NCBI GenBank assembly: GCA_950054155.1
Contig: CATLOT010000005.1
Span: 62,001 to 126,000 of the forward strand
Reading direction: 5' to 3'
DNA length: 64,000 nucleotides
Source: an uncultured Bacteriovoracaceae bacterium
Lineage (GTDB): Bacteria > Bdellovibrionota > Bacteriovoracia > Bacteriovoracales > Bacteriovoracaceae
This document shows, in pieces, positions 1 through 64,000 of this stretch (the first letter of the stretch is position 1; each line of letters begins with the position of its first letter). Made by a program: the position numbers and the translations under genes. The notes under the pieces were generated by a model. It ran no database searches, was not told where the DNA came from, and worked only from the letters and a program-made list of their open reading frames with translations.

Positions 1-1
1 T

Positions 2-415
2 GTTGTTCTTGAGAAAATCCAGTTTGATGTTCAGGGAAATCTTGGTGATCTAAAGATTAAAAATCAAAGCCGAACTTTGATGCATATCTTCTTTGCTCTC
101 TACTCACTTTATATCGACGAGCTTAAGGCCAACCAGGATGAAGAGGGGAGTCGTCTTAGTTTTCTCCTCAAGGCCTGTAAGAAGAATAATCGCTTTGCTT
201 CCATTCAAATTGAAGTTGAGGGAGCAGAGTATGAGAGGTCTTGGCTAGCCCATAAGCTTCAAACAAGTGTTGCCGAAAAAGGGAAAGTCAGACAGTTTTT
301 AGGAATTTCCTTACTGAATGAAAAGAAAGCTGATGATGAAGAATTCTTAACTTTTCAAAAGGGTAGTAACCGTAACATTATAGAAATTTCAGTTCCCCTA
401 GAGATTAATAATTAA
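2..415 (+). CDS. C-terminal part of a probable sensor or signalling protein (5' end outside window)
   Basis: The reading frame is open from the window edge to the TAA at 413-415, so the first in-frame ATG at 77 is probably internal. The visible 137 residues are mixed alpha/beta and end in a beta-strand-like segment (IIEISVPLEINN), which resembles the end of histidine-kinase ATPase domains. No N, G1 or G2 box is visible, so this stays a guess. The stop overlaps by one base the ATG of an OmpR-type response regulator, which fits a two-component pair. The family cannot be assigned from this fragment. Confidence 0.6.
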   Translation, partial: VVLEKIQFDVQGNLGDLKIKNQSRTLMHIFFALYSLYIDELKANQDEEGSRLSFLLKACKKNNRFASIQIEVEGAEYERSWLAHKLQTSVAEKGKVRQFLGISLLNEKKADDEEFLTFQKGSNRNIIEISVPLEINN

Positions 416-1107
416 TGAGTGACACAATAAATAATTCAGAGACACCACTTATTTGGATCCTTGAAGATGACAAGGGCTGCCAGTTTGTCTACGAGCAAAT
501 CTTAAAGAATAACTTTGAGACTCTTTATTTTGAGAATATCAAAAAGTTTAAAGAGTCCTATGAGAAGACAATTAATAAGAACAATATGAAGCAACCGGCG
601 ATGATTATCGCCGACCTTATGCTTAATGATGGAAACTTCCTCAGTTTCTTAACCACGGAGTTTCATGGTGAGCTCGGAGTGGATGTTCCCTTCATTGTTG
701 TCTCAAGTGATGATGATATTGATTCCCTTCGGGTTTGTTTTAAAGAGGGGGCGACTGACTATATTACCAAGCCTTTTCGTAAGAATGAACTTCTCGTAAA
801 AATTGAGACCATTCTTAAAAATAATAGAAGCCTTGGAAAAGGATTCAAGCCAAGTGTCAGTGTTGATGGAGTCACTATTGAAGGCTTAACAGGAAAGCAG
901 AAAAAGCTTCTTGCCCTCTTTAATAGCCAGGAAGACCGCGTCATTGACCGCGACTTAATCTTAGACAAGGTGTGGGGAGACACTTCGGTACATCCGAAGA
1001 CACTTGATGTTCATCTCTACAATTTACGCCGAAAGCTCCATCCTTACGGTCTTATCATCAAATCTCTTGGTGGTGGTCGTTGGACTTTGCTTAATGCCGA
1101 GAAATGA
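415..1107 (+). CDS. OmpR/PhoB-type response regulator
   Basis: A 230-residue protein with an N-terminal receiver domain and a C-terminal winged-helix DNA-binding domain. The receiver shows the acidic pocket E17/D18/D19, the phospho-acceptor D67 (ADLML), the switch Ser97/98 and the conserved Lys119 (TKPF). The effector domain (about 150-225) has the OmpR pattern VWGD..VHPKTLDVHLYNLRRKL split over helix 2 and the recognition helix, then the GGGRW wing. It should act as a phosphorylation-controlled transcription factor. Its start overlaps the stop of the upstream sensor-like gene (TAATG), so the two are probably cotranslated. The target genes are unknown. Confidence 0.93.
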   Translation: MSDTINNSETPLIWILEDDKGCQFVYEQILKNNFETLYFENIKKFKESYEKTINKNNMKQPAMIIADLMLNDGNFLSFLTTEFHGELGVDVPFIVVSSDDDIDSLRVCFKEGATDYITKPFRKNELLVKIETILKNNRSLGKGFKPSVSVDGVTIEGLTGKQKKLLALFNSQEDRVIDRDLILDKVWGDTSVHPKTLDVHLYNLRRKLHPYGLIIKSLGGGRWTLLNAEK

Positions 1108-1132
1108 CGAATTTCTGGAAATTAGGTACAAT
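1104..1132 (+). promoter_or_regulatory. Candidate sigma70-type promoter of acnA
   Basis: A -35-like ATGACG (1104-1109), a 17-bp spacer and a -10-like TACAAT (1127-1132) lie at the stop of the response-regulator gene and 61 bp before the aconitase start. The match is by eye and moderate. Confidence 0.4.
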
Positions 1133-1193
1133 ACGCTCAGCTTAAAAAACTAAACCCGACACAAATACTATTCTAACATGAGGAGCGTCTCTT

Positions 1194-3851
1194 ATGAGCG
1201 AGGTGAAAAAGTCACTTGAAGTAAATGGTAAGACCTACAGTTATTGGAGTTTAAAAGAAGCCAAAGCGAAGGGACTTAAAGATATTGATCGCTTGCCACG
1301 ATCACTTAAAGTTTTACTTGAAAACCTCCTGCGCCATGAAAATGGAAGCACTGTTGTATGGGATGATATTGCAGCCGTTAATGATTGGGTAAAAGAGAAG
1401 AAGTCTGAGCGTGAGATTGCTTATCATCCTGCAAGGGTGGTTATGCAAGACTTCACAGGTGTTCCTGCTGTTGTTGACCTCGCGGCCATGCGAGAAGCGA
1501 TGAAGGATCTAGGGGGAGACCCAAAGAAAATTAATCCTCTCTCGCCAGTGGATCTTGTTATTGATCACTCCGTAATGGTGGAGCACTTTGGGAGTCCAGA
1601 CTCTTATATTAAAAACGTTGAAATTGAGTATGAAAGAAATATGGAGCGCTACAAGTTTCTAAAATGGGGACAGCAGGCGTTTAAAAACTTTCGCGTGGTT
1701 CCTCCAGGGACAGGAATTATTCACCAAGTGAATCTTGAGTATCTTGCCGACGTTGTTTGGACGAAAGATGAAGCAGGGGAAACTCGGGCTTATCCTGATA
1801 CTTGTGTTGGTACCGATTCTCACACCACAATGATCAATGGCCTCTCGGTTCTTGGTTGGGGTGTTGGTGGTATTGAAGCCGAAGCGGCCATGCTGGGGCA
1901 ACCGGTTACGATGATGATCCCTGAGGTTGTGGGCTTTCGCCTAACAGGTAAGCTTCAAGAGGGTGTTACGGCCACAGATTTAGTTTTAAATGTTGTTGAA
2001 AGACTTCGTGCTCATGGAGTTGTCGGAAAATTTGTCGAATTTTACGGACCAGGGATGAAAGACCTTTCCCTTGCCGATAGAGCGACTCTTGCCAATATGG
2101 CCCCTGAGTATGGGGCGACTTGTGGCTTCTTTCCCATTGATGAGAAGACAATTGAATACATGAAATTTTCAGGACGTGATGATCAGACCGTCGCTCTTGT
2201 TGAAGCTTATGCTAAGGAGCAGGGGCTTTGGGGTGATGACCAAGAGCCTGTGTTTACTTCCGTTGTAGAGCTTAATATGGATGAAGTTGAGCCTTGTATT
2301 TCAGGACCAAAGCGTCCTCAAGATAAGATTCAATTGAGAGAGGCAGCTGCCTCTTTTGAAATGGCCGCTCAGCAAACCTTTAAATATCCTGCAGACTTTG
2401 CTTCACAAGAGTATGAGGTAAAAGGCGAGGACTATAAAATGAAAAATGGTAATGTCGTGGTTGCCGCCATTACTTCTTGTACAAATACTTCGAATCCCTC
2501 TGTCTTGATTGCTGCGGGTCTTGTAGCCAAAAAGGCCAATGAAATGGGAATGAAAGTTAAGCCCTGGGTGAAGACTTCTCTTGCTCCTGGCTCAAAAGTC
2601 GTGACAGACTATTTAGTTGAATCAGGTCTGCAAAAGCACCTTGATGATCTTGGTTTTAATCTTGTGGGTTACGGTTGTACGACTTGTATTGGAAACACGG
2701 GGCCACTCCCACCGGCGATCTCACAGTCCATTAACGAAAATGACATTATTGCTACTTCCGTGCTGTCAGGAAATCGTAACTTTGAAGGGCGTATCTCTCC
2801 CGATGTGAAGGCCAACTATCTCGCTTCGCCTCCTCTTGTTGTCGCCTATGCTCTGGCCGGTAATATGCTAGTTGACGTCGCTAAAGAATCTCTCGGTGTC
2901 GATAAGGATGGCAAAGACGTTTTCTTAAAAGACATCTGGCCTAAGAAATCAGAGATTGATGATCTCGTGCTCAAGCATATCTCTAGAGAGATGTATATGA
3001 AGCGCTATTCAAATGTTTTTGAAGGAGATGAGAATTGGGCCAAGGTTAACGCTCCAACTGGTGAAATGTACGAGTGGGACAAGTCTTCAACCTATATTCA
3101 AAATCCGCCTTTCTTTAATCAAATGAAAGATGGAATCAAAGAGAGTTATGAGGTTAAAGAAGCACGAATTCTTGCTCTCATGGGAGACTCTGTAACAACA
3201 GATCATATCTCACCCGCTGGATCAATTGCCAAGGGAAGCCCAGCAGCTGACTACCTCACTGAAAATGGAGTGGAGAGAAAAGACTGGAACTCCTATGGAT
3301 CGCGAAGAGGGAATCATGAAGTGATGATGAGAGGGACATTTGCGAATATTAGAATTCGCAATGAAATGGTTCCCGGTGTTGAAGGCGGTTACACCAAGCA
3401 TATTGAATCCGGTGAACAGCTTCCTATCTACACGGCAGCGATGAAATACGTCGATGAGGGCAGAGAGCTTGTTGTCATCGGTGGTAAAGAGTACGGCACA
3501 GGATCAAGTCGTGACTGGGCAGCTAAAGGAACTTTTCTTCAAGGAGTGAAGGCCGTTGTCGTGGAGTCTTTTGAACGAATTCACAGATCAAATCTTATTG
3601 GAATGGGCGTTCTTCCTCTTCAGTTTAAAGAGGGGGAATCACGAAAGACCTATAACTTAACAGGGGAAGAGATTATCTCCATTAAAGCAGTTGGAGATCT
3701 GAAACCTCGCCAAGAGTTTCAAATGGAAATTTCTTATCCAGATGGAACAACAAAGACGGCTTCTTTAAAGTCTCGTCTCGATACAGAGGATGAACTCAGT
3801 TACTTTAAGAATGGAGGAATTCTCCAGTATACAATTAGAAATCTAATGTAA
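1194..3851 (+). CDS. acnA: Aconitate hydratase A (TCA cycle)
   Basis: An 885-residue full-length aconitase of the AcnA/IRP1 type, which isomerises citrate to isocitrate in the cytoplasmic TCA cycle. The three [4Fe-4S] ligands are visible: C429 in SCTNTSNPS, and C495 and C498 in GCTTCIGNTG. The C-terminal swivel domain carries TTDHISPAGSI and GSSRDWAAKG. The start is supported by GAGGAG nine bases upstream of the ATG. A strong intrinsic terminator follows the stop, so it is probably monocistronic. Domain order and length are those of a normal AcnA; nothing looks broken. Confidence 0.97.
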   Translation: MSEVKKSLEVNGKTYSYWSLKEAKAKGLKDIDRLPRSLKVLLENLLRHENGSTVVWDDIAAVNDWVKEKKSEREIAYHPARVVMQDFTGVPAVVDLAAMREAMKDLGGDPKKINPLSPVDLVIDHSVMVEHFGSPDSYIKNVEIEYERNMERYKFLKWGQQAFKNFRVVPPGTGIIHQVNLEYLADVVWTKDEAGETRAYPDTCVGTDSHTTMINGLSVLGWGVGGIEAEAAMLGQPVTMMIPEVVGFRLTGKLQEGVTATDLVLNVVERLRAHGVVGKFVEFYGPGMKDLSLADRATLANMAPEYGATCGFFPIDEKTIEYMKFSGRDDQTVALVEAYAKEQGLWGDDQEPVFTSVVELNMDEVEPCISGPKRPQDKIQLREAAASFEMAAQQTFKYPADFASQEYEVKGEDYKMKNGNVVVAAITSCTNTSNPSVLIAAGLVAKKANEMGMKVKPWVKTSLAPGSKVVTDYLVESGLQKHLDDLGFNLVGYGCTTCIGNTGPLPPAISQSINENDIIATSVLSGNRNFEGRISPDVKANYLASPPLVVAYALAGNMLVDVAKESLGVDKDGKDVFLKDIWPKKSEIDDLVLKHISREMYMKRYSNVFEGDENWAKVNAPTGEMYEWDKSSTYIQNPPFFNQMKDGIKESYEVKEARILALMGDSVTTDHISPAGSIAKGSPAADYLTENGVERKDWNSYGSRRGNHEVMMRGTFANIRIRNEMVPGVEGGYTKHIESGEQLPIYTAAMKYVDEGRELVVIGGKEYGTGSSRDWAAKGTFLQGVKAVVVESFERIHRSNLIGMGVLPLQFKEGESRKTYNLTGEEIISIKAVGDLKPRQEFQMEISYPDGTTKTASLKSRLDTEDELSYFKNGGILQYTIRNLM

Positions 3852-3854
3852 GAG

Positions 3855-3884
3855 AAAAGCTCCACTTCGGTGGAGCTTTTTTTT
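3855..3884 (+). terminator. Intrinsic terminator of acnA
   Basis: A 9-bp perfect stem (AAGCTCCAC / GTGGAGCTT) with a TTCG tetraloop is followed by a run of eight T. The T-run touches the stop codon of the convergent downstream gene. Confidence 0.93.
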
Positions 3885-4827
3885 AGCCAATTTTTCTCTG
3901 GTCGCCATCAATTCTTTTGATAATTCTCTCTATCTTTATCTTCTTCGTCGTTTCAGGAGAATAGCCATGACTGATGGTGTAGCCCTTTTGGGTAAGGAAC
4001 TCCTCAAGGCTTAGCCACTGCTGATAGTCATTGCCCCTTGGTTTTATTGTTTTTTCAATAGAGCAGATTGTTATGATTTGAGAGTCTTCTCCTTTTTGAA
4101 TCCTTTTTAAGGAAATAAAATAAAAGAGTAAAACTGTGAAGCAAAAGCTCGCGCCAAAAGAAGTGTGGAGGTTCCAGCTAAGAAATGTTTTAAAAGATGC
4201 TGTTAAAGTGAGCGTTAAGAAGAGCTGCATATAGAAGATCTCAAAGCTATACACATAGGCTTTAATATTAAGAGTATCACTTATCTTAAATTTAGATGAA
4301 TAAAGAATGACTGTAGCAAAGCCAATCAGGCTGGTCACAAAACTCAGTCCGATTTCAGGATGACTTTCCATGAAAATGATTGAAGAGGTTCCTTGGATGA
4401 TATTTCCAAAGAGTCCTAAAATAGGAATAACTCCCATAAGAAAGAAGGCGTAAAAGCCAAAATAGCGAGCTTCAAAGTGATGAAACTTATTGAGGTGTCT
4501 AAAAATAAGTAAGCAGCTAAAGAAGAGAATCGTTGGAAGTGAGGAGGGAAGAAAATAGGGAGAGTCACTATAGTGGCCACTTCCAAGAGAGAGGAGATTG
4601 ATGACTTGGCATAGGGCAAGGCCCCAGTAAAAGAAAAATTTTGTGGCTTTTTTAGTGCTATCGAGGAGCGCCAGGGCGAAGAGAAAAGAGATACTGGTTC
4701 CAAGGGTCATGACGGGCGAGCTTGTGATTAGTTCACTAAATATATTTGAGCCGAAGACGATCCCATTGAGGAGAACGGTTGAGGCAATGGCAACACGAAG
4801 AGCGAATTGAATAAAGGAGCCTTCCAT
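3883..4827 (-). CDS. Polytopic membrane protein with a sensor-kinase-like tail
   Basis: A 314-residue protein with about eight hydrophobic segments between residues 5 and 245, then a soluble tail of about 65 residues. The tail contains ICSIEKTIKPRG, SLEEFL and ISHGYSPE. These resemble the ICAWCK...W...EEYL...SHGICPE segment often found next to PAS domains in sensor kinases, so the protein may be a membrane sensory module without a catalytic domain (inference). AGGA lies eight bases before the ATG. Function unknown; it could instead be an orphan membrane protein with a chance resemblance. Confidence 0.75.
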   Translation of the reverse strand: MEGSFIQFALRVAIASTVLLNGIVFGSNIFSELITSSPVMTLGTSISFLFALALLDSTKKATKFFFYWGLALCQVINLLSLGSGHYSDSPYFLPSSLPTILFFSCLLIFRHLNKFHHFEARYFGFYAFFLMGVIPILGLFGNIIQGTSSIIFMESHPEIGLSFVTSLIGFATVILYSSKFKISDTLNIKAYVYSFEIFYMQLFLTLTLTASFKTFLSWNLHTSFGASFCFTVLLFYFISLKRIQKGEDSQIITICSIEKTIKPRGNDYQQWLSLEEFLTQKGYTISHGYSPETTKKIKIERIIKRIDGDQRKIG

Positions 4828-4987
4828 CTTGTGATTCCTAAGCTTAAATTTTCAAACCTATTATTTCATTTTTTGAAAATATTATGAGAATGATATTTAA
4901 TTATCGGTTTTTTGTGAAGAAATTCAAGGGTTTAGACTAATGACTCTAAACATTTTAATTTAACAATTTCTTAAGAGAATTAAAGAC

Positions 4988-5017
4988 ACCGCCCAGAAAA
5001 TAAGCATTCTGAGCGGT
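4988..5017 (-). terminator. Possible terminator of the Tricorn-like gene
   Basis: On the minus strand, ACCGCTCAG pairs with CTGGGCGGT (nine pairs, one G-U) over a 12-base loop, just after the stop at 5025. The T-run that follows is poor, so termination may be weak. Confidence 0.45.
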
Positions 5018-5024
5018 AGGAGAT

Positions 5025-8000
5025 CTATAATTTGGGGAGCTTAGGAGCTTTGAGGTTAGGGCGACCTTGGTTGAGGTTGACCTTTAAGGGCGGATTCTTA
5101 ACTCGTAACTTAAGTGCCTCTTTAACCGCTCTTTCAAGTTGGGCATCTCGACCTTGCGCCCAATCCTTAGGAGTATTTTCAACTTCAATGTCGGGATCCG
5201 TCCCATAGTTTTCAACGTTGTAGCCAACGTCTTTAAACCAGAAACTAAATTCGGGTTGACTCGTAATTGTTCCATCATTGAGAGGGTGGCGCGGCCAAAT
5301 CCCAACGACACCACCCCAAGTTCTCTTTCCAATGAGAGGACCAATATTCATGAGTTTAAAGGAGTGAGAAAAGATGTCGCCATCGGAGCCTGCATGCTCA
5401 TTAGTGAGGGCAACAATAGGTCCGTTTATGGCGTAGGCCGGATAGGGCTCGATATCCATGTAACGGGTTTTATCAAATCCAACCGTTTTTTGAGCAAGAA
5501 TTTTAAGAAGGTGCTGACTGACATGACCGCCGCCATTATAGCGGACATCAACGATAAGTCCCTCTTTAGTGCATTCAGAGAGGAAGTTACGATAGAATTC
5601 ACTATAACCATGAATCCCCATATCCGGTACGTGCAGGTAGCCCACTTTTCCCTTTGAAAGTTTATGGACAAGTTCTTTGTTGTGATTAACCCAATCACGG
5701 TAGCGTGTAAGATTTGAGTGGCGCAGAGGCGTTACCGCCAGTACTTCAACTTTTGACTGTCCTTTTCGTTTTACCGTGAGAGAAATTTTTTGGTTGTTCA
5801 TCCCCTCTAAAACTTCGTCAAGATCAGTTGCTGATTGAAATCCACGACCAGCAGCGCCTAATATCTTATCGCCTTCTTTTAAGGAGTTGCCAGGAGCCTT
5901 TAGAGGAGAGGAAGCAGATTTAATCCAAGAGTCACCTGAAGCAAGATTCACAATAGTGAAGCTTTTATCGGCTTTGTTCCACTTGAAGCTCGCTCCAAGG
6001 TCTCCATTGGTATTTGAAAAAGGAGTGCGAAAGTAGTCTCCTCCAAATTCATAGCAATGGCTCGTTCCAAGCTCTCCTTGCATTTCCCACATAAGGTCGC
6101 TGAACTCACTTCTGGTGTGAACCTTGTTAAGAAGGGGGAGGTAGTTGTGATAGACCTTTTGCCAGTCTATTTTATTCATATCACTCGCCCAAAAATGCTC
6201 TCGTTGAAGAACCCAAGCTTCACGATACATCTGTAACCATTCTTTCTTTGGTTCAAGAGTTAGCTTGATATTATCCAAATTAATAAAGCCATCTTTCTTA
6301 TTCTGTCCTTCTCCCTCTGGGGCTTTTGCTTCACTTGAAACGAGTCTCAATCCAGAGTCGCTATGGATGAGGACTTTGCTCGTGTCTGTTGTAAGGGAGA
6401 AATCGAAGACGTCTTTTTGAAAGACTTCTTTCTTTCTCTCTTTTAAGCAAAAGGTGTAAAGACTTGGCTTAGGAGAAGGCATTCTACCACCTAGGGGGCT
6501 GCCATCACTATCACTGATTTGATGCTGAAGAATGTAGAGCTTATCCTCTGCACAAGCGATCTTAAGATAACCTCCAAGGCGTAGAGGAAGGGCGATGACT
6601 CTGTCTTCAAGTCCATCCCAATCTATTTTAGTTTCTTCTTCTGCTTCTTTAGTCTTAGTGCTCTTACTTTCTTTCTTCTGATCTTCCTTCTTTTTCTCGT
6701 TCTCCTCTTCTTCATCCTCATCATCTTCAAAGTCTTTATAAAGTTCTAGAGGGGAGGGGCAGTCTTTTTCAAGGACGAGCGCATAGAGTCCCATCGCAAA
6801 AGGAAAGCCAAGGTCAAAATGAGTTTCATTATAAATGGGGTGAAAATCTCTGACACCGATGAAGAAGAGGTAATCACCACTCGGATCAAATGTTGGGCAC
6901 AGATCCATCAAAACCGAGCGAAGAAGTTGACGAGACTCTTTCTTCGTATAGTCATAGAGATTGAGGTGGGCACTGGTTCTAGACTCAGGTTCCATAAAGG
7001 CAAGGTAGCGTCCACAAGGTGACCAATTAAAGTCCTCGTAATAGCGGAAATTATTTTTCGCAATCATTGTCACTTTTCCGGCAGGAATCGTGACGATAAA
7101 GAGTTCATTACGGTTGTTGCTAAGGGCGACAACAGGCTTCTTAGGATTGGTCTTAATTTCTTCAATCTTCCCCCAGTCATTCTTAAGGGCAAGTTTCTTT
7201 ACCTTTGTTTCCAGGGGATTTTCTTCGTTAGGAGTAAAGAGGACAAGGCCTTCTTCTTTTTCTTCGTTGAGTTCAACGCTGAGAATGTGCTGAGTTTTAT
7301 CTTTCTGGACAAAGGTCGGCAGCTTGTAGCGATGATGATCGTGACCAAGGCGAATTGGTGCTTCTGTCCATGGGCGACGAGTAAAGAGCTGGCCCCTTGT
7401 GATAAAGGCAAGTTGATGGCCATTGGAGCTTGGGCTAGCTTCTTGTAAAAAGTCCTCAGCATCTTCGAGGCGCTTGGTACTTTGGTTAAAACTTGAAGGA
7501 ACATGGATATCAATGAGGACACCTTTCGCCTTAGGCTCGGAGATTTCTTTTGTATAAATATCGCCACCCGCCTGAAAAACGAGAGTGCCTTCATTAATAT
7601 GAAATTTTCTGACGTAGTAGAGCTCTTGATGAGTTTCTCTTCTAAGGGATCTTCCAGAGCTTAGCGCAGAGTAAACATTGCCCGTTCCTTCGTGATCAGA
7701 AATAAAGTAAACCCTCTCTTCATAAACCTGAGGATTGGCAAGGTTGCTTTGAAGCTTAGGCAGAAAGGGCTTAAAATTAGCGTCCTTTTTGAGGTTTATC
7801 CAGAGAGTTCCAGCGGTTCCCCCACGGTAGCGCTTCCAGCGGGCGGGATCACCTAAGTTCTTGCCAAGAATGCGAATCCCTTTTTCTTGAACAAGCGTTG
7901 TTGCTTGACCCAGATTAAGAGGACTAATTTCACGAGACTCAATATTGAGCTTATAAAGGTAGGTTACTCTTTGACTAAAAGCTTCAAAACAAGAGGAAAA

Positions 8001-8318
8001 CACTATTGTCTTATTATCTAACCAAGGGCCAAGACTTCTCACACCTTTGTAAGTAAGGCGAGAGGGAATTCCCCCAGTGCTAGGAATAATTGAAATATCA
8101 AATTGACCCTGATCATTGGTGAGGTAGGCAACAAGGCTGCCGTCTGGACTAATGAGCGGGTTTCTTGAAAGCCCATGAGAATTAGTCAGGCGGCGAGCAC
8201 TGCCCCCTAAGCGGCTCACACTCCAGATATCGTCGTCCGTATGAAAGTAAATAAAGTCTCCCTTAATTTGAGGGGACTGGAGGTAGGCGTTACTGCAATT
8301 GTCTTTTGTGCGGGACAT
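5025..8318 (-). CDS. Tricorn-like S41 protease
   Basis: About 1097 residues. The N-terminal half is beta-propeller repeats (PDGSLVAYLTN, SPCGRYLAFME, FDPSGDYLFFIG). A Lys/Glu-rich low-complexity insert follows, then a PDZ domain (LKEGDKILGAAG) and a C-terminal S41 peptidase domain. Catalytic elements of Tricorn can be placed: His in GTSHCYEFGGDYFR, the nucleophile Ser in NEHAGSDGD, and the acidic residue in ENYGTDPDIEV. Tricorn-type enzymes degrade peptides released by larger proteases. I place the start at the ATG at 8318, since AGAAAGGAAATTC lies directly upstream; an ATG at 8375 has no such site. No signal peptide is seen, so it is probably cytoplasmic. It is divergent from a second S41 protease. 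Confidence 0.93.
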   Translation of the reverse strand: MSRTKDNCSNAYLQSPQIKGDFIYFHTDDDIWSVSRLGGSARRLTNSHGLSRNPLISPDGSLVAYLTNDQGQFDISIIPSTGGIPSRLTYKGVRSLGPWLDNKTIVFSSCFEAFSQRVTYLYKLNIESREISPLNLGQATTLVQEKGIRILGKNLGDPARWKRYRGGTAGTLWINLKKDANFKPFLPKLQSNLANPQVYEERVYFISDHEGTGNVYSALSSGRSLRRETHQELYYVRKFHINEGTLVFQAGGDIYTKEISEPKAKGVLIDIHVPSSFNQSTKRLEDAEDFLQEASPSSNGHQLAFITRGQLFTRRPWTEAPIRLGHDHHRYKLPTFVQKDKTQHILSVELNEEKEEGLVLFTPNEENPLETKVKKLALKNDWGKIEEIKTNPKKPVVALSNNRNELFIVTIPAGKVTMIAKNNFRYYEDFNWSPCGRYLAFMEPESRTSAHLNLYDYTKKESRQLLRSVLMDLCPTFDPSGDYLFFIGVRDFHPIYNETHFDLGFPFAMGLYALVLEKDCPSPLELYKDFEDDEDEEEENEKKKEDQKKESKSTKTKEAEEETKIDWDGLEDRVIALPLRLGGYLKIACAEDKLYILQHQISDSDGSPLGGRMPSPKPSLYTFCLKERKKEVFQKDVFDFSLTTDTSKVLIHSDSGLRLVSSEAKAPEGEGQNKKDGFINLDNIKLTLEPKKEWLQMYREAWVLQREHFWASDMNKIDWQKVYHNYLPLLNKVHTRSEFSDLMWEMQGELGTSHCYEFGGDYFRTPFSNTNGDLGASFKWNKADKSFTIVNLASGDSWIKSASSPLKAPGNSLKEGDKILGAAGRGFQSATDLDEVLEGMNNQKISLTVKRKGQSKVEVLAVTPLRHSNLTRYRDWVNHNKELVHKLSKGKVGYLHVPDMGIHGYSEFYRNFLSECTKEGLIVDVRYNGGGHVSQHLLKILAQKTVGFDKTRYMDIEPYPAYAINGPIVALTNEHAGSDGDIFSHSFKLMNIGPLIGKRTWGGVVGIWPRHPLNDGTITSQPEFSFWFKDVGYNVENYGTDPDIEVENTPKDWAQGRDAQLERAVKEALKLRVKNPPLKVNLNQGRPNLKAPKLPKL

Positions 8319-8594
8319 TGAATTTCCTTTCTCAAAAATAGTATTGGAGTAAAAGTATACGTAAGAATCTGGCATAAAAAAATGGCAGATTCGCTAAAAG
8401 GTGATTCGTCTAGTCATGTATTAGAGGTCTAAGAGTAAAAGTCGTGTCAATTCTAGCTTTCTCTCACAGCTTTGCTGGCGAAGGTTTGATAGAATGGAGG
8501 AGTTGTGCACCCTAGGGGTAGAATTTGACCCTTTTAGAGAGGCTGCCAATACCTTATGATGAAAAGATAGATTTGTTCTTTAAGTGGAGTATTA
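8319..8594. promoter_or_regulatory. Divergent intergenic region between two S41 proteases
   Basis: 276 bases between the divergent Tricorn-like and Prc-like genes; both promoters must lie here. On the minus strand a TATACT -10-like hexamer (8354-8359) sits about 35 bases before the Tricorn start. On the plus strand TTGACC occurs at about 8526 but without a clear -10 at normal spacing. No gene or repeat was seen. Confidence 0.4.
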
Positions 8595-10802
8595 ATGAAG
8601 AATTTTATTTTAGTTTTTGCCCTGGCACTGGGCTTTGCAACGACGCCCACAATTCATGCTGAGGCAAGACAGTCTCAATCGCCTGCCGCTAAGGCCAACG
8701 CCAAGGAAAAGCTCACAGGTCTTCTTATTCGTGAGCAGCTTAGCCGCTATCATTATACTCAAAAGAAGCTGGACGATAATTTATCAAAACTTGCTTTTGA
8801 TGAAGTCTTTAAGCGCTTTGATTATGGTCGCCAATTCTTTCTGCAAAAGGACGTCGATAAGCTAGCAAAGTACCGCTACAAACTAGACAATGAACTTATG
8901 GAAGGGGAGTACAAGCTCCTTGATGAGATCGTTAAAATTTATCTTGAGAGAATCGATCAACTTAATGCCTATCGAAAAGAAGTCTTTAAAAAGAAATTTT
9001 CTTTTAAAGAAGATGAAAGACTTGAACTTGATCCTGAAAAGAGGAAGTTTGCAAAAAGCTTAGATGAGCTAAAAGACCACTGGAGAAAGGTTTATAAACA
9101 GTCCGTTCTTAACAATTATATTGCCTCGCTTGAAAGCCAAAAAGAATTAAAAGAGGGAAAGAAGAAAGACAAGAAGAAGGATAAGAAAAAAGGAAAAGAG
9201 GAAAAAATTCTCACTGACAAAGAAATGCGCGAAAAGGCCCATAAGTCAGTTAATGAGAAGTACGAAAAATTCTTCGCTCGTCTTAAGAAAGATAAGAGAA
9301 TGGATCACTTTGAGAAGTACATCAATGCTATAGCTGGCATCTACGATCCTCACACAAACTATTTTCCACCGAAGAGAAAGGAAGATTTTGATATCGATAT
9401 TTCAGGTCAGCTTGAAGGAATTGGTGCTGTTCTTCAAGAAGACGGTCAATTTATTAAGGTTGTCCGCATTGTTCCAGGGGGAGCAGCGTGGAGACAAAAG
9501 GAATTGGAAGTTGACGACATTATCCTCTCAGCTGGAGAAGGTGATGGTGAACCCAAAGACCTTGTAAATCTTAGAGTTGATGAAGCTGTTCGTTACATTA
9601 GAGGTAAGAAGGGCACGATTGTTAAGCTGACTGTTAAAAAAGCAGATGGTAGTCGAAAAGTAATTCCTATTGAAAGAGATGTCGTTCAGATTGAGGCAAG
9701 TTACGCTAAAGGATCAATCCTTGAACATAAGGACCTTGGAATCAAAGTTGGTTATATTCACGTTCCTAAGTTCTATCGAGACTTTAACAATGCCGAACGT
9801 TCTTGTACTCAAGACGTTCTGATGGAGCTAAAGCGCCTTAAAAAGCAAAAGATTGATGGCATGATTCTTGATCTTCGTAATAACGGCGGTGGTGCTCTTA
9901 CTGATGCTCAAGAAATGTCGGGTCTCTTCATCAAGGAAGGACCTATCGTTCAAATAAGAAAGCATACTGGTGATATCGATGTTCTCAGAGACACTAATGA
10001 AAATATTACTTACGATGGCCCACTTATCGTGATGGTGAATCGCTTCAGTGCTTCAGCTTCAGAAATTCTTGCTGGGGCGATGCAAGACTATAAGAGAGCA
10101 GTGATTGTGGGGGGCGAAAATACTCACGGTAAAGGAACTGTTCAGGCCATTTTAGAAGTAACTCCTAGTCGCCTGTGGATGGGAATGAGTGAACCTCTTG
10201 GGGCTATGAAAATGACCATTCAGAAATTCTACAGAATTACTGGGGTTTCGACTCAGTTTAAAGGTGTGACTCCTGACATTATCCTCCCTGATCCAATGGG
10301 CTATGCTGATAATAGAGAGCAAGACCTTGATCATGCAATTCCATGGGATACTGTCGAGGCTCAAAAATACGATGAATGGAAGCAATTTTCCTACAATCTT
10401 AATGGGCTGATTAAAGCCAGTAAGAAGAGAGTGGCGAAGAGCGATGAATTTAAGAAGATCATTGATAGCGTCGATTATCTGAGAAAGAGAAAAGATGATA
10501 CTTTGGTAAGTCTTAACCTTAAGAAAGTCTTAAAAGAGGATGAAGAAAGTAAAAAAATGACGGACTCTTTTAAGATAGAAAAGGAAAATAAAAAGATTGT
10601 TGTGTCTCACTTTGAAGAGAGTTTGATGGCCCATGAAAAGGTCGAAAAAGCCGATCTTAAACGTTGGAAGAAAGACTTTGAACAGCGTAAAGAAGATTGG
10701 GTTAAAACACTGACAAAAGACCCAATGATTGGAGAGACTCTCTTTATCATGAATGACATTGTTCATGATATGAAAGCTAAGAAACTCACGAAAGCTAAGT
10801 AG
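8595..10802 (+). CDS. Carboxy-terminal (tail-specific) processing protease, Prc/CtpA type
   Basis: A 735-residue S41A protease with an N-terminal signal peptide (about 1-24), so it acts in the periplasm. The order is a Prc N-terminal helical domain (REQLSRYHYTQKKLDD), a Lys-rich insert (about 190-210), a PDZ domain (VPGGAAWRQKELEVDDIIL), and the catalytic domain with LRNNGGG, the Ser nucleophile near S487 in FSASASEI and the Lys general base K513 in HGKGTVQ. The C-terminal region matches the usual Prc tail domain. One extra residue lies between Ser and Lys relative to E. coli Prc. GGAG precedes the ATG. Such proteases trim or degrade envelope proteins and peptidoglycan hydrolases. Confidence 0.93.
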   Translation: MKNFILVFALALGFATTPTIHAEARQSQSPAAKANAKEKLTGLLIREQLSRYHYTQKKLDDNLSKLAFDEVFKRFDYGRQFFLQKDVDKLAKYRYKLDNELMEGEYKLLDEIVKIYLERIDQLNAYRKEVFKKKFSFKEDERLELDPEKRKFAKSLDELKDHWRKVYKQSVLNNYIASLESQKELKEGKKKDKKKDKKKGKEEKILTDKEMREKAHKSVNEKYEKFFARLKKDKRMDHFEKYINAIAGIYDPHTNYFPPKRKEDFDIDISGQLEGIGAVLQEDGQFIKVVRIVPGGAAWRQKELEVDDIILSAGEGDGEPKDLVNLRVDEAVRYIRGKKGTIVKLTVKKADGSRKVIPIERDVVQIEASYAKGSILEHKDLGIKVGYIHVPKFYRDFNNAERSCTQDVLMELKRLKKQKIDGMILDLRNNGGGALTDAQEMSGLFIKEGPIVQIRKHTGDIDVLRDTNENITYDGPLIVMVNRFSASASEILAGAMQDYKRAVIVGGENTHGKGTVQAILEVTPSRLWMGMSEPLGAMKMTIQKFYRITGVSTQFKGVTPDIILPDPMGYADNREQDLDHAIPWDTVEAQKYDEWKQFSYNLNGLIKASKKRVAKSDEFKKIIDSVDYLRKRKDDTLVSLNLKKVLKEDEESKKMTDSFKIEKENKKIVVSHFEESLMAHEKVEKADLKRWKKDFEQRKEDWVKTLTKDPMIGETLFIMNDIVHDMKAKKLTKAK

Positions 10803-10803
10803 A

Positions 10804-11037
10804 ATGAAAGATCTCATTGATAACACAGAAATAGAAAGGGTCTTGGCAAAGCTAGAGGAGCTAGAAGATGAATCTCTCGCCGTTGAACTTCTCAAGGAGT
10901 TTAATGAGGCGACCAGAGATTTTGGTCAGCTCCTCCTTAACCAAGACCAAAGACTCGACCATAAGGAATGGAAGAATCAATGTGACAAAGCCCGCCTACG
11001 TGTTGAGGCCGTTGTCACAAGAATTGATGAACTCTAA
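10804..11037 (+). CDS. Small helical (coiled-coil) protein
   Basis: 77 residues, almost all predicted helix with heptad-like Leu spacing (RVLAKLEELEDESLAVELL). It begins one base after the stop of the protease gene and lies 10 bases before the RDD-protein gene, so it is probably translated by coupling within this operon. The pattern is faintly like the small subunit of exodeoxyribonuclease VII, but the length and an internal polar loop do not fit well. I make no functional call. Confidence 0.65.
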   Translation: MKDLIDNTEIERVLAKLEELEDESLAVELLKEFNEATRDFGQLLLNQDQRLDHKEWKNQCDKARLRVEAVVTRIDEL

Positions 11038-11047
11038 GGAATAGAGC

Positions 11048-11746
11048 ATGAGTGAAGCTAAGAAGAAAGGTAAGTCAGACGATTGGGACTTTAAAGTCAG
11101 TGATGAGCATCTTGAACAGGTGCAAATTAAGAAATCGCAGGTGAAGGCAGCTGATTCAGCTAATCTCTTAAAGAAAAAAGGAACTGGCACTCCGAAAAAG
11201 AAGCGAGAGCTTCAAGTTGAAACGAAGAAGAAGAAAAAGATGACAAGAGCTGCCATTGCCCGAAGAGATATTGCTCTTCAGCAGCAGGCTGAAATCATTC
11301 ATCCCGGTCTCATCACCCGCACACTTGCCTCCCTCATTGATCTTGGTTTTCTTGGTGGTCTCTATTTTGGAGGAACACTTCTTACCCCGATCATGAATCA
11401 GCACTATGTTAAGTTCCTAAGAGAGAAGGGGATTAATCAAACATTAGATCCTGCTCTTCTTAATATGATTCTTGCTGGGGCTTTTACTTTTGTTGCGGCC
11501 CTTCTTCTTATTTATATTCCAGCCTTTCTCTATTTTAAAACTCCTGGAAAGATGATGATGAATATTCGTATTGGTCATCCTGTTATTGGGGAGCGGCCTA
11601 GTCGTTTTATGGTTTTTTTGCGGGAGTTGGTTTTTAAGCCTTTGTCTGTGGTTTCGGTTTTGGGGGTTCTTATTGGGATTAAGAATGATGATAATCGATG
11701 TTTACACGACTTCATCTGCCGAACAGCCCTCTTCGTCGACGATTGA
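11048..11746 (+). CDS. RDD-family membrane protein, 3' end inside an IS terminal repeat
   Basis: 232 residues: a Lys-rich hydrophilic N-terminus (1-90), then an RDD domain with TRTLASLIDLGFLGG, a central membrane pair, FKTPGKMMMNIRI and FLRELVFKPLS, ending ...NDDNRCLHDFICRTALF. RDD proteins are small membrane proteins, some linked to transport. The last codons GAC GAT TGA lie at the very start of the insertion-sequence terminal repeat, so the original C-terminus may have been slightly longer or different. The last 170 bases are strikingly T/G-rich compared with the rest of the gene. Confidence 0.85.
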   Translation: MSEAKKKGKSDDWDFKVSDEHLEQVQIKKSQVKAADSANLLKKKGTGTPKKKRELQVETKKKKKMTRAAIARRDIALQQQAEIIHPGLITRTLASLIDLGFLGGLYFGGTLLTPIMNQHYVKFLREKGINQTLDPALLNMILAGAFTFVAALLLIYIPAFLYFKTPGKMMMNIRIGHPVIGERPSRFMVFLRELVFKPLSVVSVLGVLIGIKNDDNRCLHDFICRTALFVDD

Positions 11747-11766
11747 AACTGACCCCTTTAAATGGA
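11741..11766 (+). repeat. Left terminal inverted repeat of the IS
   Basis: The sequence matches the right end on the opposite strand except for a 6-base AAACTG duplication and a few substitutions. Its third codon position supplies the TGA stop of the upstream RDD gene. Confidence 0.78.
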
Positions 11767-11767
11767 T

Positions 11768-12646
11768 CTAGACCACATTAAAGATCCGAGGCCTTCGAAC
11801 CCCCTCAATAATCTGATTATGATAAATCGCATAGATCGCCAAAAAATCTAACAGTCGATCTATGCGCTTGGTCGTGCACCATGTCCGCCTTGCCATACGC
11901 TTAATATTATCTCGAATCATGGCAGCCGTTTGGTTCAAAGAAAACAGCGGATCAAAGCCCCCCTTTTTCATCTCACCTTGCCCGACAACAGCAGCTGCTC
12001 GTCCCTTAAATTGAAGATGTTCAGCGTCCTTAAAGTGTCTCCTCAACACTCCAGGATAGTGAGTGGACTCATCTGAAGAAAAGCAACACTTTGGATGAGC
12101 AACCTGTTCAATCTGTTTAAAAAGAGATTCGAGAACCTTTCTTCTTTGGCACTTTCTCTTGCCATACTTCTTCACACTAATATGCGCTAAAGTGCCCTTT
12201 GCTGCTATCACACCCACATCAAAGGCTAAGATCTTTCTCGTGCACTTCTCAACAGCAAGAGGAATTGTCAGAGGCTTAAGCTTCGTGTGTTCAAAGCTTT
12301 CCATCTCATCAAAAACAATCTCACACACGTTACTTGTATCTTCTCGCATCTGCTCAAGATTCTTTCGCGCGCACTTTGCAAAGGGTGCCACTCTTCTTGC
12401 GATGGTCTTCTTGTTAACCCCAATAATTTCAGCGATCGCGCGTTCCGATGACCCCTTACTAAAGAGGCGAAAAACCGTTTGATTGATATGGCGTTTGCGC
12501 TGGCGATAGTCGAAAGAATGGGTCTGAGAAGAATGGCCTTTATTGCATTTCTTACAGTGAAATCGCTGAATTTTCTTTTGGTCGGAGGGGCGGCGATAGA
12601 TCCCTCTTTTAATAAGATGGGAGCTTGTTTGACAGTGCGGACACAT
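11768..12646 (-). CDS. IS1/IS1595-like transposase (DDE/DDN type)
   Basis: 292 residues. The N-terminus is a zinc ribbon (CPHC, then CKKC at 31-34), followed by an HTH segment (SERAIAEIIGVNKKTIARRV, 67-86). The catalytic core has D113 in FDEMES, D192 in SSDEST, and a final block IRDNIKRMARRTWCTTK like the IS1 LRQHLARLGRKSLSFSK block. At the position of the third acidic residue there is N238, not Glu. DDN variants are described for IS1595 relatives, so the enzyme may still be active. The frame is intact. The gene fills most of the element between the terminal repeats. Confidence 0.85.
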   Translation of the reverse strand: MCPHCQTSSHLIKRGIYRRPSDQKKIQRFHCKKCNKGHSSQTHSFDYRQRKRHINQTVFRLFSKGSSERAIAEIIGVNKKTIARRVAPFAKCARKNLEQMREDTSNVCEIVFDEMESFEHTKLKPLTIPLAVEKCTRKILAFDVGVIAAKGTLAHISVKKYGKRKCQRRKVLESLFKQIEQVAHPKCCFSSDESTHYPGVLRRHFKDAEHLQFKGRAAAVVGQGEMKKGGFDPLFSLNQTAAMIRDNIKRMARRTWCTTKRIDRLLDFLAIYAIYHNQIIEGVRRPRIFNVV

Positions 12647-12734
12647 GAGGTGCTTCCTTGTTAAGAGAAGCTCCTTTTTTAGGTGATATGGTCTGGAATT
12701 TATTTAAGAAAGCTTGGGTATTGCTATCGTGAAC

Positions 12735-12765
12735 TCCATTTGAGGGGGGCAGTTTCAGTTTCAAT
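12735..12765 (-). repeat. Right terminal inverted repeat of the IS
   Basis: On the minus strand it starts GATTGAAACTG like the left end, and contains a tandem AAACTG that the left end lacks. The TGA at 12763-12761 is the stop codon of the flanking minus-strand gene. Confidence 0.75.
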
Positions 12766-14044
12766 CGAGCCGCATTGGGGTGCTCTCTTCCTCTGGCTCC
12801 CCACTCTCCTTAGCATTCTGAAGAAAGAAGTTAATCTTAGACTCTACCGAATCAAACTTATCCGCCCCAACATCAACCTCACGCCCCTCAATCTCAGCAC
12901 GACGCTTATCCTCTTCCTCACGCTTCTTGCGTTCAAGCTTTTCAGCTTGAGTTTCAACTCGCTTGTTGATGATTTGAGAGAAGTTAGAGCCATAGAGATC
13001 ATAACCATAGCGATAGAAGGGATCGAGGTAGATGCGATCATTCTTACCGCGCTCCATGAATTGAATGGACTGGCGTAAGAAGCTCTTGGAGTCTTTCTGA
13101 TGGGAAAAGGCGCTGTAAAGAAAGAGGAGTCCTGTGGGGGTGAATTTGTCTTGGTAGTCGAGTTTTTGAAATTTTGAGTAGAGAGGAATAGAGGCCTCTT
13201 TGTAACTTTCTTTAAACTTAATATTTTTAAAGAAGCGTTGGCGGTATTTTTCGGCCGGGAAGTCCTCTAAGAGTGTGCGAAGCTCGATAACGTGAACCTG
13301 GTCTTGCACGGGAAAATGAATCAGCTCTTGCAGATAGCGAACAGGCTTGTCTTCTTTAACTTCATTACTTTCAACTTCAAGAATCCCTAACTTCTTCTTA
13401 GGCCAGTACTGGATGGCCTTAGTGTTCTTAGGGAAATACTTTTGGCGCAAAGAGAGAATGAAGAGGTCATAGACCATATCATTCAGAGGGATATTCATGG
13501 GGTTTAGATTTTCTAGCCACTCAGGCTCTTTAAGATAGGCCGAGCGAAAGATATTCTTTCGGTATAAGTCATGCCAGATCTGCTCAAGCCCGCGACGAAG
13601 AATGGTGCGCTCAAAGACAGGAAGTGAAAAAATAAGGTTTTCATGGAGCTCGAGGCGAAAGCGATACTTATCGTGAAAGATAACGCGGTTAATTTCTTCT
13701 TTTTCAAAATTTAAAATATTGTAACCAAAGCGATGAGTGCCCGCTTCTCTATAAATAATGGGAGTGACGAGGAAACTTGGATGCTTCACAGGAAAGGGAA
13801 TTTCGAAATCGTTAAAGTGAAGATCTTCCCACAGATTGAGCTCATCCGAATTGATTCCCATCATACGGCTAATCTGATAGGCCTCTCCCATATAAAAAAG
13901 GTCGGGCATTTTTTCAAGATGCAAGAAGCGACTTGAAACACCAGTGGTCACAGCTTCCCGATAAAAATGATAAGGTAATCGCAAAAGCGCAAGGTAGCCT
14001 GTGATTAAGGCGGCTAAGAATACGAGTGGTAAGAATTTCTTCAT
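12761..14044 (-). CDS. Membrane-anchored orphan protein, 3' end at IS
   Basis: About 427 residues with an N-terminal signal anchor (KKFLPLVFLAALITGYLALL) and a large extracytoplasmic part rich in aromatic and charged residues. The C-terminus is highly charged (KLERKKREEEDKRRAE). I choose the ATG at 14044 because GGA lies six bases upstream; an ATG at 14143 would extend over the promoter of the divergent gene. No known domain was recognised. The stop lies inside the right terminal repeat of the IS, so the native C-terminus may have been altered by the insertion. Confidence 0.7.
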   Translation of the reverse strand: MKKFLPLVFLAALITGYLALLRLPYHFYREAVTTGVSSRFLHLEKMPDLFYMGEAYQISRMMGINSDELNLWEDLHFNDFEIPFPVKHPSFLVTPIIYREAGTHRFGYNILNFEKEEINRVIFHDKYRFRLELHENLIFSLPVFERTILRRGLEQIWHDLYRKNIFRSAYLKEPEWLENLNPMNIPLNDMVYDLFILSLRQKYFPKNTKAIQYWPKKKLGILEVESNEVKEDKPVRYLQELIHFPVQDQVHVIELRTLLEDFPAEKYRQRFFKNIKFKESYKEASIPLYSKFQKLDYQDKFTPTGLLFLYSAFSHQKDSKSFLRQSIQFMERGKNDRIYLDPFYRYGYDLYGSNFSQIINKRVETQAEKLERKKREEEDKRRAEIEGREVDVGADKFDSVESKINFFLQNAKESGEPEEESTPMRLD

Positions 14045-14145
14045 CAATTCCATTATACTTAAGGAAGAACTAATTTTCTCATCTTTTTTTGAAAGATGTC
14101 GAAAAGGTAGTGAATTGAATACCGACTTCAAAGGATGAGTCACCT

Positions 14146-14856
14146 ATGAAATATCTAATCTCTCTAATCCTCCTCGCTTCTTTTTACAGTTGTGATGCCC
14201 CTCGTACGACACGAAACGTGGCCGGTGGCTCTTCAAGTAGTGCTCTTGATATCTTCGGTAGTCCCGTCTCTAATACAACCTCAGGAACAACATCAAGTGG
14301 CTCTACAACGGGTTCAACCACAGGCTCGACCACTGGAACAACAGTTGGAGGCACAACAATTCCTTCGACCGTGAGTCATTGTAGCTGGTCAAGTGATGGC
14401 TCCACAGGCTTTCAAAGTGCGGCCGCTCACATGAGCCCGGATGAAAATAGTACATCAGAAGGCGCTTACACTCTTTGCCAGTCAACGAGTAACGAACTTG
14501 AGGTTTATCTTCAGGTCAAAAACCCCATTAGTGATGCACAAATTTGCTTGATTCCCACCTATCATTCCGCCACAAATTCAGTTTATATTGGTGAGCCCCG
14601 CTGTCTCTATGTGAGCAGCAACACTACACTTTATAAGATTGATCTCATTAAGAACCGTGCTGGTTACTCAGGCTACTCTGTTACAGGTGTGATGATGATG
14701 AAGGATAAGGCCTATCAATACGATGCCCCTTTCTATCAATATATCCTATCTCCGGACGCCTACATCTTTTGTAGCAAATGGCTAGCGATCTATGGTGATC
14801 CCAGCTACTGTGTTCCCTTTAAAGCTGCAGGAAATTACGTCTATCACCAGTTCTAA
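14146..14856 (+). CDS. Secreted or lipid-anchored protein with Thr/Ser/Gly linker
   Basis: 236 residues. A signal peptide ends at YSC16, a poor but possible lipobox. A low-complexity linker of TTGS repeats (about 42-68) tethers a Cys-containing C-terminal domain (CSWSSDG, YTLCQS, ICLIPTYHS, FCSKW, YCVPF) of about 160 residues. The paired Cys suggest disulfides in the periplasm or at the cell surface. AAGGATG lies nine bases before the ATG. The family was not recognised; it may be a surface protein specific to this lineage. Confidence 0.7.
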   Translation: MKYLISLILLASFYSCDAPRTTRNVAGGSSSSALDIFGSPVSNTTSGTTSSGSTTGSTTGSTTGTTVGGTTIPSTVSHCSWSSDGSTGFQSAAAHMSPDENSTSEGAYTLCQSTSNELEVYLQVKNPISDAQICLIPTYHSATNSVYIGEPRCLYVSSNTTLYKIDLIKNRAGYSGYSVTGVMMMKDKAYQYDAPFYQYILSPDAYIFCSKWLAIYGDPSYCVPFKAAGNYVYHQF

Positions 14857-14867
14857 GAAAAAGACAA

Positions 14868-15761
14868 TCAGTTTTTAAGATTGCCACTGATGAGTTCTCC
14901 CTCACGATACGTGCGGTAGATATCCCCATCAACAGAGGGAAAGCTAATAATCGGCACAAGAGCATCTTTATTTTCTTCAAAGCCCTTCTCAATACGCAGG
15001 CAGACAATAAAGTAATAAAAGCTCACCCCTTCACGATCATGGGCCTTAATATAAGTGTAGATAACATCCCCTTCTTCATCTTTACGTGAGAAGATTTCAT
15101 CAGGGTCCATCATCGTGGGCTCAAAGTAGGCTTCATAAAGAGAGAAGCTCTCTACCGGAATATCTGCTGGACTGCGCTCTTCAAGCAAATGAGCGAGATA
15201 ACTTGATTTCTTAGACTCAACTTCTTGAAGGATATTTTCATCAATTTCAATTGTATCTTTCTTTGAGCCTTCTTCACTATTGCTATGAAAGCTCTTGGGC
15301 TCTTTCATCTTTTCGCCCCAACGATAATTATCAATCATCTTATCTTCTTTAGTGGCCGAGGCCGTGAGGATAAAGCTTGGCTGGTTATCATAGACCAAGC
15401 ACAGGCACATCATGTGAAATTCACCGTATTTTTGATCGTTGATCTTTACGATGAAGGAATAGATATGCTCTCCCCCTTCAAAGATCTTGCGGTAAACCTC
15501 ACTTGGCCGGCGCAAAAGTTGATCCATAAAAACAGGATGACCGACAACTTCAAGAATCTCTTCATCACCAAGATGGTTGGCCTCACGCCAGCTCTTCTCT
15601 AGAGTTTCAAAGTACTCCACCCACGGAGTGTAGAAGTTCTCAATACAGGCTTCACTACAAAAGCCCACTTGTCCCTCGTTTTCAACAAACAGAAGAGCAT
15701 CAAGCTCAAGAGTTAACTTCTTACATTGCCCACAAAAGTAAGCTTCTTTAAAGAGTGACAA
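14868..15761 (-). CDS. Zinc-finger protein with duplicated C-terminal domain
   Basis: 297 residues. The N-terminus has a treble-clef or TRASH-like Cys4 pattern (CGQC at 10-13, CSEAC near 35-39). Two similar alpha/beta units follow: RRPSEVYRKIFEGGEHIYSF...FHMMCLCLVY and MMDPDEIFSRKDEEGDVIYT...FYYFIVCLRI. They look like an internal duplication. The PSEVY/PDEIF...F..C pattern recalls barnase/EndoU-like PBECR domains, but I cannot confirm this. It converges on the upstream lipoprotein gene with only 11 bases between stops. No signal peptide is visible. Confidence 0.7.
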   Translation of the reverse strand: MSLFKEAYFCGQCKKLTLELDALLFVENEGQVGFCSEACIENFYTPWVEYFETLEKSWREANHLGDEEILEVVGHPVFMDQLLRRPSEVYRKIFEGGEHIYSFIVKINDQKYGEFHMMCLCLVYDNQPSFILTASATKEDKMIDNYRWGEKMKEPKSFHSNSEEGSKKDTIEIDENILQEVESKKSSYLAHLLEERSPADIPVESFSLYEAYFEPTMMDPDEIFSRKDEEGDVIYTYIKAHDREGVSFYYFIVCLRIEKGFEENKDALVPIISFPSVDGDIYRTYREGELISGNLKN

Positions 15762-15773
15762 GAGAGATCCTTG

Positions 15774-16691
15774 TTAAATATTGATACTGAGACCTGCAAA
15801 GAGACCACTACCGTAAGCGCCTTGAATATTCCATAGGCGTGCCCCGGTGAGAGTCTCGTCTTTAAGTCTTCTCGTCCTTAGTGTAGCACCAAGGGAGAGG
15901 TCAACTAAAGGACTAAGTTTAAGTTGCAGCTGAGGCTTTAAAATGGCGAATTTCACGTCCTCTTGTAGACCTGATACTGAATCAGAGCTTCCAACAGTAT
16001 AGGAAGAACCTTCGACAAGAAAACGAATATCATTACTGACAACCCAACCGAGACTGGCCGAGAGCTTAGAAATATTCCCAATAGAAAGTTCTCCACTTTC
16101 AGGCTCTTCCGTTAAGCGCATCTCATAGCCAAGGCCAAGACCTATGGTGTGAAATCTTTTAGCAGTGGAGACACCAACAATTTTATCAGAGCGTGAAGTT
16201 GCAAAGTCAGATCCCTTTTGACCAAAGGAGAGACCTCCATAAAGGTCGACAGTGGCAAGATCTTGAGGTCTACCAAACTGCAGCCAGTTAAAGCCAATAA
16301 GAAGCTCGGGGTTCCCCTTTTGAAAACTATTACTACTCGGAGCAAGGGCACGGTCATCACTTTTCATTTGAAAATAACTCGCGGCCATAAAGACATTAAA
16401 GCGCGTTTGAATTTGCGCATCAAAGCCCATTGTAGAGGCCTTACCATTGGTGGCCCCGACTTCGATATCTTGAGTTCCAAAAGACACGCCTGAATTTAGT
16501 TCAAGCCCAAGACCTGCCCCACGCGTCTGTCGCTTGGGTTTAGTTACTGAACGACTTACGGGCGCTTTCTGTGCTGTCGCGCTCGCCCCGCTTTGTTGAG
16601 GCACAAAGGCTTCCTTTTCCGTGTAATCGACCAGAGCGTGGGCACTAAGAGTTGTAAGGGAAAGAGTGAGTACTTTGAGAAAATGAGGCAT
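15774..16691 (-). CDS. Outer-membrane beta-barrel protein
   Basis: About 305 residues with a signal peptide (MPHFLKVLTLSLTTLSAHA). The mature part consists of alternating amphipathic strands ending in FAGLSINI, typical of outer-membrane barrels. I choose the ATG at 16691, which follows AAGGAAGAAGAC; an upstream in-frame ATG at 16781 would put a basic non-secretory extension before the signal peptide. It lies 12 bases after the start of the zinc-finger gene, so the two are probably cotranscribed. Substrate or role unknown. Confidence 0.78.
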   Translation of the reverse strand: MPHFLKVLTLSLTTLSAHALVDYTEKEAFVPQQSGASATAQKAPVSRSVTKPKRQTRGAGLGLELNSGVSFGTQDIEVGATNGKASTMGFDAQIQTRFNVFMAASYFQMKSDDRALAPSSNSFQKGNPELLIGFNWLQFGRPQDLATVDLYGGLSFGQKGSDFATSRSDKIVGVSTAKRFHTIGLGLGYEMRLTEEPESGELSIGNISKLSASLGWVVSNDIRFLVEGSSYTVGSSDSVSGLQEDVKFAILKPQLQLKLSPLVDLSLGATLRTRRLKDETLTGARLWNIQGAYGSGLFAGLSINI

Positions 16692-16936
16692 ATGTCTTCT
16701 TCCTTTGCCAGTTTTAATCATCCTGAAACTGAGACGGCGAGTCTCATGAATATTGTAGCTCAATTTGCTCAAACTTTTCAAACCCTCCTGTAACGGAGTG
16801 TTCTACTCTCCTAAAGGATCTAAAGTATTGAGATGTTGTAGAAGTTTGCTCGGTAAAAGCTACCCAATTTACCTAGGAATTAAGAGTTCTGTACCATAGA
16901 GGAAGTGATAACCAGACCAGCAATCAGGAGGATCAG

Positions 16937-17242
16937 TTGGAATTCTATCACCGTAATGATCGCGCAATTAAATCTCTCGTTGAACTTGCAGCCCTTGGCT
17001 ACTATCCCCTTTTTGAAGAAGACTGGCTCAATGAAGTTTGGTCAGAAAAACCAAAGAACCTCACTGGAAATGAAAAAGCTAAAGCAAAGACCCTCTTTAA
17101 AAGGCTTTGTGAGCATAGAAGCCTTGAAAGACAGCGCACTGTTTTTTGGGCCATGAAAGAAGAAGACCGCGTTCTCTTTAAGAGGGCCTTTTTAAAGATG
17201 GTTGAAACAAAGATCCTCGATACCTCACCGGAGCTGCAATGA
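16937..17242 (+). CDS. Small cytoplasmic protein, TTG start
   Basis: 101 residues, acidic and basic helices, no known domain. The start is TTG, fixed by a perfect AGGAGG at 16926-16931 five bases upstream. Its stop overlaps the ATG of the next gene (ATGA). It is the first gene of a plus-strand group that includes a small secreted protein, a coiled-coil/Hsp20-like protein and an App1-like phosphatase. Function unknown. Confidence 0.75.
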   Translation: MEFYHRNDRAIKSLVELAALGYYPLFEEDWLNEVWSEKPKNLTGNEKAKAKTLFKRLCEHRSLERQRTVFWAMKEEDRVLFKRAFLKMVETKILDTSPELQ

Positions 17243-17541
17243 AAATAAGACAATCTCTTATCGTGCTCTTCTTTTTGTGTATGGTGGTTTTTCAAAGTGC
17301 CCATGCAGAATATCGCGTTTTTCAATTTGCGATCAAAGCGAAGAATCCCTTTTCTCTTGATCAAAAATCCCACATTGTCACAAGCACTCTCGATCCTCAA
17401 AGCTACCTCGCTTATCACGGCGGGACAGAGACTCTGAGCATTGATCTCATGCGCACTTGGATGTGTCGTGGTGATACTTCTGGCCAAAGAATCTGCAGCC
17501 CCCCTGTCATGCAAAATGAAACGCTGACGGAGGTCAATTGA
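17239..17541 (+). CDS. Small secreted protein
   Basis: 100 residues with a clear signal peptide (KIRQSLIVLFFLCMVVFQ, cleavage after AHA). The mature 77 residues contain Cys pairs (MCRGDTSGQRICSPP), so a disulfide is likely. It overlaps its neighbours on both sides (ATGA, then TTGA), which suggests tight coupling. Family not recognised. Confidence 0.75.
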   Translation: MKIRQSLIVLFFLCMVVFQSAHAEYRVFQFAIKAKNPFSLDQKSHIVTSTLDPQSYLAYHGGTETLSIDLMRTWMCRGDTSGQRICSPPVMQNETLTEVN

Positions 17542-18716
17542 AGGTTAACTCCCCTCAAATTGATGAAAATCGCCAAGCGATAAATAAGCTTTTACAAAAG
17601 CAGCGCAACGAAATTGCCCTTCGTGAAACGGAACTTGATAACATCCAAAAGATTTATAAAAAGAAAGAAGATCAAGAGCGCCTTGTTGGTGAAAAGAAAC
17701 TTCTCGATATTCACGATCGTAATAATAAAGAATTTCTTGAGGCCAATAAGAGCAAAGAAGAAAAACTCGCTCAGATTAAAGAACAATTTAGCGACACTCA
17801 ACAAAAGCTCTCCCTCCATGAAAGTGAACTTAAAAAAGGTCATGAAAATCGCATTATGAATGCGCGTGACAACCACAATATGCAGGCCCAAAGAATCTTT
17901 GAAGATGCTCAAGAGCAATTAAAAGATATCAACCTCACTACTAATTCCAAAATTAAAGACGTCAATGCCAAGACTGACCTTGAACTAACGCGCATTAAAC
18001 ATAAGAGCCAGCTGGCCATAGACAAAGCTGCTCATGAAAATAGCCTGCGTGTCACTCAGGAGCAAAATGGCCAGGCCGATGCCTTAAAAGTGGCTCAGAA
18101 GCAATTCTATGCCACTCAACAGCGCCAAGAAATGGAGCATAAGAATGCTCTTGCCGAGCAGCACCTCAAAAATAACGGCGAATTTCAAACCCGTGAGCGT
18201 ATCCATAAAGACCGCACTGATGCCACAGAGAAGCACTACAATGAGCTTATTAAAGGAGAGAAGTCTTCTTTTGAGATGAAGTATCAGCGCATGGTCAAAG
18301 AACATCAAAGTGTTCTTGATCGCCTCCAATCGACCTTTAAAGAGCGCCTCGACAAGATTACATCAAGCTTTAAAAGCGAACATGCCGCCAAATCCGCTCG
18401 CAGTGAAGATGAATTTTATAGTCTGCACACTTTGAGCCCTAAGGTAAGAGAAGACGAAAAATTTTACTACGTCGACATTGAAACTCCCCCTCACGAAAAA
18501 GAGAATTACCACATTACGGCCCATGGCAGAAAAATAAAGGTCCAATTCAACCGTCGCAGTGAAGAGCGTCTTGATGGCAAAAATGGCGAAGTTCAGACGT
18601 CAAAGAGAAGTGAGACCCTCTCTAAAGAAATCAATGTGGCCCACATCGTTGATGACAAGAAAGTAAAAGTGGCCTACGAAGAAGGAGTGCTTTCCTATCG
18701 CTTGCCAAAAGCGTAA
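17538..18716 (+). CDS. Long coiled-coil protein with C-terminal Hsp20-like domain
   Basis: 392 residues. Residues 10-290 form a long, charged coiled coil. The last 90 residues form a beta-rich domain (KFYYVDIETPPHEKENYHI...RKIKVQFNRR...SEETLS-like...VKVAYEEGVLSYRLPK). The final strand resembles the alpha-crystallin/Hsp20 end (EDGVLTVTLPK). It may be a structural or chaperone-like filament protein (inference). The start is TTG at 17538, with GGAGG four bases upstream; the previous stop overlaps it. No signal peptide is present. The architecture is unusual for small heat-shock proteins, which normally have a short N-terminal arm. Confidence 0.8.
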   Translation: MKVNSPQIDENRQAINKLLQKQRNEIALRETELDNIQKIYKKKEDQERLVGEKKLLDIHDRNNKEFLEANKSKEEKLAQIKEQFSDTQQKLSLHESELKKGHENRIMNARDNHNMQAQRIFEDAQEQLKDINLTTNSKIKDVNAKTDLELTRIKHKSQLAIDKAAHENSLRVTQEQNGQADALKVAQKQFYATQQRQEMEHKNALAEQHLKNNGEFQTRERIHKDRTDATEKHYNELIKGEKSSFEMKYQRMVKEHQSVLDRLQSTFKERLDKITSSFKSEHAAKSARSEDEFYSLHTLSPKVREDEKFYYVDIETPPHEKENYHITAHGRKIKVQFNRRSEERLDGKNGEVQTSKRSETLSKEINVAHIVDDKKVKVAYEEGVLSYRLPKA

Positions 18717-18725
18717 AATAGCACC

Positions 18726-19922
18726 ATGAAAAGACCCACCCTTGTTCACTTCCTCTCCCTAAAAACTGAAGAAAGCCTCAATATCAAGGCCTCGATCACC
18801 ATGAAAGAGAATATTCTCTCAGATCAAGTCCCCCAAGGCTTTGCTAAAGAAGTGGCCCAAGGAATTGTCCGCGAGATTGAAAAGGAATTACCCACGCCTC
18901 GCTTTCCCATTCAGGCCTACAAGCTCCTTTCTGGTAGTGCCTTTCAAATGAAAATCACAGGGATTGGCGCCCAACAAGAAGTGCTCTTTAAAAAGACTTA
19001 CGACACGGATAGCTTTGGCAACCTCAGTGTTAAAATCCCCCTCAATGCCGAGCGCTCTCAAGTCAAGGCCCTCCAGGTTTATGAAGTGGGAAAAGAGCCA
19101 GGACTTGAACTGCATCTTGGAACCTTTATTCCTCTTGAAATCTCTAACCCTAAGAAAATTATTATCTGTGATTTTGATAAGACCTTAGTAGACACCAAGT
19201 ACTCGACAACCAGTGAGCTTTATAAGTCCCTGACAAAGCCCATGGAATACTTCCCTACGGTGACCAATAGTGTAGATATTTTAAAGGGCTATATTGACAA
19301 AGGCTTTCATCCTTTTATCCTCAGTGCTAGTCCTCACTTTTATGAAGAGGCCATGAGGGATTGGCTCTACAAGAATCAAATATATACCGCTGGTATTTTT
19401 CTTAAAGACTATCGTCACGTCTTTAGCCTCTTTGAACTCGACTTGACCCCGAAGGATCTTAAAATCCAAGGGCTCTATAAGATTAATCACCTTCTTGATA
19501 TCCTTCTTCTCACTGGAATTCCTGATGAGCTCGTCCTCATGGGTGATAATTTTGAATCGGACCCGATTATTTATTTGTCCCTAACAAGCCTTTTAAAAGA
19601 GACACAAGATCCTTGGCAGTTATGGAATTATCTGAGAAAGCTTGAAGCCTTTCAGATGAACCGCAAACAAAACTCGATTCTTCTTAATAAGGTTTATCAA
19701 ATTTCCAATCTTCTCAGTGCCCGCACCGAAAAAGGAAAGGGCTACCCGGAAATTAAAATCTTTATTCGCAAGAAAGTTGATGAAACAAGTATTGAGATGC
19801 CCGAGAGCCTTAATCAACACTCAAGCCATATCGAGCTCTACGAGGGCCTTCCCCCTAGTTTGGCCATCAAAGAAAGCCAGAAGCTTAAGAGTAAAGAAGC
19901 TCTGGAGCAAAAAGAAGAATAA
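18726..19922 (+). CDS. App1-like phosphatase (DUF2183, HAD fold)
   Basis: 398 residues. The C-terminal half is an App1 catalytic domain: DFDKTLVDT (HAD motif I with both Asp), ILSASPHFYEE (motif II), KDYRHV, and LMGDNFESDPIIY (motifs III/IV). App1 in yeast is a phosphatidate phosphatase, so a lipid phosphate substrate is plausible. The first 140 residues form a separate beta-rich domain. No signal peptide is present, in contrast to the secreted paralogue at 29724-30527. It is nine bases downstream of the coiled-coil/Hsp20 gene, so they are probably an operon. Confidence 0.85.
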   Translation: MKRPTLVHFLSLKTEESLNIKASITMKENILSDQVPQGFAKEVAQGIVREIEKELPTPRFPIQAYKLLSGSAFQMKITGIGAQQEVLFKKTYDTDSFGNLSVKIPLNAERSQVKALQVYEVGKEPGLELHLGTFIPLEISNPKKIIICDFDKTLVDTKYSTTSELYKSLTKPMEYFPTVTNSVDILKGYIDKGFHPFILSASPHFYEEAMRDWLYKNQIYTAGIFLKDYRHVFSLFELDLTPKDLKIQGLYKINHLLDILLLTGIPDELVLMGDNFESDPIIYLSLTSLLKETQDPWQLWNYLRKLEAFQMNRKQNSILLNKVYQISNLLSARTEKGKGYPEIKIFIRKKVDETSIEMPESLNQHSSHIELYEGLPPSLAIKESQKLKSKEALEQKEE

Positions 19923-20115
19923 ACCCGACACAGAAAATAAGACCCACGCGATGAAAACGAGCGATATTCTCTTTAGGAGTATAGCGAGTAAGTGCTTTTG
20001 TTAGGGGCAATTCAAGAAGATCAAATCCAATAATTTCAAGATAAATGCGAAATGCAGCGAGGCACATCATTCCAATCAAGACTTCTTGAGTGGGATTCAT
20101 TAAAATAGATATCAT
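19885..20115 (-). CDS. Small membrane protein
   Basis: 76 residues with two hydrophobic segments (VLIGMMCLAAFRIYLEIIGF and VGLIFCVGFILLFAPELL). AAGGGG lies eight bases before the ATG. Its 3' end overlaps the convergent App1-like gene by 38 bases. No homologue recognised; the hydrophobic pattern and the Shine-Dalgarno support a real gene, but it is short. Confidence 0.55.
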   Translation of the reverse strand: MISILMNPTQEVLIGMMCLAAFRIYLEIIGFDLLELPLTKALTRYTPKENIARFHRVGLIFCVGFILLFAPELLYS

Positions 20116-20155
20116 AGCTAAACCCCTTATTTAAAAACTTAAAAAGTAGAGCGAT

Positions 20156-21799
20156 TTGGACAAGAATAATTTCCTCCCCATCCATACTCTTCTCGGTGAT
20201 GAGACTGAAAACTTCTATCAATTGGGCCTGCATGATCGCCAACGGCACACTTTACTCCTCGATCACGCAAAAGGACTCTTCAGATCGCGCCGTGCCCCTT
20301 TAAATCAGACCATTCAAAAGATTATTCAAGCGGGCGTGGCCCCCAGTCTTGAGTTTTACCCACGCTTTAAAAGACGAATTACGGCCTATGCTGAAGGCCT
20401 TCAAAAGAGCCCCTCTGAAGTCGCTATGGGCCTTCTTATTCCTGAGATGATGTGCTTTATGGATAAGTGGATTCCTGGAATCCCCCACACTCTGCTTGGC
20501 TGCAGTTCTGCCTTTATTTGGTGCACGAAAAGAGATGCCCTCGTTCACGGCAGAACACTCGACTTTCCCTTTCACGGCAGCTTTGATGTTCATGAGCGCG
20601 CCATTCAAAGCCAACTCAATAACGGCCCCATGACCCTAAGCTTTAGTAGCGCGGGCTTTCCCTTTCCCTCAATTACAGCGATGAGTGAAGCGGGCTATAC
20701 CCTAGGACTTCACCAGAAGTTCAGCCGTACCTTTCACTACCAAGGCACGCCCATTTTTGATCTTATTTTTGAGATGCTGCAAAACTGTGACTCCCTTGAA
20801 GAAGTGGTGCGCTTTCTTAAAAAGAGTGAAAGCTTAACGGCTTGGTCTCTTTACATGGGCTTTCAAGATGGCCGCGTCCTAAGCTTTGAAATCGATGGGG
20901 ATCAACATTACCACTCGATCCATCAGGCCACGGAAGATAAGCCCCTCTACTTTTGTAATCAACGAGAAAATAAGAAACTCATCAGTCATGAGATCATGCC
21001 CTATGGCTTTGAGCTTTATAATGAAATGCGCCTAGAGATGAGGCATAAGAAACTTAAGGCGCTCGGCCTTTCACGAAAGAAGAAGTGGGATGCAGAGAGT
21101 CTGATGCGCTTTATCGGTGTTGCTGATGAGCAAAGTAAAACCGAATCTTCTCTTTATAAAGCTGATCCCATGACCCCATCGGCCCTGCAAAATATTGTCA
21201 TGGTCCCTCAAGCACAGGAAGCACTGGTGGTCACTGGTTTAGGCCCCAAATTCTTTAGCGGTAAAGTGCAAAAAATAAGTAATACCTTTGATCGCGTCCG
21301 CCAAGAGACCATCACAATCAAAGGAAAGGTCAATGAGCCTCGCTTTCGAAAAGGCAATTACCATTTCATGCAGGCCCAAGTGGCCCAGGACCGAGGTGAA
21401 ATTCATAAAACCTATCACCATATTCAATTGGCCATTGAATACCTTCAAGACTACCCCATGGGCGTAATCGCAAAATTTTACTTTCTCGTCTTTCAATACA
21501 TGCATGAAGAGCACAAGAAAGTTCTCTCTGTGCTCTTGGGTGAATTTAAAAAATTAGAGGGAAAACTTCCTCCCTATCTTCAAGATCACAACACTCTCTT
21601 TTTAAGTCGTCTTGAAAAAATTCTCAAAGGCCAAATCTCAGCAGGTATTGATGAGATCAAACACCCGAGTCTGCAAAGAGTCTTTGAGTTTGAAAAGAAG
21701 ATGCCGCGCTTACTCTTTCACGCAGTCACCAAGGAATTGATGGCCCCGAGATTAGACCTCCTCGATATCTTCTATCCTCATATCAAGGCCTCCCGTTAA
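20156..21799 (+). CDS. C45/acyl-CoA:6-APA acyltransferase-like Ntn hydrolase
   Basis: 547 residues. Residues 110-360 match the penicillin acyltransferase (peptidase C45) fold, with a probable N-terminal nucleophile C116 in LLGCSSAF, then ALVHGRTLDFPF and the AGYTLGLH segment. Ntn enzymes cleave themselves before the nucleophile; the 115-residue leader would then be removed or remain bound. The C-terminal 150 residues are helical. The start is TTG with a weak Shine-Dalgarno; no better in-frame start precedes the conserved part. The natural substrate (amide or acyl donor) cannot be told from sequence. Confidence 0.8.
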   Translation: MDKNNFLPIHTLLGDETENFYQLGLHDRQRHTLLLDHAKGLFRSRRAPLNQTIQKIIQAGVAPSLEFYPRFKRRITAYAEGLQKSPSEVAMGLLIPEMMCFMDKWIPGIPHTLLGCSSAFIWCTKRDALVHGRTLDFPFHGSFDVHERAIQSQLNNGPMTLSFSSAGFPFPSITAMSEAGYTLGLHQKFSRTFHYQGTPIFDLIFEMLQNCDSLEEVVRFLKKSESLTAWSLYMGFQDGRVLSFEIDGDQHYHSIHQATEDKPLYFCNQRENKKLISHEIMPYGFELYNEMRLEMRHKKLKALGLSRKKKWDAESLMRFIGVADEQSKTESSLYKADPMTPSALQNIVMVPQAQEALVVTGLGPKFFSGKVQKISNTFDRVRQETITIKGKVNEPRFRKGNYHFMQAQVAQDRGEIHKTYHHIQLAIEYLQDYPMGVIAKFYFLVFQYMHEEHKKVLSVLLGEFKKLEGKLPPYLQDHNTLFLSRLEKILKGQISAGIDEIKHPSLQRVFEFEKKMPRLLFHAVTKELMAPRLDLLDIFYPHIKASR

Positions 21800-21896
21800 G
21801 TGACTGCTTTTTATGGCGCCTTTTAAATAAAGAAAATTTAAATTATAGAGCTAACCTTCTCAAATTATTAGAGCTGATTTCTTTATCTGCGTGAGA

Positions 21897-21926
21897 TTAA
21901 AGAAAAATCAGTAAGCCCCCTATAAT
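21897..21926 (+). promoter_or_regulatory. Candidate promoter of the secreted-protein gene at 22002
   Basis: A consensus TATAAT (21921-21926) with a weak TTAAAG 18 bases upstream, 75 bases before the TTG start. Confidence 0.45.
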
Positions 21927-22001
21927 AGATAAAAACACTCAAGCTTTTAGCGCTCTTACCGATAAGCTCAATGCTTTCGTTTAGCGGCAAGGAATGGTTT
22001 T

Positions 22002-22763
22002 TTGAAAAGGCACAGTTTTAGAAAATTCATTTTCCCTTTGGTGATCTCACTTGTGAGCACTCCTCTCTTTGCCGATGGCCTCAATGCTTTTTTAGGAAGT
22101 GAAAACGCTCAGGTAGGAATTTGTGGCAATATGCCCGTGGAGCGCAAAAGGCGCGATTGCCTTAAGTCAACCGATCTTAAACAGTGTCTAGAACTCGACC
22201 GTAGCAATCCTCTCTATGTCATGAGCCAGGACCGTGAAGAAAACTTTCTTTGCATCAATACAAGTTCTACGACTGGCAGCCAGATTATCGAAGAGATGGT
22301 CTCTTCATCCCTTGAGATGTGCCTCAGTGAAAATGTAAATAGCTTCTATAGCGACATTATTGAAAATCCAGAGTTTCAAGAGATCTCTCAACAATTTAAA
22401 GAGAGCCTAGGCATTCCTTTAAAGCTTAACTACGCCATCGATACCCTTAATAGCGTCAGCAGTATTCAGCTTGACCTCAGAGAGTTTAGAGGACCAGGTC
22501 AGGGTGAGGATGATATCACTCTCAATGTTAGCCCCTATAGCCAATCAGCCCCTTGCCTTAAAATTAATTCCAAAAATATTCTTAAAAAAGTCTCTCAAGA
22601 ACTCGCTCGTCTCACCATCAAACGAGGAACAGAAGAATCACAGCTCTACGGAGAAAAGAGAGATGACTCACGTCGTGTCTTTGATGCGAGTCGCTTTGGT
22701 GTGGCCCAAAAAGAGGAGGAAGGCTTCAAGGAAGCCGACCGTAAAATGGCCTCAGAAAGATAG
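22002..22763 (+). CDS. Secreted protein of unknown function
   Basis: 253 residues, with a signal peptide ending near LFA-DG. The mature part has several Cys (ICGNM, RDCLK, KQCLEL, FLCINT, MCLSEN, APCLK) and a hydrophilic C-terminus. The TTG start is supported by AAGGAATGG upstream. It converges with the LON-domain gene (5 bases between stops). Family not recognised; probably periplasmic or exported. Confidence 0.72.
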   Translation: MKRHSFRKFIFPLVISLVSTPLFADGLNAFLGSENAQVGICGNMPVERKRRDCLKSTDLKQCLELDRSNPLYVMSQDREENFLCINTSSTTGSQIIEEMVSSSLEMCLSENVNSFYSDIIENPEFQEISQQFKESLGIPLKLNYAIDTLNSVSSIQLDLREFRGPGQGEDDITLNVSPYSQSAPCLKINSKNILKKVSQELARLTIKRGTEESQLYGEKRDDSRRVFDASRFGVAQKEEEGFKEADRKMASER

Positions 22764-22768
22764 AATCC

Positions 22769-23374
22769 CTACGCTACCAGATATTGACCAATCAATTGAA
22801 TTTTTTCATTAATGTCATTTTGTTTAAAGACACTGAGCTTGTGGTCAAATGACTTCATTAAATGATCTGAATAAAAGGCCACCAATTCATTGGGTGTATT
22901 AAGGTTACTCATCAGAATTTCAGCTTCTCGATCGTTCTTTAGAAGCTCACTTACCTGCTCTTTGGTAATACTCTTAAGCCGGCGGTAGAGAAAGGTTTGC
23001 TCACTTTCAAGCTGGTCTTGATAGGAGACTTCCTTAAGTTCTGCCTTAAGAAAGCCACGCTCATCCTCTGTGAGATCACAGAGCTTTCCCTTACCTTCAC
23101 CATTGACCACGACCACCTGGGAGCCTTGAGGAGTGGTTGTCAGGACCTGAGGTGTCCCAAATCCCACCTCACAGAAGACTTCACAATACGTCTCATGAGG
23201 AATACTGACTCCCCCTTCTAAGGGAGTCGAGCAAGCGTGCCCTAGGGCCATGGGAATATCATTTTCAAGGCAATCCTCAAGCAGAGCGAGGTAACGCGGC
23301 TCGAAAATATTGAGGGTTAATTTCCCTCCGGGGCTTAGGATTAATTTTGAAAGGGGAAAAAGATTTGCTTTCAT
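22769..23374 (-). CDS. LON substrate-binding-domain protein
   Basis: 201 residues matching the stand-alone Lon N-terminal (LAN/PUA-like) domain: FPLSKLILSPGGKLTLNIFE, PRYLALLEDCL and VGFGTPQVL. In Lon this domain binds substrates; stand-alone proteins have no AAA or peptidase part and their role is unclear. The length is normal for this group. No signal peptide is present. Confidence 0.85.
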   Translation of the reverse strand: MKANLFPLSKLILSPGGKLTLNIFEPRYLALLEDCLENDIPMALGHACSTPLEGGVSIPHETYCEVFCEVGFGTPQVLTTTPQGSQVVVVNGEGKGKLCDLTEDERGFLKAELKEVSYQDQLESEQTFLYRRLKSITKEQVSELLKNDREAEILMSNLNTPNELVAFYSDHLMKSFDHKLSVFKQNDINEKIQLIGQYLVA

Positions 23375-23428
23375 ACTTCTATGAAAACGAAATCCGTGGA
23401 AAGAGTCAAGGAAGCTTAGGCCCTTTGT

Positions 23429-23824
23429 CTAACGGCTACAGGGAACTTCCACTCCATGTCTATACTCAAACTCTATTTCTGTCCAAGGGACATCCTGTTG
23501 TTCCGTACAGCCCTTATACTTGTGGCAGTCAATAATCCGATAGGTTCTCTCACCGACACCTAAAATTTTTGTAAATTCCCAGCCATCTTTTTGCTTAGAG
23601 AGGCAAATGCCAGCAAGATACTTATGTCCTCTCTCCTTAGCCTTAGCTAGCTTTTCCTTTTCTAGAGCTAAAGGATCGGCCTTGAGTTTTTTAATTTCCT
23701 CTCTCTTTTTAAGATCAGCTTGAACATCAGCAGATTGAAAATCATTGAGACTCTTATCTTTAAGAAAGTAGGCTAATCCACCGAGAATAAGAGCAGCAAA
23801 AAAAATTAACTTCTTAGGGATCAT
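23429..23824 (-). CDS. Small membrane-anchored protein
   Basis: 131 residues: one N-terminal membrane segment (KKLIFFAALILGGLAYFL), a charged coiled-coil linker (30-65), and a C-terminal domain with Cys (ICLSK, DCHKYKGC, VPCSR). AAGGAG lies eight bases upstream of the ATG. Most of it should lie outside the inner membrane. Function unknown. Confidence 0.7.
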   Translation of the reverse strand: MIPKKLIFFAALILGGLAYFLKDKSLNDFQSADVQADLKKREEIKKLKADPLALEKEKLAKAKERGHKYLAGICLSKQKDGWEFTKILGVGERTYRIIDCHKYKGCTEQQDVPWTEIEFEYRHGVEVPCSR

Positions 23825-23873
23825 AGAATTTTCTCCTTATTAAGAGAATTATAGCAGAAAAAGTGAAAATTTT

Positions 23874-24596
23874 TTAAAGAGCATTCCAAAAAAGACGCAC
23901 ACTCACGACATCGTTAATATCATCTGAGCGGATATAATCTGCTGTCTTATTCTCGCCCTTGAGAACAATGAAGCGCGTGTAATTGACCATAATCATGCCA
24001 TTCCACGGAACAAAGGGAAAAATGCCATTAAAACTAAAAGAAGAATAGCCGGCGCCACTAACACCTGTTGGACCGTAGAGGTATTTATTCATTTTCTTTT
24101 CACTAAAACTCAGGCGCGCCTGCACACTAGTAAAAGGCAGCAGTGGGGCGCCTAAGAAAACTTCACTATGAAGACCAATATTCTCTTTCACTTCTCGTGC
24201 TAAGAAAGCCCCTGCATTAAAGCGCTTTCGCCAGCCAAAGTTGTATTGAAACTGAGTTTGCAACTCAAAGGAGGAACTTCTCTTATTGCGATAATCCTCT
24301 TCATGATCGCCAAAGTGAATGGGAGGATCATTGTCATCCCAAAAATTAACGCCGACTCGCCACTGAAAATCATCGAGACGAGTTGTAGGAGTGTAGAAAA
24401 TATTGGGTCCCGCTACAAAAAGCCGATCATAAAAGATAAGCATAGGACCAGCGATTGCGGTGGCCTTTGGCCAGGTCACCGCTCCCCGATAAACTTGCTG
24501 ACTATTATAATTGGCCATAACTCTTAAACCAAAGGGTCTTGCCAAAGGTGAAGAATTCACGAGAAAAAGAATCAGAAATAGCGGCCAATTTTTCAC
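23874..24596 (-). CDS. MipA/OmpV-family outer-membrane protein
   Basis: 240 residues, signal peptide then beta strands typical of MipA/OmpV barrels (VYRGAVTWPKATAIAGPML, FVAGPNIFY, VSVRLFWNAL). E. coli MipA scaffolds the MltA transglycosylase and PBP1b; the role here is not established. The start is GTG, the only usable in-frame start since an in-frame stop lies further upstream; the Shine-Dalgarno is poor. Confidence 0.75.
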   Translation of the reverse strand: MKNWPLFLILFLVNSSPLARPFGLRVMANYNSQQVYRGAVTWPKATAIAGPMLIFYDRLFVAGPNIFYTPTTRLDDFQWRVGVNFWDDNDPPIHFGDHEEDYRNKRSSSFELQTQFQYNFGWRKRFNAGAFLAREVKENIGLHSEVFLGAPLLPFTSVQARLSFSEKKMNKYLYGPTGVSGAGYSSFSFNGIFPFVPWNGMIMVNYTRFIVLKGENKTADYIRSDDINDVVSVRLFWNAL

Positions 24597-24717
24597 CTTC
24601 TCAGTATGACCGATTAATTCAGATATTCAAATTCCAAATGAAAACCTAACACATTTTTCTTAATGATTTCTTCCCAATATCCCTTAAAATAGGGATGAAA
24701 TAAGTGAAGGAGTAATT

Positions 24718-26838
24718 GTGACGACCAGGAAGGTTAACAAGAAAACGAAGAAGGCTAAAGAGAAGAAGCCAGGACCTTTAATTAAAAGTGAACTCTTCTT
24801 TAATCGTGATCTTGGCTGGCTCGACTTTAATGCCCGTGTTCTTCATGAAGCCCTTGATGAGAGAACACCGCTTCTTGAGCGCTTGCGCTTTATGTCGATT
24901 TGGCGCTCTAATAACGATGAATTCTTTATGAAGCGGGTGGGTGCACTCGTTAAAAAAATTGAAAGGGGCGACTTCCTCAATCAGGGCTCCGGTCAAAATG
25001 CCAGTGCCCTCTACGATGAAATCTTAAAAAAGGTTGCCTCTCAACAGCAGCAAATTACCGATAGCTTTACAAAGGATCTGATTCCTTCATTAGAAAACGA
25101 GGGGATTAAAATCCTGGGATGGAATGATCTTAATAATGCTGAAAAGAAGCTTCTGCTTATTTACTTTAAGCAAAATATTTTCCCCATCCTCACGCCTCTT
25201 GCCGTTGACTCCGGTCACCCCTTCCCTTTTATCTCTAACCTCTCTAAGTCAATTGGAGTGTGTTTAAGAAAGCCAAGTGAGCGCGCAAAACAATTTGCCC
25301 GCATAAAAATTCCAACAGAAATTCCTCAGTGGATTCCTCTTGAAGGTAATCTTCACTACGACTTTCGCTTCATCAATATTGAAGAAATCATTATGGCCAA
25401 TCTTGATATGCTCTTTAGAAATATGAAGATTGATTCCTCTTGTCTCTTTAGAGTGACTCGAAATGCGGCCATCGACGAAGAGGGAGATGATGCCGAGGAT
25501 AAGCTCGAATGGGTGGAAGAGGGCCTAAAGGAGCGCAAGTTTGCCCCAGTCGTGCGCCTAGAAGTTCTTAAAGGCAGTGACCCTTGGATCATTCAATTCT
25601 TAATGGATGAGCTTGATCTTGAAGATTATAACTTCTTTACCATCACTTCTTTTCCAAGCTACACCAACTTCTCAGAGATCATTGATATCAAGAAGAAGAA
25701 ACTCAAGTACCCACCCTTTCAACAAAGAGTACCCACTCAGTTTGATCACAAACTTGATGGGGAGTTTAGCCTCTTTAGTATGATTAGAAAGAAGGACTCC
25801 CTCGTTCACTTTCCCTATGAAAGCTTCACCCATTCGGTTGAAAACTTTGTCAAAACGGCGGCCAATGATTCTAAAGTGCGCGCCATTAAAATTATCCTCT
25901 ATCGAACCGACACTGACGGACGCCTCATTGACGCTCTTATTGAGGCCGCTGAAAATAAGAAGCAAGTGGCGGTGATCATCGAACTTAAAGCGCGCTTTGA
26001 TGAAGAGAGGAATATTAAATGGGCCAATAAGCTTGAGGAAGCCGGTATTCACGTCTCCTATGGTCTCATGGAACTTAAAACTCACGCCAAAATGATTATG
26101 GTCGTGCGCCAAGATACGGATGGTGTGCGTACTTACGCCAATATCGGCACTGGAAATTACAACTCGCAAACCTCAAGACTCTATACCGATTATAGCCTCT
26201 TTACTTGTGACCCTGAAATTTGCCATGAAGTTATGGAGGCCTTTAATTTTCTCACCGGCCGCTCTTTAAAGAAAGACTATGGCAATATTCTTGTGGCCCC
26301 CTACACCATGTTTAAAACCTTTATTAAGCTCATTGAGATTGAAAAGGAAAATGCAAAGAAGAAGAAACCCGCGCGTATCATCGCGAAGATGAATCAATTA
26401 GAAGATCCCAAAGTCATCAAGGCCCTCTATGAAGCCTCACAGGCCGGCGTTAAGATTACCCTATTGGTGAGAGGCTTTTGTTGTTTGCGCCCAGGCGTTA
26501 AGGGATTGAGTGAAAATATTGAAGTCTTCTCTGTTGTCGGTCGCCTTCTTGAACACAGTCGTATTTTCTACTTTCAAAATGGGGCGAAAAATCCTGTCGA
26601 TGGTCGCTTCTTTATTGGCTCAGCCGATTGGATGCGCCGAAACCTCTTTGATCGCGTCGAAGTCATCACCCCCATCAAACAAGATAATCTAAGAGAAGAA
26701 CTCTGGGACTACCTCTCTCTCATTCAAAGGGACAATCGTCATTTGTGGGTCTTAAAACCTAATGGAGATTATACTCAAAGGACGCCAAAGTCGGCTAAGG
26801 ATGAAGTGAACTCTCAAGAAATCATTATCAATAGTTAA
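24718..26838 (+). CDS. ppk1: Polyphosphate kinase 1
   Basis: 706 residues, full length. The enzyme transfers the gamma phosphate of ATP reversibly to polyphosphate. The Ppk1 domains are in normal order: N-terminal (LFFNRDLGWLDFNARVL), head, and two phospholipase-D-like catalytic domains. The phosphorylated His is H456 (LKTHAKMIMV) and the second catalytic His is H613 (EHSRIFYF). The start is GTG, with GGAG five bases upstream. A hairpin with a T-run on the opposite strand follows. No ppx or phoU neighbour is present. Confidence 0.96.
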   Translation: MTTRKVNKKTKKAKEKKPGPLIKSELFFNRDLGWLDFNARVLHEALDERTPLLERLRFMSIWRSNNDEFFMKRVGALVKKIERGDFLNQGSGQNASALYDEILKKVASQQQQITDSFTKDLIPSLENEGIKILGWNDLNNAEKKLLLIYFKQNIFPILTPLAVDSGHPFPFISNLSKSIGVCLRKPSERAKQFARIKIPTEIPQWIPLEGNLHYDFRFINIEEIIMANLDMLFRNMKIDSSCLFRVTRNAAIDEEGDDAEDKLEWVEEGLKERKFAPVVRLEVLKGSDPWIIQFLMDELDLEDYNFFTITSFPSYTNFSEIIDIKKKKLKYPPFQQRVPTQFDHKLDGEFSLFSMIRKKDSLVHFPYESFTHSVENFVKTAANDSKVRAIKIILYRTDTDGRLIDALIEAAENKKQVAVIIELKARFDEERNIKWANKLEEAGIHVSYGLMELKTHAKMIMVVRQDTDGVRTYANIGTGNYNSQTSRLYTDYSLFTCDPEICHEVMEAFNFLTGRSLKKDYGNILVAPYTMFKTFIKLIEIEKENAKKKKPARIIAKMNQLEDPKVIKALYEASQAGVKITLLVRGFCCLRPGVKGLSENIEVFSVVGRLLEHSRIFYFQNGAKNPVDGRFFIGSADWMRRNLFDRVEVITPIKQDNLREELWDYLSLIQRDNRHLWVLKPNGDYTQRTPKSAKDEVNSQEIIINS

Positions 26839-26866
26839 AAAAAAAGCCCCTCTTAAAGAGGGGCTT
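26838..26866 (-). terminator. Terminator between ppk1 and the convergent gene
   Basis: An 11-bp perfect stem (AAGCCCCTCTT / AAGAGGGGCTT, 26844-26866) is followed on the minus strand by nine T. It should stop the minus-strand gene; on the plus strand it may stop ppk1 less well. Confidence 0.88.
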
Positions 26867-26884
26867 CGTCGTTATATCTTTTTT

Positions 26885-27895
26885 TTACATTGCTGAAGCG
26901 CCGCTACTGTAATCCCCTCTCTCTTCATTTTTCCAGTAACCAACACCACCATCGGCAAGGCGTCCAAGACCGTCAAAGATATGAGTCTTCTCTTGAGCAA
27001 GCTCTCCGCCACCAACCCATTTTAACTGGTAGCCAAGAACGGCATTGTCAAAGTGACTTTGACAGTCATTCATTCTTCCCTCTTCTTTAAGCTTCTCTTC
27101 GATATAGTTGAGCTTTTCTTGGTAGCTCACAAGTTGATTTCCCTTTTGAGCGTAGTCGTTATCGAAATCTTTTGCATGACGGGCTAACTTGTCACGACAA
27201 GAGATATGATCAAGGCGACTAACAAATTCTACCGTCTTATCTTTTGCTGTAATAGCTGAGTCAACAACAAAGTCCTTAGCTCTATAAAGTGGTCTATGAC
27301 GAAATTCTTCTAGAGTCTTAGCGTCAGTTCCCCCTTTAATTGCGGCAACAACGACATTCTTCTCTTCCTGGCACTCTTTACTCTCTAGCCCACCAAAGCA
27401 GTGAAAGGTCATTGAGTGTTCGTAACCTGGAACTTTTACCCGATAAGTTTTTCCTTTCGCAGCTTCTACTCCTGAGCGTACACGCTCTCCAGTATTTCTT
27501 AGAAATTCACCTGTTCTTTCAGTTGCTGTGTTCACACCACTCATTGTGCGTGTGCGTGCACTATTAAAGCCTTCAACTGTTTTTTCTCTGGCAATAGCAA
27601 GGCCTGCTTGAGTTCTCTCAACACCTGTGCTCACGGTGTCGCTGATAGCATCGCCGGTCGCTCTTGCTGTATCTTGGGCGCGGGCTGCACTGAGAGAAGA
27701 AACACCTCGATTTGTTCCTTTTAAGACACGCTCTTTGGCCTCTTCGATTTTGTACTTACATTGAGTTGAATTAGGATTGAAGCAATGGACTTTAATAGTC
27801 TGACCCGATGTCGGGTTTGTAACCTTAAAAGTCTTAGCGACAGTGCTGGTGCTTAGGGCGATGGAAATCATCATTAGGTATCTTGAAACGTTCAT
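26885..27895 (-). CDS. Secreted protein with amphipathic helical repeats and duplicated Cys motif
   Basis: 336 residues, signal peptide ending near VAK. Two similar segments frame an amphipathic region: TFKVTNPTSG..IKVHCFNPNSTQCKYKIEEA and TYRVKVPGYE..MTFHCFGGLESKECQEEKN. The region between them (about 65-145) has 11-residue-like repeats (ARATGDAISDTVSTGVERT) as in apolipoprotein or LEA-type helices. The C-terminus is Gly-rich. It may coat lipid or membrane surfaces (inference); no family was recognised. Confidence 0.7.
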   Translation of the reverse strand: MNVSRYLMMISIALSTSTVAKTFKVTNPTSGQTIKVHCFNPNSTQCKYKIEEAKERVLKGTNRGVSSLSAARAQDTARATGDAISDTVSTGVERTQAGLAIAREKTVEGFNSARTRTMSGVNTATERTGEFLRNTGERVRSGVEAAKGKTYRVKVPGYEHSMTFHCFGGLESKECQEEKNVVVAAIKGGTDAKTLEEFRHRPLYRAKDFVVDSAITAKDKTVEFVSRLDHISCRDKLARHAKDFDNDYAQKGNQLVSYQEKLNYIEEKLKEEGRMNDCQSHFDNAVLGYQLKWVGGGELAQEKTHIFDGLGRLADGGVGYWKNEERGDYSSGASAM

Positions 27896-28034
27896 AGTGC
27901 TCCTCCCGGCTCATTACTCTTACCCCTATAAGAAGCAAGAGTGATGCCAAAGAAGAACTCTGTAAGCACCTGTTTTTACTGGATCACCACCCCTCAAAAA
28001 AGGCTACTTTTTACACAGTGACTATTCTTTAAAC

Positions 28035-28062
28035 AAAAAAGGCCGCCCCTCAAGGGACGGCC
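28035..28062 (-). terminator. Terminator of the OmpA-like / coiled-coil operon
   Basis: On the minus strand GGCCGTCCC pairs with GGGGCGGCC around TTGA (nine pairs, one G-U), followed by TTTTTTG. It lies downstream of the small coiled-coil gene. Confidence 0.88.
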
Positions 28063-28078
28063 CAAAGCTAACGGAGAA

Positions 28079-28294
28079 TTACTGGAGCCATTTATTGACT
28101 CTCTCAGCAACACTTTCAGAGAAGTTATTGGATAACTCCTTAATGTCGCCTGAGAGTTCCTCAATCTTTGACTCGAGCTCCTTCTCTTTCTCATTCTTAT
28201 TTTCATGGGCCTTGAGCTTCAGATTTTCGAGATCTGCACTCATCTGGGCCTTCTTTGCTTTCATTCTTTGAATCAGTTCGTCTTTTTGTGACAT
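28079..28294 (-). CDS. Small coiled-coil protein
   Basis: 71 residues, all helical and highly charged (MSQKDELIQRMKAKKAQ...KLKAHENKNEKEKELESKI). AAGGAG with a good spacing fixes the ATG at 28294; a longer frame from 28396 would run into the upstream gene. It lies 13 bases after the stop of the OmpA-like gene and before a terminator, so it is probably the last gene of that operon. Function unknown. Confidence 0.7.
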   Translation of the reverse strand: MSQKDELIQRMKAKKAQMSADLENLKLKAHENKNEKEKELESKIEELSGDIKELSNNFSESVAERVNKWLQ

Positions 28295-28307
28295 GGTCTT
28301 TCTCCTT

Positions 28308-29612
28308 TTATTTTGCGTTAACGATAATATCGACTCTTCTATTAAGGGCACGGCCTTTAAGCGTTTCATTCGTGGCCAGAGGGCGCTCCTCTCCAAGTCC
28401 CTTTGTTTCAGTCTTTAACTGAGCGTTCTTTTCAGAAAGAAAACTCTCCACGGCCTTAGCCCTATAAAAGGAGAGCTTTTGATTCATCTCTTGTGACCCT
28501 CTTGAATCAGTGTGGCCGACAATAGAAACACTCTGAGGATTAATGGCCTTGAGAATGCCGTCAATCTTTGTCAGAAGATCAGTTGAGGACTCTGGAATCT
28601 TGGCACTACCGGTTTTAAAGTTTAGGTTTTTAAGGCGCAAGATGAGGCGGTCCCCTTGTTGATAAACTTCGGCTTCCTCTTCACTAAACTCCTTGCGCGC
28701 GCGATCCATGGCCTCTTGAAAGCGCACCTGAACGGCAGCAGAAAGGGCTTGGGATTGGGTGCGAACCAGGTCGCCTTGAAGATGACCTAGAGTATCGCTG
28801 AGTTTGCCCACCTTTCGCTCCTGATAGACAAGCTTAAGAGCAATATCTTCACTGGCCCCCTTGGCCTCTCCAGTAAGTTTGGTCATAACATCTGAGAGGA
28901 GTTTAATAGACTTATTCGCCTTGAGAACCTCAGCTTTAAATTCATCCCTCTGACGAGGAGTTTGCTTGATAGCATTTTCAGCTGTGGCCAAATCAATCTG
29001 GGCTTTTCTTAGAGTTTCAGGAGCAAGATCACTCGCATCCTCGCGCTTGGCATTTTCAACAACCTTTCTCAAAGAGTGAAGGTATTCATTTTGAACAACC
29101 ATCACTTCAAGATTGTGGTAGCGCTTTTGAAAGGAGGACACCTCTTTAGCATTGAGTGTCTCTTCAAAGTCATCGCTTCTTCTTAAAAGGTCATCATCAA
29201 TCTTTTCAAGTTCTGAGGTAAGATCGTCTTCGAAGCGAGGGAGATTCGCGATGGCCTGACTTCTGGTTTTTAAAATTTCATGGGGAATGGCCTTCTTGGC
29301 CTTTGCTCTTTCTTGGGCCATGAGAAAGTGGCCTTTCGCTTCTTCAAGCTCTTCAATGACTTCGGAGTTTTCCTCCTTTTCTTGAAAAGCTTCACGGGCA
29401 TCGGCCAGGTCATCAGCGCCCTCTTCAAAGTGCTCATGGCCTAGGAGATCGATTTGATCACGCCTGAGTTCTTTTTCCATCGTGGCAAGCTCATCGAGGG
29501 AGCCCGTTAAATTGTCTTTGTCATTGAGAGACGCTCTTTCGGAAGTAGCACAGCCAGCCAGCACTGTGAGGCTGAGCGCCCCTAGGTAAAGTGTTTTCTT
29601 TAATGGTTTCAA
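28308..29612 (-). CDS. OmpA-like lipoprotein
   Basis: 434 residues. A lipobox (VLAGC, C21) predicts a lipoprotein. A long helical, Glu/Lys-rich region (40-300) follows, then a C-terminal OmpA/Pal peptidoglycan-binding domain with LNFKTGSAKIP, VGHTDSRGS, LSFYRAKAV and LNRRVDI. The domain binds peptidoglycan non-covalently, so the protein probably tethers the outer membrane to the wall. The long coil may span the periplasm or form oligomers. Confidence 0.9.
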   Translation of the reverse strand: MKPLKKTLYLGALSLTVLAGCATSERASLNDKDNLTGSLDELATMEKELRRDQIDLLGHEHFEEGADDLADAREAFQEKEENSEVIEELEEAKGHFLMAQERAKAKKAIPHEILKTRSQAIANLPRFEDDLTSELEKIDDDLLRRSDDFEETLNAKEVSSFQKRYHNLEVMVVQNEYLHSLRKVVENAKREDASDLAPETLRKAQIDLATAENAIKQTPRQRDEFKAEVLKANKSIKLLSDVMTKLTGEAKGASEDIALKLVYQERKVGKLSDTLGHLQGDLVRTQSQALSAAVQVRFQEAMDRARKEFSEEEAEVYQQGDRLILRLKNLNFKTGSAKIPESSTDLLTKIDGILKAINPQSVSIVGHTDSRGSQEMNQKLSFYRAKAVESFLSEKNAQLKTETKGLGEERPLATNETLKGRALNRRVDIIVNAK

Positions 29613-29670
29613 TTGTTAATCCTCCGTTAAGGTTAGCTCTTGAAACCATTATTCAATTTAAAACGTCGTT

Positions 29671-29698
29671 ACCGAACTAGACAAGACTCAAGTTCGGT
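29671..29698. other. Small inverted repeat upstream of the OmpA-like gene
   Basis: ACCGAACT and AGTTCGGT, separated by 12 bases, lie between two minus-strand genes. It may be a weak terminator of the App1-like gene or a regulatory site of the OmpA-like gene; there is no adjacent T-run on the minus strand. Confidence 0.4.
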
Positions 29699-29723
29699 TT
29701 TTCCGACCTGTTACGCGTAAAAC

Positions 29724-30527
29724 TTAGAAGCGTGAATGATAATCATTCCACATTTTAGCCGCCTCATTCTCTGCAGTGACCTTACAGTCAAAATCAAAGA
29801 AGCTGCAATTGAAGGAATCCTTCATGCGGCGAACAAGTGTCTTATAAGTGTACTCAGGAATAAGCTCTCTTTCAGCGTAGGCCTTCGCAATCTTCTCCCT
29901 TAACTCTTCACTGATGAAAAAGAGTGTGGGGTGATCGACAAGCTCAGCTTCACTAAAGAAGTAATTCACACCTTCAAGACGATGAATGGGAAGAGCACTA
30001 CTCCAATCTGTTGCCTCCGAAGAGACATCACGAATAAAAATATAACTATTCACGAGACCCATTTTCTCCGTTAGCTCTGAGTAGACAATGGCATCTTTTG
30101 AAGAGTTATCGCCAAAGAAGTAGAAAGTATCACTGGGGCTCATTTTAGCGAGAATATCCCCAATCACTTTCGTCTTGTAGGTATAAGTATTTCCATCCCC
30201 TGGAACTCTGAGGCGGTCATAGCCTTGGGGAAACTTATGCTTTGCTAGCCACTTTTGTTGGTTAAAGAGAACATCAGGTGCAGCTGAGACATAGTAGAAC
30301 TCGACTTCCTCTCCGAGATCCTCATAGCTTCTCTCTAATTCAACAAAGAGGTCTCTCATTTCAAGATAAACTTTCTTTCTGAGAAAGTGATACGCCTGAC
30401 CAATTCCACCATTGGCACTATTGGCCTTTTTGATGGTGTCGTCGATATCACTGACGACGATGACCTTGGCAAATACTGACGGCAAAAGAACTAAGCATAG
30501 AGCTAGACTTAAGAGAAACTTATTCAT
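29724..30527 (-). CDS. Secreted App1-like phosphatase (DUF2183)
   Basis: 267 residues with a signal peptide (NKFLLSLALCLVLLPSVFA). The HAD/App1 motifs are visible: VVSDIDDTIKKAN, YYVSAAPDVLF, YKTKVIGDIL and FFGDNSSKDAIVYSEL. It lacks the extra N-terminal domain of the cytoplasmic relative at 18726-19922. A periplasmic or exported phosphatase acting on lipid phosphates is plausible, in line with the phosphatidate phosphatase App1 of yeast. Confidence 0.87.
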   Translation of the reverse strand: MNKFLLSLALCLVLLPSVFAKVIVVSDIDDTIKKANSANGGIGQAYHFLRKKVYLEMRDLFVELERSYEDLGEEVEFYYVSAAPDVLFNQQKWLAKHKFPQGYDRLRVPGDGNTYTYKTKVIGDILAKMSPSDTFYFFGDNSSKDAIVYSELTEKMGLVNSYIFIRDVSSEATDWSSALPIHRLEGVNYFFSEAELVDHPTLFFISEELREKIAKAYAERELIPEYTYKTLVRRMKDSFNCSFFDFDCKVTAENEAAKMWNDYHSRF

Positions 30528-30646
30528 TTGACCTCCCGGTGTCTTATGAAATTCCTGATATTGTCCTGATAAAATGAGCGATAACAGTATCTATCGGGGC
30601 GCATAGGGTCAAGACGGTTTGCGGTAAACACAGTACTTTAGGCGCC

Positions 30647-31225
30647 ATGGGCTTACTCTTTCAAACACCTGTCGAAATTAATGAATTAGACGATCGCGTC
30701 AACGTCTCCTCTGATGGCACCCTTAGAATCCGCACCTATGGTCTTCCCATGATTTTTTGGGGCTACCTCTTAGCAATTCTCGCTGTCATCTTCTTTATGA
30801 TCCTCGCGATCAAGGACCCTCTTCTCAAAGTTCTAAACGGAGAAGATCAACTCAATGTTGCTATTGGCATCGCTGTCCTCATTATTCTCATCGGTGCTCC
30901 CCTCGCTCTCTTATGTCTTTACTTTTACGAGAAAGAAATTCTTAAAAAGGGCGATCAGATAAGTGTCATTCACAAAGTTTTCTTTCTTCCTCTGTGGCGC
31001 AAAAGCTTTACCCTTAAGGAAGGCGAAGTCACCCTGGAGCTTGAGCATTTCTTGGACTCTCCTAATGTTGCTGCTCAAACTAAAAAGACGGGGATGGCGG
31101 GATTTGAGAATCGTGGCTACTTTAAACTGGTTATCACTCGCACTGGGGCCAAGGCCTATCTTGTCGATCGCAATAGTCGCCGTGGCGAGATGAGAAAACT
31201 CAAAGAGCTTCTCGAGCAGTATTAG
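30647..31225 (+). CDS. Membrane protein with cytoplasmic PH-like tail
   Basis: 192 residues with two membrane segments (IFWGYLLAILAVIFFMILAI and VAIGIAVLIILIGAPLALLC) and a C-terminal beta-rich region (VTLELEHFLDSP, YFKLVITRTGAKAYLVDRN) that may have a bacterial PH-like fold. The start has only a weak AGG. Followed by a long non-coding, repeat-rich region. Function unknown. Confidence 0.65.
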   Translation: MGLLFQTPVEINELDDRVNVSSDGTLRIRTYGLPMIFWGYLLAILAVIFFMILAIKDPLLKVLNGEDQLNVAIGIAVLIILIGAPLALLCLYFYEKEILKKGDQISVIHKVFFLPLWRKSFTLKEGEVTLELEHFLDSPNVAAQTKKTGMAGFENRGYFKLVITRTGAKAYLVDRNSRRGEMRKLKELLEQY

Positions 31226-31240
31226 AATCCTTGGAAAAAA

Positions 31241-31389
31241 GGGATTTGGCCTTGATCCAGATTTACTTGCTTAAAGAAATGAGTGGGGATAGTTTTTGTG
31301 AGTGTGCTGATTCCAGCATCACTTAATGGGGTTGGCTTAGGTGGGATTGTTGGGATAAACAAGACGTTTTAGGATCAAGGCCAATTTCC
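31241..31389. repeat. Long-range inverted repeat
   Basis: The left arm (31241-31258) GGGATTTGGCCTTGATCC matches the reverse complement of the right arm (31372-31389) at 16 of 18 positions; 113 bases lie between. Inside, AGTG-GCTG pairs with CAGC-CACT. Confidence 0.75.
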
Positions 31390-31576
31390 GCTGCCAACCT
31401 GGTTACTGTCTATAAAGCAACACACGTGCCAACTTTTTTGACAGTTTTAGTTTTCTATTTTTAGGGAGTTAGGGGCTTAGGGGTGGTGACACTCTGGCTT
31501 CTGGGGTCTTATTGGCTATTTGGGGTGGTTCGGGTTTACACTCTTAACGCATCTGGCTATTCTTTTGAAAATGTTT

Positions 31577-31625
31577 TTTTTAGTTGGGGGGTCGGGGGTT
31601 GCCGGTTTGGGGTGCAGTAACTGTA
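31577..31625 (+). repeat. G/T-rich dispersed repeat, copy 1
   Basis: It shares about 40 of 48 positions with copy 2 at 39154-39201, on the same strand; the core GGTTTGGGGTGC and GTAACTGTA are identical in both. Both copies follow a T-run. Confidence 0.75.
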
Positions 31626-31736
31626 GTTTGTGTCCTGTATTTTAGTTTTTGGTTTTGGGGAAGGTGTTTGTTTTCAAATGCTTATAAATCTATTACTTTA
31701 AGTAGGAAAAATAATTTTTTACGAAGGAATTGCCCA

Positions 31737-32042
31737 GTGAAAGTGAGAGAGATGAAAGAGCTCTTAGCAGGCCTAAAGAGTGAAGGTAAGATTGACGGAC
31801 AGAAGGTTGAGTTTGTTCTCGACACAAAGAAATACTTTGCAAGCAATGTTAAGGCCGGTGCTAATACCATGACTCTTGAGATTACTCGTGAAAATTATCA
31901 TCCTCTAAGCCTTGAGAGCTTTGAGTCCAATCTTGATCTGGCCGGTGGCGATCTTGAGATTCAAGTTGTTCAGGGAAAGAATGCTAAAACGATCACAGAG
32001 TCTTATCTCACTGATTCGGCCCTTGAACTTGTTCTTGGCTAA
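31737..32042 (+). CDS. Small protein of unknown function, GTG start
   Basis: About 101 residues (MKVREMKELLAGLK...), mixed alpha/beta, no signal peptide or known domain. I choose the GTG at 31737 because AAGGAA lies seven bases upstream and coding-like composition begins there; an ATG further upstream would add a T/G-rich, low-complexity leader. Its stop overlaps the stop of the convergent cysteine desulfurase gene by four bases. Confidence 0.65.
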   Translation: MKVREMKELLAGLKSEGKIDGQKVEFVLDTKKYFASNVKAGANTMTLEITRENYHPLSLESFESNLDLAGGDLEIQVVQGKNAKTITESYLTDSALELVLG

Positions 32043-33202
32043 GAAAGCAGCCTTTTAAGGGGGGCACTGAAGTGCTCCCATACCCTTTGCGCCTCTTCTA
32101 AATTAAATTTCCAACTAAAAGAAAGACGAAGAGCGCTTTTAGCCTGATCTTCATTATAACCCATGGCCAAGAGAGCCCGACTTGGAACGACGGCACCACT
32201 TGAACAGGCGCTGCCATTGCTGAGGTCGATTCCGGCCATATCAAAGACCATGGCCGCACTTTGAGCGGCCACTTCATGAAAGAGAAAGTAGATTGTTTGA
32301 CCATTGCGAGGGGAATCCTCAGCGATGATCTCTCCCTTATCGCCAAGTTCTTCTTTGAGGCGTGCTTCAAACCACTCTTTAGCCTCTTGCTGGGCCTTGA
32401 ACTGATAATTTTCCTTTAAGTCTTCAAGCGCCATCTTTAAAGAAAGAATGCCCCAGGTATTTTCAGTTCCCGAGCGCTTTGCCCCTTGCTGGCCGCCCCC
32501 ATTGAGAAGGGGGCAATGATTAAGCTTTGACCTTAAGAAAGTAAAACCTGAGCCCTTAAGGGCCCCAAACTTGTGGCCACTAAAGGTGTAGGCATCTGCT
32601 TGAGAGCTGAGTTCCCTCCACTGCTCGATCTTCCCTGCTGCCTGGACAGCGTCCACGTGAAAGAAGACTTCTTGGCCAAGGCAGCGCTCTTTTAGTTTCT
32701 CAAGGGCCGAGAGCTCCTGCACCACTCCAGTCTCATTATTAACCCAGGTCCAGTTGATGAGGATGACCTCACTTTGACAGGCCTTGATTTCTTTAATGGC
32801 CTCATCCTCGTGGAGAAGACCACTCTTGAGAACGGGAAGAATTTTAAAATCATGGCCGAGTAATTTTAAAAAGCCCTCTTGATTGGCGACACAGCTGTGA
32901 TCACTTCCTAAGGTGAAAAAGGTCATGGTTTTCTTTTCACGAGTCGCTGCGAAGGCCATCCCCTTGACCACGGTATTTATTCCCTCCGTGGCACCTGAGT
33001 GAAAGAAGAGGTCGAATTCATTTTCTTTAAGAGAATAGGTTGAATAGAGGAAGTCACGCACCTCATTCATTTTCCTACGGGCCAGCTTCCCGGAAGCATG
33101 AACACTTGAAGGATTGGCCATGGGCATGGCCTTGAGGTCCACTCTCTCACTAAGAACAGAGGTGGCGTTATGGTCTAAATAAAGTCGCTGTGAATTCATC
33201 AT
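32039..33202 (-). CDS. Cysteine desulfurase (NifS/IscS-type class V aminotransferase)
   Basis: 387 residues. The PLP-binding Lys is K211 in SGHKFGALKG, and the active-site Cys is C333 in NGSACSSGAV; also YLDHNAT at the N-terminus and HVDAVQAAGK. The enzyme takes sulfur from cysteine for Fe-S clusters or tRNA thiolation. The loop around the Cys is of the longer group-I (IscS/NifS) type. No iscU or mnmA neighbour is present, so its partner pathway is not defined here. Confidence 0.92.
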   Translation of the reverse strand: MMNSQRLYLDHNATSVLSERVDLKAMPMANPSSVHASGKLARRKMNEVRDFLYSTYSLKENEFDLFFHSGATEGINTVVKGMAFAATREKKTMTFFTLGSDHSCVANQEGFLKLLGHDFKILPVLKSGLLHEDEAIKEIKACQSEVILINWTWVNNETGVVQELSALEKLKERCLGQEVFFHVDAVQAAGKIEQWRELSSQADAYTFSGHKFGALKGSGFTFLRSKLNHCPLLNGGGQQGAKRSGTENTWGILSLKMALEDLKENYQFKAQQEAKEWFEARLKEELGDKGEIIAEDSPRNGQTIYFLFHEVAAQSAAMVFDMAGIDLSNGSACSSGAVVPSRALLAMGYNEDQAKSALRLSFSWKFNLEEAQRVWEHFSAPLKRLLS

Positions 33203-33289
33203 GCCCTAATTTAGCCGCCTGACCCTTCAAAGGCAAACCACTTGAGTTAGATGAGAAAAAGTTGCGCTCCTTATGCTAAAATAGCCGTA

Positions 33290-34486
33290 ATGGATCTTAA
33301 CGAACGCTGTACATTCTTTTTTCAAGTCCCCCTAGGGCTTGAGCAATTGGCCTTAAAGGAACTTAATCTTAAGTTTCCGGGACTCTTTCCGGCCAAGGCC
33401 CTTAGTCATGCCCAACTTGAAGAAGGTGGCTTTACCATGGAGCTGCCCCTCAACCAGGGGCTCACTCTTAATTATTGGCTTAAAATCCCTAATCGCATCC
33501 TCTTGCGCTTTGCTCACTTCAAATGCCGTGATTTACCAAAGCTCTTTAATAAGATCAGCAAACTGCCCTGGTCGCCTTTTTTCGCAGGCCAAGACTATAC
33601 CATCAAGGTGAGCGCTAAGAAGTCACGCCTCTTTGACGAGCGTAAAATTATCAAGACAACTCGTGATGCTCTTAACAAAGTGTTGAAGGCCCAGGAACCG
33701 AAGGCCATCGCTAAGAAGCGCGTGCAAAGCTTTAAGCATTGGCATCTCTTTATTCGCTTTGAAGAGGATTGGTGTACCCTCAGTATTGATACCAGCGGAG
33801 AGCGCCTAGGACTTCGTGGCTATAAAACACGGGTGGGGGTTGCTCCGTTACGAGAGAATCTCGCCAGTGCCCTCTTCTTTTTTTGTGCCCTCTCTTTTAA
33901 AGAAGAAAATGAAGGCCTCACCAGGGCCTTGACAATTGTAGACCCCTTTTGTGGCTCTGGGACCCTTCTGTGTGAAGCGGCCCTCTTCTTTGAACCCAAT
34001 CTCTTTAGAAATTATGCCTTTGAATTCTTTGCAGGTAATGACAAGTTTCAACGACCCAGCTCATTTAGGCTGGAGCGTGAACTCTTCCTCCTGGGTTCGG
34101 ATTGCAATGAGGAGCGGGTTCAAGACACTCTTACAAATATCAAAGAAGCGAGTCTTTCAACGCTCCACCACCACATCCAGGTCGGTGATCTGACGCAAAA
34201 GGAGTTTAGAAAGCGCCTCTCCCATGAAATCTTCGCCGGGGAAATTGCTCCTTGGCTTCTTAGCAACCCTCCCTATGGCAAGCGAGTGCCACAAGAGCTG
34301 AGTGCACGAGACCTTCTGGAGGAATTTAAGAGCTGGGGGCCCTTTGAGAGAATTGGCCTTTTACTCCCTCGGGAGCAGCTAGCGGGCCTCACCCCGCCAA
34401 AGGGTATCCTTCACCATGCCCATCTGGACTTTGTTCACGGTGGTGATAAAGTACGCTTCGCTATTTTTGAATGCCAAAGGCCATAG
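33290..34486 (+). CDS. THUMP-domain rRNA (guanine-N2) methyltransferase, RlmL/YpsC type
   Basis: About 398 residues. N-terminal FFFQVPLGLEQLALKEL, then a THUMP region (FNKISKLPW..F), then a Rossmann methyltransferase with the SAM motif VDPFCGSGTLLCEAAL and the catalytic LLSNPPYGKR. It methylates RNA, by family most likely guanine N2 of 23S rRNA. I place the start at the ATG at 33290, where the family usually begins; an ATG at 33251 is also possible, as neither has a strong Shine-Dalgarno. The 3' end overlaps the convergent U32 gene by 26 bases. Confidence 0.88.
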   Translation: MDLNERCTFFFQVPLGLEQLALKELNLKFPGLFPAKALSHAQLEEGGFTMELPLNQGLTLNYWLKIPNRILLRFAHFKCRDLPKLFNKISKLPWSPFFAGQDYTIKVSAKKSRLFDERKIIKTTRDALNKVLKAQEPKAIAKKRVQSFKHWHLFIRFEEDWCTLSIDTSGERLGLRGYKTRVGVAPLRENLASALFFFCALSFKEENEGLTRALTIVDPFCGSGTLLCEAALFFEPNLFRNYAFEFFAGNDKFQRPSSFRLERELFLLGSDCNEERVQDTLTNIKEASLSTLHHHIQVGDLTQKEFRKRLSHEIFAGEIAPWLLSNPPYGKRVPQELSARDLLEEFKSWGPFERIGLLLPREQLAGLTPPKGILHHAHLDFVHGGDKVRFAIFECQRP

Positions 34487-35642
34487 TGCGAATACTAAGC
34501 CCACCAATGTGACCTAAGAAAACGATCTCTCCCGTTTTAGCTTCTGTGAGGGCATTACCAAGGGCATCTCTCATCGCAACGACATGAAGCTCTTTTTCTC
34601 GTCCCTCAGGACTGAGAAATTTCACATGATCTCCAAGAGCTAAGGTGCGTCCGGGGGCCTTGATCAAGAGGGCGACATGCTCCTTCTTCTTCACATCCAC
34701 GACCTCACCTAAGTAACTTTCACCTCGGTCTTGTAAACGGTAATTTTTAAGCTTTTTAAAGAGAACATCCGTTTTATTGACTCGAAAGAATCCTTTGGTC
34801 ACGGCGCGAGTATAGTCACTCTTGTGATTGAGAAAGTCTCCCCCCTCTTCGTAATCACGAACAAATTGATCAAAATCAATTTTGGCACTTCCTAAAATAA
34901 AATCAAGTCGCCAAGTGATGGCCTCACACCTCTTAAGGGCCTCGGTTTCATCAAAGAGAAATTGATCCTTTGTATTGAGCATAAAGGTGCCATGCTCATT
35001 TTCTATAATAGGAAAGCCCTTATGGGGACTCTCTTCACTGGTGCCAAAGACCTCATGGCGGCCATCTTGAGCTTCACCATAAAGGGGGCTCACCAATTGG
35101 CGTGGAGTATAGAAGAGCAAGATGGGACCAAGGCCTAGTACCTCAAGTTCACAAGGAAGCTCCTCATCGAGTTCAATAAGGGTGCCGGAGGGAAGTTCAG
35201 GGCTAAGAACCATACGCTCTATATTTTCAGGCCAGAAATTATACCAGGCCTTAAGGCCCGTCGTATTGTGATTGCCCTGTTCGACGAGGAGATGGATTTT
35301 TTTCTTAAGGCCCATTTCTTTGAGAGCATAAAGTGCTCCAGGGTCTTGCACCCTGATGGCATCAAAGAGCTCACCCTCTAAGAGCCCACTTTGTTTAAGG
35401 CGACTAAAGATACTTTGAAAGCGCGACTCCGTCATGAGGACATCCCACTGTAAAAAGAGCCTTACTCCTTGATAGTTCTTTAAACGCTCGGCCACTTCCT
35501 TCATCTCATCTAAGGAAGTGCTAAAAAGGCGGCTAATCGTTTTAAAACCAAGGATGAAATCACAGCGACCTCCCCTTTCGAGGAAGGCAAGTGCTTTGGC
35601 GATATCTTCACTTTGATAGAGGGAGAGGCTTAGCTTTTTCAC
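34461..35642 (-). CDS. U32-family protein, smaller partner of a tRNA-hydroxylation pair
   Basis: 393 residues, a diverged U32 barrel without the Cys-rich signature of its neighbour; the barrel is followed by a beta-rich C-terminal domain (ESYLGEVVDVKKKEHVALLI). The start overlaps the stop of the large U32 gene (ATGA). In Bacillus subtilis the adjacent pair YrrN/YrrO (TrhP1/TrhP2) makes 5-hydroxyuridine at tRNA position 34 from prephenate. The same order suggests a similar pair here (inference). The lack of Cys may mean it has no Fe-S cluster itself. Confidence 0.75.
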   Translation of the reverse strand: MKKLSLSLYQSEDIAKALAFLERGGRCDFILGFKTISRLFSTSLDEMKEVAERLKNYQGVRLFLQWDVLMTESRFQSIFSRLKQSGLLEGELFDAIRVQDPGALYALKEMGLKKKIHLLVEQGNHNTTGLKAWYNFWPENIERMVLSPELPSGTLIELDEELPCELEVLGLGPILLFYTPRQLVSPLYGEAQDGRHEVFGTSEESPHKGFPIIENEHGTFMLNTKDQFLFDETEALKRCEAITWRLDFILGSAKIDFDQFVRDYEEGGDFLNHKSDYTRAVTKGFFRVNKTDVLFKKLKNYRLQDRGESYLGEVVDVKKKEHVALLIKAPGRTLALGDHVKFLSPEGREKELHVVAMRDALGNALTEAKTGEIVFLGHIGGLSIRTMAFGIQK

Positions 35643-36829
35643 TGCTTTTCCACTCGAATGATATTTAAAGCCTCAGCTTCTTTCATATACGGTAAACGCC
35701 ACAGCATTCCCGGTCGTGTACGCCTGACGGGTGCACCGCTGGCATCGACAATAGATTCAAGCTTATGGGTGAGGCCTGGCCCTTTAAAGGGCATCAGTTC
35801 CATCGTATCGCCCACTTCAAAAGCACTGCGCACTTCGGCGAGGAGGTACTGATCTTTCTTGGACTCAAGGACAATCGCGCCGACCTGGGTTTCACTTTGT
35901 TCGTGCTGGCGCTCTTCATAGATGGAGTCTTCACCTGCTGCTTCTTTTAAACTGCCCGTAGAGTACTCTCGGTGGCTGACACGAGAGAGCTCACTCTCCC
36001 AAAAGGCAAGATCATCACTAAGGAAGTGACCATTTTCTTTGTAATATGCTAAGGCCTCGCCATAGACTTTAGAAATTGTTCCCGCGTAGTGATGAGACTT
36101 CATGCGCCCTTCAACTTTGAGAGAATCAATACCGGCGTCGATAAAGTCTTTTAAGAGGCGGATTCCCTGTAAGTCTTTTGAGCTCATAAAATGAGCATAC
36201 TTCTTCTCCTCACCCTTCATCAGCGAGTATTCAAAGCGACAGCTGTGAGCGCAGCCTCCGCGATTAGAGTCACGCCCCTGGGTGTAATTTGAGATCACAC
36301 AATTTCCAGAGTAGGCCATGCACATAGAGCCGTGGACAAACATCTCTAGTTCAATATCAACTTTCTCTTTGATCCGGCGGGCTTCATCAATGGTCACCTC
36401 ACGCCCAAGAACAATTCGCTCCACTCCTTGGGCCTTCCAAAGCTTAGCGCCTGGAACGTTGAGGCAGCTCGCTTGAGTGGAAAGATGAACCACGAGATTG
36501 CTATGCTTTTTGATGGTTTCAATGACACCAAGGTCACTGACAATCACAGCATCAACTTTGAACTCTTCGAGCACCTTTAGAAATTGGGGAAGTTCCTCTA
36601 AATCCTTGTCGTGAAGAAAGCTATTAAGGACGACATAGACCACAGAGCCACGTTCATGGGCAAAGCTTACCCCTTCGGCCAACTCCTGGGGTGTGAAGTT
36701 ATCCGCAGCACTTCGTAGACCAAATTTTTGGCCGCCAAGATAGACTGCGTCTGCCCCATAAGAGACAGCGACTTTTAATTTTTCAAGTGAACCTGCCGGT
36801 GAAAGCAGTTCAGGTACCCAGTGCGTCAT
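35639..36829 (-). CDS. trhP: U32-family tRNA-hydroxylation protein (TrhP/YrrO type)
   Basis: 396 residues. The U32 signature is seen as ELEMFVHGSMCMAYSGNC then VIS, with a further Cys pair in RGGCAHSCRF; these Cys are expected to bind an Fe-S cluster. PELLSPAGSLEKLKVAVSYG and DAVYLGGQKFGLR are typical of the family. TrhP hydroxylates U34 of certain tRNAs using prephenate-derived chemistry. It is translationally coupled to the smaller U32 protein. Symbol given by family only; a YhbU- or RlhA-type activity is possible. Confidence 0.85.
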   Translation of the reverse strand: MTHWVPELLSPAGSLEKLKVAVSYGADAVYLGGQKFGLRSAADNFTPQELAEGVSFAHERGSVVYVVLNSFLHDKDLEELPQFLKVLEEFKVDAVIVSDLGVIETIKKHSNLVVHLSTQASCLNVPGAKLWKAQGVERIVLGREVTIDEARRIKEKVDIELEMFVHGSMCMAYSGNCVISNYTQGRDSNRGGCAHSCRFEYSLMKGEEKKYAHFMSSKDLQGIRLLKDFIDAGIDSLKVEGRMKSHHYAGTISKVYGEALAYYKENGHFLSDDLAFWESELSRVSHREYSTGSLKEAAGEDSIYEERQHEQSETQVGAIVLESKKDQYLLAEVRSAFEVGDTMELMPFKGPGLTHKLESIVDASGAPVRRTRPGMLWRLPYMKEAEALNIIRVEKQ

Positions 36830-36885
36830 ATTTTCCAGTTTTCCTATGGTTTTACCTAACAGAAAAGTCCTTTACAATAAACCTA

Positions 36886-38025
36886 ATGAAAAAAGTTTTC
36901 AAAATTATTGCCCTTCTTGTGGTTTTACTGATCGTTCTCGTGATTGCTTACGCAGGCTATCGTTTTGCGAGTAACACCGAAACCATCTATCCCTATAGCT
37001 ATAAACCTATTAAGGTTGACCCCCAGGAGATTAATCTCGCCCAGGAAGCTGATATCGTCCTCTTAGGCGATAGTGCTGCTCAGGATATGGGGCCTTATTT
37101 GGACCTCTTTAAAGAAAAAACACTTAGTTTCCTTAAGGAGCCACTCCAGATTTATAATTGGGGTCGTGCCGGAGAGAATTTGGCCCATACCCTTGCTAAA
37201 GTAAAGTCTCTAAAGAAAATGCCCCTGCTTTTTATTTACCATGGTGGGCTTGATGAGCTCGATCGAGCGCGCTTTAATCCTCGCTATCTCAAAACACTTG
37301 GAAATAATATTAAGCTCGCTCAAAATGAGAAGATCCTGAGCACGATTCTCTCTCTCCCGGTGGCCTCTCGTCTGATCTACCATCCCTATCCCCATGTGGA
37401 ACTTAATGAGCAGGCCCTCCCCTTTCCTCGCGATCTTAGCTTGGAACAAAGTTTAAAATCTCTTGAGTATCTCTATACTCTCTATCAGTGGGAGGCGATG
37501 GAGCTTACCAATTATTTGAGAAGAAAGGATGCCAATCTGTGGTTTATACCCCAGGCCTATAATCTTCTTGAGCGTCCCAGCCGTAACTGTATTGCTTCGG
37601 GTAATATTCAAATCCAAAATGTACTCAAAGATATTGAAAAGCTTCTCGATCAAAAGAGATCTAAAGAGGCCGTCAGTAAACTGCTTAAGATTATTCAAAA
37701 TGAAACAGGCCATGCCGAGACTTACTATGTTCTTGGGAAGGCCTTTATTAAGGAAGGACAATATAAGAAAGCTAAGAAGGCGTTCTATCAGGCGCTCATT
37801 CTTGACTGCGATCTTAAAAGAAGTAATCCCCTCATGCTCAAGATTCTAATGGAAGAAGTGGAAAAGAAAGACTTTAAAGTTATCGACTTTAATCGTCTTG
37901 TGACTGCGAATTTAGGAAGGCGATTGATGTTTGAAGGTCTGCGTACTCCCCAGCGCCTCTACTATGAACGTCTTGTTCAAGAGCTGGTTAAAAGATTTGA
38001 ACAATTTATTCGCAATAAGGAATAA
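36886..38025 (+). CDS. Membrane-anchored SGNH-like protein with a TPR
   Basis: About 379 residues: an N-terminal membrane anchor (FKIIALLVVLLIVLVIAYAG), then an SGNH-like domain with IVLLGDSAAQD (block I, Ser), YNWGRAGENL (block II, Gly) and IYHGGLDEL (a GGLD variant of block III). The usual catalytic His near the end of such domains is not evident. The C-terminal third has a TPR unit (ETYYVLGKAFIKEGQYKKA). I choose the ATG at 36886, directly before the anchor. It lies four bases before the cNMP-binding gene, so they are likely cotranslated. Confidence 0.75.
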   Translation: MKKVFKIIALLVVLLIVLVIAYAGYRFASNTETIYPYSYKPIKVDPQEINLAQEADIVLLGDSAAQDMGPYLDLFKEKTLSFLKEPLQIYNWGRAGENLAHTLAKVKSLKKMPLLFIYHGGLDELDRARFNPRYLKTLGNNIKLAQNEKILSTILSLPVASRLIYHPYPHVELNEQALPFPRDLSLEQSLKSLEYLYTLYQWEAMELTNYLRRKDANLWFIPQAYNLLERPSRNCIASGNIQIQNVLKDIEKLLDQKRSKEAVSKLLKIIQNETGHAETYYVLGKAFIKEGQYKKAKKAFYQALILDCDLKRSNPLMLKILMEEVEKKDFKVIDFNRLVTANLGRRLMFEGLRTPQRLYYERLVQELVKRFEQFIRNKE

Positions 38026-38028
38026 CTT

Positions 38029-38532
38029 ATGAAAAAGAAGCTTACGGGTCCCCTCACGAAGTCTCTTAAGAAAGGCGAGATGATTTGTGTGGCGGGGGAG
38101 CAAAACTCTGATCTTTATATCATCCATGCTGGTAAGCTGATGGTCTTTGTGACAGATGGAACAAAGGTAACTCCTCTTGCTTATTTGGGGGAGGGAGAAT
38201 ATCTTGGTGAGCTTAGTTTCTTTGATCATGAACCACGAAGTGCTCATGTTATGTGTGTTGAGGATTCGACCTTAGTGCAGATTCCTGTTAGTGAAATTAA
38301 TAAGCAGTTTCCTCCTTGGCTTGTGACTATTGCTAATTCTATTACTCATAAGTTGCGTAAGAGTTCGGATCTTATTCGGCAAAAAGGGATTAGACGTAAG
38401 AATGTGGAGTCTATTAAGCCTCTTAGTATTGAGGAGCAACGGGAGGCGTATCAAAGTCTTCAGGACTATTTGGATGATAATCCGATGATTAAGGAAGAGG
38501 CTTTGGCCTGGCAGGAGCGGGTTGGGAGTTGA
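38029..38532 (+). CDS. Cyclic-nucleotide-binding-domain protein
   Basis: 167 residues with one Crp-type cNMP-binding domain: GELSFFDHEPRSAHV contains the phosphate-binding cassette (Gly-Glu and Arg-Ser-Ala). No HTH or catalytic domain follows; the C-terminus is helical and charged. It may be a small nucleotide-responsive regulator working with the upstream SGNH-like/TPR protein, given only four bases between the genes. From about 38225 on, codons shift to T/G-rich, unlike the first half. Confidence 0.85.
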   Translation: MKKKLTGPLTKSLKKGEMICVAGEQNSDLYIIHAGKLMVFVTDGTKVTPLAYLGEGEYLGELSFFDHEPRSAHVMCVEDSTLVQIPVSEINKQFPPWLVTIANSITHKLRKSSDLIRQKGIRRKNVESIKPLSIEEQREAYQSLQDYLDDNPMIKEEALAWQERVGS

Positions 38533-38537
38533 CTTGG

Positions 38538-39131
38538 TTAATCGCCGTGCGGGTTTTTGGGTAGGTTTTCTTTGTATTCGCCTTTGTAGTTTATTTCGCA
38601 TGTGCTGTTCTTTGACTTGCAGTTGGCAATTTCGGAGGAGATAAAAGGGAAATCGAGGATACGGCCCTCTTTGTAAATATATCTAAAGTCATCGAACGTA
38701 AAAAAGGGGATGTGACCTCTTGATAGAATTCCGATGAGGAGATCTCCGTCTTTTTCGTATAGTTCAATGTCGTAGTCATACTTTGAGCCATTATTTCGTA
38801 CATTAACAAGAGCGGCAGCTATGGAGCCGAAAGAATCATAGCAAGGATCATCTTTATTCAAAGAATTGTAATTCTTTCTTATGTCCTCTATTTCTTTAAA
38901 TTTTAATCTTTCTGGACATAGTGAGGAACCAAGGTAGGTGTTGTAGCTCGCAGCAATACCTCTGATTTTGGTAACCTTCATTAAGGGGCAACTACTCTCA
39001 AGCTCAAGATCCCAAAGGCCACCCTTACTAATTATATAAAAAGCAGTCACGTGACCAGTAAAGAAAGCCTCCGTAAAGAAGGAAGGCGCATAAGCGATGC
39101 AGATGTGCTTCTTCTTAGGAGAGGCTGACAT
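38538..39131 (-). CDS. Hypothetical protein
   Basis: 197 residues, mixed alpha/beta, with four or more Cys (HICIAY, SSCPL, LCPERL, DPCYDSF, NCKSKNSTCEI). No signal peptide or membrane segment is clear, though the N-terminus (HICIAYAPSFFTEAFF) is hydrophobic. It converges on the cNMP gene with five bases between stops. No homologue recognised; lies next to the repeat-rich region and may be lineage-specific. Confidence 0.55.
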   Translation of the reverse strand: MSASPKKKHICIAYAPSFFTEAFFTGHVTAFYIISKGGLWDLELESSCPLMKVTKIRGIAASYNTYLGSSLCPERLKFKEIEDIRKNYNSLNKDDPCYDSFGSIAAALVNVRNNGSKYDYDIELYEKDGDLLIGILSRGHIPFFTFDDFRYIYKEGRILDFPFISSEIANCKSKNSTCEINYKGEYKENLPKNPHGD

Positions 39132-39153
39132 GAGGAGTTTTATTTTAGCATGA

Positions 39154-39201
39154 TTTTTGGTTGGGGTTTGGGGGTGGCTGGTTTGGGGTGCTGTAACTGT
39201 A
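39154..39201 (+). repeat. G/T-rich dispersed repeat, copy 2
   Basis: Same-strand partner of the element at 31577-31625. It has G-runs of 4, 5 and 4 and the conserved GGTTTGGGGTGC and GTAACTGTA. Confidence 0.75.
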
Positions 39202-39264
39202 TTCTGTGAACTCGTGTTTGGTGGGGGGGTCTTCTCTCACACTTTTGCCATTTTACCTCAATGA

Positions 39265-39325
39265 TCAAAGCGTCCGTCAAGGATGGGACCTGAAGGCGCG
39301 GGCGCGTCCTTGACGGACGCTTTGA
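39265..39325. repeat. 19-bp perfect hairpin upstream of the four-helix-bundle gene
   Basis: TCAAAGCGTCCGTCAAGGA (39265-39283) is the exact reverse complement of 39307-39325; the 23-base loop is G/C-rich and contains GGCGCG twice. An outer AATG/CATT continues the pairing after a one-base bulge. No T-run follows, so it is not a normal terminator. Confidence 0.9.
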
Positions 39326-39374
39326 CATTGAAGTTTGGGAGCGTTGTTGTCGTTTTTTTACAAGGAGAATTTCT

Positions 39375-39683
39375 ATGATGACAAAGTTTTTGACTCTTGA
39401 GCTGGCTATTGAGTTTTATCATTTGGTTAAGAATTATAAATTTCATAATCGGGTGATGCAGGATCAATTTAATCGGGCTTTACTTAGTATTCCTCTTAAT
39501 CTCAGTGAAGGAAGTGGTAAGCCTACTCATAAGGATCGGCGTAAGTTTTATTTTACGAGTTATGCTTCTCTTCGGGAGATTGAGGTTTTGTTTCGGCTTC
39601 AGGGGGAGGAGAAATTTAAAGATCAGATCGATCGATTGGCGGCTTATATTTGGAAGGTTGCCCAGAGGACGGGAGGGGCTTAG
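39375..39683 (+). CDS. Four-helix-bundle protein (S23/IVP family)
   Basis: 102 residues of the four-helix-bundle family first known from 23S rRNA intervening sequences: FHNRVMQDQFNRALLSIPLN, LSEGSGKPTHKDRRKFY and YASLREIE. AAGGAG lies seven bases before the ATG. In other bacteria, related proteins are encoded in rRNA inserts or serve as Avd in diversity-generating retroelements; here no rRNA or reverse transcriptase is near. Codons are T- and G-ending, unlike most of the window, which suggests transfer or a different mutation regime. Confidence 0.88.
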   Translation: MMTKFLTLELAIEFYHLVKNYKFHNRVMQDQFNRALLSIPLNLSEGSGKPTHKDRRKFYFTSYASLREIEVLFRLQGEEKFKDQIDRLAAYIWKVAQRTGGA

Positions 39684-39754
39684 TCTCCTCTCTTTATTTT
39701 CATTCCTGCCAAAGTCGACCTGGCACTTTTTGGGTTTTGGGAGTAGAATGAGGG

Positions 39755-40057
39755 ATGGAAAAGATTTTTCTTCTTCTTTCTCTTCTCTTTTTATCGCTTG
39801 GGCCAAGTGTTAGTGATCCTTTTAAAAGCTTGGAGGAAGTTAGAGGGGATAGTCTTCATAAGGCCTTGCCTAGTGCTAGTCGCTTTGGTCAGGAGCGGCC
39901 GAGTTTTGAAATTCCCCTTGATTTTATTGCCCTGAGAAGGGAAAGCTTTTTTCGTAAGACTCTCTTTGTTGAAGGTCTTTTCTTTTCTCACTCTGCCCTT
40001 CTTCCTAAGAAGGCGCGCTTTAGTCGTCACTCCGGCCTCTCCCCTCCTCTGTCTTAA
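39755..40057 (+). CDS. Small secreted protein
   Basis: 100 residues with a signal peptide (EKIFLLLSLLFLSLGPSVS). The mature part is short and basic, without Cys. A GAGGG lies close to the ATG, a tighter spacing than usual. Unknown family; support is limited to the signal peptide and the reading frame. Confidence 0.5.
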   Translation: MEKIFLLLSLLFLSLGPSVSDPFKSLEEVRGDSLHKALPSASRFGQERPSFEIPLDFIALRRESFFRKTLFVEGLFFSHSALLPKKARFSRHSGLSPPLS

Positions 40058-40104
40058 TTAGGCCTACCAGAGAATACTTTAACTTTTTATTGTGGGAGGT
40101 TACC

Positions 40105-40209
40105 ATGAGTAACGAACCTGAACCCAGTAATACGGGTCTCTATATTATTGTAGGATTTTTCATCCTCGCTTTTATCGGCATTATTGCCCAAAGTTTTTTT
40201 AATATCTAA
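40105..40209 (+). CDS. 34-residue single-pass membrane microprotein
   Basis: A short frame with a strong GGGAGG four to five bases before the ATG. It has a polar start (MSNEPEPSNTG) and one membrane segment (LYIIVGFFILAFIGIIAQS). The next gene's Shine-Dalgarno follows its stop within ten bases, so the two are probably cotranscribed. No function can be assigned. Confidence 0.65.
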   Translation: MSNEPEPSNTGLYIIVGFFILAFIGIIAQSFFNI

Positions 40210-40219
40210 GGATTTGCCC

Positions 40220-40732
40220 ATGAAGTTTTTGATGCTCTCTTTCATTCTTCTCACTGGCTGCCAGGCCCAAAATAACTCTCCTGTAAAAGAGGAGGTTCCA
40301 AAGGCTACGGAGTTTAAACCAGTGTCAGTGAAAGGAGTGAGAAAACTTCATGGGCAACAACTCTATATCCCCATTTACTCAAGCCTCTATCAAAAAGATG
40401 AGAAAGACCTCATCAACCTCACAGGGGTCTTGAGCCTCAGAAATACTTCGTTTAAAAATACCATCACTTTCACCAAAGTTGATTACTATGACACCAATGG
40501 AAAGCTGATTAAACAATTTATTGATCAGCCCTTTGCTCTTGGAAAGATGTCCACTAAGGATTTTGTTATTCCCGAGCGTAGTCTTAATGGTGGGACAGGA
40601 GCTAACTTCATTGTTGAGTGGGAGAGCGACAAATTTGTGTCCATCCCCCTTGTTGAGGCAATTATGCTAGGTACGCAAGGAACAAAAGGCTTTGCCTTTA
40701 GCTCGCGCTCACAAGAAATTGAGGCCCACTAA
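40220..40732 (+). CDS. DUF3124 lipoprotein
   Basis: About 170 residues. The lipobox ILLTGC predicts a lipid anchor. The body matches DUF3124: QLYIPIYSSLY, LTGVLSLRNTS, FTKVDYYDTNGKLI and GGTGANFIVEWES. I choose the ATG at 40220, with AAGGA seven bases upstream; a longer frame adds a non-secretory leader. The molecular role of DUF3124 is unknown. Confidence 0.85.
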   Translation: MKFLMLSFILLTGCQAQNNSPVKEEVPKATEFKPVSVKGVRKLHGQQLYIPIYSSLYQKDEKDLINLTGVLSLRNTSFKNTITFTKVDYYDTNGKLIKQFIDQPFALGKMSTKDFVIPERSLNGGTGANFIVEWESDKFVSIPLVEAIMLGTQGTKGFAFSSRSQEIEAH

Positions 40733-40735
40733 GCT

Positions 40736-41290
40736 TTAGAGGATTTCGCTTCTTTTGATTTCTTTAAATTCGCCCTCTTTTAAAAGGCCTAAGCGGACTT
40801 TACCAATCCCACTTCGAATAAGGCGCAAGCAAGGAAAGCCAATGGCCGCACACATGCGCCTCACCTGACGATTCTTCCCTTCAATCAGTTTCACTTCAAG
40901 CCATGAGGTGGGGATATTTTTACGCTCACGAATCGGTGGATTGCGCTCGGGAAAAGAGAAGTCCTTCATAAGGCGCGCCTGACAGGGCTTCGTTAGGTAG
41001 TCTTTGATTCTTAAACCTGTTGCCATTTTCTTGAGATCCGCGGCGGTTGGAATTCCTTCAACCTGGACCCAATAAGTTTTCTCTTTCTTTGATTTAGGAT
41101 CTGTAAGGCGTTTAATGAAAGGGCCATCATTGGTAAGAAGAAGAAGGCCCTCACTATCTTTATCCAATCTTCCCGCAGCATAGACTTCCTTAGGAAGATT
41201 GAATTCACTCAGAGTACGGTCGCCCTCTTCGCCTGTAAATTGGCAGAGGACGCCGTAGGGTTTGTAAAAGAGGATATACTTAGAGGTCAA
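40736..41290 (-). CDS. RluE-like pseudouridine synthase
   Basis: 184 residues of the RsuA/RluB/E/F family, with the catalytic Asp D43 in AAGRLDKDSEGLL, then KTYWVQVEG and the C-terminal GKNRQVRRMCAAIG and LIRSGIG. It makes pseudouridine, most likely in 23S rRNA. No S4 domain is present at the N-terminus, as in RluE. The start overlaps the upstream barrel-protein gene by 11 bases. Confidence 0.92.
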   Translation of the reverse strand: MTSKYILFYKPYGVLCQFTGEEGDRTLSEFNLPKEVYAAGRLDKDSEGLLLLTNDGPFIKRLTDPKSKKEKTYWVQVEGIPTAADLKKMATGLRIKDYLTKPCQARLMKDFSFPERNPPIRERKNIPTSWLEVKLIEGKNRQVRRMCAAIGFPCLRLIRSGIGKVRLGLLKEGEFKEIKRSEIL

Positions 41291-41840
41291 GCGGGAGACT
41301 GACGCTTAAGAAGATCTCATTGAGATCAAAATTAGGATCAAGCGAAGAAGTCGTGCTTCCTGTTTCCACTTCATCATAAGAGAAAGTACGGTACTCGACG
41401 TTAAGGCTTACAAGAGGAAGTGGAGTGAAACCAACGCCAAGGGCGTAGCCGCCACCAGAGTATTTACTAATAGGTGCGACATCATCTTCAAGATTGGCAC
41501 TCACATAGTATGTCCCCCATGCACGCACTAAGAGAGGAAAATCATATCCTACGAAAACACCGAGTTGGTTCTTCTTGTAATCGCTCTTCGTTGTCGTGCC
41601 TGTCGTTTTATTTTCGGCTTCAAGCTCAAAGCTTGCCATCGAGTAGTCAATCCCCCCCATTACACCAAGCATCTGATAGCCGAGGCGAGCACCATATTGA
41701 GGCGTATTATAAGAGTAATCAAAATTACCACGATCGCCTGAACCGATGCCATAACCAAGATACGGCTCAAGTAAGACACCCGCGTGGGCTGATTGAGAAA
41801 TTAAGAGAATTAAAAAGAGTAGTGATTTAGTCAAACGCAT
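41280..41840 (-). CDS. Small outer-membrane beta-barrel protein
   Basis: 186 residues, signal peptide ending SAHA-G, then short amphipathic strands (LEPYLGYGIGSGD, YGARLGYQMLG, QLGVFVGYDF, LGVGFTPLPLVSLN) of an OmpA/OmpW-like small barrel. Ends in SVSLPLDL, not the usual aromatic residue. It may be a porin-like or structural surface protein. Confidence 0.78.
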   Translation of the reverse strand: MRLTKSLLFLILLISQSAHAGVLLEPYLGYGIGSGDRGNFDYSYNTPQYGARLGYQMLGVMGGIDYSMASFELEAENKTTGTTTKSDYKKNQLGVFVGYDFPLLVRAWGTYYVSANLEDDVAPISKYSGGGYALGVGFTPLPLVSLNVEYRTFSYDEVETGSTTSSLDPNFDLNEIFLSVSLPLDL

Positions 41841-42008
41841 GGGTCCTCCTTGAACCTAGGGCTTTGATACCTCTTAATTATAAGAAGAATCACAATTTTT
41901 GTAAAAGTTCTGGACCCACTATTTTCTCCTGATCATCATTTCACAGGTTGAGCGCGCCTTTAAAGAGTGAATTTTTTGCTGGGAAGCCTGATTTTGGCCA
42001 TTTAAAGG

Positions 42009-42034
42009 GATCCCCTCCCGAAAGAGAGGGGATC
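42009..42034 (-). terminator. Terminator of mdh
   Basis: GATCCCCTC and GAGGGGATC form a 9-bp stem around CCGAAAGA just after the mdh stop; the T-run on the minus strand is short (CCCTTT). Confidence 0.6.
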
Positions 42035-42052
42035 TTTGTAAAGACTTTAACT

Positions 42053-43042
42053 TTAGATAAGACCGGCTTCTTTAACAGCGTTGCGCTCTTCAACAAGCTC
42101 AGCAAGAGTTGTGTCAAACTTCTCTTTTCCAAAGGCATTGTGCTCAATACCTTCAACCACTTTAAGGATACCGTTTTCCACACGACAAGGATAAGAGAAG
42201 ATAAGTCCTTCATCCACACCGTATTGACCTTGAGAAGCGAGACAAACTGAGAAGGTCTCCCCTTCAGCAGTATCGTGGGTAAGATTATAAATTCCCTGTA
42301 CCGCTGCATTAGCTGCACTGGCCGCAGAACTTGCACCACGGGCTTCGATAATAGCAGCACCACGCTTTTGTACTGTTGTGATGAAATCACCTTTTAGCCA
42401 GGCCTCATCAGTGATTACTTCATTCGCCTTCTTGCCATTGATCTCAGCGTTGAAAAAGTCGGGATATTGAGTTGCTGAGTGGTTACCCCAGATCGTCATC
42501 TTTTTCACAGCAGTCACATCAACTCCCGCTTTTTGCGCCAGTTGAGTTTTTGCACGATTCTCATCAAGAGTGGTCATCGCAAAGAAGTTACTCTTAGGAA
42601 GTCTTGGAGCTGAGTGCATAGCAATGAGACAGTTTGTGTTACAAGGGTTTCCTACGACGAAGACCTTGGCATCATCTGCAGCGTTGTCATTGATCGCTTT
42701 TCCTTGACCCGTGAAAATACCGCCGTTGATATTAAGAAGATCTTTTCTCTCCATTCCCTTCTTACGAGGAACAGCGCCCACAAGCACTGACCAGTTAGCA
42801 TCTTTAAAACCAACGTTGAGGTCTGAAGTACAGGTGATCTTTTTAAGTAGAGGGAAAGCACAGTCATCAAGTTCCATGGCCACGCCATTAAGGGCACCAA
42901 GAGCTTGTTCAAGTTCAATGAGCTGAAGCTCAACTTCAGTGTCTGGTCCAAACATTTGACCTGAAGCAATACGGAAAAGTAGAGCATAACCGATTTGACC
43001 TGCTGCACCAGTGATGGCGACTTTTACTCTTTTATTTGTCAT
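42053..43042 (-). CDS. mdh: Malate dehydrogenase
   Basis: 329 residues of the NAD-dependent malate dehydrogenase type found in cytosol of eukaryotes and in Thermus: [19 protein letters not shown] at the nucleotide-binding site, [38 protein letters not shown] and the catalytic-His region [12 protein letters not shown]. It oxidises malate to oxaloacetate in the TCA cycle. I choose the ATG at 43042, with AGGAG upstream; a longer frame from 43096 has no such site. Confidence 0.96.
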
Positions 43043-43182
43043 GTGATTTTCTCCTGAAAATGAGGTTTGCCGGGCCATTATACTCAACTCACGCAAGTTT
43101 GCCAGTAATGGTATATGACAAACTGAGCTGATTCCCTTAACATTATCCTTAAGATTTTATTCATTAAGGAAGGAGACTCCCC

Positions 43183-43701
43183 TTGGGAGAACAAAATAGT
43201 CAGTCAGGCAAGCCGTCATCAAAGCAATCCGGTCGCAAGAGAAACCGTCGCCGCAGACCTAATAACCGCAAAGGCAATAGAAATACCCAGAGCAAAGGTC
43301 CAAAGCTTACAGGTTTTGAAAAAGTAGAGCGCGGCTACCTCAACCTTCTTGAAAAACATCTCGAGTCGCGAAAGAAATACTATGCTCTCTTTCACCGCGC
43401 AGACCCACGTCAACTTGCCAAGCTTGAGCGCTCCTTTTATCGCACCCTCGAAGAGCTTCGTAACTACGAAGAAAATATCAAACCAGAATTTAAAGAAGAA
43501 TTTAATGCCAAGTACGATGGTCTCAAACAAGACACCACGTATTCAACTAATCATGAACTTGATCCCGGTTTGCAAGAGCCTGAGGTTCACGAGATTGAAG
43601 ACCCCCATCTCCTTCCCACTCAAGTGGATCATGAATTTAAAGGTGATGAAGAAGAGAGTGTGGGGAGCATTGACGACTATAATAAGTATAAAGGTCTCTA
43701 A
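43183..43701 (+). CDS. Basic, Arg-rich hypothetical protein, TTG start
   Basis: 172 residues. The N-terminus is Arg/Lys/Asn-rich (RKRNRRRRPNNRKGN), which suggests binding to RNA or another acidic partner; the middle is helical (YLNLLEKHLESRKKYYALFH) and the C-terminus is acidic. The start TTG is supported by AAGGAAGGAG upstream. No known family. Confidence 0.72.
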   Translation: MGEQNSQSGKPSSKQSGRKRNRRRRPNNRKGNRNTQSKGPKLTGFEKVERGYLNLLEKHLESRKKYYALFHRADPRQLAKLERSFYRTLEELRNYEENIKPEFKEEFNAKYDGLKQDTTYSTNHELDPGLQEPEVHEIEDPHLLPTQVDHEFKGDEEESVGSIDDYNKYKGL

Positions 43702-43704
43702 AAT

Positions 43705-43734
43705 AAAAAAAGCTCCTGTTAAGGAGCTTTTTTT
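43705..43734. terminator. Bidirectional terminator
   Basis: AAAGCTCCT / AGGAGCTTT around GTTA, flanked by A-run and T-run, between convergent genes. Confidence 0.93.
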
Positions 43735-43756
43735 CTACTTCAATTGGCGCGTGGGC

Positions 43757-44083
43757 TTAAGAAAGAGCTTGAAGGGGTTCGCGAACATCTTCACGTGAAG
43801 CAGGTGAATTAACAACGCCATCTCCAGCAGCAAGAAAGTTCTCAAGAGTTTTTTCCTGATCTTCAAGAATAGCTTTTTTAAGATCTGCATGAGGAATATC
43901 AAGAATCTCTGAAACGCGGCTAAGCATTTTTAGAGGGACGTTACAAAGAGCTCTTTCAACGTTTGAAATGAACTGTCCATTCTTGTAACCAAGAAGTTGG
44001 CTCAGCTCTGATTGGCTATACCCTTTTGGGTGACCCATTCTTTTTTCTCTGATGAGTTTTGCAATACTTTCGAAGCTTCTCAT
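43757..44083 (-). CDS. XRE-type helix-turn-helix regulator
   Basis: 108 residues. The Cro/CI-type HTH covers about residues 5-65: YSQSELSQLLGYKNGQFISN then VERALCNVP, LKMLSRVSEILDI. AAAGGAAAACACT precedes the ATG at 44083. The C-terminal 40 residues are helical. It is divergent from the NfeD/slipin operon and could regulate it or itself. Confidence 0.88.
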   Translation of the reverse strand: MRSFESIAKLIREKRMGHPKGYSQSELSQLLGYKNGQFISNVERALCNVPLKMLSRVSEILDIPHADLKKAILEDQEKTLENFLAAGDGVVNSPASREDVREPLQALS

Positions 44084-44397
44084 AGTGTTTTCCTTTGTTA
44101 TTTGTTTATTCATTACTATTGTTGAGTCTCTCGATTGTCGGCTTTCTTACAAAAGGACGACTGTTCTTGTTCTCAGTATAGCGAGCAAGGTTAATTTTCC
44201 CTAGCAGATTAAGGTAAAATTGTTGACAGCAACCTTAACTTTTATTTAAATTCAGCAACTTAATCAAGAGCGGTCGTTTTTTTCTTCTTTTCCCCATATT
44301 ATTAAAAAGAAACTTATCTAAATGATGAAATTTGAGGAATAATCCCATAAATTGCTATATTTAGGTGGTTTGAATCACTTTTTATAAGGAAGAAAAA
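44084..44397. promoter_or_regulatory. Divergent regulatory region between XRE gene and NfeD operon
   Basis: 314 bases without a gene. On the plus strand TTGACA (44223-44228), a 17-bp spacer and TTAAAT (44246-44251) form a good promoter for the NfeD operon with a leader of about 140 bases. The same TTGAC-N17-TTAAAT layout occurs before the ole operon. The leader is AT-rich; no clear riboswitch was seen. Confidence 0.55.
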
Positions 44398-45732
44398 TTG
44401 AACTTACATCTGCATGGACGGCGGATCATTTTTGCCGCATTCATAACTATTATTGGTCTCCTCTCTTTTGTGAACGCCAGTGAAACCTACACTATCTCCA
44501 AAATCTTGCGCTTAAAGATTCAAAGCTCCATCAATCCCGCCACCATGAGCTACCTCAAAACCGGTTTTAAAAAAGCCCAGGAGGAGAACTTTCACCTCAT
44601 CCTCATTGAGATGAATACTCCTGGCGGCCTGGTCACAACCACAAAAGAAATTCTGACCCTCATTGGAGAGAGCGAAATTCCAAGCGCCGTTTGGATTCGC
44701 CCGGAGGGGGCAAGCGCCACCAGCGCAGGAGCGATTATCGCCAGTGGCGCCCATCTTCTTTTCATGTCCGAGGGAACAAATATAGGTGCGGCCACGCCCA
44801 TTCAAATGAGTGGGGACATAGACAAGAAAAGTGATGCCCGAAAGAAGGCCATTAATGATCTTGTCGCTTTGGTGCAAAGTTTAAGTGAGGCGCGAAACCG
44901 CAATGCCGTCCTCTTTGGAGAGATGATTGAAAAAGCCGCTTCTTTTAAGGCCCAAGAGGCCAAAGAGAAGAACCTCATTAATGACATCGTCAATACTGAC
45001 AAAGAACTCTTCTTGGCCATCAGTGCAGCAAAGGGTGTTAAAATTAAGGGCCAAGAAAAAGCACTCACCCTCACCTCTCCCGTTATCATTGACTTTGAGA
45101 TGGACCTTGGTCAAAAGCTCCTCAATATTTTTGCCAATCCCTCTACGGCCTATATCCTCTTTCTTATCGGCGCAGCCCTTCTCTACTTAGAATTTCAAGC
45201 ACCGGGCGGCTTTGTCGCAGGCGCGGTTGGGGCCCTTTGTTTATTGATGGCAGGCATTGGCTTTCAAGTGCTTCCCCTTAACTTTGGAGCGCTTGGGTTA
45301 ATGGTTCTCAGCTTTGCGCTCTTTATGATGGAAATCTATGTCACAAGCTATGGCATCCTCTCCCTTGCCGGACTTGCCAGTTTGGTCGCGGGATCACTCT
45401 TTCTCTTTAGAACCGATGATGCCTACCTCAGCCTGAGCCATTCCTTAATCTTCTCTGTGGTTTTGGCCATTGTCTCTTTTATAGCGATTGTTGTTTACCT
45501 CATGGTGAAAGAGAGAAAGAATATTGGCAAAGAGAAGTTTAATGACACCGAAGGCGAGAAAGGTGTGGTTATTAAGTTTCTCAAAAAACAAGAAGAAGGA
45601 TTTCTTTACCAAATTAAAGTTCATGGTGAAGTGTGGAGCGCCTTAAGCGAAGAGGAACTCGCTGTCGGCGCCCAAATCCAGACAAGTGAAAAACGTGATG
45701 ACAGTATGATTTTAAGAATAAGGAGAATTTAA
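44398..45732 (+). CDS. NfeD-type membrane serine protease
   Basis: 444 residues. A signal segment (about 8-27) leads to a ClpP-class protease domain with the Ser/Lys dyad S109 (GASATSAG) and K150; these align with S97/K138 of Pyrococcus PH1510, keeping the 41-residue spacing. Four or five membrane segments (about 240-375) and a C-terminal NfeD OB-fold ([12 protein letters not shown]) follow. Such proteases cleave stomatin-like proteins; the next gene encodes one. The start is TTG with AAGGAAG upstream; the stop overlaps the slipin ATG by one base. Confidence 0.93.
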
Positions 45733-46481
45733 TGATGAACCCCTCAATTTTATTTTTTATTTTATTAGCGATTATCCTCTTTAACTCGATAAAGATTTTA
45801 AGAGAGTACGAAAGGGCGGTGGTCTTTCGCCTAGGCCGCTACACCGGTCTGCGCGGTCCTGGTCTTATCCTACTTATTCCAGGTCTTGAAAAAATGGTTC
45901 GCGTGGACTTGCGTACCGTCACGATGGATATCCCCTCTCAAGATATTATCTCTAAAGATAACGTCACTCTTAAAGTAAATGGCGTGGTCTACTTTCGCGT
46001 GGATAATCCAAGAAAGGCCGTGATTGCGGTAGAAGAGTATTATTCGGCAACCGCCCAAATCTCCCAAACAACCCTAAGAACTGTGATTGGTCAGTATGAG
46101 CTTGATGAAATTCTTCAACACAGAGACAAGATCAATGCCTCTCTTCAGGAAATTCTTGATGAACAAACTGAGCCTTGGGGTGTTAAAGTATCCGCCGTTG
46201 AAGTGAAGGCGATTGACCTGCCTCTTGATATGCAAAAAGCGATGGCCCGTCAGGCCCAAGCGGAAAGGGATAAGAGAGCAAAGGTCATTAGTGCCGAAGG
46301 TGAATTTGAGGCCTCAAAAATGCTTGCTGAAGCGGCAGCGGTTCTTGATAGTCAACCCAATGCCATTACTTTGCGCTACCTTGAGACCATGCAAAACATT
46401 TCAAGCGGTGATGGCAAGTCGACAACCTTCTTTCCTTTGCCCGTTAATTTCCTTGATCGTTTTTTGAATAAGGATAGCTAA
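45732..46481 (+). CDS. Slipin (stomatin/SPFH-domain protein)
   Basis: 249 residues: an N-terminal hydrophobic hairpin ([17 protein letters not shown]), then an SPFH domain ([39 protein letters not shown]) and a helical tail ([20 protein letters not shown]). It forms membrane microdomain scaffolds and is the usual substrate and partner of NfeD proteases. It is overlapped by one base on both sides. Confidence 0.95.
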
Positions 46482-46978
46482 TGCCCACCTATTCACTTGT
46501 TGCCTTTAAGGGAGAAGACTCCCTTAAAGGAAGCATTGAATATTCTCACGGTGAAGTCCACCTCATTTACGATTGGCAGGATCACCCACTCTCAAAAGAA
46601 GAGACCCCCGCCTTAGGTGAAAGCATAAGGAAGGTGGGCCTTTGGGAGGACACTTGTTTTGAGGCCTTTTTTCTCCAGGAAAATGGTGAGTATCAGGAAT
46701 GGAATTTTAGCCTCACGGGAGCGTGGAATGCCTTTCAATTCTTAAGCTACCGTAAAGCGAGAGACCCTTGGGAGATTCCCTCCCTAAATCCGCCTCAGAT
46801 CCTGCGCGAACGCGAAAAAGAGAGACTTGTCATAACGTTTGAGTCACTCCCCTTTAAGGCCTTTCAACTTAGTGCTGTCATAGCGAATAAAGAATTAGAA
46901 TACTACGCCATCTCTCACCCTCAGAGTAAAGCAGACTTTCACAGCCTCGATCACTTTACCCCTTGGAGCCCCCAATGA
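46481..46978 (+). CDS. DOMON-like domain protein
   Basis: 165 residues matching the DOMON-like group: VGLWEDTCFEAFF, EYQEWNFSLTGAWNAFQF and YRKARDP. No signal peptide is visible. DOMON-like domains bind haem or sugars in other contexts; the role here is unknown. Its start overlaps the slipin stop, and its stop overlaps the start of the next gene. Confidence 0.82.
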   Translation: MPTYSLVAFKGEDSLKGSIEYSHGEVHLIYDWQDHPLSKEETPALGESIRKVGLWEDTCFEAFFLQENGEYQEWNFSLTGAWNAFQFLSYRKARDPWEIPSLNPPQILREREKERLVITFESLPFKAFQLSAVIANKELEYYAISHPQSKADFHSLDHFTPWSPQ

Positions 46979-48207
46979 AGCCCTTACTTCTTCTCGTCCT
47001 TCTTTCAAGTTGCTCCCTCCTGCAAAGAGGTACTCCTCTAAAAGTTCTTCACTACAATATAAAGGAACTTGATAGCACCAAGCTGGCCAAGGGTGACCAT
47101 CCTCAAATGCTGGCCTTAACTTCTTTTTTAAAGCCTGAACAAGAGGCCAATATCATCTCTATCAATGAGCTTCAGTTTGATAGACCTCAGGTCCCTAATC
47201 GCAACTACCAAAGTTATGGCCTCAACTTAGAAAAGCTCACCAACCTTTTGTGGCCCAAAGAAAATTGGTCCACAAGCTTCTCTCAAGCGAATACCGGCAA
47301 TAAGGCCAGAAAGTGGAAAGGCCAATATCTGATTCCCGGTCAAACTCATGCTCGAAAAAATGCTGACCCCGTCAACTTTGGCCTGTTTCCTGGCCAGTAC
47401 TCCACGGGCCTGGCGACGACCTATGAGATTATTGGAAAAATTGTCGTCACCGACCTTAAGTGGCGCGACTTTAACCCTGGCGTAAAGCTTAACCACTTTA
47501 GAGATGCCACCGGTTCTCGCCTTCCTAAGGATATCGCACTCTTTGATAAGAACTTCACCGACACTCTCATCAAAGTGAGAGGCCAGGTAGTGCATCTTAT
47601 TACCTTACACACTGTTCCCGCCTTTCACTTTGGTAATGCCAAAAGTCCCAATTATCAAAGAAATGCCGATCAGCTGCGCTTTCTTCAGTGGTACCTAACC
47701 GGTCGCACTGACTTTAAGGTTGAGCTTCCCGCGCGTTTTGATCATGTGCGCCCCCTCTCACCCCATGACACTTTTATTGCCATGGGTGATTGGAATACTG
47801 AACTTGATCACCCTAAAAATCCTGGCAGTAAGATCCTAAGAAGTTTTGATGCTACTGGGCGTCTCTTTCCTTCCTTAGGTGATATTAAAGCAGACAAAGA
47901 AAAGGTCATCACTAACGAAGGTTATGGCCATAATCCCAAGCGCCTCAAAATGGTTCTTGATTATCTTTATTGGTCTTCAGATCTTGAGCCAAAATTACTC
48001 AAAGTGTTAAGGCCCCCTGAAGAGCGCCTCTTTCTTGGCTGTGGTGAAAAGACCTTGATCACCAAAGATCAGGACAACCCAACGCGTGAAAGAGTGAGCT
48101 ACCAACAAGGTCGCGAGAAGTGTCAAATGACAGTGAGCAAAAGTTTTGTCCAAGCAAAAAAGGCTTCGGACCACTTTCCTCTTAAAGCACACTTTGACTT
48201 TCGCTAA
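46975..48207 (+). CDS. Lipoprotein of the endonuclease/exonuclease/phosphatase superfamily
   Basis: About 410 residues. Lipobox LLSSC (C14). The EEP fold shows LHYNIKELD, SINELQFD, AMGDWNTELD (Mg2+ and catalytic Asp/Asn), MVLDYLYWS and KASDHFPLKAHF (final His). It could be a surface nuclease or phosphodiesterase; scavenging of nucleic acids or lipids would fit a predator (inference). The ATG at 46975 overlaps the previous stop (ATGA). Upstream, the slipin operon ends here and the ole promoter lies just inside and after its 3' end. Confidence 0.85.
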   Translation: MKPLLLLVLLSSCSLLQRGTPLKVLHYNIKELDSTKLAKGDHPQMLALTSFLKPEQEANIISINELQFDRPQVPNRNYQSYGLNLEKLTNLLWPKENWSTSFSQANTGNKARKWKGQYLIPGQTHARKNADPVNFGLFPGQYSTGLATTYEIIGKIVVTDLKWRDFNPGVKLNHFRDATGSRLPKDIALFDKNFTDTLIKVRGQVVHLITLHTVPAFHFGNAKSPNYQRNADQLRFLQWYLTGRTDFKVELPARFDHVRPLSPHDTFIAMGDWNTELDHPKNPGSKILRSFDATGRLFPSLGDIKADKEKVITNEGYGHNPKRLKMVLDYLYWSSDLEPKLLKVLRPPEERLFLGCGEKTLITKDQDNPTRERVSYQQGREKCQMTVSKSFVQAKKASDHFPLKAHFDFR

Positions 48208-48222
48208 GCAATCGACTTAAAT
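48194..48222 (+). promoter_or_regulatory. Predicted promoter of the regulator-ole operon
   Basis: TTGACT (48194-48199), 17-base spacer, TTAAAT (48217-48222); the expected start of transcription (about 48229) lies in the left arm of the operator-like repeat. It overlaps the end of the upstream gene. Confidence 0.65.
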
Positions 48223-48223
48223 G

Positions 48224-48254
48224 CTTATTACAAATATTTAGTTTTTGTAATAAG
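48224..48254. promoter_or_regulatory. Perfect inverted-repeat operator before the MarR/GbsR-type gene
   Basis: CTTATTACAAA (48224-48234) and TTTGTAATAAG (48244-48254) are exact 11-bp arms with a 9-base spacer. The repeat covers the predicted +1 and the leader and ends eight bases before the GTG start. This is the expected place for a dimeric HTH repressor to shut its own operon. Confidence 0.78.
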
Positions 48255-48261
48255 AGTAATA

Positions 48262-48906
48262 GTGGACCCAAAAGCCAACGAAAAACCCTATAATCAGGAG
48301 CTTCTCGACGAGATTCCCGTCTTTGAGAACTTCCTGCATCAAATTGGTTTCAAGAGAAACGAAGGGGCGATCTATGGTCTCTTAGTCCTCAGTGCCACGC
48401 CTTTAACGAGTGAAGAGATCGAAAAAACCCTTCACCTCTCTCAAAGTGCTGTTAGTCTCGCCCTTAAGAAGCTCACTCACTACGGGGCCATTGAAACCCG
48501 TGAAAGTCGTGACAAAGAAAAAAGAGTCAAAGAGCACACGGCCAAAACGGATAGCCTCACCATTGTCAGCAGCGTCTTTAGAAAGCGCGAGCAAGAGACT
48601 ATTGAAGAATTTAAGCGCATGGCAGAGCGCGCCCTAAAGAAGACGGGCGACAGTGAAAACACTCCACGGGCCAAACGCCTGCACTCTATTATCTCAACTT
48701 GCAATATCGCTGAGACCGTCATGAATTTTGTCATTGGTCTGGCAACAATCGGTAATGGACCCCTCTATGAAGAAGTGGTCGCCAATTTACCTAAAGCACT
48801 GCAAATGCTCACCGTGGCCACAAAGGGCACCGAGCAAGTGACAAAGCATGCTTCCCTTCTCACCAAAACACTTAAAGAAAATATTCTTTGGAGAGCACAG
48901 AAATGA
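48262..48906 (+). CDS. GbsR/MarR-type transcriptional regulator
   Basis: 214 residues. A winged HTH at about 30-95 (NEGAIYGLLVLSATPLTSEE, LSQSAVSLALKKLTHYGAIE) is followed by a long helical dimerisation region, as in GbsR. The start is GTG directly after an operator-like repeat; the weak Shine-Dalgarno lies inside the repeat. It overlaps the ketosynthase start (ATGA), so it is the first gene of the ole operon and probably senses an acyl or membrane signal (inference). Confidence 0.88.
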   Translation: MDPKANEKPYNQELLDEIPVFENFLHQIGFKRNEGAIYGLLVLSATPLTSEEIEKTLHLSQSAVSLALKKLTHYGAIETRESRDKEKRVKEHTAKTDSLTIVSSVFRKREQETIEEFKRMAERALKKTGDSENTPRAKRLHSIISTCNIAETVMNFVIGLATIGNGPLYEEVVANLPKALQMLTVATKGTEQVTKHASLLTKTLKENILWRAQK

Positions 48907-50162
48907 CTTCACAAACTTGGACCACTCAACCCGACTCCTACCGCATTGTTATCACCGGCATTGGCCTGACGGCGCCTAACGGTAATAATCTCTCTGAGTT
49001 TCGAAAGAACCTCCTTGAAGGAGTGAGCGGACTTGATTGGATGGAAGTGCGCCACATGGGTCGCCTCGCGGCCGGTAACTGTGACTTTGATGAAAAGAAG
49101 TATCAAAGCCGTAAGATGAGAAAGAGAGGCACCAGAGCGGGCGCGATTGGTATCTACTGCGCTCACGAGGCCCTTCTTGATAGCGGTCGCACTATCGAAG
49201 AAGAAGAGCGCGATGATGTCGGCATCTATGTTGGCATCACCGAGCACGGTAATGTCGAGACGGAAAATGAAATCCATGAGCTCTATCAAAATGATCTCAA
49301 TACTGAGTTTTGGTCTCACCACCACAATCCCAGAACAGTTGCCAATGCTCCGGCCGGAGAGATTTCTCTCAATCTCGGGGTAACAGGACCGGCCTATACC
49401 GTAGGTGCGGCCTGTGCAGCAGGAAATCTTGGTCTTATCCATGGCGCGCAAATGATTCGTGCCGGCGAAGTAAAGTGGGCCATTGCCGGAGGAATTAGTG
49501 AGTCAACTCACACCTTTGGGATCTTCGCGGCCTTCAATGCCCAAGGAGCTCTGGGAAGCGATGAAGATCCCGCCAAGGCCACCAAGCCCCTTGATAAAGA
49601 AAGAAATGGGATTGCCGTCAGTGAAGGGGGCTGCCTCTATATTTTAGAAACTCTTGAAAGTGCCAAACAAAGAGGTGCCAAAATATATGGTGAAATCGCG
49701 GGCTATCACGTCAATAGTGATGCCACTGATTTTGTTCTTCCCAATAATGAAAGACAGGTTCAGTGCATGAATAAGGCCATGAAGAAAGCGGGTCTTGAGG
49801 CCAAAAATATCGATGTCGTCAGTATGCACGCCACCGGTACAAGTCTTGGCGACATTCAAGAGGCCAAGGCGGTACGAGAAGTTTTTGATCATAGCGATAA
49901 CACTCTTATCAATGCCACCAAAGGTTTTATTGGCCATTGCATGGGAGCGGCTGGAGCCCTTGAACTTGCAGGAAATATTCCCTCCTTTGAAGATAGTATG
50001 GTTCATGGCTGCAAAAATATCTTTGACCTTGATCCTGAGTGCGAGATGAAGGGACTTGTGACAAAGGGCCATGTTAATAAGGACGTTAAAATTATTTTAA
50101 ATAATAGCTTTGGTATGCTCGGAATAAACTCCGCTCTTATCATTGCCAAATATGAAAATTAA
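48903..50162 (+). CDS. FabF-like beta-ketoacyl-ACP synthase
   Basis: 419 residues of the KAS II type. The condensing triad is complete: C171 in VGAACAAGNLGL, H309 in SMHATGTSLGD and H345 in GFIGHCMGAAG. It extends an acyl chain on acyl carrier protein by two carbons. I choose the ATG at 48903, with GGAGAG upstream; it overlaps the regulator stop. No chain-length-factor partner is present, so it is not a type II polyketide synthase pair. Since an ACP and the Ole genes follow, it probably makes a special acyl chain for OleA (inference). Confidence 0.93.
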   Translation: MTSQTWTTQPDSYRIVITGIGLTAPNGNNLSEFRKNLLEGVSGLDWMEVRHMGRLAAGNCDFDEKKYQSRKMRKRGTRAGAIGIYCAHEALLDSGRTIEEEERDDVGIYVGITEHGNVETENEIHELYQNDLNTEFWSHHHNPRTVANAPAGEISLNLGVTGPAYTVGAACAAGNLGLIHGAQMIRAGEVKWAIAGGISESTHTFGIFAAFNAQGALGSDEDPAKATKPLDKERNGIAVSEGGCLYILETLESAKQRGAKIYGEIAGYHVNSDATDFVLPNNERQVQCMNKAMKKAGLEAKNIDVVSMHATGTSLGDIQEAKAVREVFDHSDNTLINATKGFIGHCMGAAGALELAGNIPSFEDSMVHGCKNIFDLDPECEMKGLVTKGHVNKDVKIILNNSFGMLGINSALIIAKYEN

Positions 50163-50196
50163 TCAAACACAATATAAACACAAAGAGAGGTTTTAA

Positions 50197-50442
50197 ATGA
50201 ACGCAACTGAAGTAAGACAAATTGTACTTGATATCATCGAAGACGTAGCCCTTGATGAAGATGTGTCTAATCTCAATGATGAAGTCGCTCTGAGAGAGCA
50301 ACTTGATCTTGATAGTATGGACTTTCTTGATATCGTGATGGAGCTTAAAAAGCGCCACAAGGTTGAAGTTCCTCAAGAGGACTATCCAAGACTTGCTACA
50401 ATGAGTAGCTGTGTAGAATACCTTACGCCTAAGTTTCAGTAA
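50197..50442 (+). CDS. Acyl carrier protein
   Basis: 81 residues. The phosphopantetheine site is S40 in LDLDSMDFLD. Helices II and III have the usual acidic character. AGAGAGG precedes the ATG. It lies between the FabF-like and CrtI-like genes, so it probably carries the growing chain for these enzymes and is distinct from the housekeeping ACP. Conversion to the holo form needs a phosphopantetheinyl transferase encoded elsewhere. Confidence 0.94.
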   Translation: MNATEVRQIVLDIIEDVALDEDVSNLNDEVALREQLDLDSMDFLDIVMELKKRHKVEVPQEDYPRLATMSSCVEYLTPKFQ

Positions 50443-50451
50443 GTATTTTCG

Positions 50452-51903
50452 ATGGGCCTTCTCAGAGAAGAAAGAACAATTAAACTGCCCCTTAGTCGTG
50501 AATTCACGGCTAAGGACAGCGAATATGACGCCATCGTTATTGGAGCTGGGATGAGTGGCATGGCCGCAGCGATCCGCCTGGCGATGTTTGATAAGAAGGT
50601 TCTTCTCCTCGAAAAGCATGTTATCTCTGGAGGCCTTAACTCTTATTATGGACGGGGAAAGCGCCAGCTTGATGTTGGCCTTCATGCGCTTACCAACTTT
50701 GCCGCTCGAGGAGAGAGGCGAAAGCCCCTGACGAAACTTCTTAAGCAACTGCGCATCCCCTATGATGAGCTTGAGCTCTATGGACAATTTGAAAGTCAGG
50801 TTAGTTTTCCTGGCATCAACTTGCGCTTTAGTAATGACATAGAGCTTTTAAAAAGTGAGATATCCACTCACTTTCCTTCTCAAATTGATGGCTTTAATAA
50901 GCTCCTCGCTAAGATTGAAAGCTTTAATGAAGTGGCGCTGGATAATGAAACGATTATGGCCAAGGATGTGGTCAGCGAATTTATTCAAGATCAAAAACTT
51001 CTTGAGATGATCTTCTGTCCCCTCTTGATCTACGGCTCAGCTTGGGAGAACGACATGGATTTCTCTCAATTTGTTATTATGTTTAAGTCCATTTTCCTCG
51101 AAGGCTTTGGTCGTCCTCGTGGAGGGGTGAGAAAAATCATTGACCTCCTTCTTAAGAAAATGGAAGAAAGTGGTGTTGAATGCCGCTATCGCAATGGCGT
51201 TGAAGAAATTCTCATTGAAGGGGGAAGGGCCGTTGGAGTCAAAACCACACGGGGAGAAGTCCTCAAAGCAAAAACTATTTTAAGTTGTGCTGGCTACCCC
51301 GAAACCCTCGCCCTTACAAATGAGAAAACGTCCCTTAATCCCGCAGTAGGTAAAATGAGTTTCACAGAAACTCTCTTCTCTTTGCAAAAAAGGCCCAAGG
51401 AATTAGGTCTCAATCAGACTATTATCTTTCATAATGAGAGGGATCACTATCAGTATCAGTGCCCCCAAACACTCATTGATCCTAAGAGCGCGGTCCTGTG
51501 TTTTCCCAACAACTTTGCTGAAGACGATTATCAAGAGGGAATCTATCGCGTGACCATGATGGCCAACTACGACAAGTGGAAGAGTGCCAAAAGTGATAAG
51601 GATCAGTATAAGAGCGAAAAGGACAAAGTCCTCAATGAGGCCAAGCGCGTGCTAAGCCACTATATGCCGCGCTTTTCACAGGAAGACATTATTTTCAGTG
51701 ATGTTTTCTCACCAACAACAGTAGAGCGGTACACGGGTCACTTTGGGGGATGCGTCTATGGCAGCACCGATAAGAGCCGTGACGGAAGCACTCCTTTTAA
51801 AGGCCTCTATCTCTGTGGAACCGATCAAGGCTTTCTTGGAATCATAGGCTCTATGCTTAGTGGAATATCAATGGCCAATCTTCACGGACTCATGGGCCAA
51901 TAG
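50452..51903 (+). CDS. CrtI/CrtISO-like FAD-dependent oxidoreductase
   Basis: 483 residues of the phytoene desaturase/carotenoid isomerase superfamily. The FAD site is YDAIVIGAGMSGMAAAIRLA (GxGxxG at 31-36), followed by LLLEKHVISGGLNS; the C-terminal FAD motif is GLYLCGTDQGFLGIIGSMLSG. These enzymes insert or isomerise double bonds in long hydrophobic chains. There is no carotenoid gene in the operon. In this context it may desaturate or isomerise the ACP-bound chain or the Ole product (inference); anammox ladderane gene sets also pair KAS, ACP and CrtI-like genes. Confidence 0.85.
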   Translation: MGLLREERTIKLPLSREFTAKDSEYDAIVIGAGMSGMAAAIRLAMFDKKVLLLEKHVISGGLNSYYGRGKRQLDVGLHALTNFAARGERRKPLTKLLKQLRIPYDELELYGQFESQVSFPGINLRFSNDIELLKSEISTHFPSQIDGFNKLLAKIESFNEVALDNETIMAKDVVSEFIQDQKLLEMIFCPLLIYGSAWENDMDFSQFVIMFKSIFLEGFGRPRGGVRKIIDLLLKKMEESGVECRYRNGVEEILIEGGRAVGVKTTRGEVLKAKTILSCAGYPETLALTNEKTSLNPAVGKMSFTETLFSLQKRPKELGLNQTIIFHNERDHYQYQCPQTLIDPKSAVLCFPNNFAEDDYQEGIYRVTMMANYDKWKSAKSDKDQYKSEKDKVLNEAKRVLSHYMPRFSQEDIIFSDVFSPTTVERYTGHFGGCVYGSTDKSRDGSTPFKGLYLCGTDQGFLGIIGSMLSGISMANLHGLMGQ

Positions 51904-51909
51904 GAAATT

Positions 51910-52962
51910 ATGAATTTTGAAAAAACGGCACTCTTAGCCCTCGCCCACCACGTTCCCGACACGGCCCACACCAGTGACGAATTGGAAGAGAAACTCTCCG
52001 TTGTCTATGACAAACTCAAGCTTCCTAAAGGACGTCTAGAGTTAATGACAGGAATCAAAGAAAGACGCCTTTGGCCGGTCGGAACAAGGCCCAGTGATCT
52101 TTCAACGAGAGCAGCTTTAAATCTTAAAGAAGAAAATAATCAATCTTTTGAAGATGTTGATCTCCTCATTCACGCCTCTGTTTGTCGTGACTTTCTTGAA
52201 CCCTCCACGGCCAGCGTTGTTCATGCCAATCTTTCCCTTAATCCTGGCTGCATGATTTTTGATCTCTCCAATGCCTGCCTCGGGGTGATTAATGGCATTA
52301 CGATGGCCGCCCAGATGATTGAGCGCGGACAAATTCGAAAGGCCCTTATTGTCAGTGGCGAAAATGGTGGTCCCCTCGTTGAGGACACCATCTCTGGTCT
52401 TAAAGAAAAGGTGGCCAATGGTGAAATCAATCGCAAATCCATTAAGAAGTATATTGCGAACCTCACTATCGGCTCTGCTGCAACGGCGATACTGCTGGGC
52501 CCCAATGAAAATAATGCTCCCCTTTTAAAGCATGCTGTGGTCAGAACAGATTCTTCAGCTAATATTCTGTGCCAAGGCGATGGCAACCCCCATGGTCTTA
52601 TGATGGAAACAGATAGTGAGGCCCTTATGCTTAAAGGCGTCGCTCTCGCAAAAGAGACCTGGGCAAAATTTAAAGAAGAGTCGGGCTGGAGGGAGAAAGA
52701 TTTAAACTGGGTTCTCACTCATCAAGTGGGCAAGTCCCATGAAGAGCTGACTCTCAAAACACTAGAGTGCCAAGAGGTTCCCACCTTTCGCACCTATCCC
52801 TATTTTGGAAATACCGGTAGTAGCGCGCTACCTCTTACCTTGAGCATGCTCAATCAATCTAAAGACCGCCCTTTAAATCAAACCAAAGGAAAGGTCGCCC
52901 TTATGGGAATCGGCTCCGGACTGACGAGTATTATTCTTGGTCTTGAGTGGGGACAATTATGA
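51910..52962 (+). CDS. oleA: OleA, acyl-CoA head-to-head condensing enzyme
   Basis: 350 residues, thiolase fold. OleA joins two fatty acyl-CoAs by a decarboxylation-free Claisen condensation, giving a 2-alkyl-3-ketoacid. Key residues are in place: E97 in VCRDFLEPSTA (the OleA-specific base), C123 in SNACLGVING, H271 in THQVG and N301 in FGNTGSS. MTGIKERRLW is also typical. AGGA lies five bases before the ATG. The stop overlaps oleB (ATGA). Confidence 0.95.
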   Translation: MNFEKTALLALAHHVPDTAHTSDELEEKLSVVYDKLKLPKGRLELMTGIKERRLWPVGTRPSDLSTRAALNLKEENNQSFEDVDLLIHASVCRDFLEPSTASVVHANLSLNPGCMIFDLSNACLGVINGITMAAQMIERGQIRKALIVSGENGGPLVEDTISGLKEKVANGEINRKSIKKYIANLTIGSAATAILLGPNENNAPLLKHAVVRTDSSANILCQGDGNPHGLMMETDSEALMLKGVALAKETWAKFKEESGWREKDLNWVLTHQVGKSHEELTLKTLECQEVPTFRTYPYFGNTGSSALPLTLSMLNQSKDRPLNQTKGKVALMGIGSGLTSIILGLEWGQL

Positions 52963-53858
52963 AAAGTATCGCCATTCCACAGAACCTAAAAGAGGAATAC
53001 CCTTTTGAGAGCAACTTCTTTGAAGTGGCACCAGACACTCACCTGCACTACGTAGATGAAGGACGAGACAATGAGAAGATTCTCGTCATGGTTCATGGTA
53101 ATCCGACTTGGTCATTCTTTTATCGCAATCTCATAAAGAAGTTCTCAAAAACCCACCGTGTGATTGCGGTTGATCACATTGGCTGTGGTCTAAGCAGCAA
53201 ACCTCAAGATTACGACTACTCTTTAAAAAATCATATTGAAAACCTAAGCCAGCTCTTTCGCCAAAAAGTGCTTACCATAAACCCCAATGCCCGCTTTGAT
53301 CTGATCGTCCATGACTGGGGCGGCGCTATTGGAAGTGGCTTTGCCCTCAACTTTAAAGAGCGTCTCGACAAGATGGTCATTATGAATACGGCCGCCTTTA
53401 CAGATACTTTTATCCCAAAACGCATCAACCTGTGTAAGCTCCCGGTTGTGGGAGAACCGATGGTGCGAGCGTTTAATGCTTTTGCCTGGCCTGCGACTTT
53501 TATGGCCGTTAACAAGCCCCTGCCAAAGACCATTAAATCGGGATATCTTCTTCCCTACGATAATTATCAAAATCGTATTGCCACCGCACGCTTTGTTAAA
53601 GACATTCCAATGAATGACAAGCATCCAACGTGGGCCACTCTTAAAGAAATTGAAAATGGTCTCAAGGGACTCGAAGGCAAGAAGCTCATCCTATGGGGTG
53701 AAAAAGACTTTTGTTTCACGCCTCACTTCTTTAAGAGATGGCTTGATTTCTATCCAGAGGCGCAAACTCAAATGCTTCCCAATGCTGGTCATTACCTGCT
53801 TGAAGATGAGCCTCAACAAACTGAAAACCTTATTTCAACCTTCTTTAAACAAGTATGA
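52959..53858 (+). CDS. oleB: OleB, beta-lactone decarboxylase
   Basis: 299 residues, alpha/beta hydrolase of the haloalkane-dehalogenase group. The nucleophile is D119 in LIVHDWGGAIG, the acid D250 in LWGEKDFCFT and the base H278 in NAGHYLLEDE. Ole relatives turn the beta-lactone from OleC into a cis olefin and CO2. I choose the ATG at 52959, overlapping the oleA stop, with GGGG upstream. It would be hard to tell from a haloalkane dehalogenase without this context; the operon decides it. Confidence 0.93.
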   Translation: MKSIAIPQNLKEEYPFESNFFEVAPDTHLHYVDEGRDNEKILVMVHGNPTWSFFYRNLIKKFSKTHRVIAVDHIGCGLSSKPQDYDYSLKNHIENLSQLFRQKVLTINPNARFDLIVHDWGGAIGSGFALNFKERLDKMVIMNTAAFTDTFIPKRINLCKLPVVGEPMVRAFNAFAWPATFMAVNKPLPKTIKSGYLLPYDNYQNRIATARFVKDIPMNDKHPTWATLKEIENGLKGLEGKKLILWGEKDFCFTPHFFKRWLDFYPEAQTQMLPNAGHYLLEDEPQQTENLISTFFKQV

Positions 53859-55483
53859 ATATAGCTAAGCGATTACCCGAGCTCGCCAAAGGAAGCCCCG
53901 ATCAAGTGGCCGTGACTTGCCCAAAGAATCTCAGACCTGAAAGAGGCGTCTTTGATTACCAGTCTCTCACCTTTAAAGAACTCGATCAGCTTAGCCTCAC
54001 TTATGCTCATGGTCTTTTAGAGTCGGGTCTTAAAAAGGGAGACAAGTTTCTGATGTTTGTCAGGCCTTCCCTGCGCTTTAGTGCCTTGGCCTTCGCTCTC
54101 TTTCGCGCCGGTCTTGTGCCTATTTTTATTGACCCTGGAATGGGAAGGAAGAATCTCCTTAAGGCCGTGGCGCAGATTAAACCCGATGGCCTTCTCGCAG
54201 AACCAGAGGTTCACTTTTTACGCCTGATCTTTCAAAAGCCCTTTAAAAGTGTGCGCTCCTTTGTGACCACAGGTCATTTGAGCTGGGGTAAAATGCGCTC
54301 CATTCATGATTTTAAGAAAAATCATCAAGAGTTGATGGAGGAAGTGCTCCCTATTGATACGGCCGCGATCCTCTTCACAAGTGGCGGCACGGGTATTCCA
54401 AAGGGCGTGCGCTACACCCATAAAATCTTCAATGCCCAAGTTGATCGCCTCAAAGAGATGTTTAGCCTTGGCCCAGATGAAGTCGATCTTCCTGGCTTTC
54501 CCCTCTTTTCTCTCTTTACAATAACGATGGGGATGAGGTCGGCTATCCCTGCGATGAATCCCAGTAAACCCGCAAGCTGTAACCCTGAATGGCTTGTAAA
54601 AAATATTTTAGATCAGGGCGCAACCTTTGTTGCAGGAAGCCCTTCGATATGGAATCGAGTGGCGGATTACTGCCTGGCCCATTCCCTCACCCTTCCCTCT
54701 GTAAAATACCTAGTAATGTTTGGAGCGCCAGTTTCCCTCGACCTTCACACAAGGCTCAAGAAGATTTTGCCAAACGGAGATACATACACGCCCTATGGAG
54801 CGACCGAATGTTTACCTGTCTCGTGCCTGTCTGGAACAGAAGTTTTGAATAAGTACGCAACCCTTATGAAAGAGGGAAAAGGCACCTGTGTTGGTAAGGC
54901 CGTACCTGAAACACAAATCAAGATCGCACCCATTACAGAAGAGGAACTCACCTTTGGTGACTTTACCTGGCAAGGAGAGGGCAACCTTGGTGAAGTGTGC
55001 GTTCTCTCTGATACGGTCACCCCTGAATATGTAGGCATGCCCGAAAAAACACGACTCGCTAAGTTTACAGATGACCAAGGTCGTCTGTGGCATAGGATGG
55101 GAGATCTTGGTTACCTTGATGCTGAGGGCGCGCTTTGGTTTTGTGGACGCAAGTCCCATGGCTTTACTTTTAAGGGAGAAATTCTTCCCAGTGTCCCCAA
55201 TGAAGCCCACTTTCTCGAGATTCCCGATATTAATCGCGTTGCCTTTGTCGGTCCTAAGTTTTCTGAGGAAGTAAAACCCTCGCTCGTTATAGAGCCGCGA
55301 GGAAAAATCAACTCTCAAAAGAAATCCCAAATCAAGGAGCTCGTTCTCAGCAAGGCAAAGGGCGCCAATATTCCTCTTGAAGGCGTTTACTTTTGCTCTT
55401 CCTTTCCTGTTGATGTCCGCCACAATATAAAAATTGATCGTCTCAAATTGACTCAAGACATTGAGCAAGGGGCGCTTAAATGA
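53855..55483 (+). CDS. oleC: OleC, beta-lactone synthetase (AMP-dependent)
   Basis: 542 residues of the ANL (acyl-AMP ligase) fold. The AMP-binding loop is ILFTSGGTGIPKGVRYTH, with TPYGATECLPVS and the hinge region GRKSHGFTFKGE. OleC adenylates the 2-alkyl-3-hydroxyacid from OleD and closes it to a beta-lactone. Start overlaps the oleB stop, stop overlaps oleD (both ATGA). Length and motifs are normal for OleC. Confidence 0.94.
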   Translation: MNIAKRLPELAKGSPDQVAVTCPKNLRPERGVFDYQSLTFKELDQLSLTYAHGLLESGLKKGDKFLMFVRPSLRFSALAFALFRAGLVPIFIDPGMGRKNLLKAVAQIKPDGLLAEPEVHFLRLIFQKPFKSVRSFVTTGHLSWGKMRSIHDFKKNHQELMEEVLPIDTAAILFTSGGTGIPKGVRYTHKIFNAQVDRLKEMFSLGPDEVDLPGFPLFSLFTITMGMRSAIPAMNPSKPASCNPEWLVKNILDQGATFVAGSPSIWNRVADYCLAHSLTLPSVKYLVMFGAPVSLDLHTRLKKILPNGDTYTPYGATECLPVSCLSGTEVLNKYATLMKEGKGTCVGKAVPETQIKIAPITEEELTFGDFTWQGEGNLGEVCVLSDTVTPEYVGMPEKTRLAKFTDDQGRLWHRMGDLGYLDAEGALWFCGRKSHGFTFKGEILPSVPNEAHFLEIPDINRVAFVGPKFSEEVKPSLVIEPRGKINSQKKSQIKELVLSKAKGANIPLEGVYFCSSFPVDVRHNIKIDRLKLTQDIEQGALK

Positions 55484-56460
55484 AAGTGCTCATTACAGGT
55501 GGCGGCGGCTTTCTCGGAGGCCATATTGTAAAACTTCTTCTTAAAGAAGGTCATGAGGTCACAAGTTTTAGCCGAGGCTCCTACCCTGATCTTGAGGCTC
55601 AAGGAGTAAAAACTTATCGAGGTGATCTGAGTGACCTCGATGCTGTCAGCGATGCCCTTAAAGGAAAGGATGCGGTTATCCACTGCGCCTCAAAGGTTGC
55701 CATGTGGGGACGCTATGAAGACTTTTATCAGACCAATGTTATTGGGACTGAAAATATTATCAAAGGCTGCCAAGCTAATGGCATCAAGGCCCTTGTCTAC
55801 ACCAGCACCCCGAGTGTTGTCTTTGGCCAGTCCTCACTCAAGGCCGTCAACGAAGAAACTCCTTATCCCACGAACTCAGTAAGCCCTTATGGAAAGACCA
55901 AAGCAATTGCCGAGGAGAAGGTTCTTAAGGCTAATGGCATGGCCCTTAAAACAGTAGCGCTACGCCCCCATCTTGTTTTTGGGCCAGGAGATAAGAATCT
56001 TATTCCTCGCCTGCTTGAAAAAGCCAAAAATGGAAAACTCAAAAGAATAGGAGATGGTCAAAACCTAGTCGATGTACTTTATGTCGAAAATGGAGCGAAA
56101 GCCCATATCTTGGCCCTTCATCAACTGACAAAGGATTCCTCAAAGATTGCTGGAGAAGCTTTCTTTCTCGGACAAGGCCCCGTTAATCTTTGGGATTTTA
56201 TCAATTCTATTCTTAAGAGTTTTAAGGCGCCCACGGTTCAAAAGTCTGTCAGCTTTAAGAGTGCTTACCTCATTGGCTCTCTCATAGAGAAGTTTTGCAA
56301 GCTCTTTGGAATTTATCAGGTCGACCCACCGATGACTCGTTTTGTCGCTCTCCAATTAAGCCACGACCACTACTTTGATCATACAAAGGCAAAGAATATT
56401 CTTGGGTGGGAACCTGAAGTTAGTATTGAAGAAGGTTTAAGCAACCTTATAGACACCTGA
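55480..56460 (+). CDS. oleD: OleD, NADPH-dependent 2-alkyl-3-ketoacid reductase
   Basis: 326 residues of the extended SDR/3beta-HSD type. Nucleotide site VLITGGGGFLGGHIV; catalytic S/T in YTSTPSVVFG, Y137 and K141 in SPYGKTKAI. OleD reduces the OleA product to the hydroxyacid used by OleC. It is the last gene of the operon; its 3' end overlaps the convergent hybrid kinase gene by 24 bases, and no terminator is seen. Confidence 0.94.
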   Translation: MKVLITGGGGFLGGHIVKLLLKEGHEVTSFSRGSYPDLEAQGVKTYRGDLSDLDAVSDALKGKDAVIHCASKVAMWGRYEDFYQTNVIGTENIIKGCQANGIKALVYTSTPSVVFGQSSLKAVNEETPYPTNSVSPYGKTKAIAEEKVLKANGMALKTVALRPHLVFGPGDKNLIPRLLEKAKNGKLKRIGDGQNLVDVLYVENGAKAHILALHQLTKDSSKIAGEAFFLGQGPVNLWDFINSILKSFKAPTVQKSVSFKSAYLIGSLIEKFCKLFGIYQVDPPMTRFVALQLSHDHYFDHTKAKNILGWEPEVSIEEGLSNLIDT

Positions 56461-58803
56461 GTGGCAGTCCTTAATAAACTTATCAAGTTCCTCAAGAACT
56501 TTGTCATTTATTCTTTTAAAGGCTTCAATTTGCGCGAGAACCTTAGAGAAGTCTTGAGTGGAACCACTGACTTCTAAATTATACGCAGCATCCCTTAAAC
56601 TCTCGGCATAGAAATTGGCGACAATACCTTTAAGGGTATGCCCGGTAATTTTGAGTTTTTCGGCATCTTTACTTTCTTCACTTTGAAGAAGCTCTCTATA
56701 GAAACTTTCAACTTGGTCTTTATAATCATCAATGAGCTCTTCAAAAATTTCAAAGTCTTCGCTGAATTCAAAGAGGATTTTATCGGTGCTAATGTAGGTA
56801 AAATCACTCATGGGAATATCCTTGCCTTCTTCTTCATTTTTCACGATCTGAAATGATTTAATAGGAAATGCATCAATCAGCATTTCACTAATATTCTTCC
56901 TCTTAATAGGTTTTGGAATAAAGTAATCCATTCCTACGGCCATGCAGTCTTTGCGGTCTTCTTCAAAAGCATTCGCCGTCATCGCACAGATCGGAGGACA
57001 CTTCTCCCCTAAGATCCGCTTTATTTCAAGGGTCGCCGTTAAACCATCCATCACAGGCATTTGCACATCCATGAGGATAAGGTCATATTCGCGCCCCTCT
57101 ACACAATAGGTTACTGCAACTTGACCATTTTCTGCAACATCGGGCTTTCTTTGAATGCCCATTTTCTTAATAAAATTAAGGGCTAGCTTCTGATTAGTTT
57201 TATTATCTTCAACGATGAGTATTTTGAGGTCGCGCTGATAGGTAACTCCTGTGACCACTTCTTTAACTTCTTTAACTTCCTCTTCTTCCTCTTTGTGACC
57301 TATTCCCGCCATAAAATCGAAGAAAAAATTAGAACCCTCGCCTTCTGAGGACTCAACTCCGATATGCCCTCCCATTTTTTCAACAATGGAGCGACAAATG
57401 GCAAGACCAAGGCCCGTACCACCAAATTTTCGTGTTGTGGTTTCATCCACCTGACGAAAACTCTCAAAGAGGCGCCCTTGTTTCTCAAGAGGAATTCCTA
57501 GACCAGTATCCTTAATTTGAAACATGAAGGTGCCGTGCTTTTCACTACTGAGGCGCTTATCTTTAATGAGACTAAGAGTAACACCTCCCTCGTCTGTAAA
57601 TTTAATAGCATTTGAAATCAGATTAGTGAGAACCTGTTTAAGGCGAGTTTCATCCCCATAGAGATAATCGGGAATATCCTCAGAAATATCGCTCTCTAAC
57701 ACAATTCCCTTACGTTCTACCTGAGCATGAAAAATAGCTAGAACTCCTTTGATCACTTTTTTAGGATCAAAAGGGCGGTACTCAAAGTTCATTTTCCCTG
57801 CTTCAATCTTACTAAAATCAAGAATATCATTGACCACATGCAGGAGCTGATCACCACTGAGCTGAATGGTTTCGATAAGGTCGCGCTGCTCTTCATTAAG
57901 AGGGGTATCTTCGAGAAGTTCAAGCATCCCCATCATGCCATTCATTGGTGTTCTAATCTCATGGGACATAGAGGCTAAGAACGAGGACTTTGCCTGGGTG
58001 GCGTCAAGTGCATCTTGTCTCGCTTTCATGAGAGTCTCTTGGAATTTAATCTCTTCAGTGATGTCCCAATTAAGACCGACCACTTCTTGAACGAGATTTT
58101 GATCATCATAGAGAACAATAGAGCGACAACGAATATTTCGAATTCCCTTTTCAGGGTGACGAATTCTAAAGATCGTCTCAACCTTTTTCTCTTTCTTTTT
58201 GAGGCACTCATAGATTTGATCGCGCACCTTGGCCTGATCTGTGGGAATAATACAATCAACCCAATCATCAAAGGACTTCACCTTCTCAGTAAAGTCTTTG
58301 CCAAAGAGGTCATAGCAATTCTTATCCCACAAAACCTTTCCTTCTAGTGGGAAGTAATTCCAATTACCAATTCCTGCCGTTTCAAGGGCCAAGTTTAGTT
58401 TTGTTTGGGACTTTTTAAGAGCGAGCTCATCTGTTTTAGTTTTATCGATATCTTGAAAAGTTCCATAAAGCTTAACGGGATTTCCCTCTTCAAAGTCAAC
58501 CTCGCCAACAGCACGAACCCATAGGGGTTTTTTACTTTTCTCATTCCAAATTTGAAGTTCGAGATCCCATCCTCCACCAGAAGAAAGGGCTTTCTCAATT
58601 GCCTTCGTGATCGTTTCTCTATGTTCAGGAATATAGAAATTGATCCCTTCCTTTACATTAGGGGTGAATGTCTCCTTTGAGACTCCATGGATTTCATAGA
58701 CAATATCCGACCAGAAGAGATCATTCGTCGCTAAATCAAGAGACCAGTAACCAATTCTGGCAACTTTGCTCATGAGTTCATTTATTTTACGGTTGGTCCT
58801 CAT
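56437..58803 (-). CDS. Hybrid histidine kinase: PAS-PAS-HisKA-HATPase-REC-Hpt
   Basis: 788 residues without membrane segments, so probably soluble. Two PAS domains with PAC segments (about 1-260), HisKA with the phospho-His H281 (SMSHEIRTPMNG), HATPase (NLISNAIKFTDEGG, DTGLGIP, GTGLGLAI), a receiver with D579 (LILMDVQMP), and an Hpt domain with H722 (GHTLKG). This allows a full internal phosphorelay. It is 11 bases downstream of a response-regulator-like gene that may be a partner. The ATG has no strong Shine-Dalgarno. Confidence 0.94.
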   Translation of the reverse strand: MRTNRKINELMSKVARIGYWSLDLATNDLFWSDIVYEIHGVSKETFTPNVKEGINFYIPEHRETITKAIEKALSSGGGWDLELQIWNEKSKKPLWVRAVGEVDFEEGNPVKLYGTFQDIDKTKTDELALKKSQTKLNLALETAGIGNWNYFPLEGKVLWDKNCYDLFGKDFTEKVKSFDDWVDCIIPTDQAKVRDQIYECLKKKEKKVETIFRIRHPEKGIRNIRCRSIVLYDDQNLVQEVVGLNWDITEEIKFQETLMKARQDALDATQAKSSFLASMSHEIRTPMNGMMGMLELLEDTPLNEEQRDLIETIQLSGDQLLHVVNDILDFSKIEAGKMNFEYRPFDPKKVIKGVLAIFHAQVERKGIVLESDISEDIPDYLYGDETRLKQVLTNLISNAIKFTDEGGVTLSLIKDKRLSSEKHGTFMFQIKDTGLGIPLEKQGRLFESFRQVDETTTRKFGGTGLGLAICRSIVEKMGGHIGVESSEGEGSNFFFDFMAGIGHKEEEEEVKEVKEVVTGVTYQRDLKILIVEDNKTNQKLALNFIKKMGIQRKPDVAENGQVAVTYCVEGREYDLILMDVQMPVMDGLTATLEIKRILGEKCPPICAMTANAFEEDRKDCMAVGMDYFIPKPIKRKNISEMLIDAFPIKSFQIVKNEEEGKDIPMSDFTYISTDKILFEFSEDFEIFEELIDDYKDQVESFYRELLQSEESKDAEKLKITGHTLKGIVANFYAESLRDAAYNLEVSGSTQDFSKVLAQIEAFKRINDKVLEELDKFIKDCHSGVYKVA

Positions 58804-58814
58804 CGCCTCTTATA

Positions 58815-59465
58815 TCACCTAATTTTAATCATTTTGGTGTTAGATACATAGATGTCTTCTTCCACTTCACCATTCTTTGTGACATTTTCAATCTTTTTAA
58901 CAATGTCGGCGATCCGTAGAAGAGCATCCACAGCAATTTTAACTCGCTTTTCATCAATTTTAGAAAAGTCTCTCTTAAGTGAGCCCAGTGCGATAGTGAG
59001 CGGATTATTGATCTCGTGGTTAAAGGTTGCAACCATAGAGTTGATAGTTTCAAGTTGCTTCTTTTTAACTGAACCTTGGTAGAGGTCGAGTAATTTTTCT
59101 TGAGTTTGGATACGCGCCAAAGCAACGTCAATATTGGCGGGTTTAGTAAGGTAGTCACTCGCTCCCTTACTTAGGCATTCGACAACTTTATCCGTTTGTT
59201 CCTCGCCAGAGAGCATAATGATAGGAAGTTCCATCGTTGAATATTCTTTTCTGATATTTTCAAGAACTTCGACGCCGTCCATATTAGGCATGACAAGATC
59301 GAGAATGATAATAAAATTCTCAGGAAGACTTTCTTGTCTTTCAAGATAATCAAGACAAAGCTGACCGCCGGTGACAAGATCAACGCTATGGCCTTTTTTC
59401 ATAAGACGTTTAGCAAAGACCTTAGAATTAATTTGATCATCATCAACAATCAGAATATGCGCCAT
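58815..59465 (-). CDS. Receiver domain fused to an HisKA-like segment without ATPase domain
   Basis: 216 residues. Receiver: D9/D10, phospho-acceptor D56 (IILDLVMPNMDG), K108 (TKPANI). Residues 135-200 look like an HisKA dimerisation/phosphotransfer helix pair with H150 in ATFNHEINNPL. The HATPase domain is missing and the frame ends in a charged tail. It may accept phosphate on Asp and pass or dimerise through the HisKA part, perhaps with the hybrid kinase downstream. This could be a natural design or a shortened kinase; the gene shows no frameshift. Confidence 0.88.
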   Translation of the reverse strand: MAHILIVDDDQINSKVFAKRLMKKGHSVDLVTGGQLCLDYLERQESLPENFIIILDLVMPNMDGVEVLENIRKEYSTMELPIIMLSGEEQTDKVVECLSKGASDYLTKPANIDVALARIQTQEKLLDLYQGSVKKKQLETINSMVATFNHEINNPLTIALGSLKRDFSKIDEKRVKIAVDALLRIADIVKKIENVTKNGEVEEDIYVSNTKMIKIR

Positions 59466-59520
59466 GTGAATTCTCCAAAAAAAGATATCTCTTCTTTATC
59501 GGAAGAATTCGCAAAGAAAA

Positions 59521-61632
59521 TTAGTAAGAATTGACACTGGCAGGGCTTCGTAACCCATTGTTTTTCTTGTAGTTATTAACTACACCTAAACCTTTAAAGA
59601 TACCTTCACGAAAATAGTTTTGAAATAGCTGACCATTTCCATCAACGCCACTGATCTCACCATGAACATGGACGTTGGTGTAACCAAAGAGTTGAAAATA
59701 AAAATTCTTATGAGGAATTTCTTTTTTCAATTTATCCGAAAGGCGGGCCAGTTGCCACAGCGGGAGTTCCTTATTACGAGCTTCAGGAGTTTTCTTTGAA
59801 ATTCTCTGCATGCAACTCTCAAGGAAAAGACGCTTACGTCTTGAGCTCACAAATAATTTCTTCTTACGATATTGTTTATAGGAAGCCTCACAGCTTTTAT
59901 AGGTTGTTTTTTGGTAGTCTTCTGTTGCCCACTCAATACGATATTCATCATAGGATCGTTTTAGAGATTTTTCACAACGCTTAAAGAGACGAGAGAGCCA
60001 CCCTTTAAATCCACTGCGCGTACTTTCACAGGCCCTATCAAAAATATCATAGGCCTCCTTGGTGTTAAGATGATGAAAGTGGGCCATTCCTTCATGACCT
60101 ATGGAGTAAAGGCTACTAAATTCTACACTCTCCTTGAGCAAACCATTTTCAATATGATTGATGACAGCAGGATCAATTCCAGAATAGCGATCCATTAACT
60201 TAACAAGATGGGCTGTCGAAAGCTTTTTTAATTTATAGGCGTAAAAGTCTCGTTGAAAGTTGAGGCTGAGGGTTTCTGACTCATCCTCAAAGACTAAATC
60301 ATCTCGCGTTTGAATAAGATTCTTCTTACTTCTATACTCGAGGCGTACATTCTCGCTTTCACTCACCGCTTTATTAACTACTGTATTGGCCTTAAGAAAG
60401 CTTTTGACGACGATTTTAAAAAGACGGCTAAAGATATTTTCAATATACCTTATCTTTTCATAATTGTGCCTAAAGAAACTGGTGACGACACCCTTATTGG
60501 TAATTTGAATATGCTCTGTTTGTGTGGCCTTTGACCCAGCAAAAAGTAAAATCCCATATTGAAGTTTCTTATTTTCCTTCTTCCTCTGCTCTTCACTCAC
60601 AAGAAAGGGAGCGACTATTTCTCTATTAAAGCCCTGGCCCTTAAAAATTTTACGAAGCTCGTTTTCTAGACCCTCATAGCTCGTCATATTTTCAACTTGT
60701 TCTTCATCAAAGGAGAGGTAGGTGCGAAAGACCTCACTTAGCTCATAGCTAAAATCAAATCTTAAAAGAGTGACTTGAAGTACTCCCATAAAATCAGCAA
60801 CGAGTCCCGCATGGGCACCTAGAAAATGAGACTTCTCTTTTTCAACGGAGATTCTCACGCGCTCTCCCGGATAACTCGCTTCTTCTTCACTTACCCCTAA
60901 GAGCGTGATGACTTCAATTTTTTGAAATTTAACAAGAGCACCCACATGGGCGCCTAGCCCTGTTGTCAAAGGGGCAGTACCGATACCACCGGCCTGTAGA
61001 CTTATGGAGTCCTCTTTTTTAATAAACTCTTGAGGAGCAATTTTAAGGGCTTCAAGATTTTGAAACTGGCGAAAAGAGAAAAAGAGTTTATCAAGATTAA
61101 AACCTAAGGCCCGCTCATAGGTATCAGCAAAGTGCACATGGGTGTAAGCTCGCTTGAAGGTAACGCCTGCAAAGGCTGCGAGGTTCTTATCACTAATATC
61201 GATAATTTCATCATCAGCTAGTTTACTGAGCACCTGTGAGGCATCAATATAAATATTAAAAGTATCGGTCACCAACCAGCGTTCATCATGAAATAAATCA
61301 GGCGCCACTTCTCTTTTAAGCTCAATACTAAATGTCCCAAAGCCTTTGGTGAAATTAATACCCACATGATTCATTCCCCCTACGATAGAGAGATTTCGCC
61401 CCTGATCCACAAGATCAAGTTCACGCCGAGCAATTTCATCAGAGTGAAGGTCGAGGTAGTTGGTAATTTCTTGGTAGAGAGGACTCTCCTCACTAATATC
61501 AATTCCCTTCAGGCTACTTTGCGCTTGATGTTCTTGCTCATTAAGCTTAAAGCTTTCAAACGCATGGTTTTGCGTTACAAGAAAGAACATCATGAATACT
61601 GGCCACCATAAAGTTTTCAAGTTGAGCTCCAA
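59521..61632 (-). CDS. Large secreted orphan protein
   Basis: 703 residues with a signal peptide ending HAFE. Hydrophilic and charged throughout. An N-terminal half with beta-rich, Gly-containing stretches (AGGIGTAPLTTGLGAHVG, LGAHAGLVADFMG) and a helical C-terminal half with Cys (DRACEST, FKRCEKS, KSCEASYK, ESCMQRI). GMAHFHHLNTKEAYD contains His residues, but it is not a clear metalloprotease motif. Family not recognised; a secreted factor of a predatory lifestyle is possible but unproven. Confidence 0.7.
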   Translation of the reverse strand: MELNLKTLWWPVFMMFFLVTQNHAFESFKLNEQEHQAQSSLKGIDISEESPLYQEITNYLDLHSDEIARRELDLVDQGRNLSIVGGMNHVGINFTKGFGTFSIELKREVAPDLFHDERWLVTDTFNIYIDASQVLSKLADDEIIDISDKNLAAFAGVTFKRAYTHVHFADTYERALGFNLDKLFFSFRQFQNLEALKIAPQEFIKKEDSISLQAGGIGTAPLTTGLGAHVGALVKFQKIEVITLLGVSEEEASYPGERVRISVEKEKSHFLGAHAGLVADFMGVLQVTLLRFDFSYELSEVFRTYLSFDEEQVENMTSYEGLENELRKIFKGQGFNREIVAPFLVSEEQRKKENKKLQYGILLFAGSKATQTEHIQITNKGVVTSFFRHNYEKIRYIENIFSRLFKIVVKSFLKANTVVNKAVSESENVRLEYRSKKNLIQTRDDLVFEDESETLSLNFQRDFYAYKLKKLSTAHLVKLMDRYSGIDPAVINHIENGLLKESVEFSSLYSIGHEGMAHFHHLNTKEAYDIFDRACESTRSGFKGWLSRLFKRCEKSLKRSYDEYRIEWATEDYQKTTYKSCEASYKQYRKKKLFVSSRRKRLFLESCMQRISKKTPEARNKELPLWQLARLSDKLKKEIPHKNFYFQLFGYTNVHVHGEISGVDGNGQLFQNYFREGIFKGLGVVNNYKKNNGLRSPASVNSY

Positions 61633-61759
61633 TCATTACCTGAGTAAAAAACTCATACTAATTGATCGGAGTTCTCAGCATTTACTTTATAGTTTTAATC
61701 AACTTTTATCATCGTAAAAACAAATACTTAGTTAATTATTGGAGGAAATACGCCAGGTC

Positions 61760-61813
61760 TTTCTCAAAGTGAGAAATCGCCAAACTCCTTTGGCAGTCGA
61801 TAGTTTGCCAAAG
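61760..61813. other. Two hairpins between tsaE and the secreted-orphan gene
   Basis: TTTCTCA / TGAGAAA with an AAG loop (61760-61776), then CTTTGGCA / TGCCAAAG (61788-61813). GCCAAA...TTTGGC at 61780-61794 could pair instead of the second stem. No T-run follows on the minus strand. Possible terminator, attenuator or processing site. Confidence 0.45.
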
Positions 61814-61822
61814 AGTGATGGA

Positions 61823-62284
61823 TTACTTTTGAGGAAGTCTGATAAGACGAATATTGCGGCTAGGGACCGTTGACTGGTCCCCTATGGGATTAGTTTCAAA
61901 GAGGAGTTCATAGAAGCTAAAATCCTCGGGCACTTCTCGATAAAGTTGCTTGATATATTCTTTACCCCACTCAATAAAGAAGTATTCGGCCTCTTCCAGA
62001 TACATAGGAAGTTCCAAATGGAGCACTTCTTCCTCACTATTGAGGCGATAAAAGTCTGCATGGACACTGTGACCAACTTCATTCACAACAGAATAAGTGG
62101 GGCTAAAGGTCTTAGCATGGGTTTCAACCTGATTAATAAAGGCCTTAATAAAAGTCGTCTTTCCGACTCCCACTTCCCCACTTAAAATAACGGCCGCAGG
62201 GACCGTTAAAAACTCTTTGAGTTCATAGATTAACGACTCAAGATCCGCCTCGTAAACTTTCTTCCACTCGCGAAGGGTGTTCAC
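61823..62284 (-). CDS. tsaE: tRNA threonylcarbamoyladenosine biosynthesis ATPase
   Basis: 153 residues. Walker A in LSGEVGVGKTTFIKAF; TFSPTYSVVNEVG, VHADFYRLNSEEE and FIEWGKEY are typical of TsaE. TsaE is the ATPase that drives t6A37 formation with TsaB and TsaD. The start overlaps the stop of the nnr gene (ATGA), a common arrangement. Confidence 0.95.
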   Translation of the reverse strand: MNTLREWKKVYEADLESLIYELKEFLTVPAAVILSGEVGVGKTTFIKAFINQVETHAKTFSPTYSVVNEVGHSVHADFYRLNSEEEVLHLELPMYLEEAEYFFIEWGKEYIKQLYREVPEDFSFYELLFETNPIGDQSTVPSRNIRLIRLPQK

Positions 62285-63876
62285 GACTCAAGTTCCTCAC
62301 CACTTTCAAGCTCTAAGAAAGCGTGGCCGAGGTTAGAGATCAGGCTCCCTGCCGTCATTGCCCGCGCCCCCTCTGTTTTGGCCGCGTACTTTCCAGCAAG
62401 GGTGTGAGCACAAATCCCCAATTTAAGCGCATTGTAGACTACGTCTTTATTAGCGAACATAGAGCTCGACTTCACTTCCATTGGACTTTGAGCAAGAAGT
62501 CCACCAAGGATTCCTGCTAAGACATCACCACTGCCCCCTGAGGCCATGCCGTCATTGGGAAAGTAATTGATATGGATTTCACCATTGGGAAGGCCAAGAT
62601 AACTACAAGGCCCCTTCATAAGAATACAACTATTGGTCTTATCAACCATTGAGCGCAAATACTCCATAGGGTTTTCAAGGACCTTTTCCTTTTCCGTCTT
62701 AGCAAAGTCAGCAAACTCGCCAAAGTGGGGAGTCAAAATGGTGGGCCACTTTCTCTGAGTGAGAACCTGACAATCATCTTCAATATTAAGAACACGAATA
62801 GCATCAGCATCCACAACGACGGGACCCGCAAAGTGATTGAGAACATTTAAAACAGTTTCACGCGCTTTTGCTGAGCGACCAAGACCAGGTCCTATGACAA
62901 TGGAGTCCCAGCGCTTAAGCTCTTTAATAATGGTTTCGACGTCTTGCTCTTCTGTTGGAATGAGTCCCGTCATAATTTCAGGAATCATACGCGAACACAT
63001 TTCGGGATAACACTCTTCCCATGTGGAAGCTGTTACCAATCCCGTCCCTACTTTAAGGGCCGCCTGAGAGGCCATTAAGGTCGCACCAGTTAGACCTGGA
63101 GAGCCGCCAACAATGAGACAATGACCAAAGGTTCCTTTGTGCGCAAACTTATCTCTTTGCTTAAGCGCCTCGGCAACATCAAAGGAGTTAAGGACAAACT
63201 TATCTCCCCCTTCAACGGCTGCAAGAGGAAAACCTCCACTAATGGTCACGAGGCTTCCCGTATGGACAGCACCATCACCCACATAATGACAGAGCTTAGG
63301 AAGACCTACCGCCATGGTAAAATCGGCCATCATGGCATTGCCACTACTAGCACCATTATCGCCACAAATCCCTGTCGGTACATCGATTGAAACCAACACA
63401 GAAGCATAATCATTAACGAGATTAACCACATCAAAGAGATAATTTGAAAGAGGTGGTCTAAAGCCAAGGCCTAAAATAGCATCGATCACAAGAAACTCAT
63501 CTTGTGTTTGGGTAAAGTAACTCTCTAATTGCTCAGTTGAGCTAATTTCATTAATTTTAACGCCAAATTTACGAGCGAAGTTGAGTTGCACTTTAAGCTC
63601 GTCTTTAAAATCATCTTCAGAAAAGAGCATAAAAGCTCGGGTAGAAAACCCACGGTTACTAAGGTGTCGAGCTATGGCCAAACCATCAGCTCCGTTATTC
63701 CCCCCACCAACAAGGACAATGATCTCACCAAAGCTGTAATTTTCTAAAAAAGTCTCTTGAATAAAGTCAGCGCCACGCTGGCCGACATTTTCAATAATTA
63801 AGTTTTCACTGAAGCCAAACTCATTAATGGTTCTGTCTTCAATTTCCTTCATCTCATTTGTATTAACAACTCTCAT
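62281..63876 (-). CDS. nnr: Bifunctional NAD(P)H-hydrate epimerase / ADP-dependent dehydratase
   Basis: 531 residues, a fusion of the epimerase (NnrE) and dehydratase (NnrD). The N-terminal half has VLVGGGNNGADGLAIARHL and SIDVPTGICGDNGA; the C-terminal half has LIVGGSPGLTGATLMAS, VIGPGLGRSAKA, LTPHFGEFADF and GGSGDVLAGILGGLL. It repairs hydrated NAD(P)H. AAGGAAGAAGGACG precedes the ATG. It lies between pdxJ and tsaE; in many proteobacteria acpS sits between pdxJ and nnr, but is absent here. Confidence 0.95.
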   Translation of the reverse strand: MRVVNTNEMKEIEDRTINEFGFSENLIIENVGQRGADFIQETFLENYSFGEIIVLVGGGNNGADGLAIARHLSNRGFSTRAFMLFSEDDFKDELKVQLNFARKFGVKINEISSTEQLESYFTQTQDEFLVIDAILGLGFRPPLSNYLFDVVNLVNDYASVLVSIDVPTGICGDNGASSGNAMMADFTMAVGLPKLCHYVGDGAVHTGSLVTISGGFPLAAVEGGDKFVLNSFDVAEALKQRDKFAHKGTFGHCLIVGGSPGLTGATLMASQAALKVGTGLVTASTWEECYPEMCSRMIPEIMTGLIPTEEQDVETIIKELKRWDSIVIGPGLGRSAKARETVLNVLNHFAGPVVVDADAIRVLNIEDDCQVLTQRKWPTILTPHFGEFADFAKTEKEKVLENPMEYLRSMVDKTNSCILMKGPCSYLGLPNGEIHINYFPNDGMASGGSGDVLAGILGGLLAQSPMEVKSSSMFANKDVVYNALKLGICAHTLAGKYAAKTEGARAMTAGSLISNLGHAFLELESGEELES

Positions 63877-63894
63877 CGTCCTTCTTCCTTAAAA

Positions 63895-64000
63895 TTAGCT
63901 TAGTTTCTCTTTAAGCTTCTTAACGACATTTCCAAGGCCATCAAAGACGGCCTGGCAAATTATCCAGTGACCAATATTATACTCAACAAAGAGCTTCTCC
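63895..64000 (-). CDS. pdxJ: Pyridoxine 5'-phosphate synthase, C-terminal end (cut by window)
   Basis: The last 35 residues before the TAA at 63897-63895 read VEYNIGHWIICQAVFDGLGN and then VVKKLKEKLS; the NIGH..I...AVF.GL pattern matches the end of PdxJ. PdxJ makes pyridoxine 5'-phosphate in vitamin B6 synthesis. It is 18 bases upstream of the nnr start. Confidence 0.85.
   Translation of the reverse strand, partial: EKLFVEYNIGHWIICQAVFDGLGNVVKKLKEKLS

Follow-up and report, generated by a model that had tools for sequence, protein, structure and literature searches.

The S23-carrying intervening sequences fragment bacterial rRNA; how they spread, and what role the S23 protein plays, is a long-standing question. 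The window analysed here, by which we mean the whole 64,000-nucleotide stretch of DNA from a Bdellovibrionota genome, contains no match to rRNA, tRNA or any other Rfam family, and harbors an S23-family gene preceded by a perfect hairpin. Are this hairpin and gene a mobile, RNA-associated unit or its relic, a part of one of the known S23-related systems, or an accident of sequence?

The hairpin and the S23-family gene of the window

The arms of the hairpin (39265-39283 and 39307-39325; stem strands TCAAAGCGTCCGTCAAGGA and TCCTTGACGGACGCTTTGA) form 19 bp with no mismatch around a 23-nt loop (39284-39306), and the whole structure (39265-39325, no strand assigned) lies 49 nt 5′ of the S23-type gene, exactly as described in the first-pass annotation. 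It ranks strongest among the close inverted repeats in the window, and its folding energy is -48.4 kcal/mol (z = -10.5). A chance or functionless palindrome beside an unrelated solo gene would agree with the presence of only one copy each of hairpin and gene in this genome; however, this explanation is scarcely credible, because chance alone would yield about 1e-5 perfect 19-bp stems, the core of the hairpin recurs beside S23 genes only, and its stem has undergone two-sided changes (see below). Furthermore, a stem of at least 11 bp was present in 2 of 69 control regions upstream of other genes, one of the two being probably this same hairpin seen from the neighboring gene. Both the sequence and a terminator scan, which makes no call here, agree with the reported lack of a T-run on either strand, and the reading of the hairpin as a terminator was dropped for want of one. 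A terminator-like hairpin with a T-rich tail is found at 39671-39692 (+), where it overlaps the stop codon of the S23 gene. The G/T-rich repeat noted earlier is also present, at about 39160-39230 upstream of the hairpin.

The gene (39375-39683, +) is intact and encodes a protein of 102 aa of the S23/IVP family. Both family profiles score above their cut-offs (PF05635, 1.4e-12, 48.2 bits vs 33.8; TIGR02436, 1.7e-13, 50.7 bits vs 24), every invariant residue of the family (Q, R, S, L, N, E, G, S, and E) is present, and the predicted fold consists of four helices (pLDDT 94.5), which confirms the assignment as an S23-type four-helix bundle. A structure search with this model returned the S23-family structures PDB 2gsc (best) and 2rld (next), followed by weaker matches to Avd (PDB 8ub7 and 4dwl). 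A TIGR02436 search identified no other S23-family gene in the genome of the window. In the family tree, the gene clusters with those of G006 and G022 and with the A members of the G001 pairs (support 99/94), and one protein relative carries the label Halobacteriovoraceae. A scan of contigs with the window protein returned one relative (L036), a scan of viral contigs gave a single distant match, and no relatives were found among plasmids and phages. A PADLOC match to Cas5d (E 0.002) was judged spurious.

A mobile element family in related Bdellovibrionota

A TIGR02436 search of 59 genomes was positive in 20 of them, the largest number of matches in one genome being 19; the genes are multicopy in G001, G021, G027, G038, and G049. 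The elements of these relatives are about 0.7-0.8 kb long and usually consist of a perfect hairpin flanked by a divergent pair of S23-family genes. Where the region is present, most loci have a perfect 11-26-bp hairpin, located between the paired genes or directly 5′ of a solo gene; it is absent at loci including L014, L020, L042, L073, and L036, the last of which is a pair that has lost its middle. Thus, the combination of hairpin and gene, which the first-pass annotation had proposed to look for in other genomes, does recur there with this gene family.

Within a genome, most copies are 80-97% alike along their 0.7-0.8 kb, and the resemblance stops sharply at their ends, beyond which the flanks are unlike; the G001 copies, which are about 68-76% alike, are older. 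The ends of the elements are related across genomes: they start with GGTTCTTT or GGTTCTCT. The terminal inverted repeat of G049, GGTTCTCTTCTRAAATTGGGGG, occurs at 53 places with at most two mismatches (one place for the reversed-pattern control), G021 and G027 have the end GGKTCTTTAACAAATAAG on one side, and the G038 elements end in GGTTCTTTC and CGCTCTTTC. Target-site duplications of 8-9 bp adjoin the termini of seven copies in three genomes (G027, G038, and G049), namely ATGGCAAT, TTTTTTTTG, AAATTTCCG, CCTATTTCT, CGCACCAAG, CGCGATAG, and TGAAATAAA. In addition, the site occupied by L064 in G038 is uninterrupted in the sister species G046, in which the 798-bp element and one 9-bp target copy are missing. 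In G001, termini and target duplications were sought and the ends could not be fixed. Terminal inverted repeats, target duplications, an empty site, and dispersed copies together show that the family is mobile in these relatives, and to this extent the description of a mobile RNA-associated unit is borne out. When copies from the same genome are compared, both genes give dN/dS values of 0.03-0.31 wherever dS is unsaturated, which shows that the S23 coding sequences are under purifying selection.

Contigs in G021, G027, G028, G038, and G049 often end inside an S23 element or its hairpin, and short-read assemblies therefore probably under-count these elements. An S23-family gene in G051 (L158, 1541-1762) is close to a tmRNA (1955-2304), and a tRNA is located beside another copy (L087); these neighbors are possible insertion hotspots.

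Against this background, the hairpin and gene of the window are probably a reduced, immobile single copy of the S23-pair element family. Judged from its sequence, the copy seems to have lost the partner gene and recognisable termini and to have kept the protein and its presumed target hairpin. Instead of two divergent S23 genes, the window has a single such gene together with a putative 5-codon stump of a lost divergent partner (39237-39259, -; Shine-Dalgarno GAGG, then ATG GCA AAA GTG TGA), proposed by analogy with L037, L038, and L041. A tentative left edge, TGTATTCTGTGAACTCGTGTTTGGTG (39198-39223, no strand assigned), was picked out by eye for its weak similarity (about 20/26) to the outer end of the L036 element; a terminal repeat and a target duplication were looked for at this copy and none was assigned. 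Solo S23 copies also occur in G022 and G006. The module had been said to stand alone; this holds in that neither rRNA nor reverse transcriptase accompanies it, but the usual unit contains two divergent S23 genes, of which the window retains a one-gene remnant. The genes on either side, a cNMP-binding gene (38029-38532) and a pseudouridine-synthase-like gene (40736-41290), keep their order in G002, G003, and G006, in which the S23 gene is absent from the site. The interval between them is variable throughout, and therefore the ends of the element are not fixed by synteny.

Two observations concern the surroundings of these solo genes. The solo S23 gene of G006 (L020/L154) lies between GGTGGCGGTGAGC-type minisatellites, present on both sides in inverted orientation, and these G/T-rich minisatellites resemble the G/T-rich stretch beside the window hairpin. 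The gene at 38029-38532 encodes a cyclic-nucleotide-binding domain; its PADLOC matches to Pycsar-type effectors are due to this domain alone, and no effector domain was seen.

Covariation of the hairpin and the position of the Shine-Dalgarno sequence

A pattern search of 129 family genomes detected the hairpin core GTCAAGGA-N23-TCCTTGAC (39276-39314 in the window, no strand assigned) at four loci only, the window and three G001 elements, each beside an S23 gene. Each of these four long-type hairpins keeps 13 of 13 stem pairs, five pairs have changed on both sides, and sliding of the partner strand reduces pairing to less than 50%. The lower stem of the window hairpin differs from the other copies with compensatory changes. 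Thus, the stem sequences are shown to change while the pairing stays. A covariance model agrees with the core-pattern search; since the model includes the window sequence, the window score is not independent. Its hits in G108, G076, and G120 (E 0.05-0.07) are weak and were treated as chance. The hairpin of G022 is related and carries two small hairpins inside its loop; it matches the model, of which it is not a part, weakly, and it was omitted from the covariation count because MAFFT misaligned it.

The two S23 genes of one element share DNA identity of only about 68-73% (self-matches), whereas the stem is perfect. In two genomes, the 13-nt loop is exactly inverted relative to the flanking genes (L045 vs L049 in G021; L055 vs L056 in G027), which suggests recombination or template switching across the perfect stem. 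Template switching during replication can also maintain perfect palindromes, and the inverted loops of G021 and G027 fit such events.

The position of the hairpin relative to the translation signals differs between two forms. In 9 of 11 lineages of the compact type (our own count), each gene has its Shine-Dalgarno sequence within the 3′ arm of the hairpin in its own leader, and this burial by the hairpin suggests autoregulation. In the long-hairpin form (the window, G001, and G022), the Shine-Dalgarno sequence is outside the stem; that of the window gene is AAGGAG at 39362-39367 (+). A model that we consider probable is that the window holds a reduced and probably immobile copy of an S23 pair whose expression is autoregulated through leader hairpins and whose transposition depends on a helper DDE transposase acting in trans. 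Each S23 mRNA would begin with the hairpin; in the compact form, this hairpin would bury the Shine-Dalgarno sequence of either gene, and binding of S23 proteins to the hairpin would repress their own translation. The same binding may mark the protein's own element and thereby confer cis preference, cutting and joining would be performed by the DDE-type enzyme supplied in trans, and the S23 pair would serve as an accessory or regulatory factor of transposition.

Candidate machineries and known systems

The search for helper transposases covered the ISL3, IS1595, and IS256 families. ISL3 elements have ends that start with GGTTCTTT and produce 8-bp duplications. However, ISL3 is missing from G027, G028, and G034, and no ends like those of the S23 elements turned up around the ISL3 genes inspected, an inspection cut short in G049 by a nearby contig end; ISL3, the first candidate considered, was therefore set aside as the helper of all genomes. 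IS1595 is absent from all eight genomes searched and IS256 from six of the eight (it is present in G038 and G049), so that neither accounts for all genomes.

It might be argued from these results that the S23 pair and the hairpin are the mobility machinery itself, with hetero-oligomeric S23 rings acting at the hairpin and the ends and with no DDE enzyme involved. No transposase was found between the matching terminal repeats of the G049 copies examined, G027 contains none of these three transposase families and yet has a copy with a target duplication, and purifying selection between copies is what would be expected of a mobility protein; the outcome at the ISL3 genes points the same way. However, the S23 proteins are helical bundles of about 100 aa without any known nuclease motif, and we consider this reading unlikely. 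Similarly, we give little weight to the broader proposal that an undescribed class of minimal bacterial transposons, from which the rRNA intervening sequences arose, uses S23 pairs as its dedicated mobility proteins, which act via the central hairpin.

A more serious competitor, which is possible but which we would not expect to prevail, is that the S23 genes and hairpin are cargo of MITE-like, non-autonomous transposons that various transposases mobilise, with the hairpin regulating expression only and the passenger being a selfish regulatory or defence unit, for instance. The termini vary between genomes, there are short elements with internal deletions (L106, L116, and L059), and in G025 a different S23-family gene lies in elements (L088-L095) that are nearly identical to one another, measure about 465 bp, and have terminal inverted repeats of 50 bp, a second case, separate from the first, in which S23 is coupled to a transposon. 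On the other hand, the layout of two genes and a hairpin persists with related ends across families of the phylum, whereas a random passenger would be expected to become uncoupled. The S23-pair elements of the relatives do work like MITEs with a conserved two-gene payload: like bacterial MITEs and cargo-carrying non-autonomous transposons, they are short, have terminal inverted repeats and target duplications, lack a transposase, and include deleted copies, features that were seen in the relatives, the termini of the window copy not having been found. They differ from MITEs in bearing a selected, conserved gene pair and a covarying central hairpin. REP/RAYT systems (REPINs) also tie small hairpins to one bacterial gene family, but there the gene encodes an HUH enzyme instead of S23, and the S23 hairpin was not found dispersed alone.

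Several features recall the intervening sequences of 23S rRNA (Leptospira and Coxiella): a PF05635/TIGR02436 protein, a perfect or near-perfect long stem, and long-suspected mobility (PMC4990558). In Coxiella, the S23 gene of the intervening sequence is flanked by 28-bp inverted repeats, and the origin of such sequences as transposition remnants or mobile elements is still a matter of hypotheses (PMC4990558). The S23-pair elements, by contrast, are dispersed outside rRNA, usually contain two divergent genes, and have terminal repeats and target duplications, and their hairpin lies upstream of or between the genes rather than around them; in the window, it is wholly upstream. No rRNA was detected at any of the S23 loci scanned in the relatives. 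No second copy of the hairpin was found in the genome of the window, and it is therefore absent from the 23S rRNA genes of this organism, where the first-pass annotation had suggested looking for it. The Avd/bAvd proteins of diversity-generating retroelements share the fold and work with a structured RNA; however, the S23-pair elements have no linked reverse transcriptase, the genome of the window (G000) and G021, G027, G034, and G049 contain no reverse transcriptase (RVT_1) at all, and the Avd of G001 forms a separate deep clade in the tree. Consequently, neither of the links proposed at first was upheld, and it is highly improbable, the shared protein family and the Coxiella arrangement notwithstanding, that the locus is an rRNA intervening sequence with an RNase III-excised stem or an Avd-RNA part of a retroelement. 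An Avd-like gene does occur in the same genus: the bAvd-like gene L043 (G001:C121, 479-859) directly precedes an RVT_1 gene (G001:C121:1038-1667), the two likely constituting a diversity-generating retroelement, and L023 of G005 is a close relative of this Avd.

No earlier description of S23-pair elements was found in the literature searched, which included few subscription journals. Being stand-alone and multicopy, with clean ends, a selected S23 pair, and a covarying hairpin, these elements offer a tractable system for the question of S23 function and spread, and they provide a functional lead for the uninformative annotation "four helix bundle protein."

Elsewhere in the window, a gene for an HTH_3 regulator (43183-43701, +) and one for a very basic, RNR-rich protein (43757-44113, -) form a convergent pair, apparent homologs of which adjoin each other in L136 of G021.
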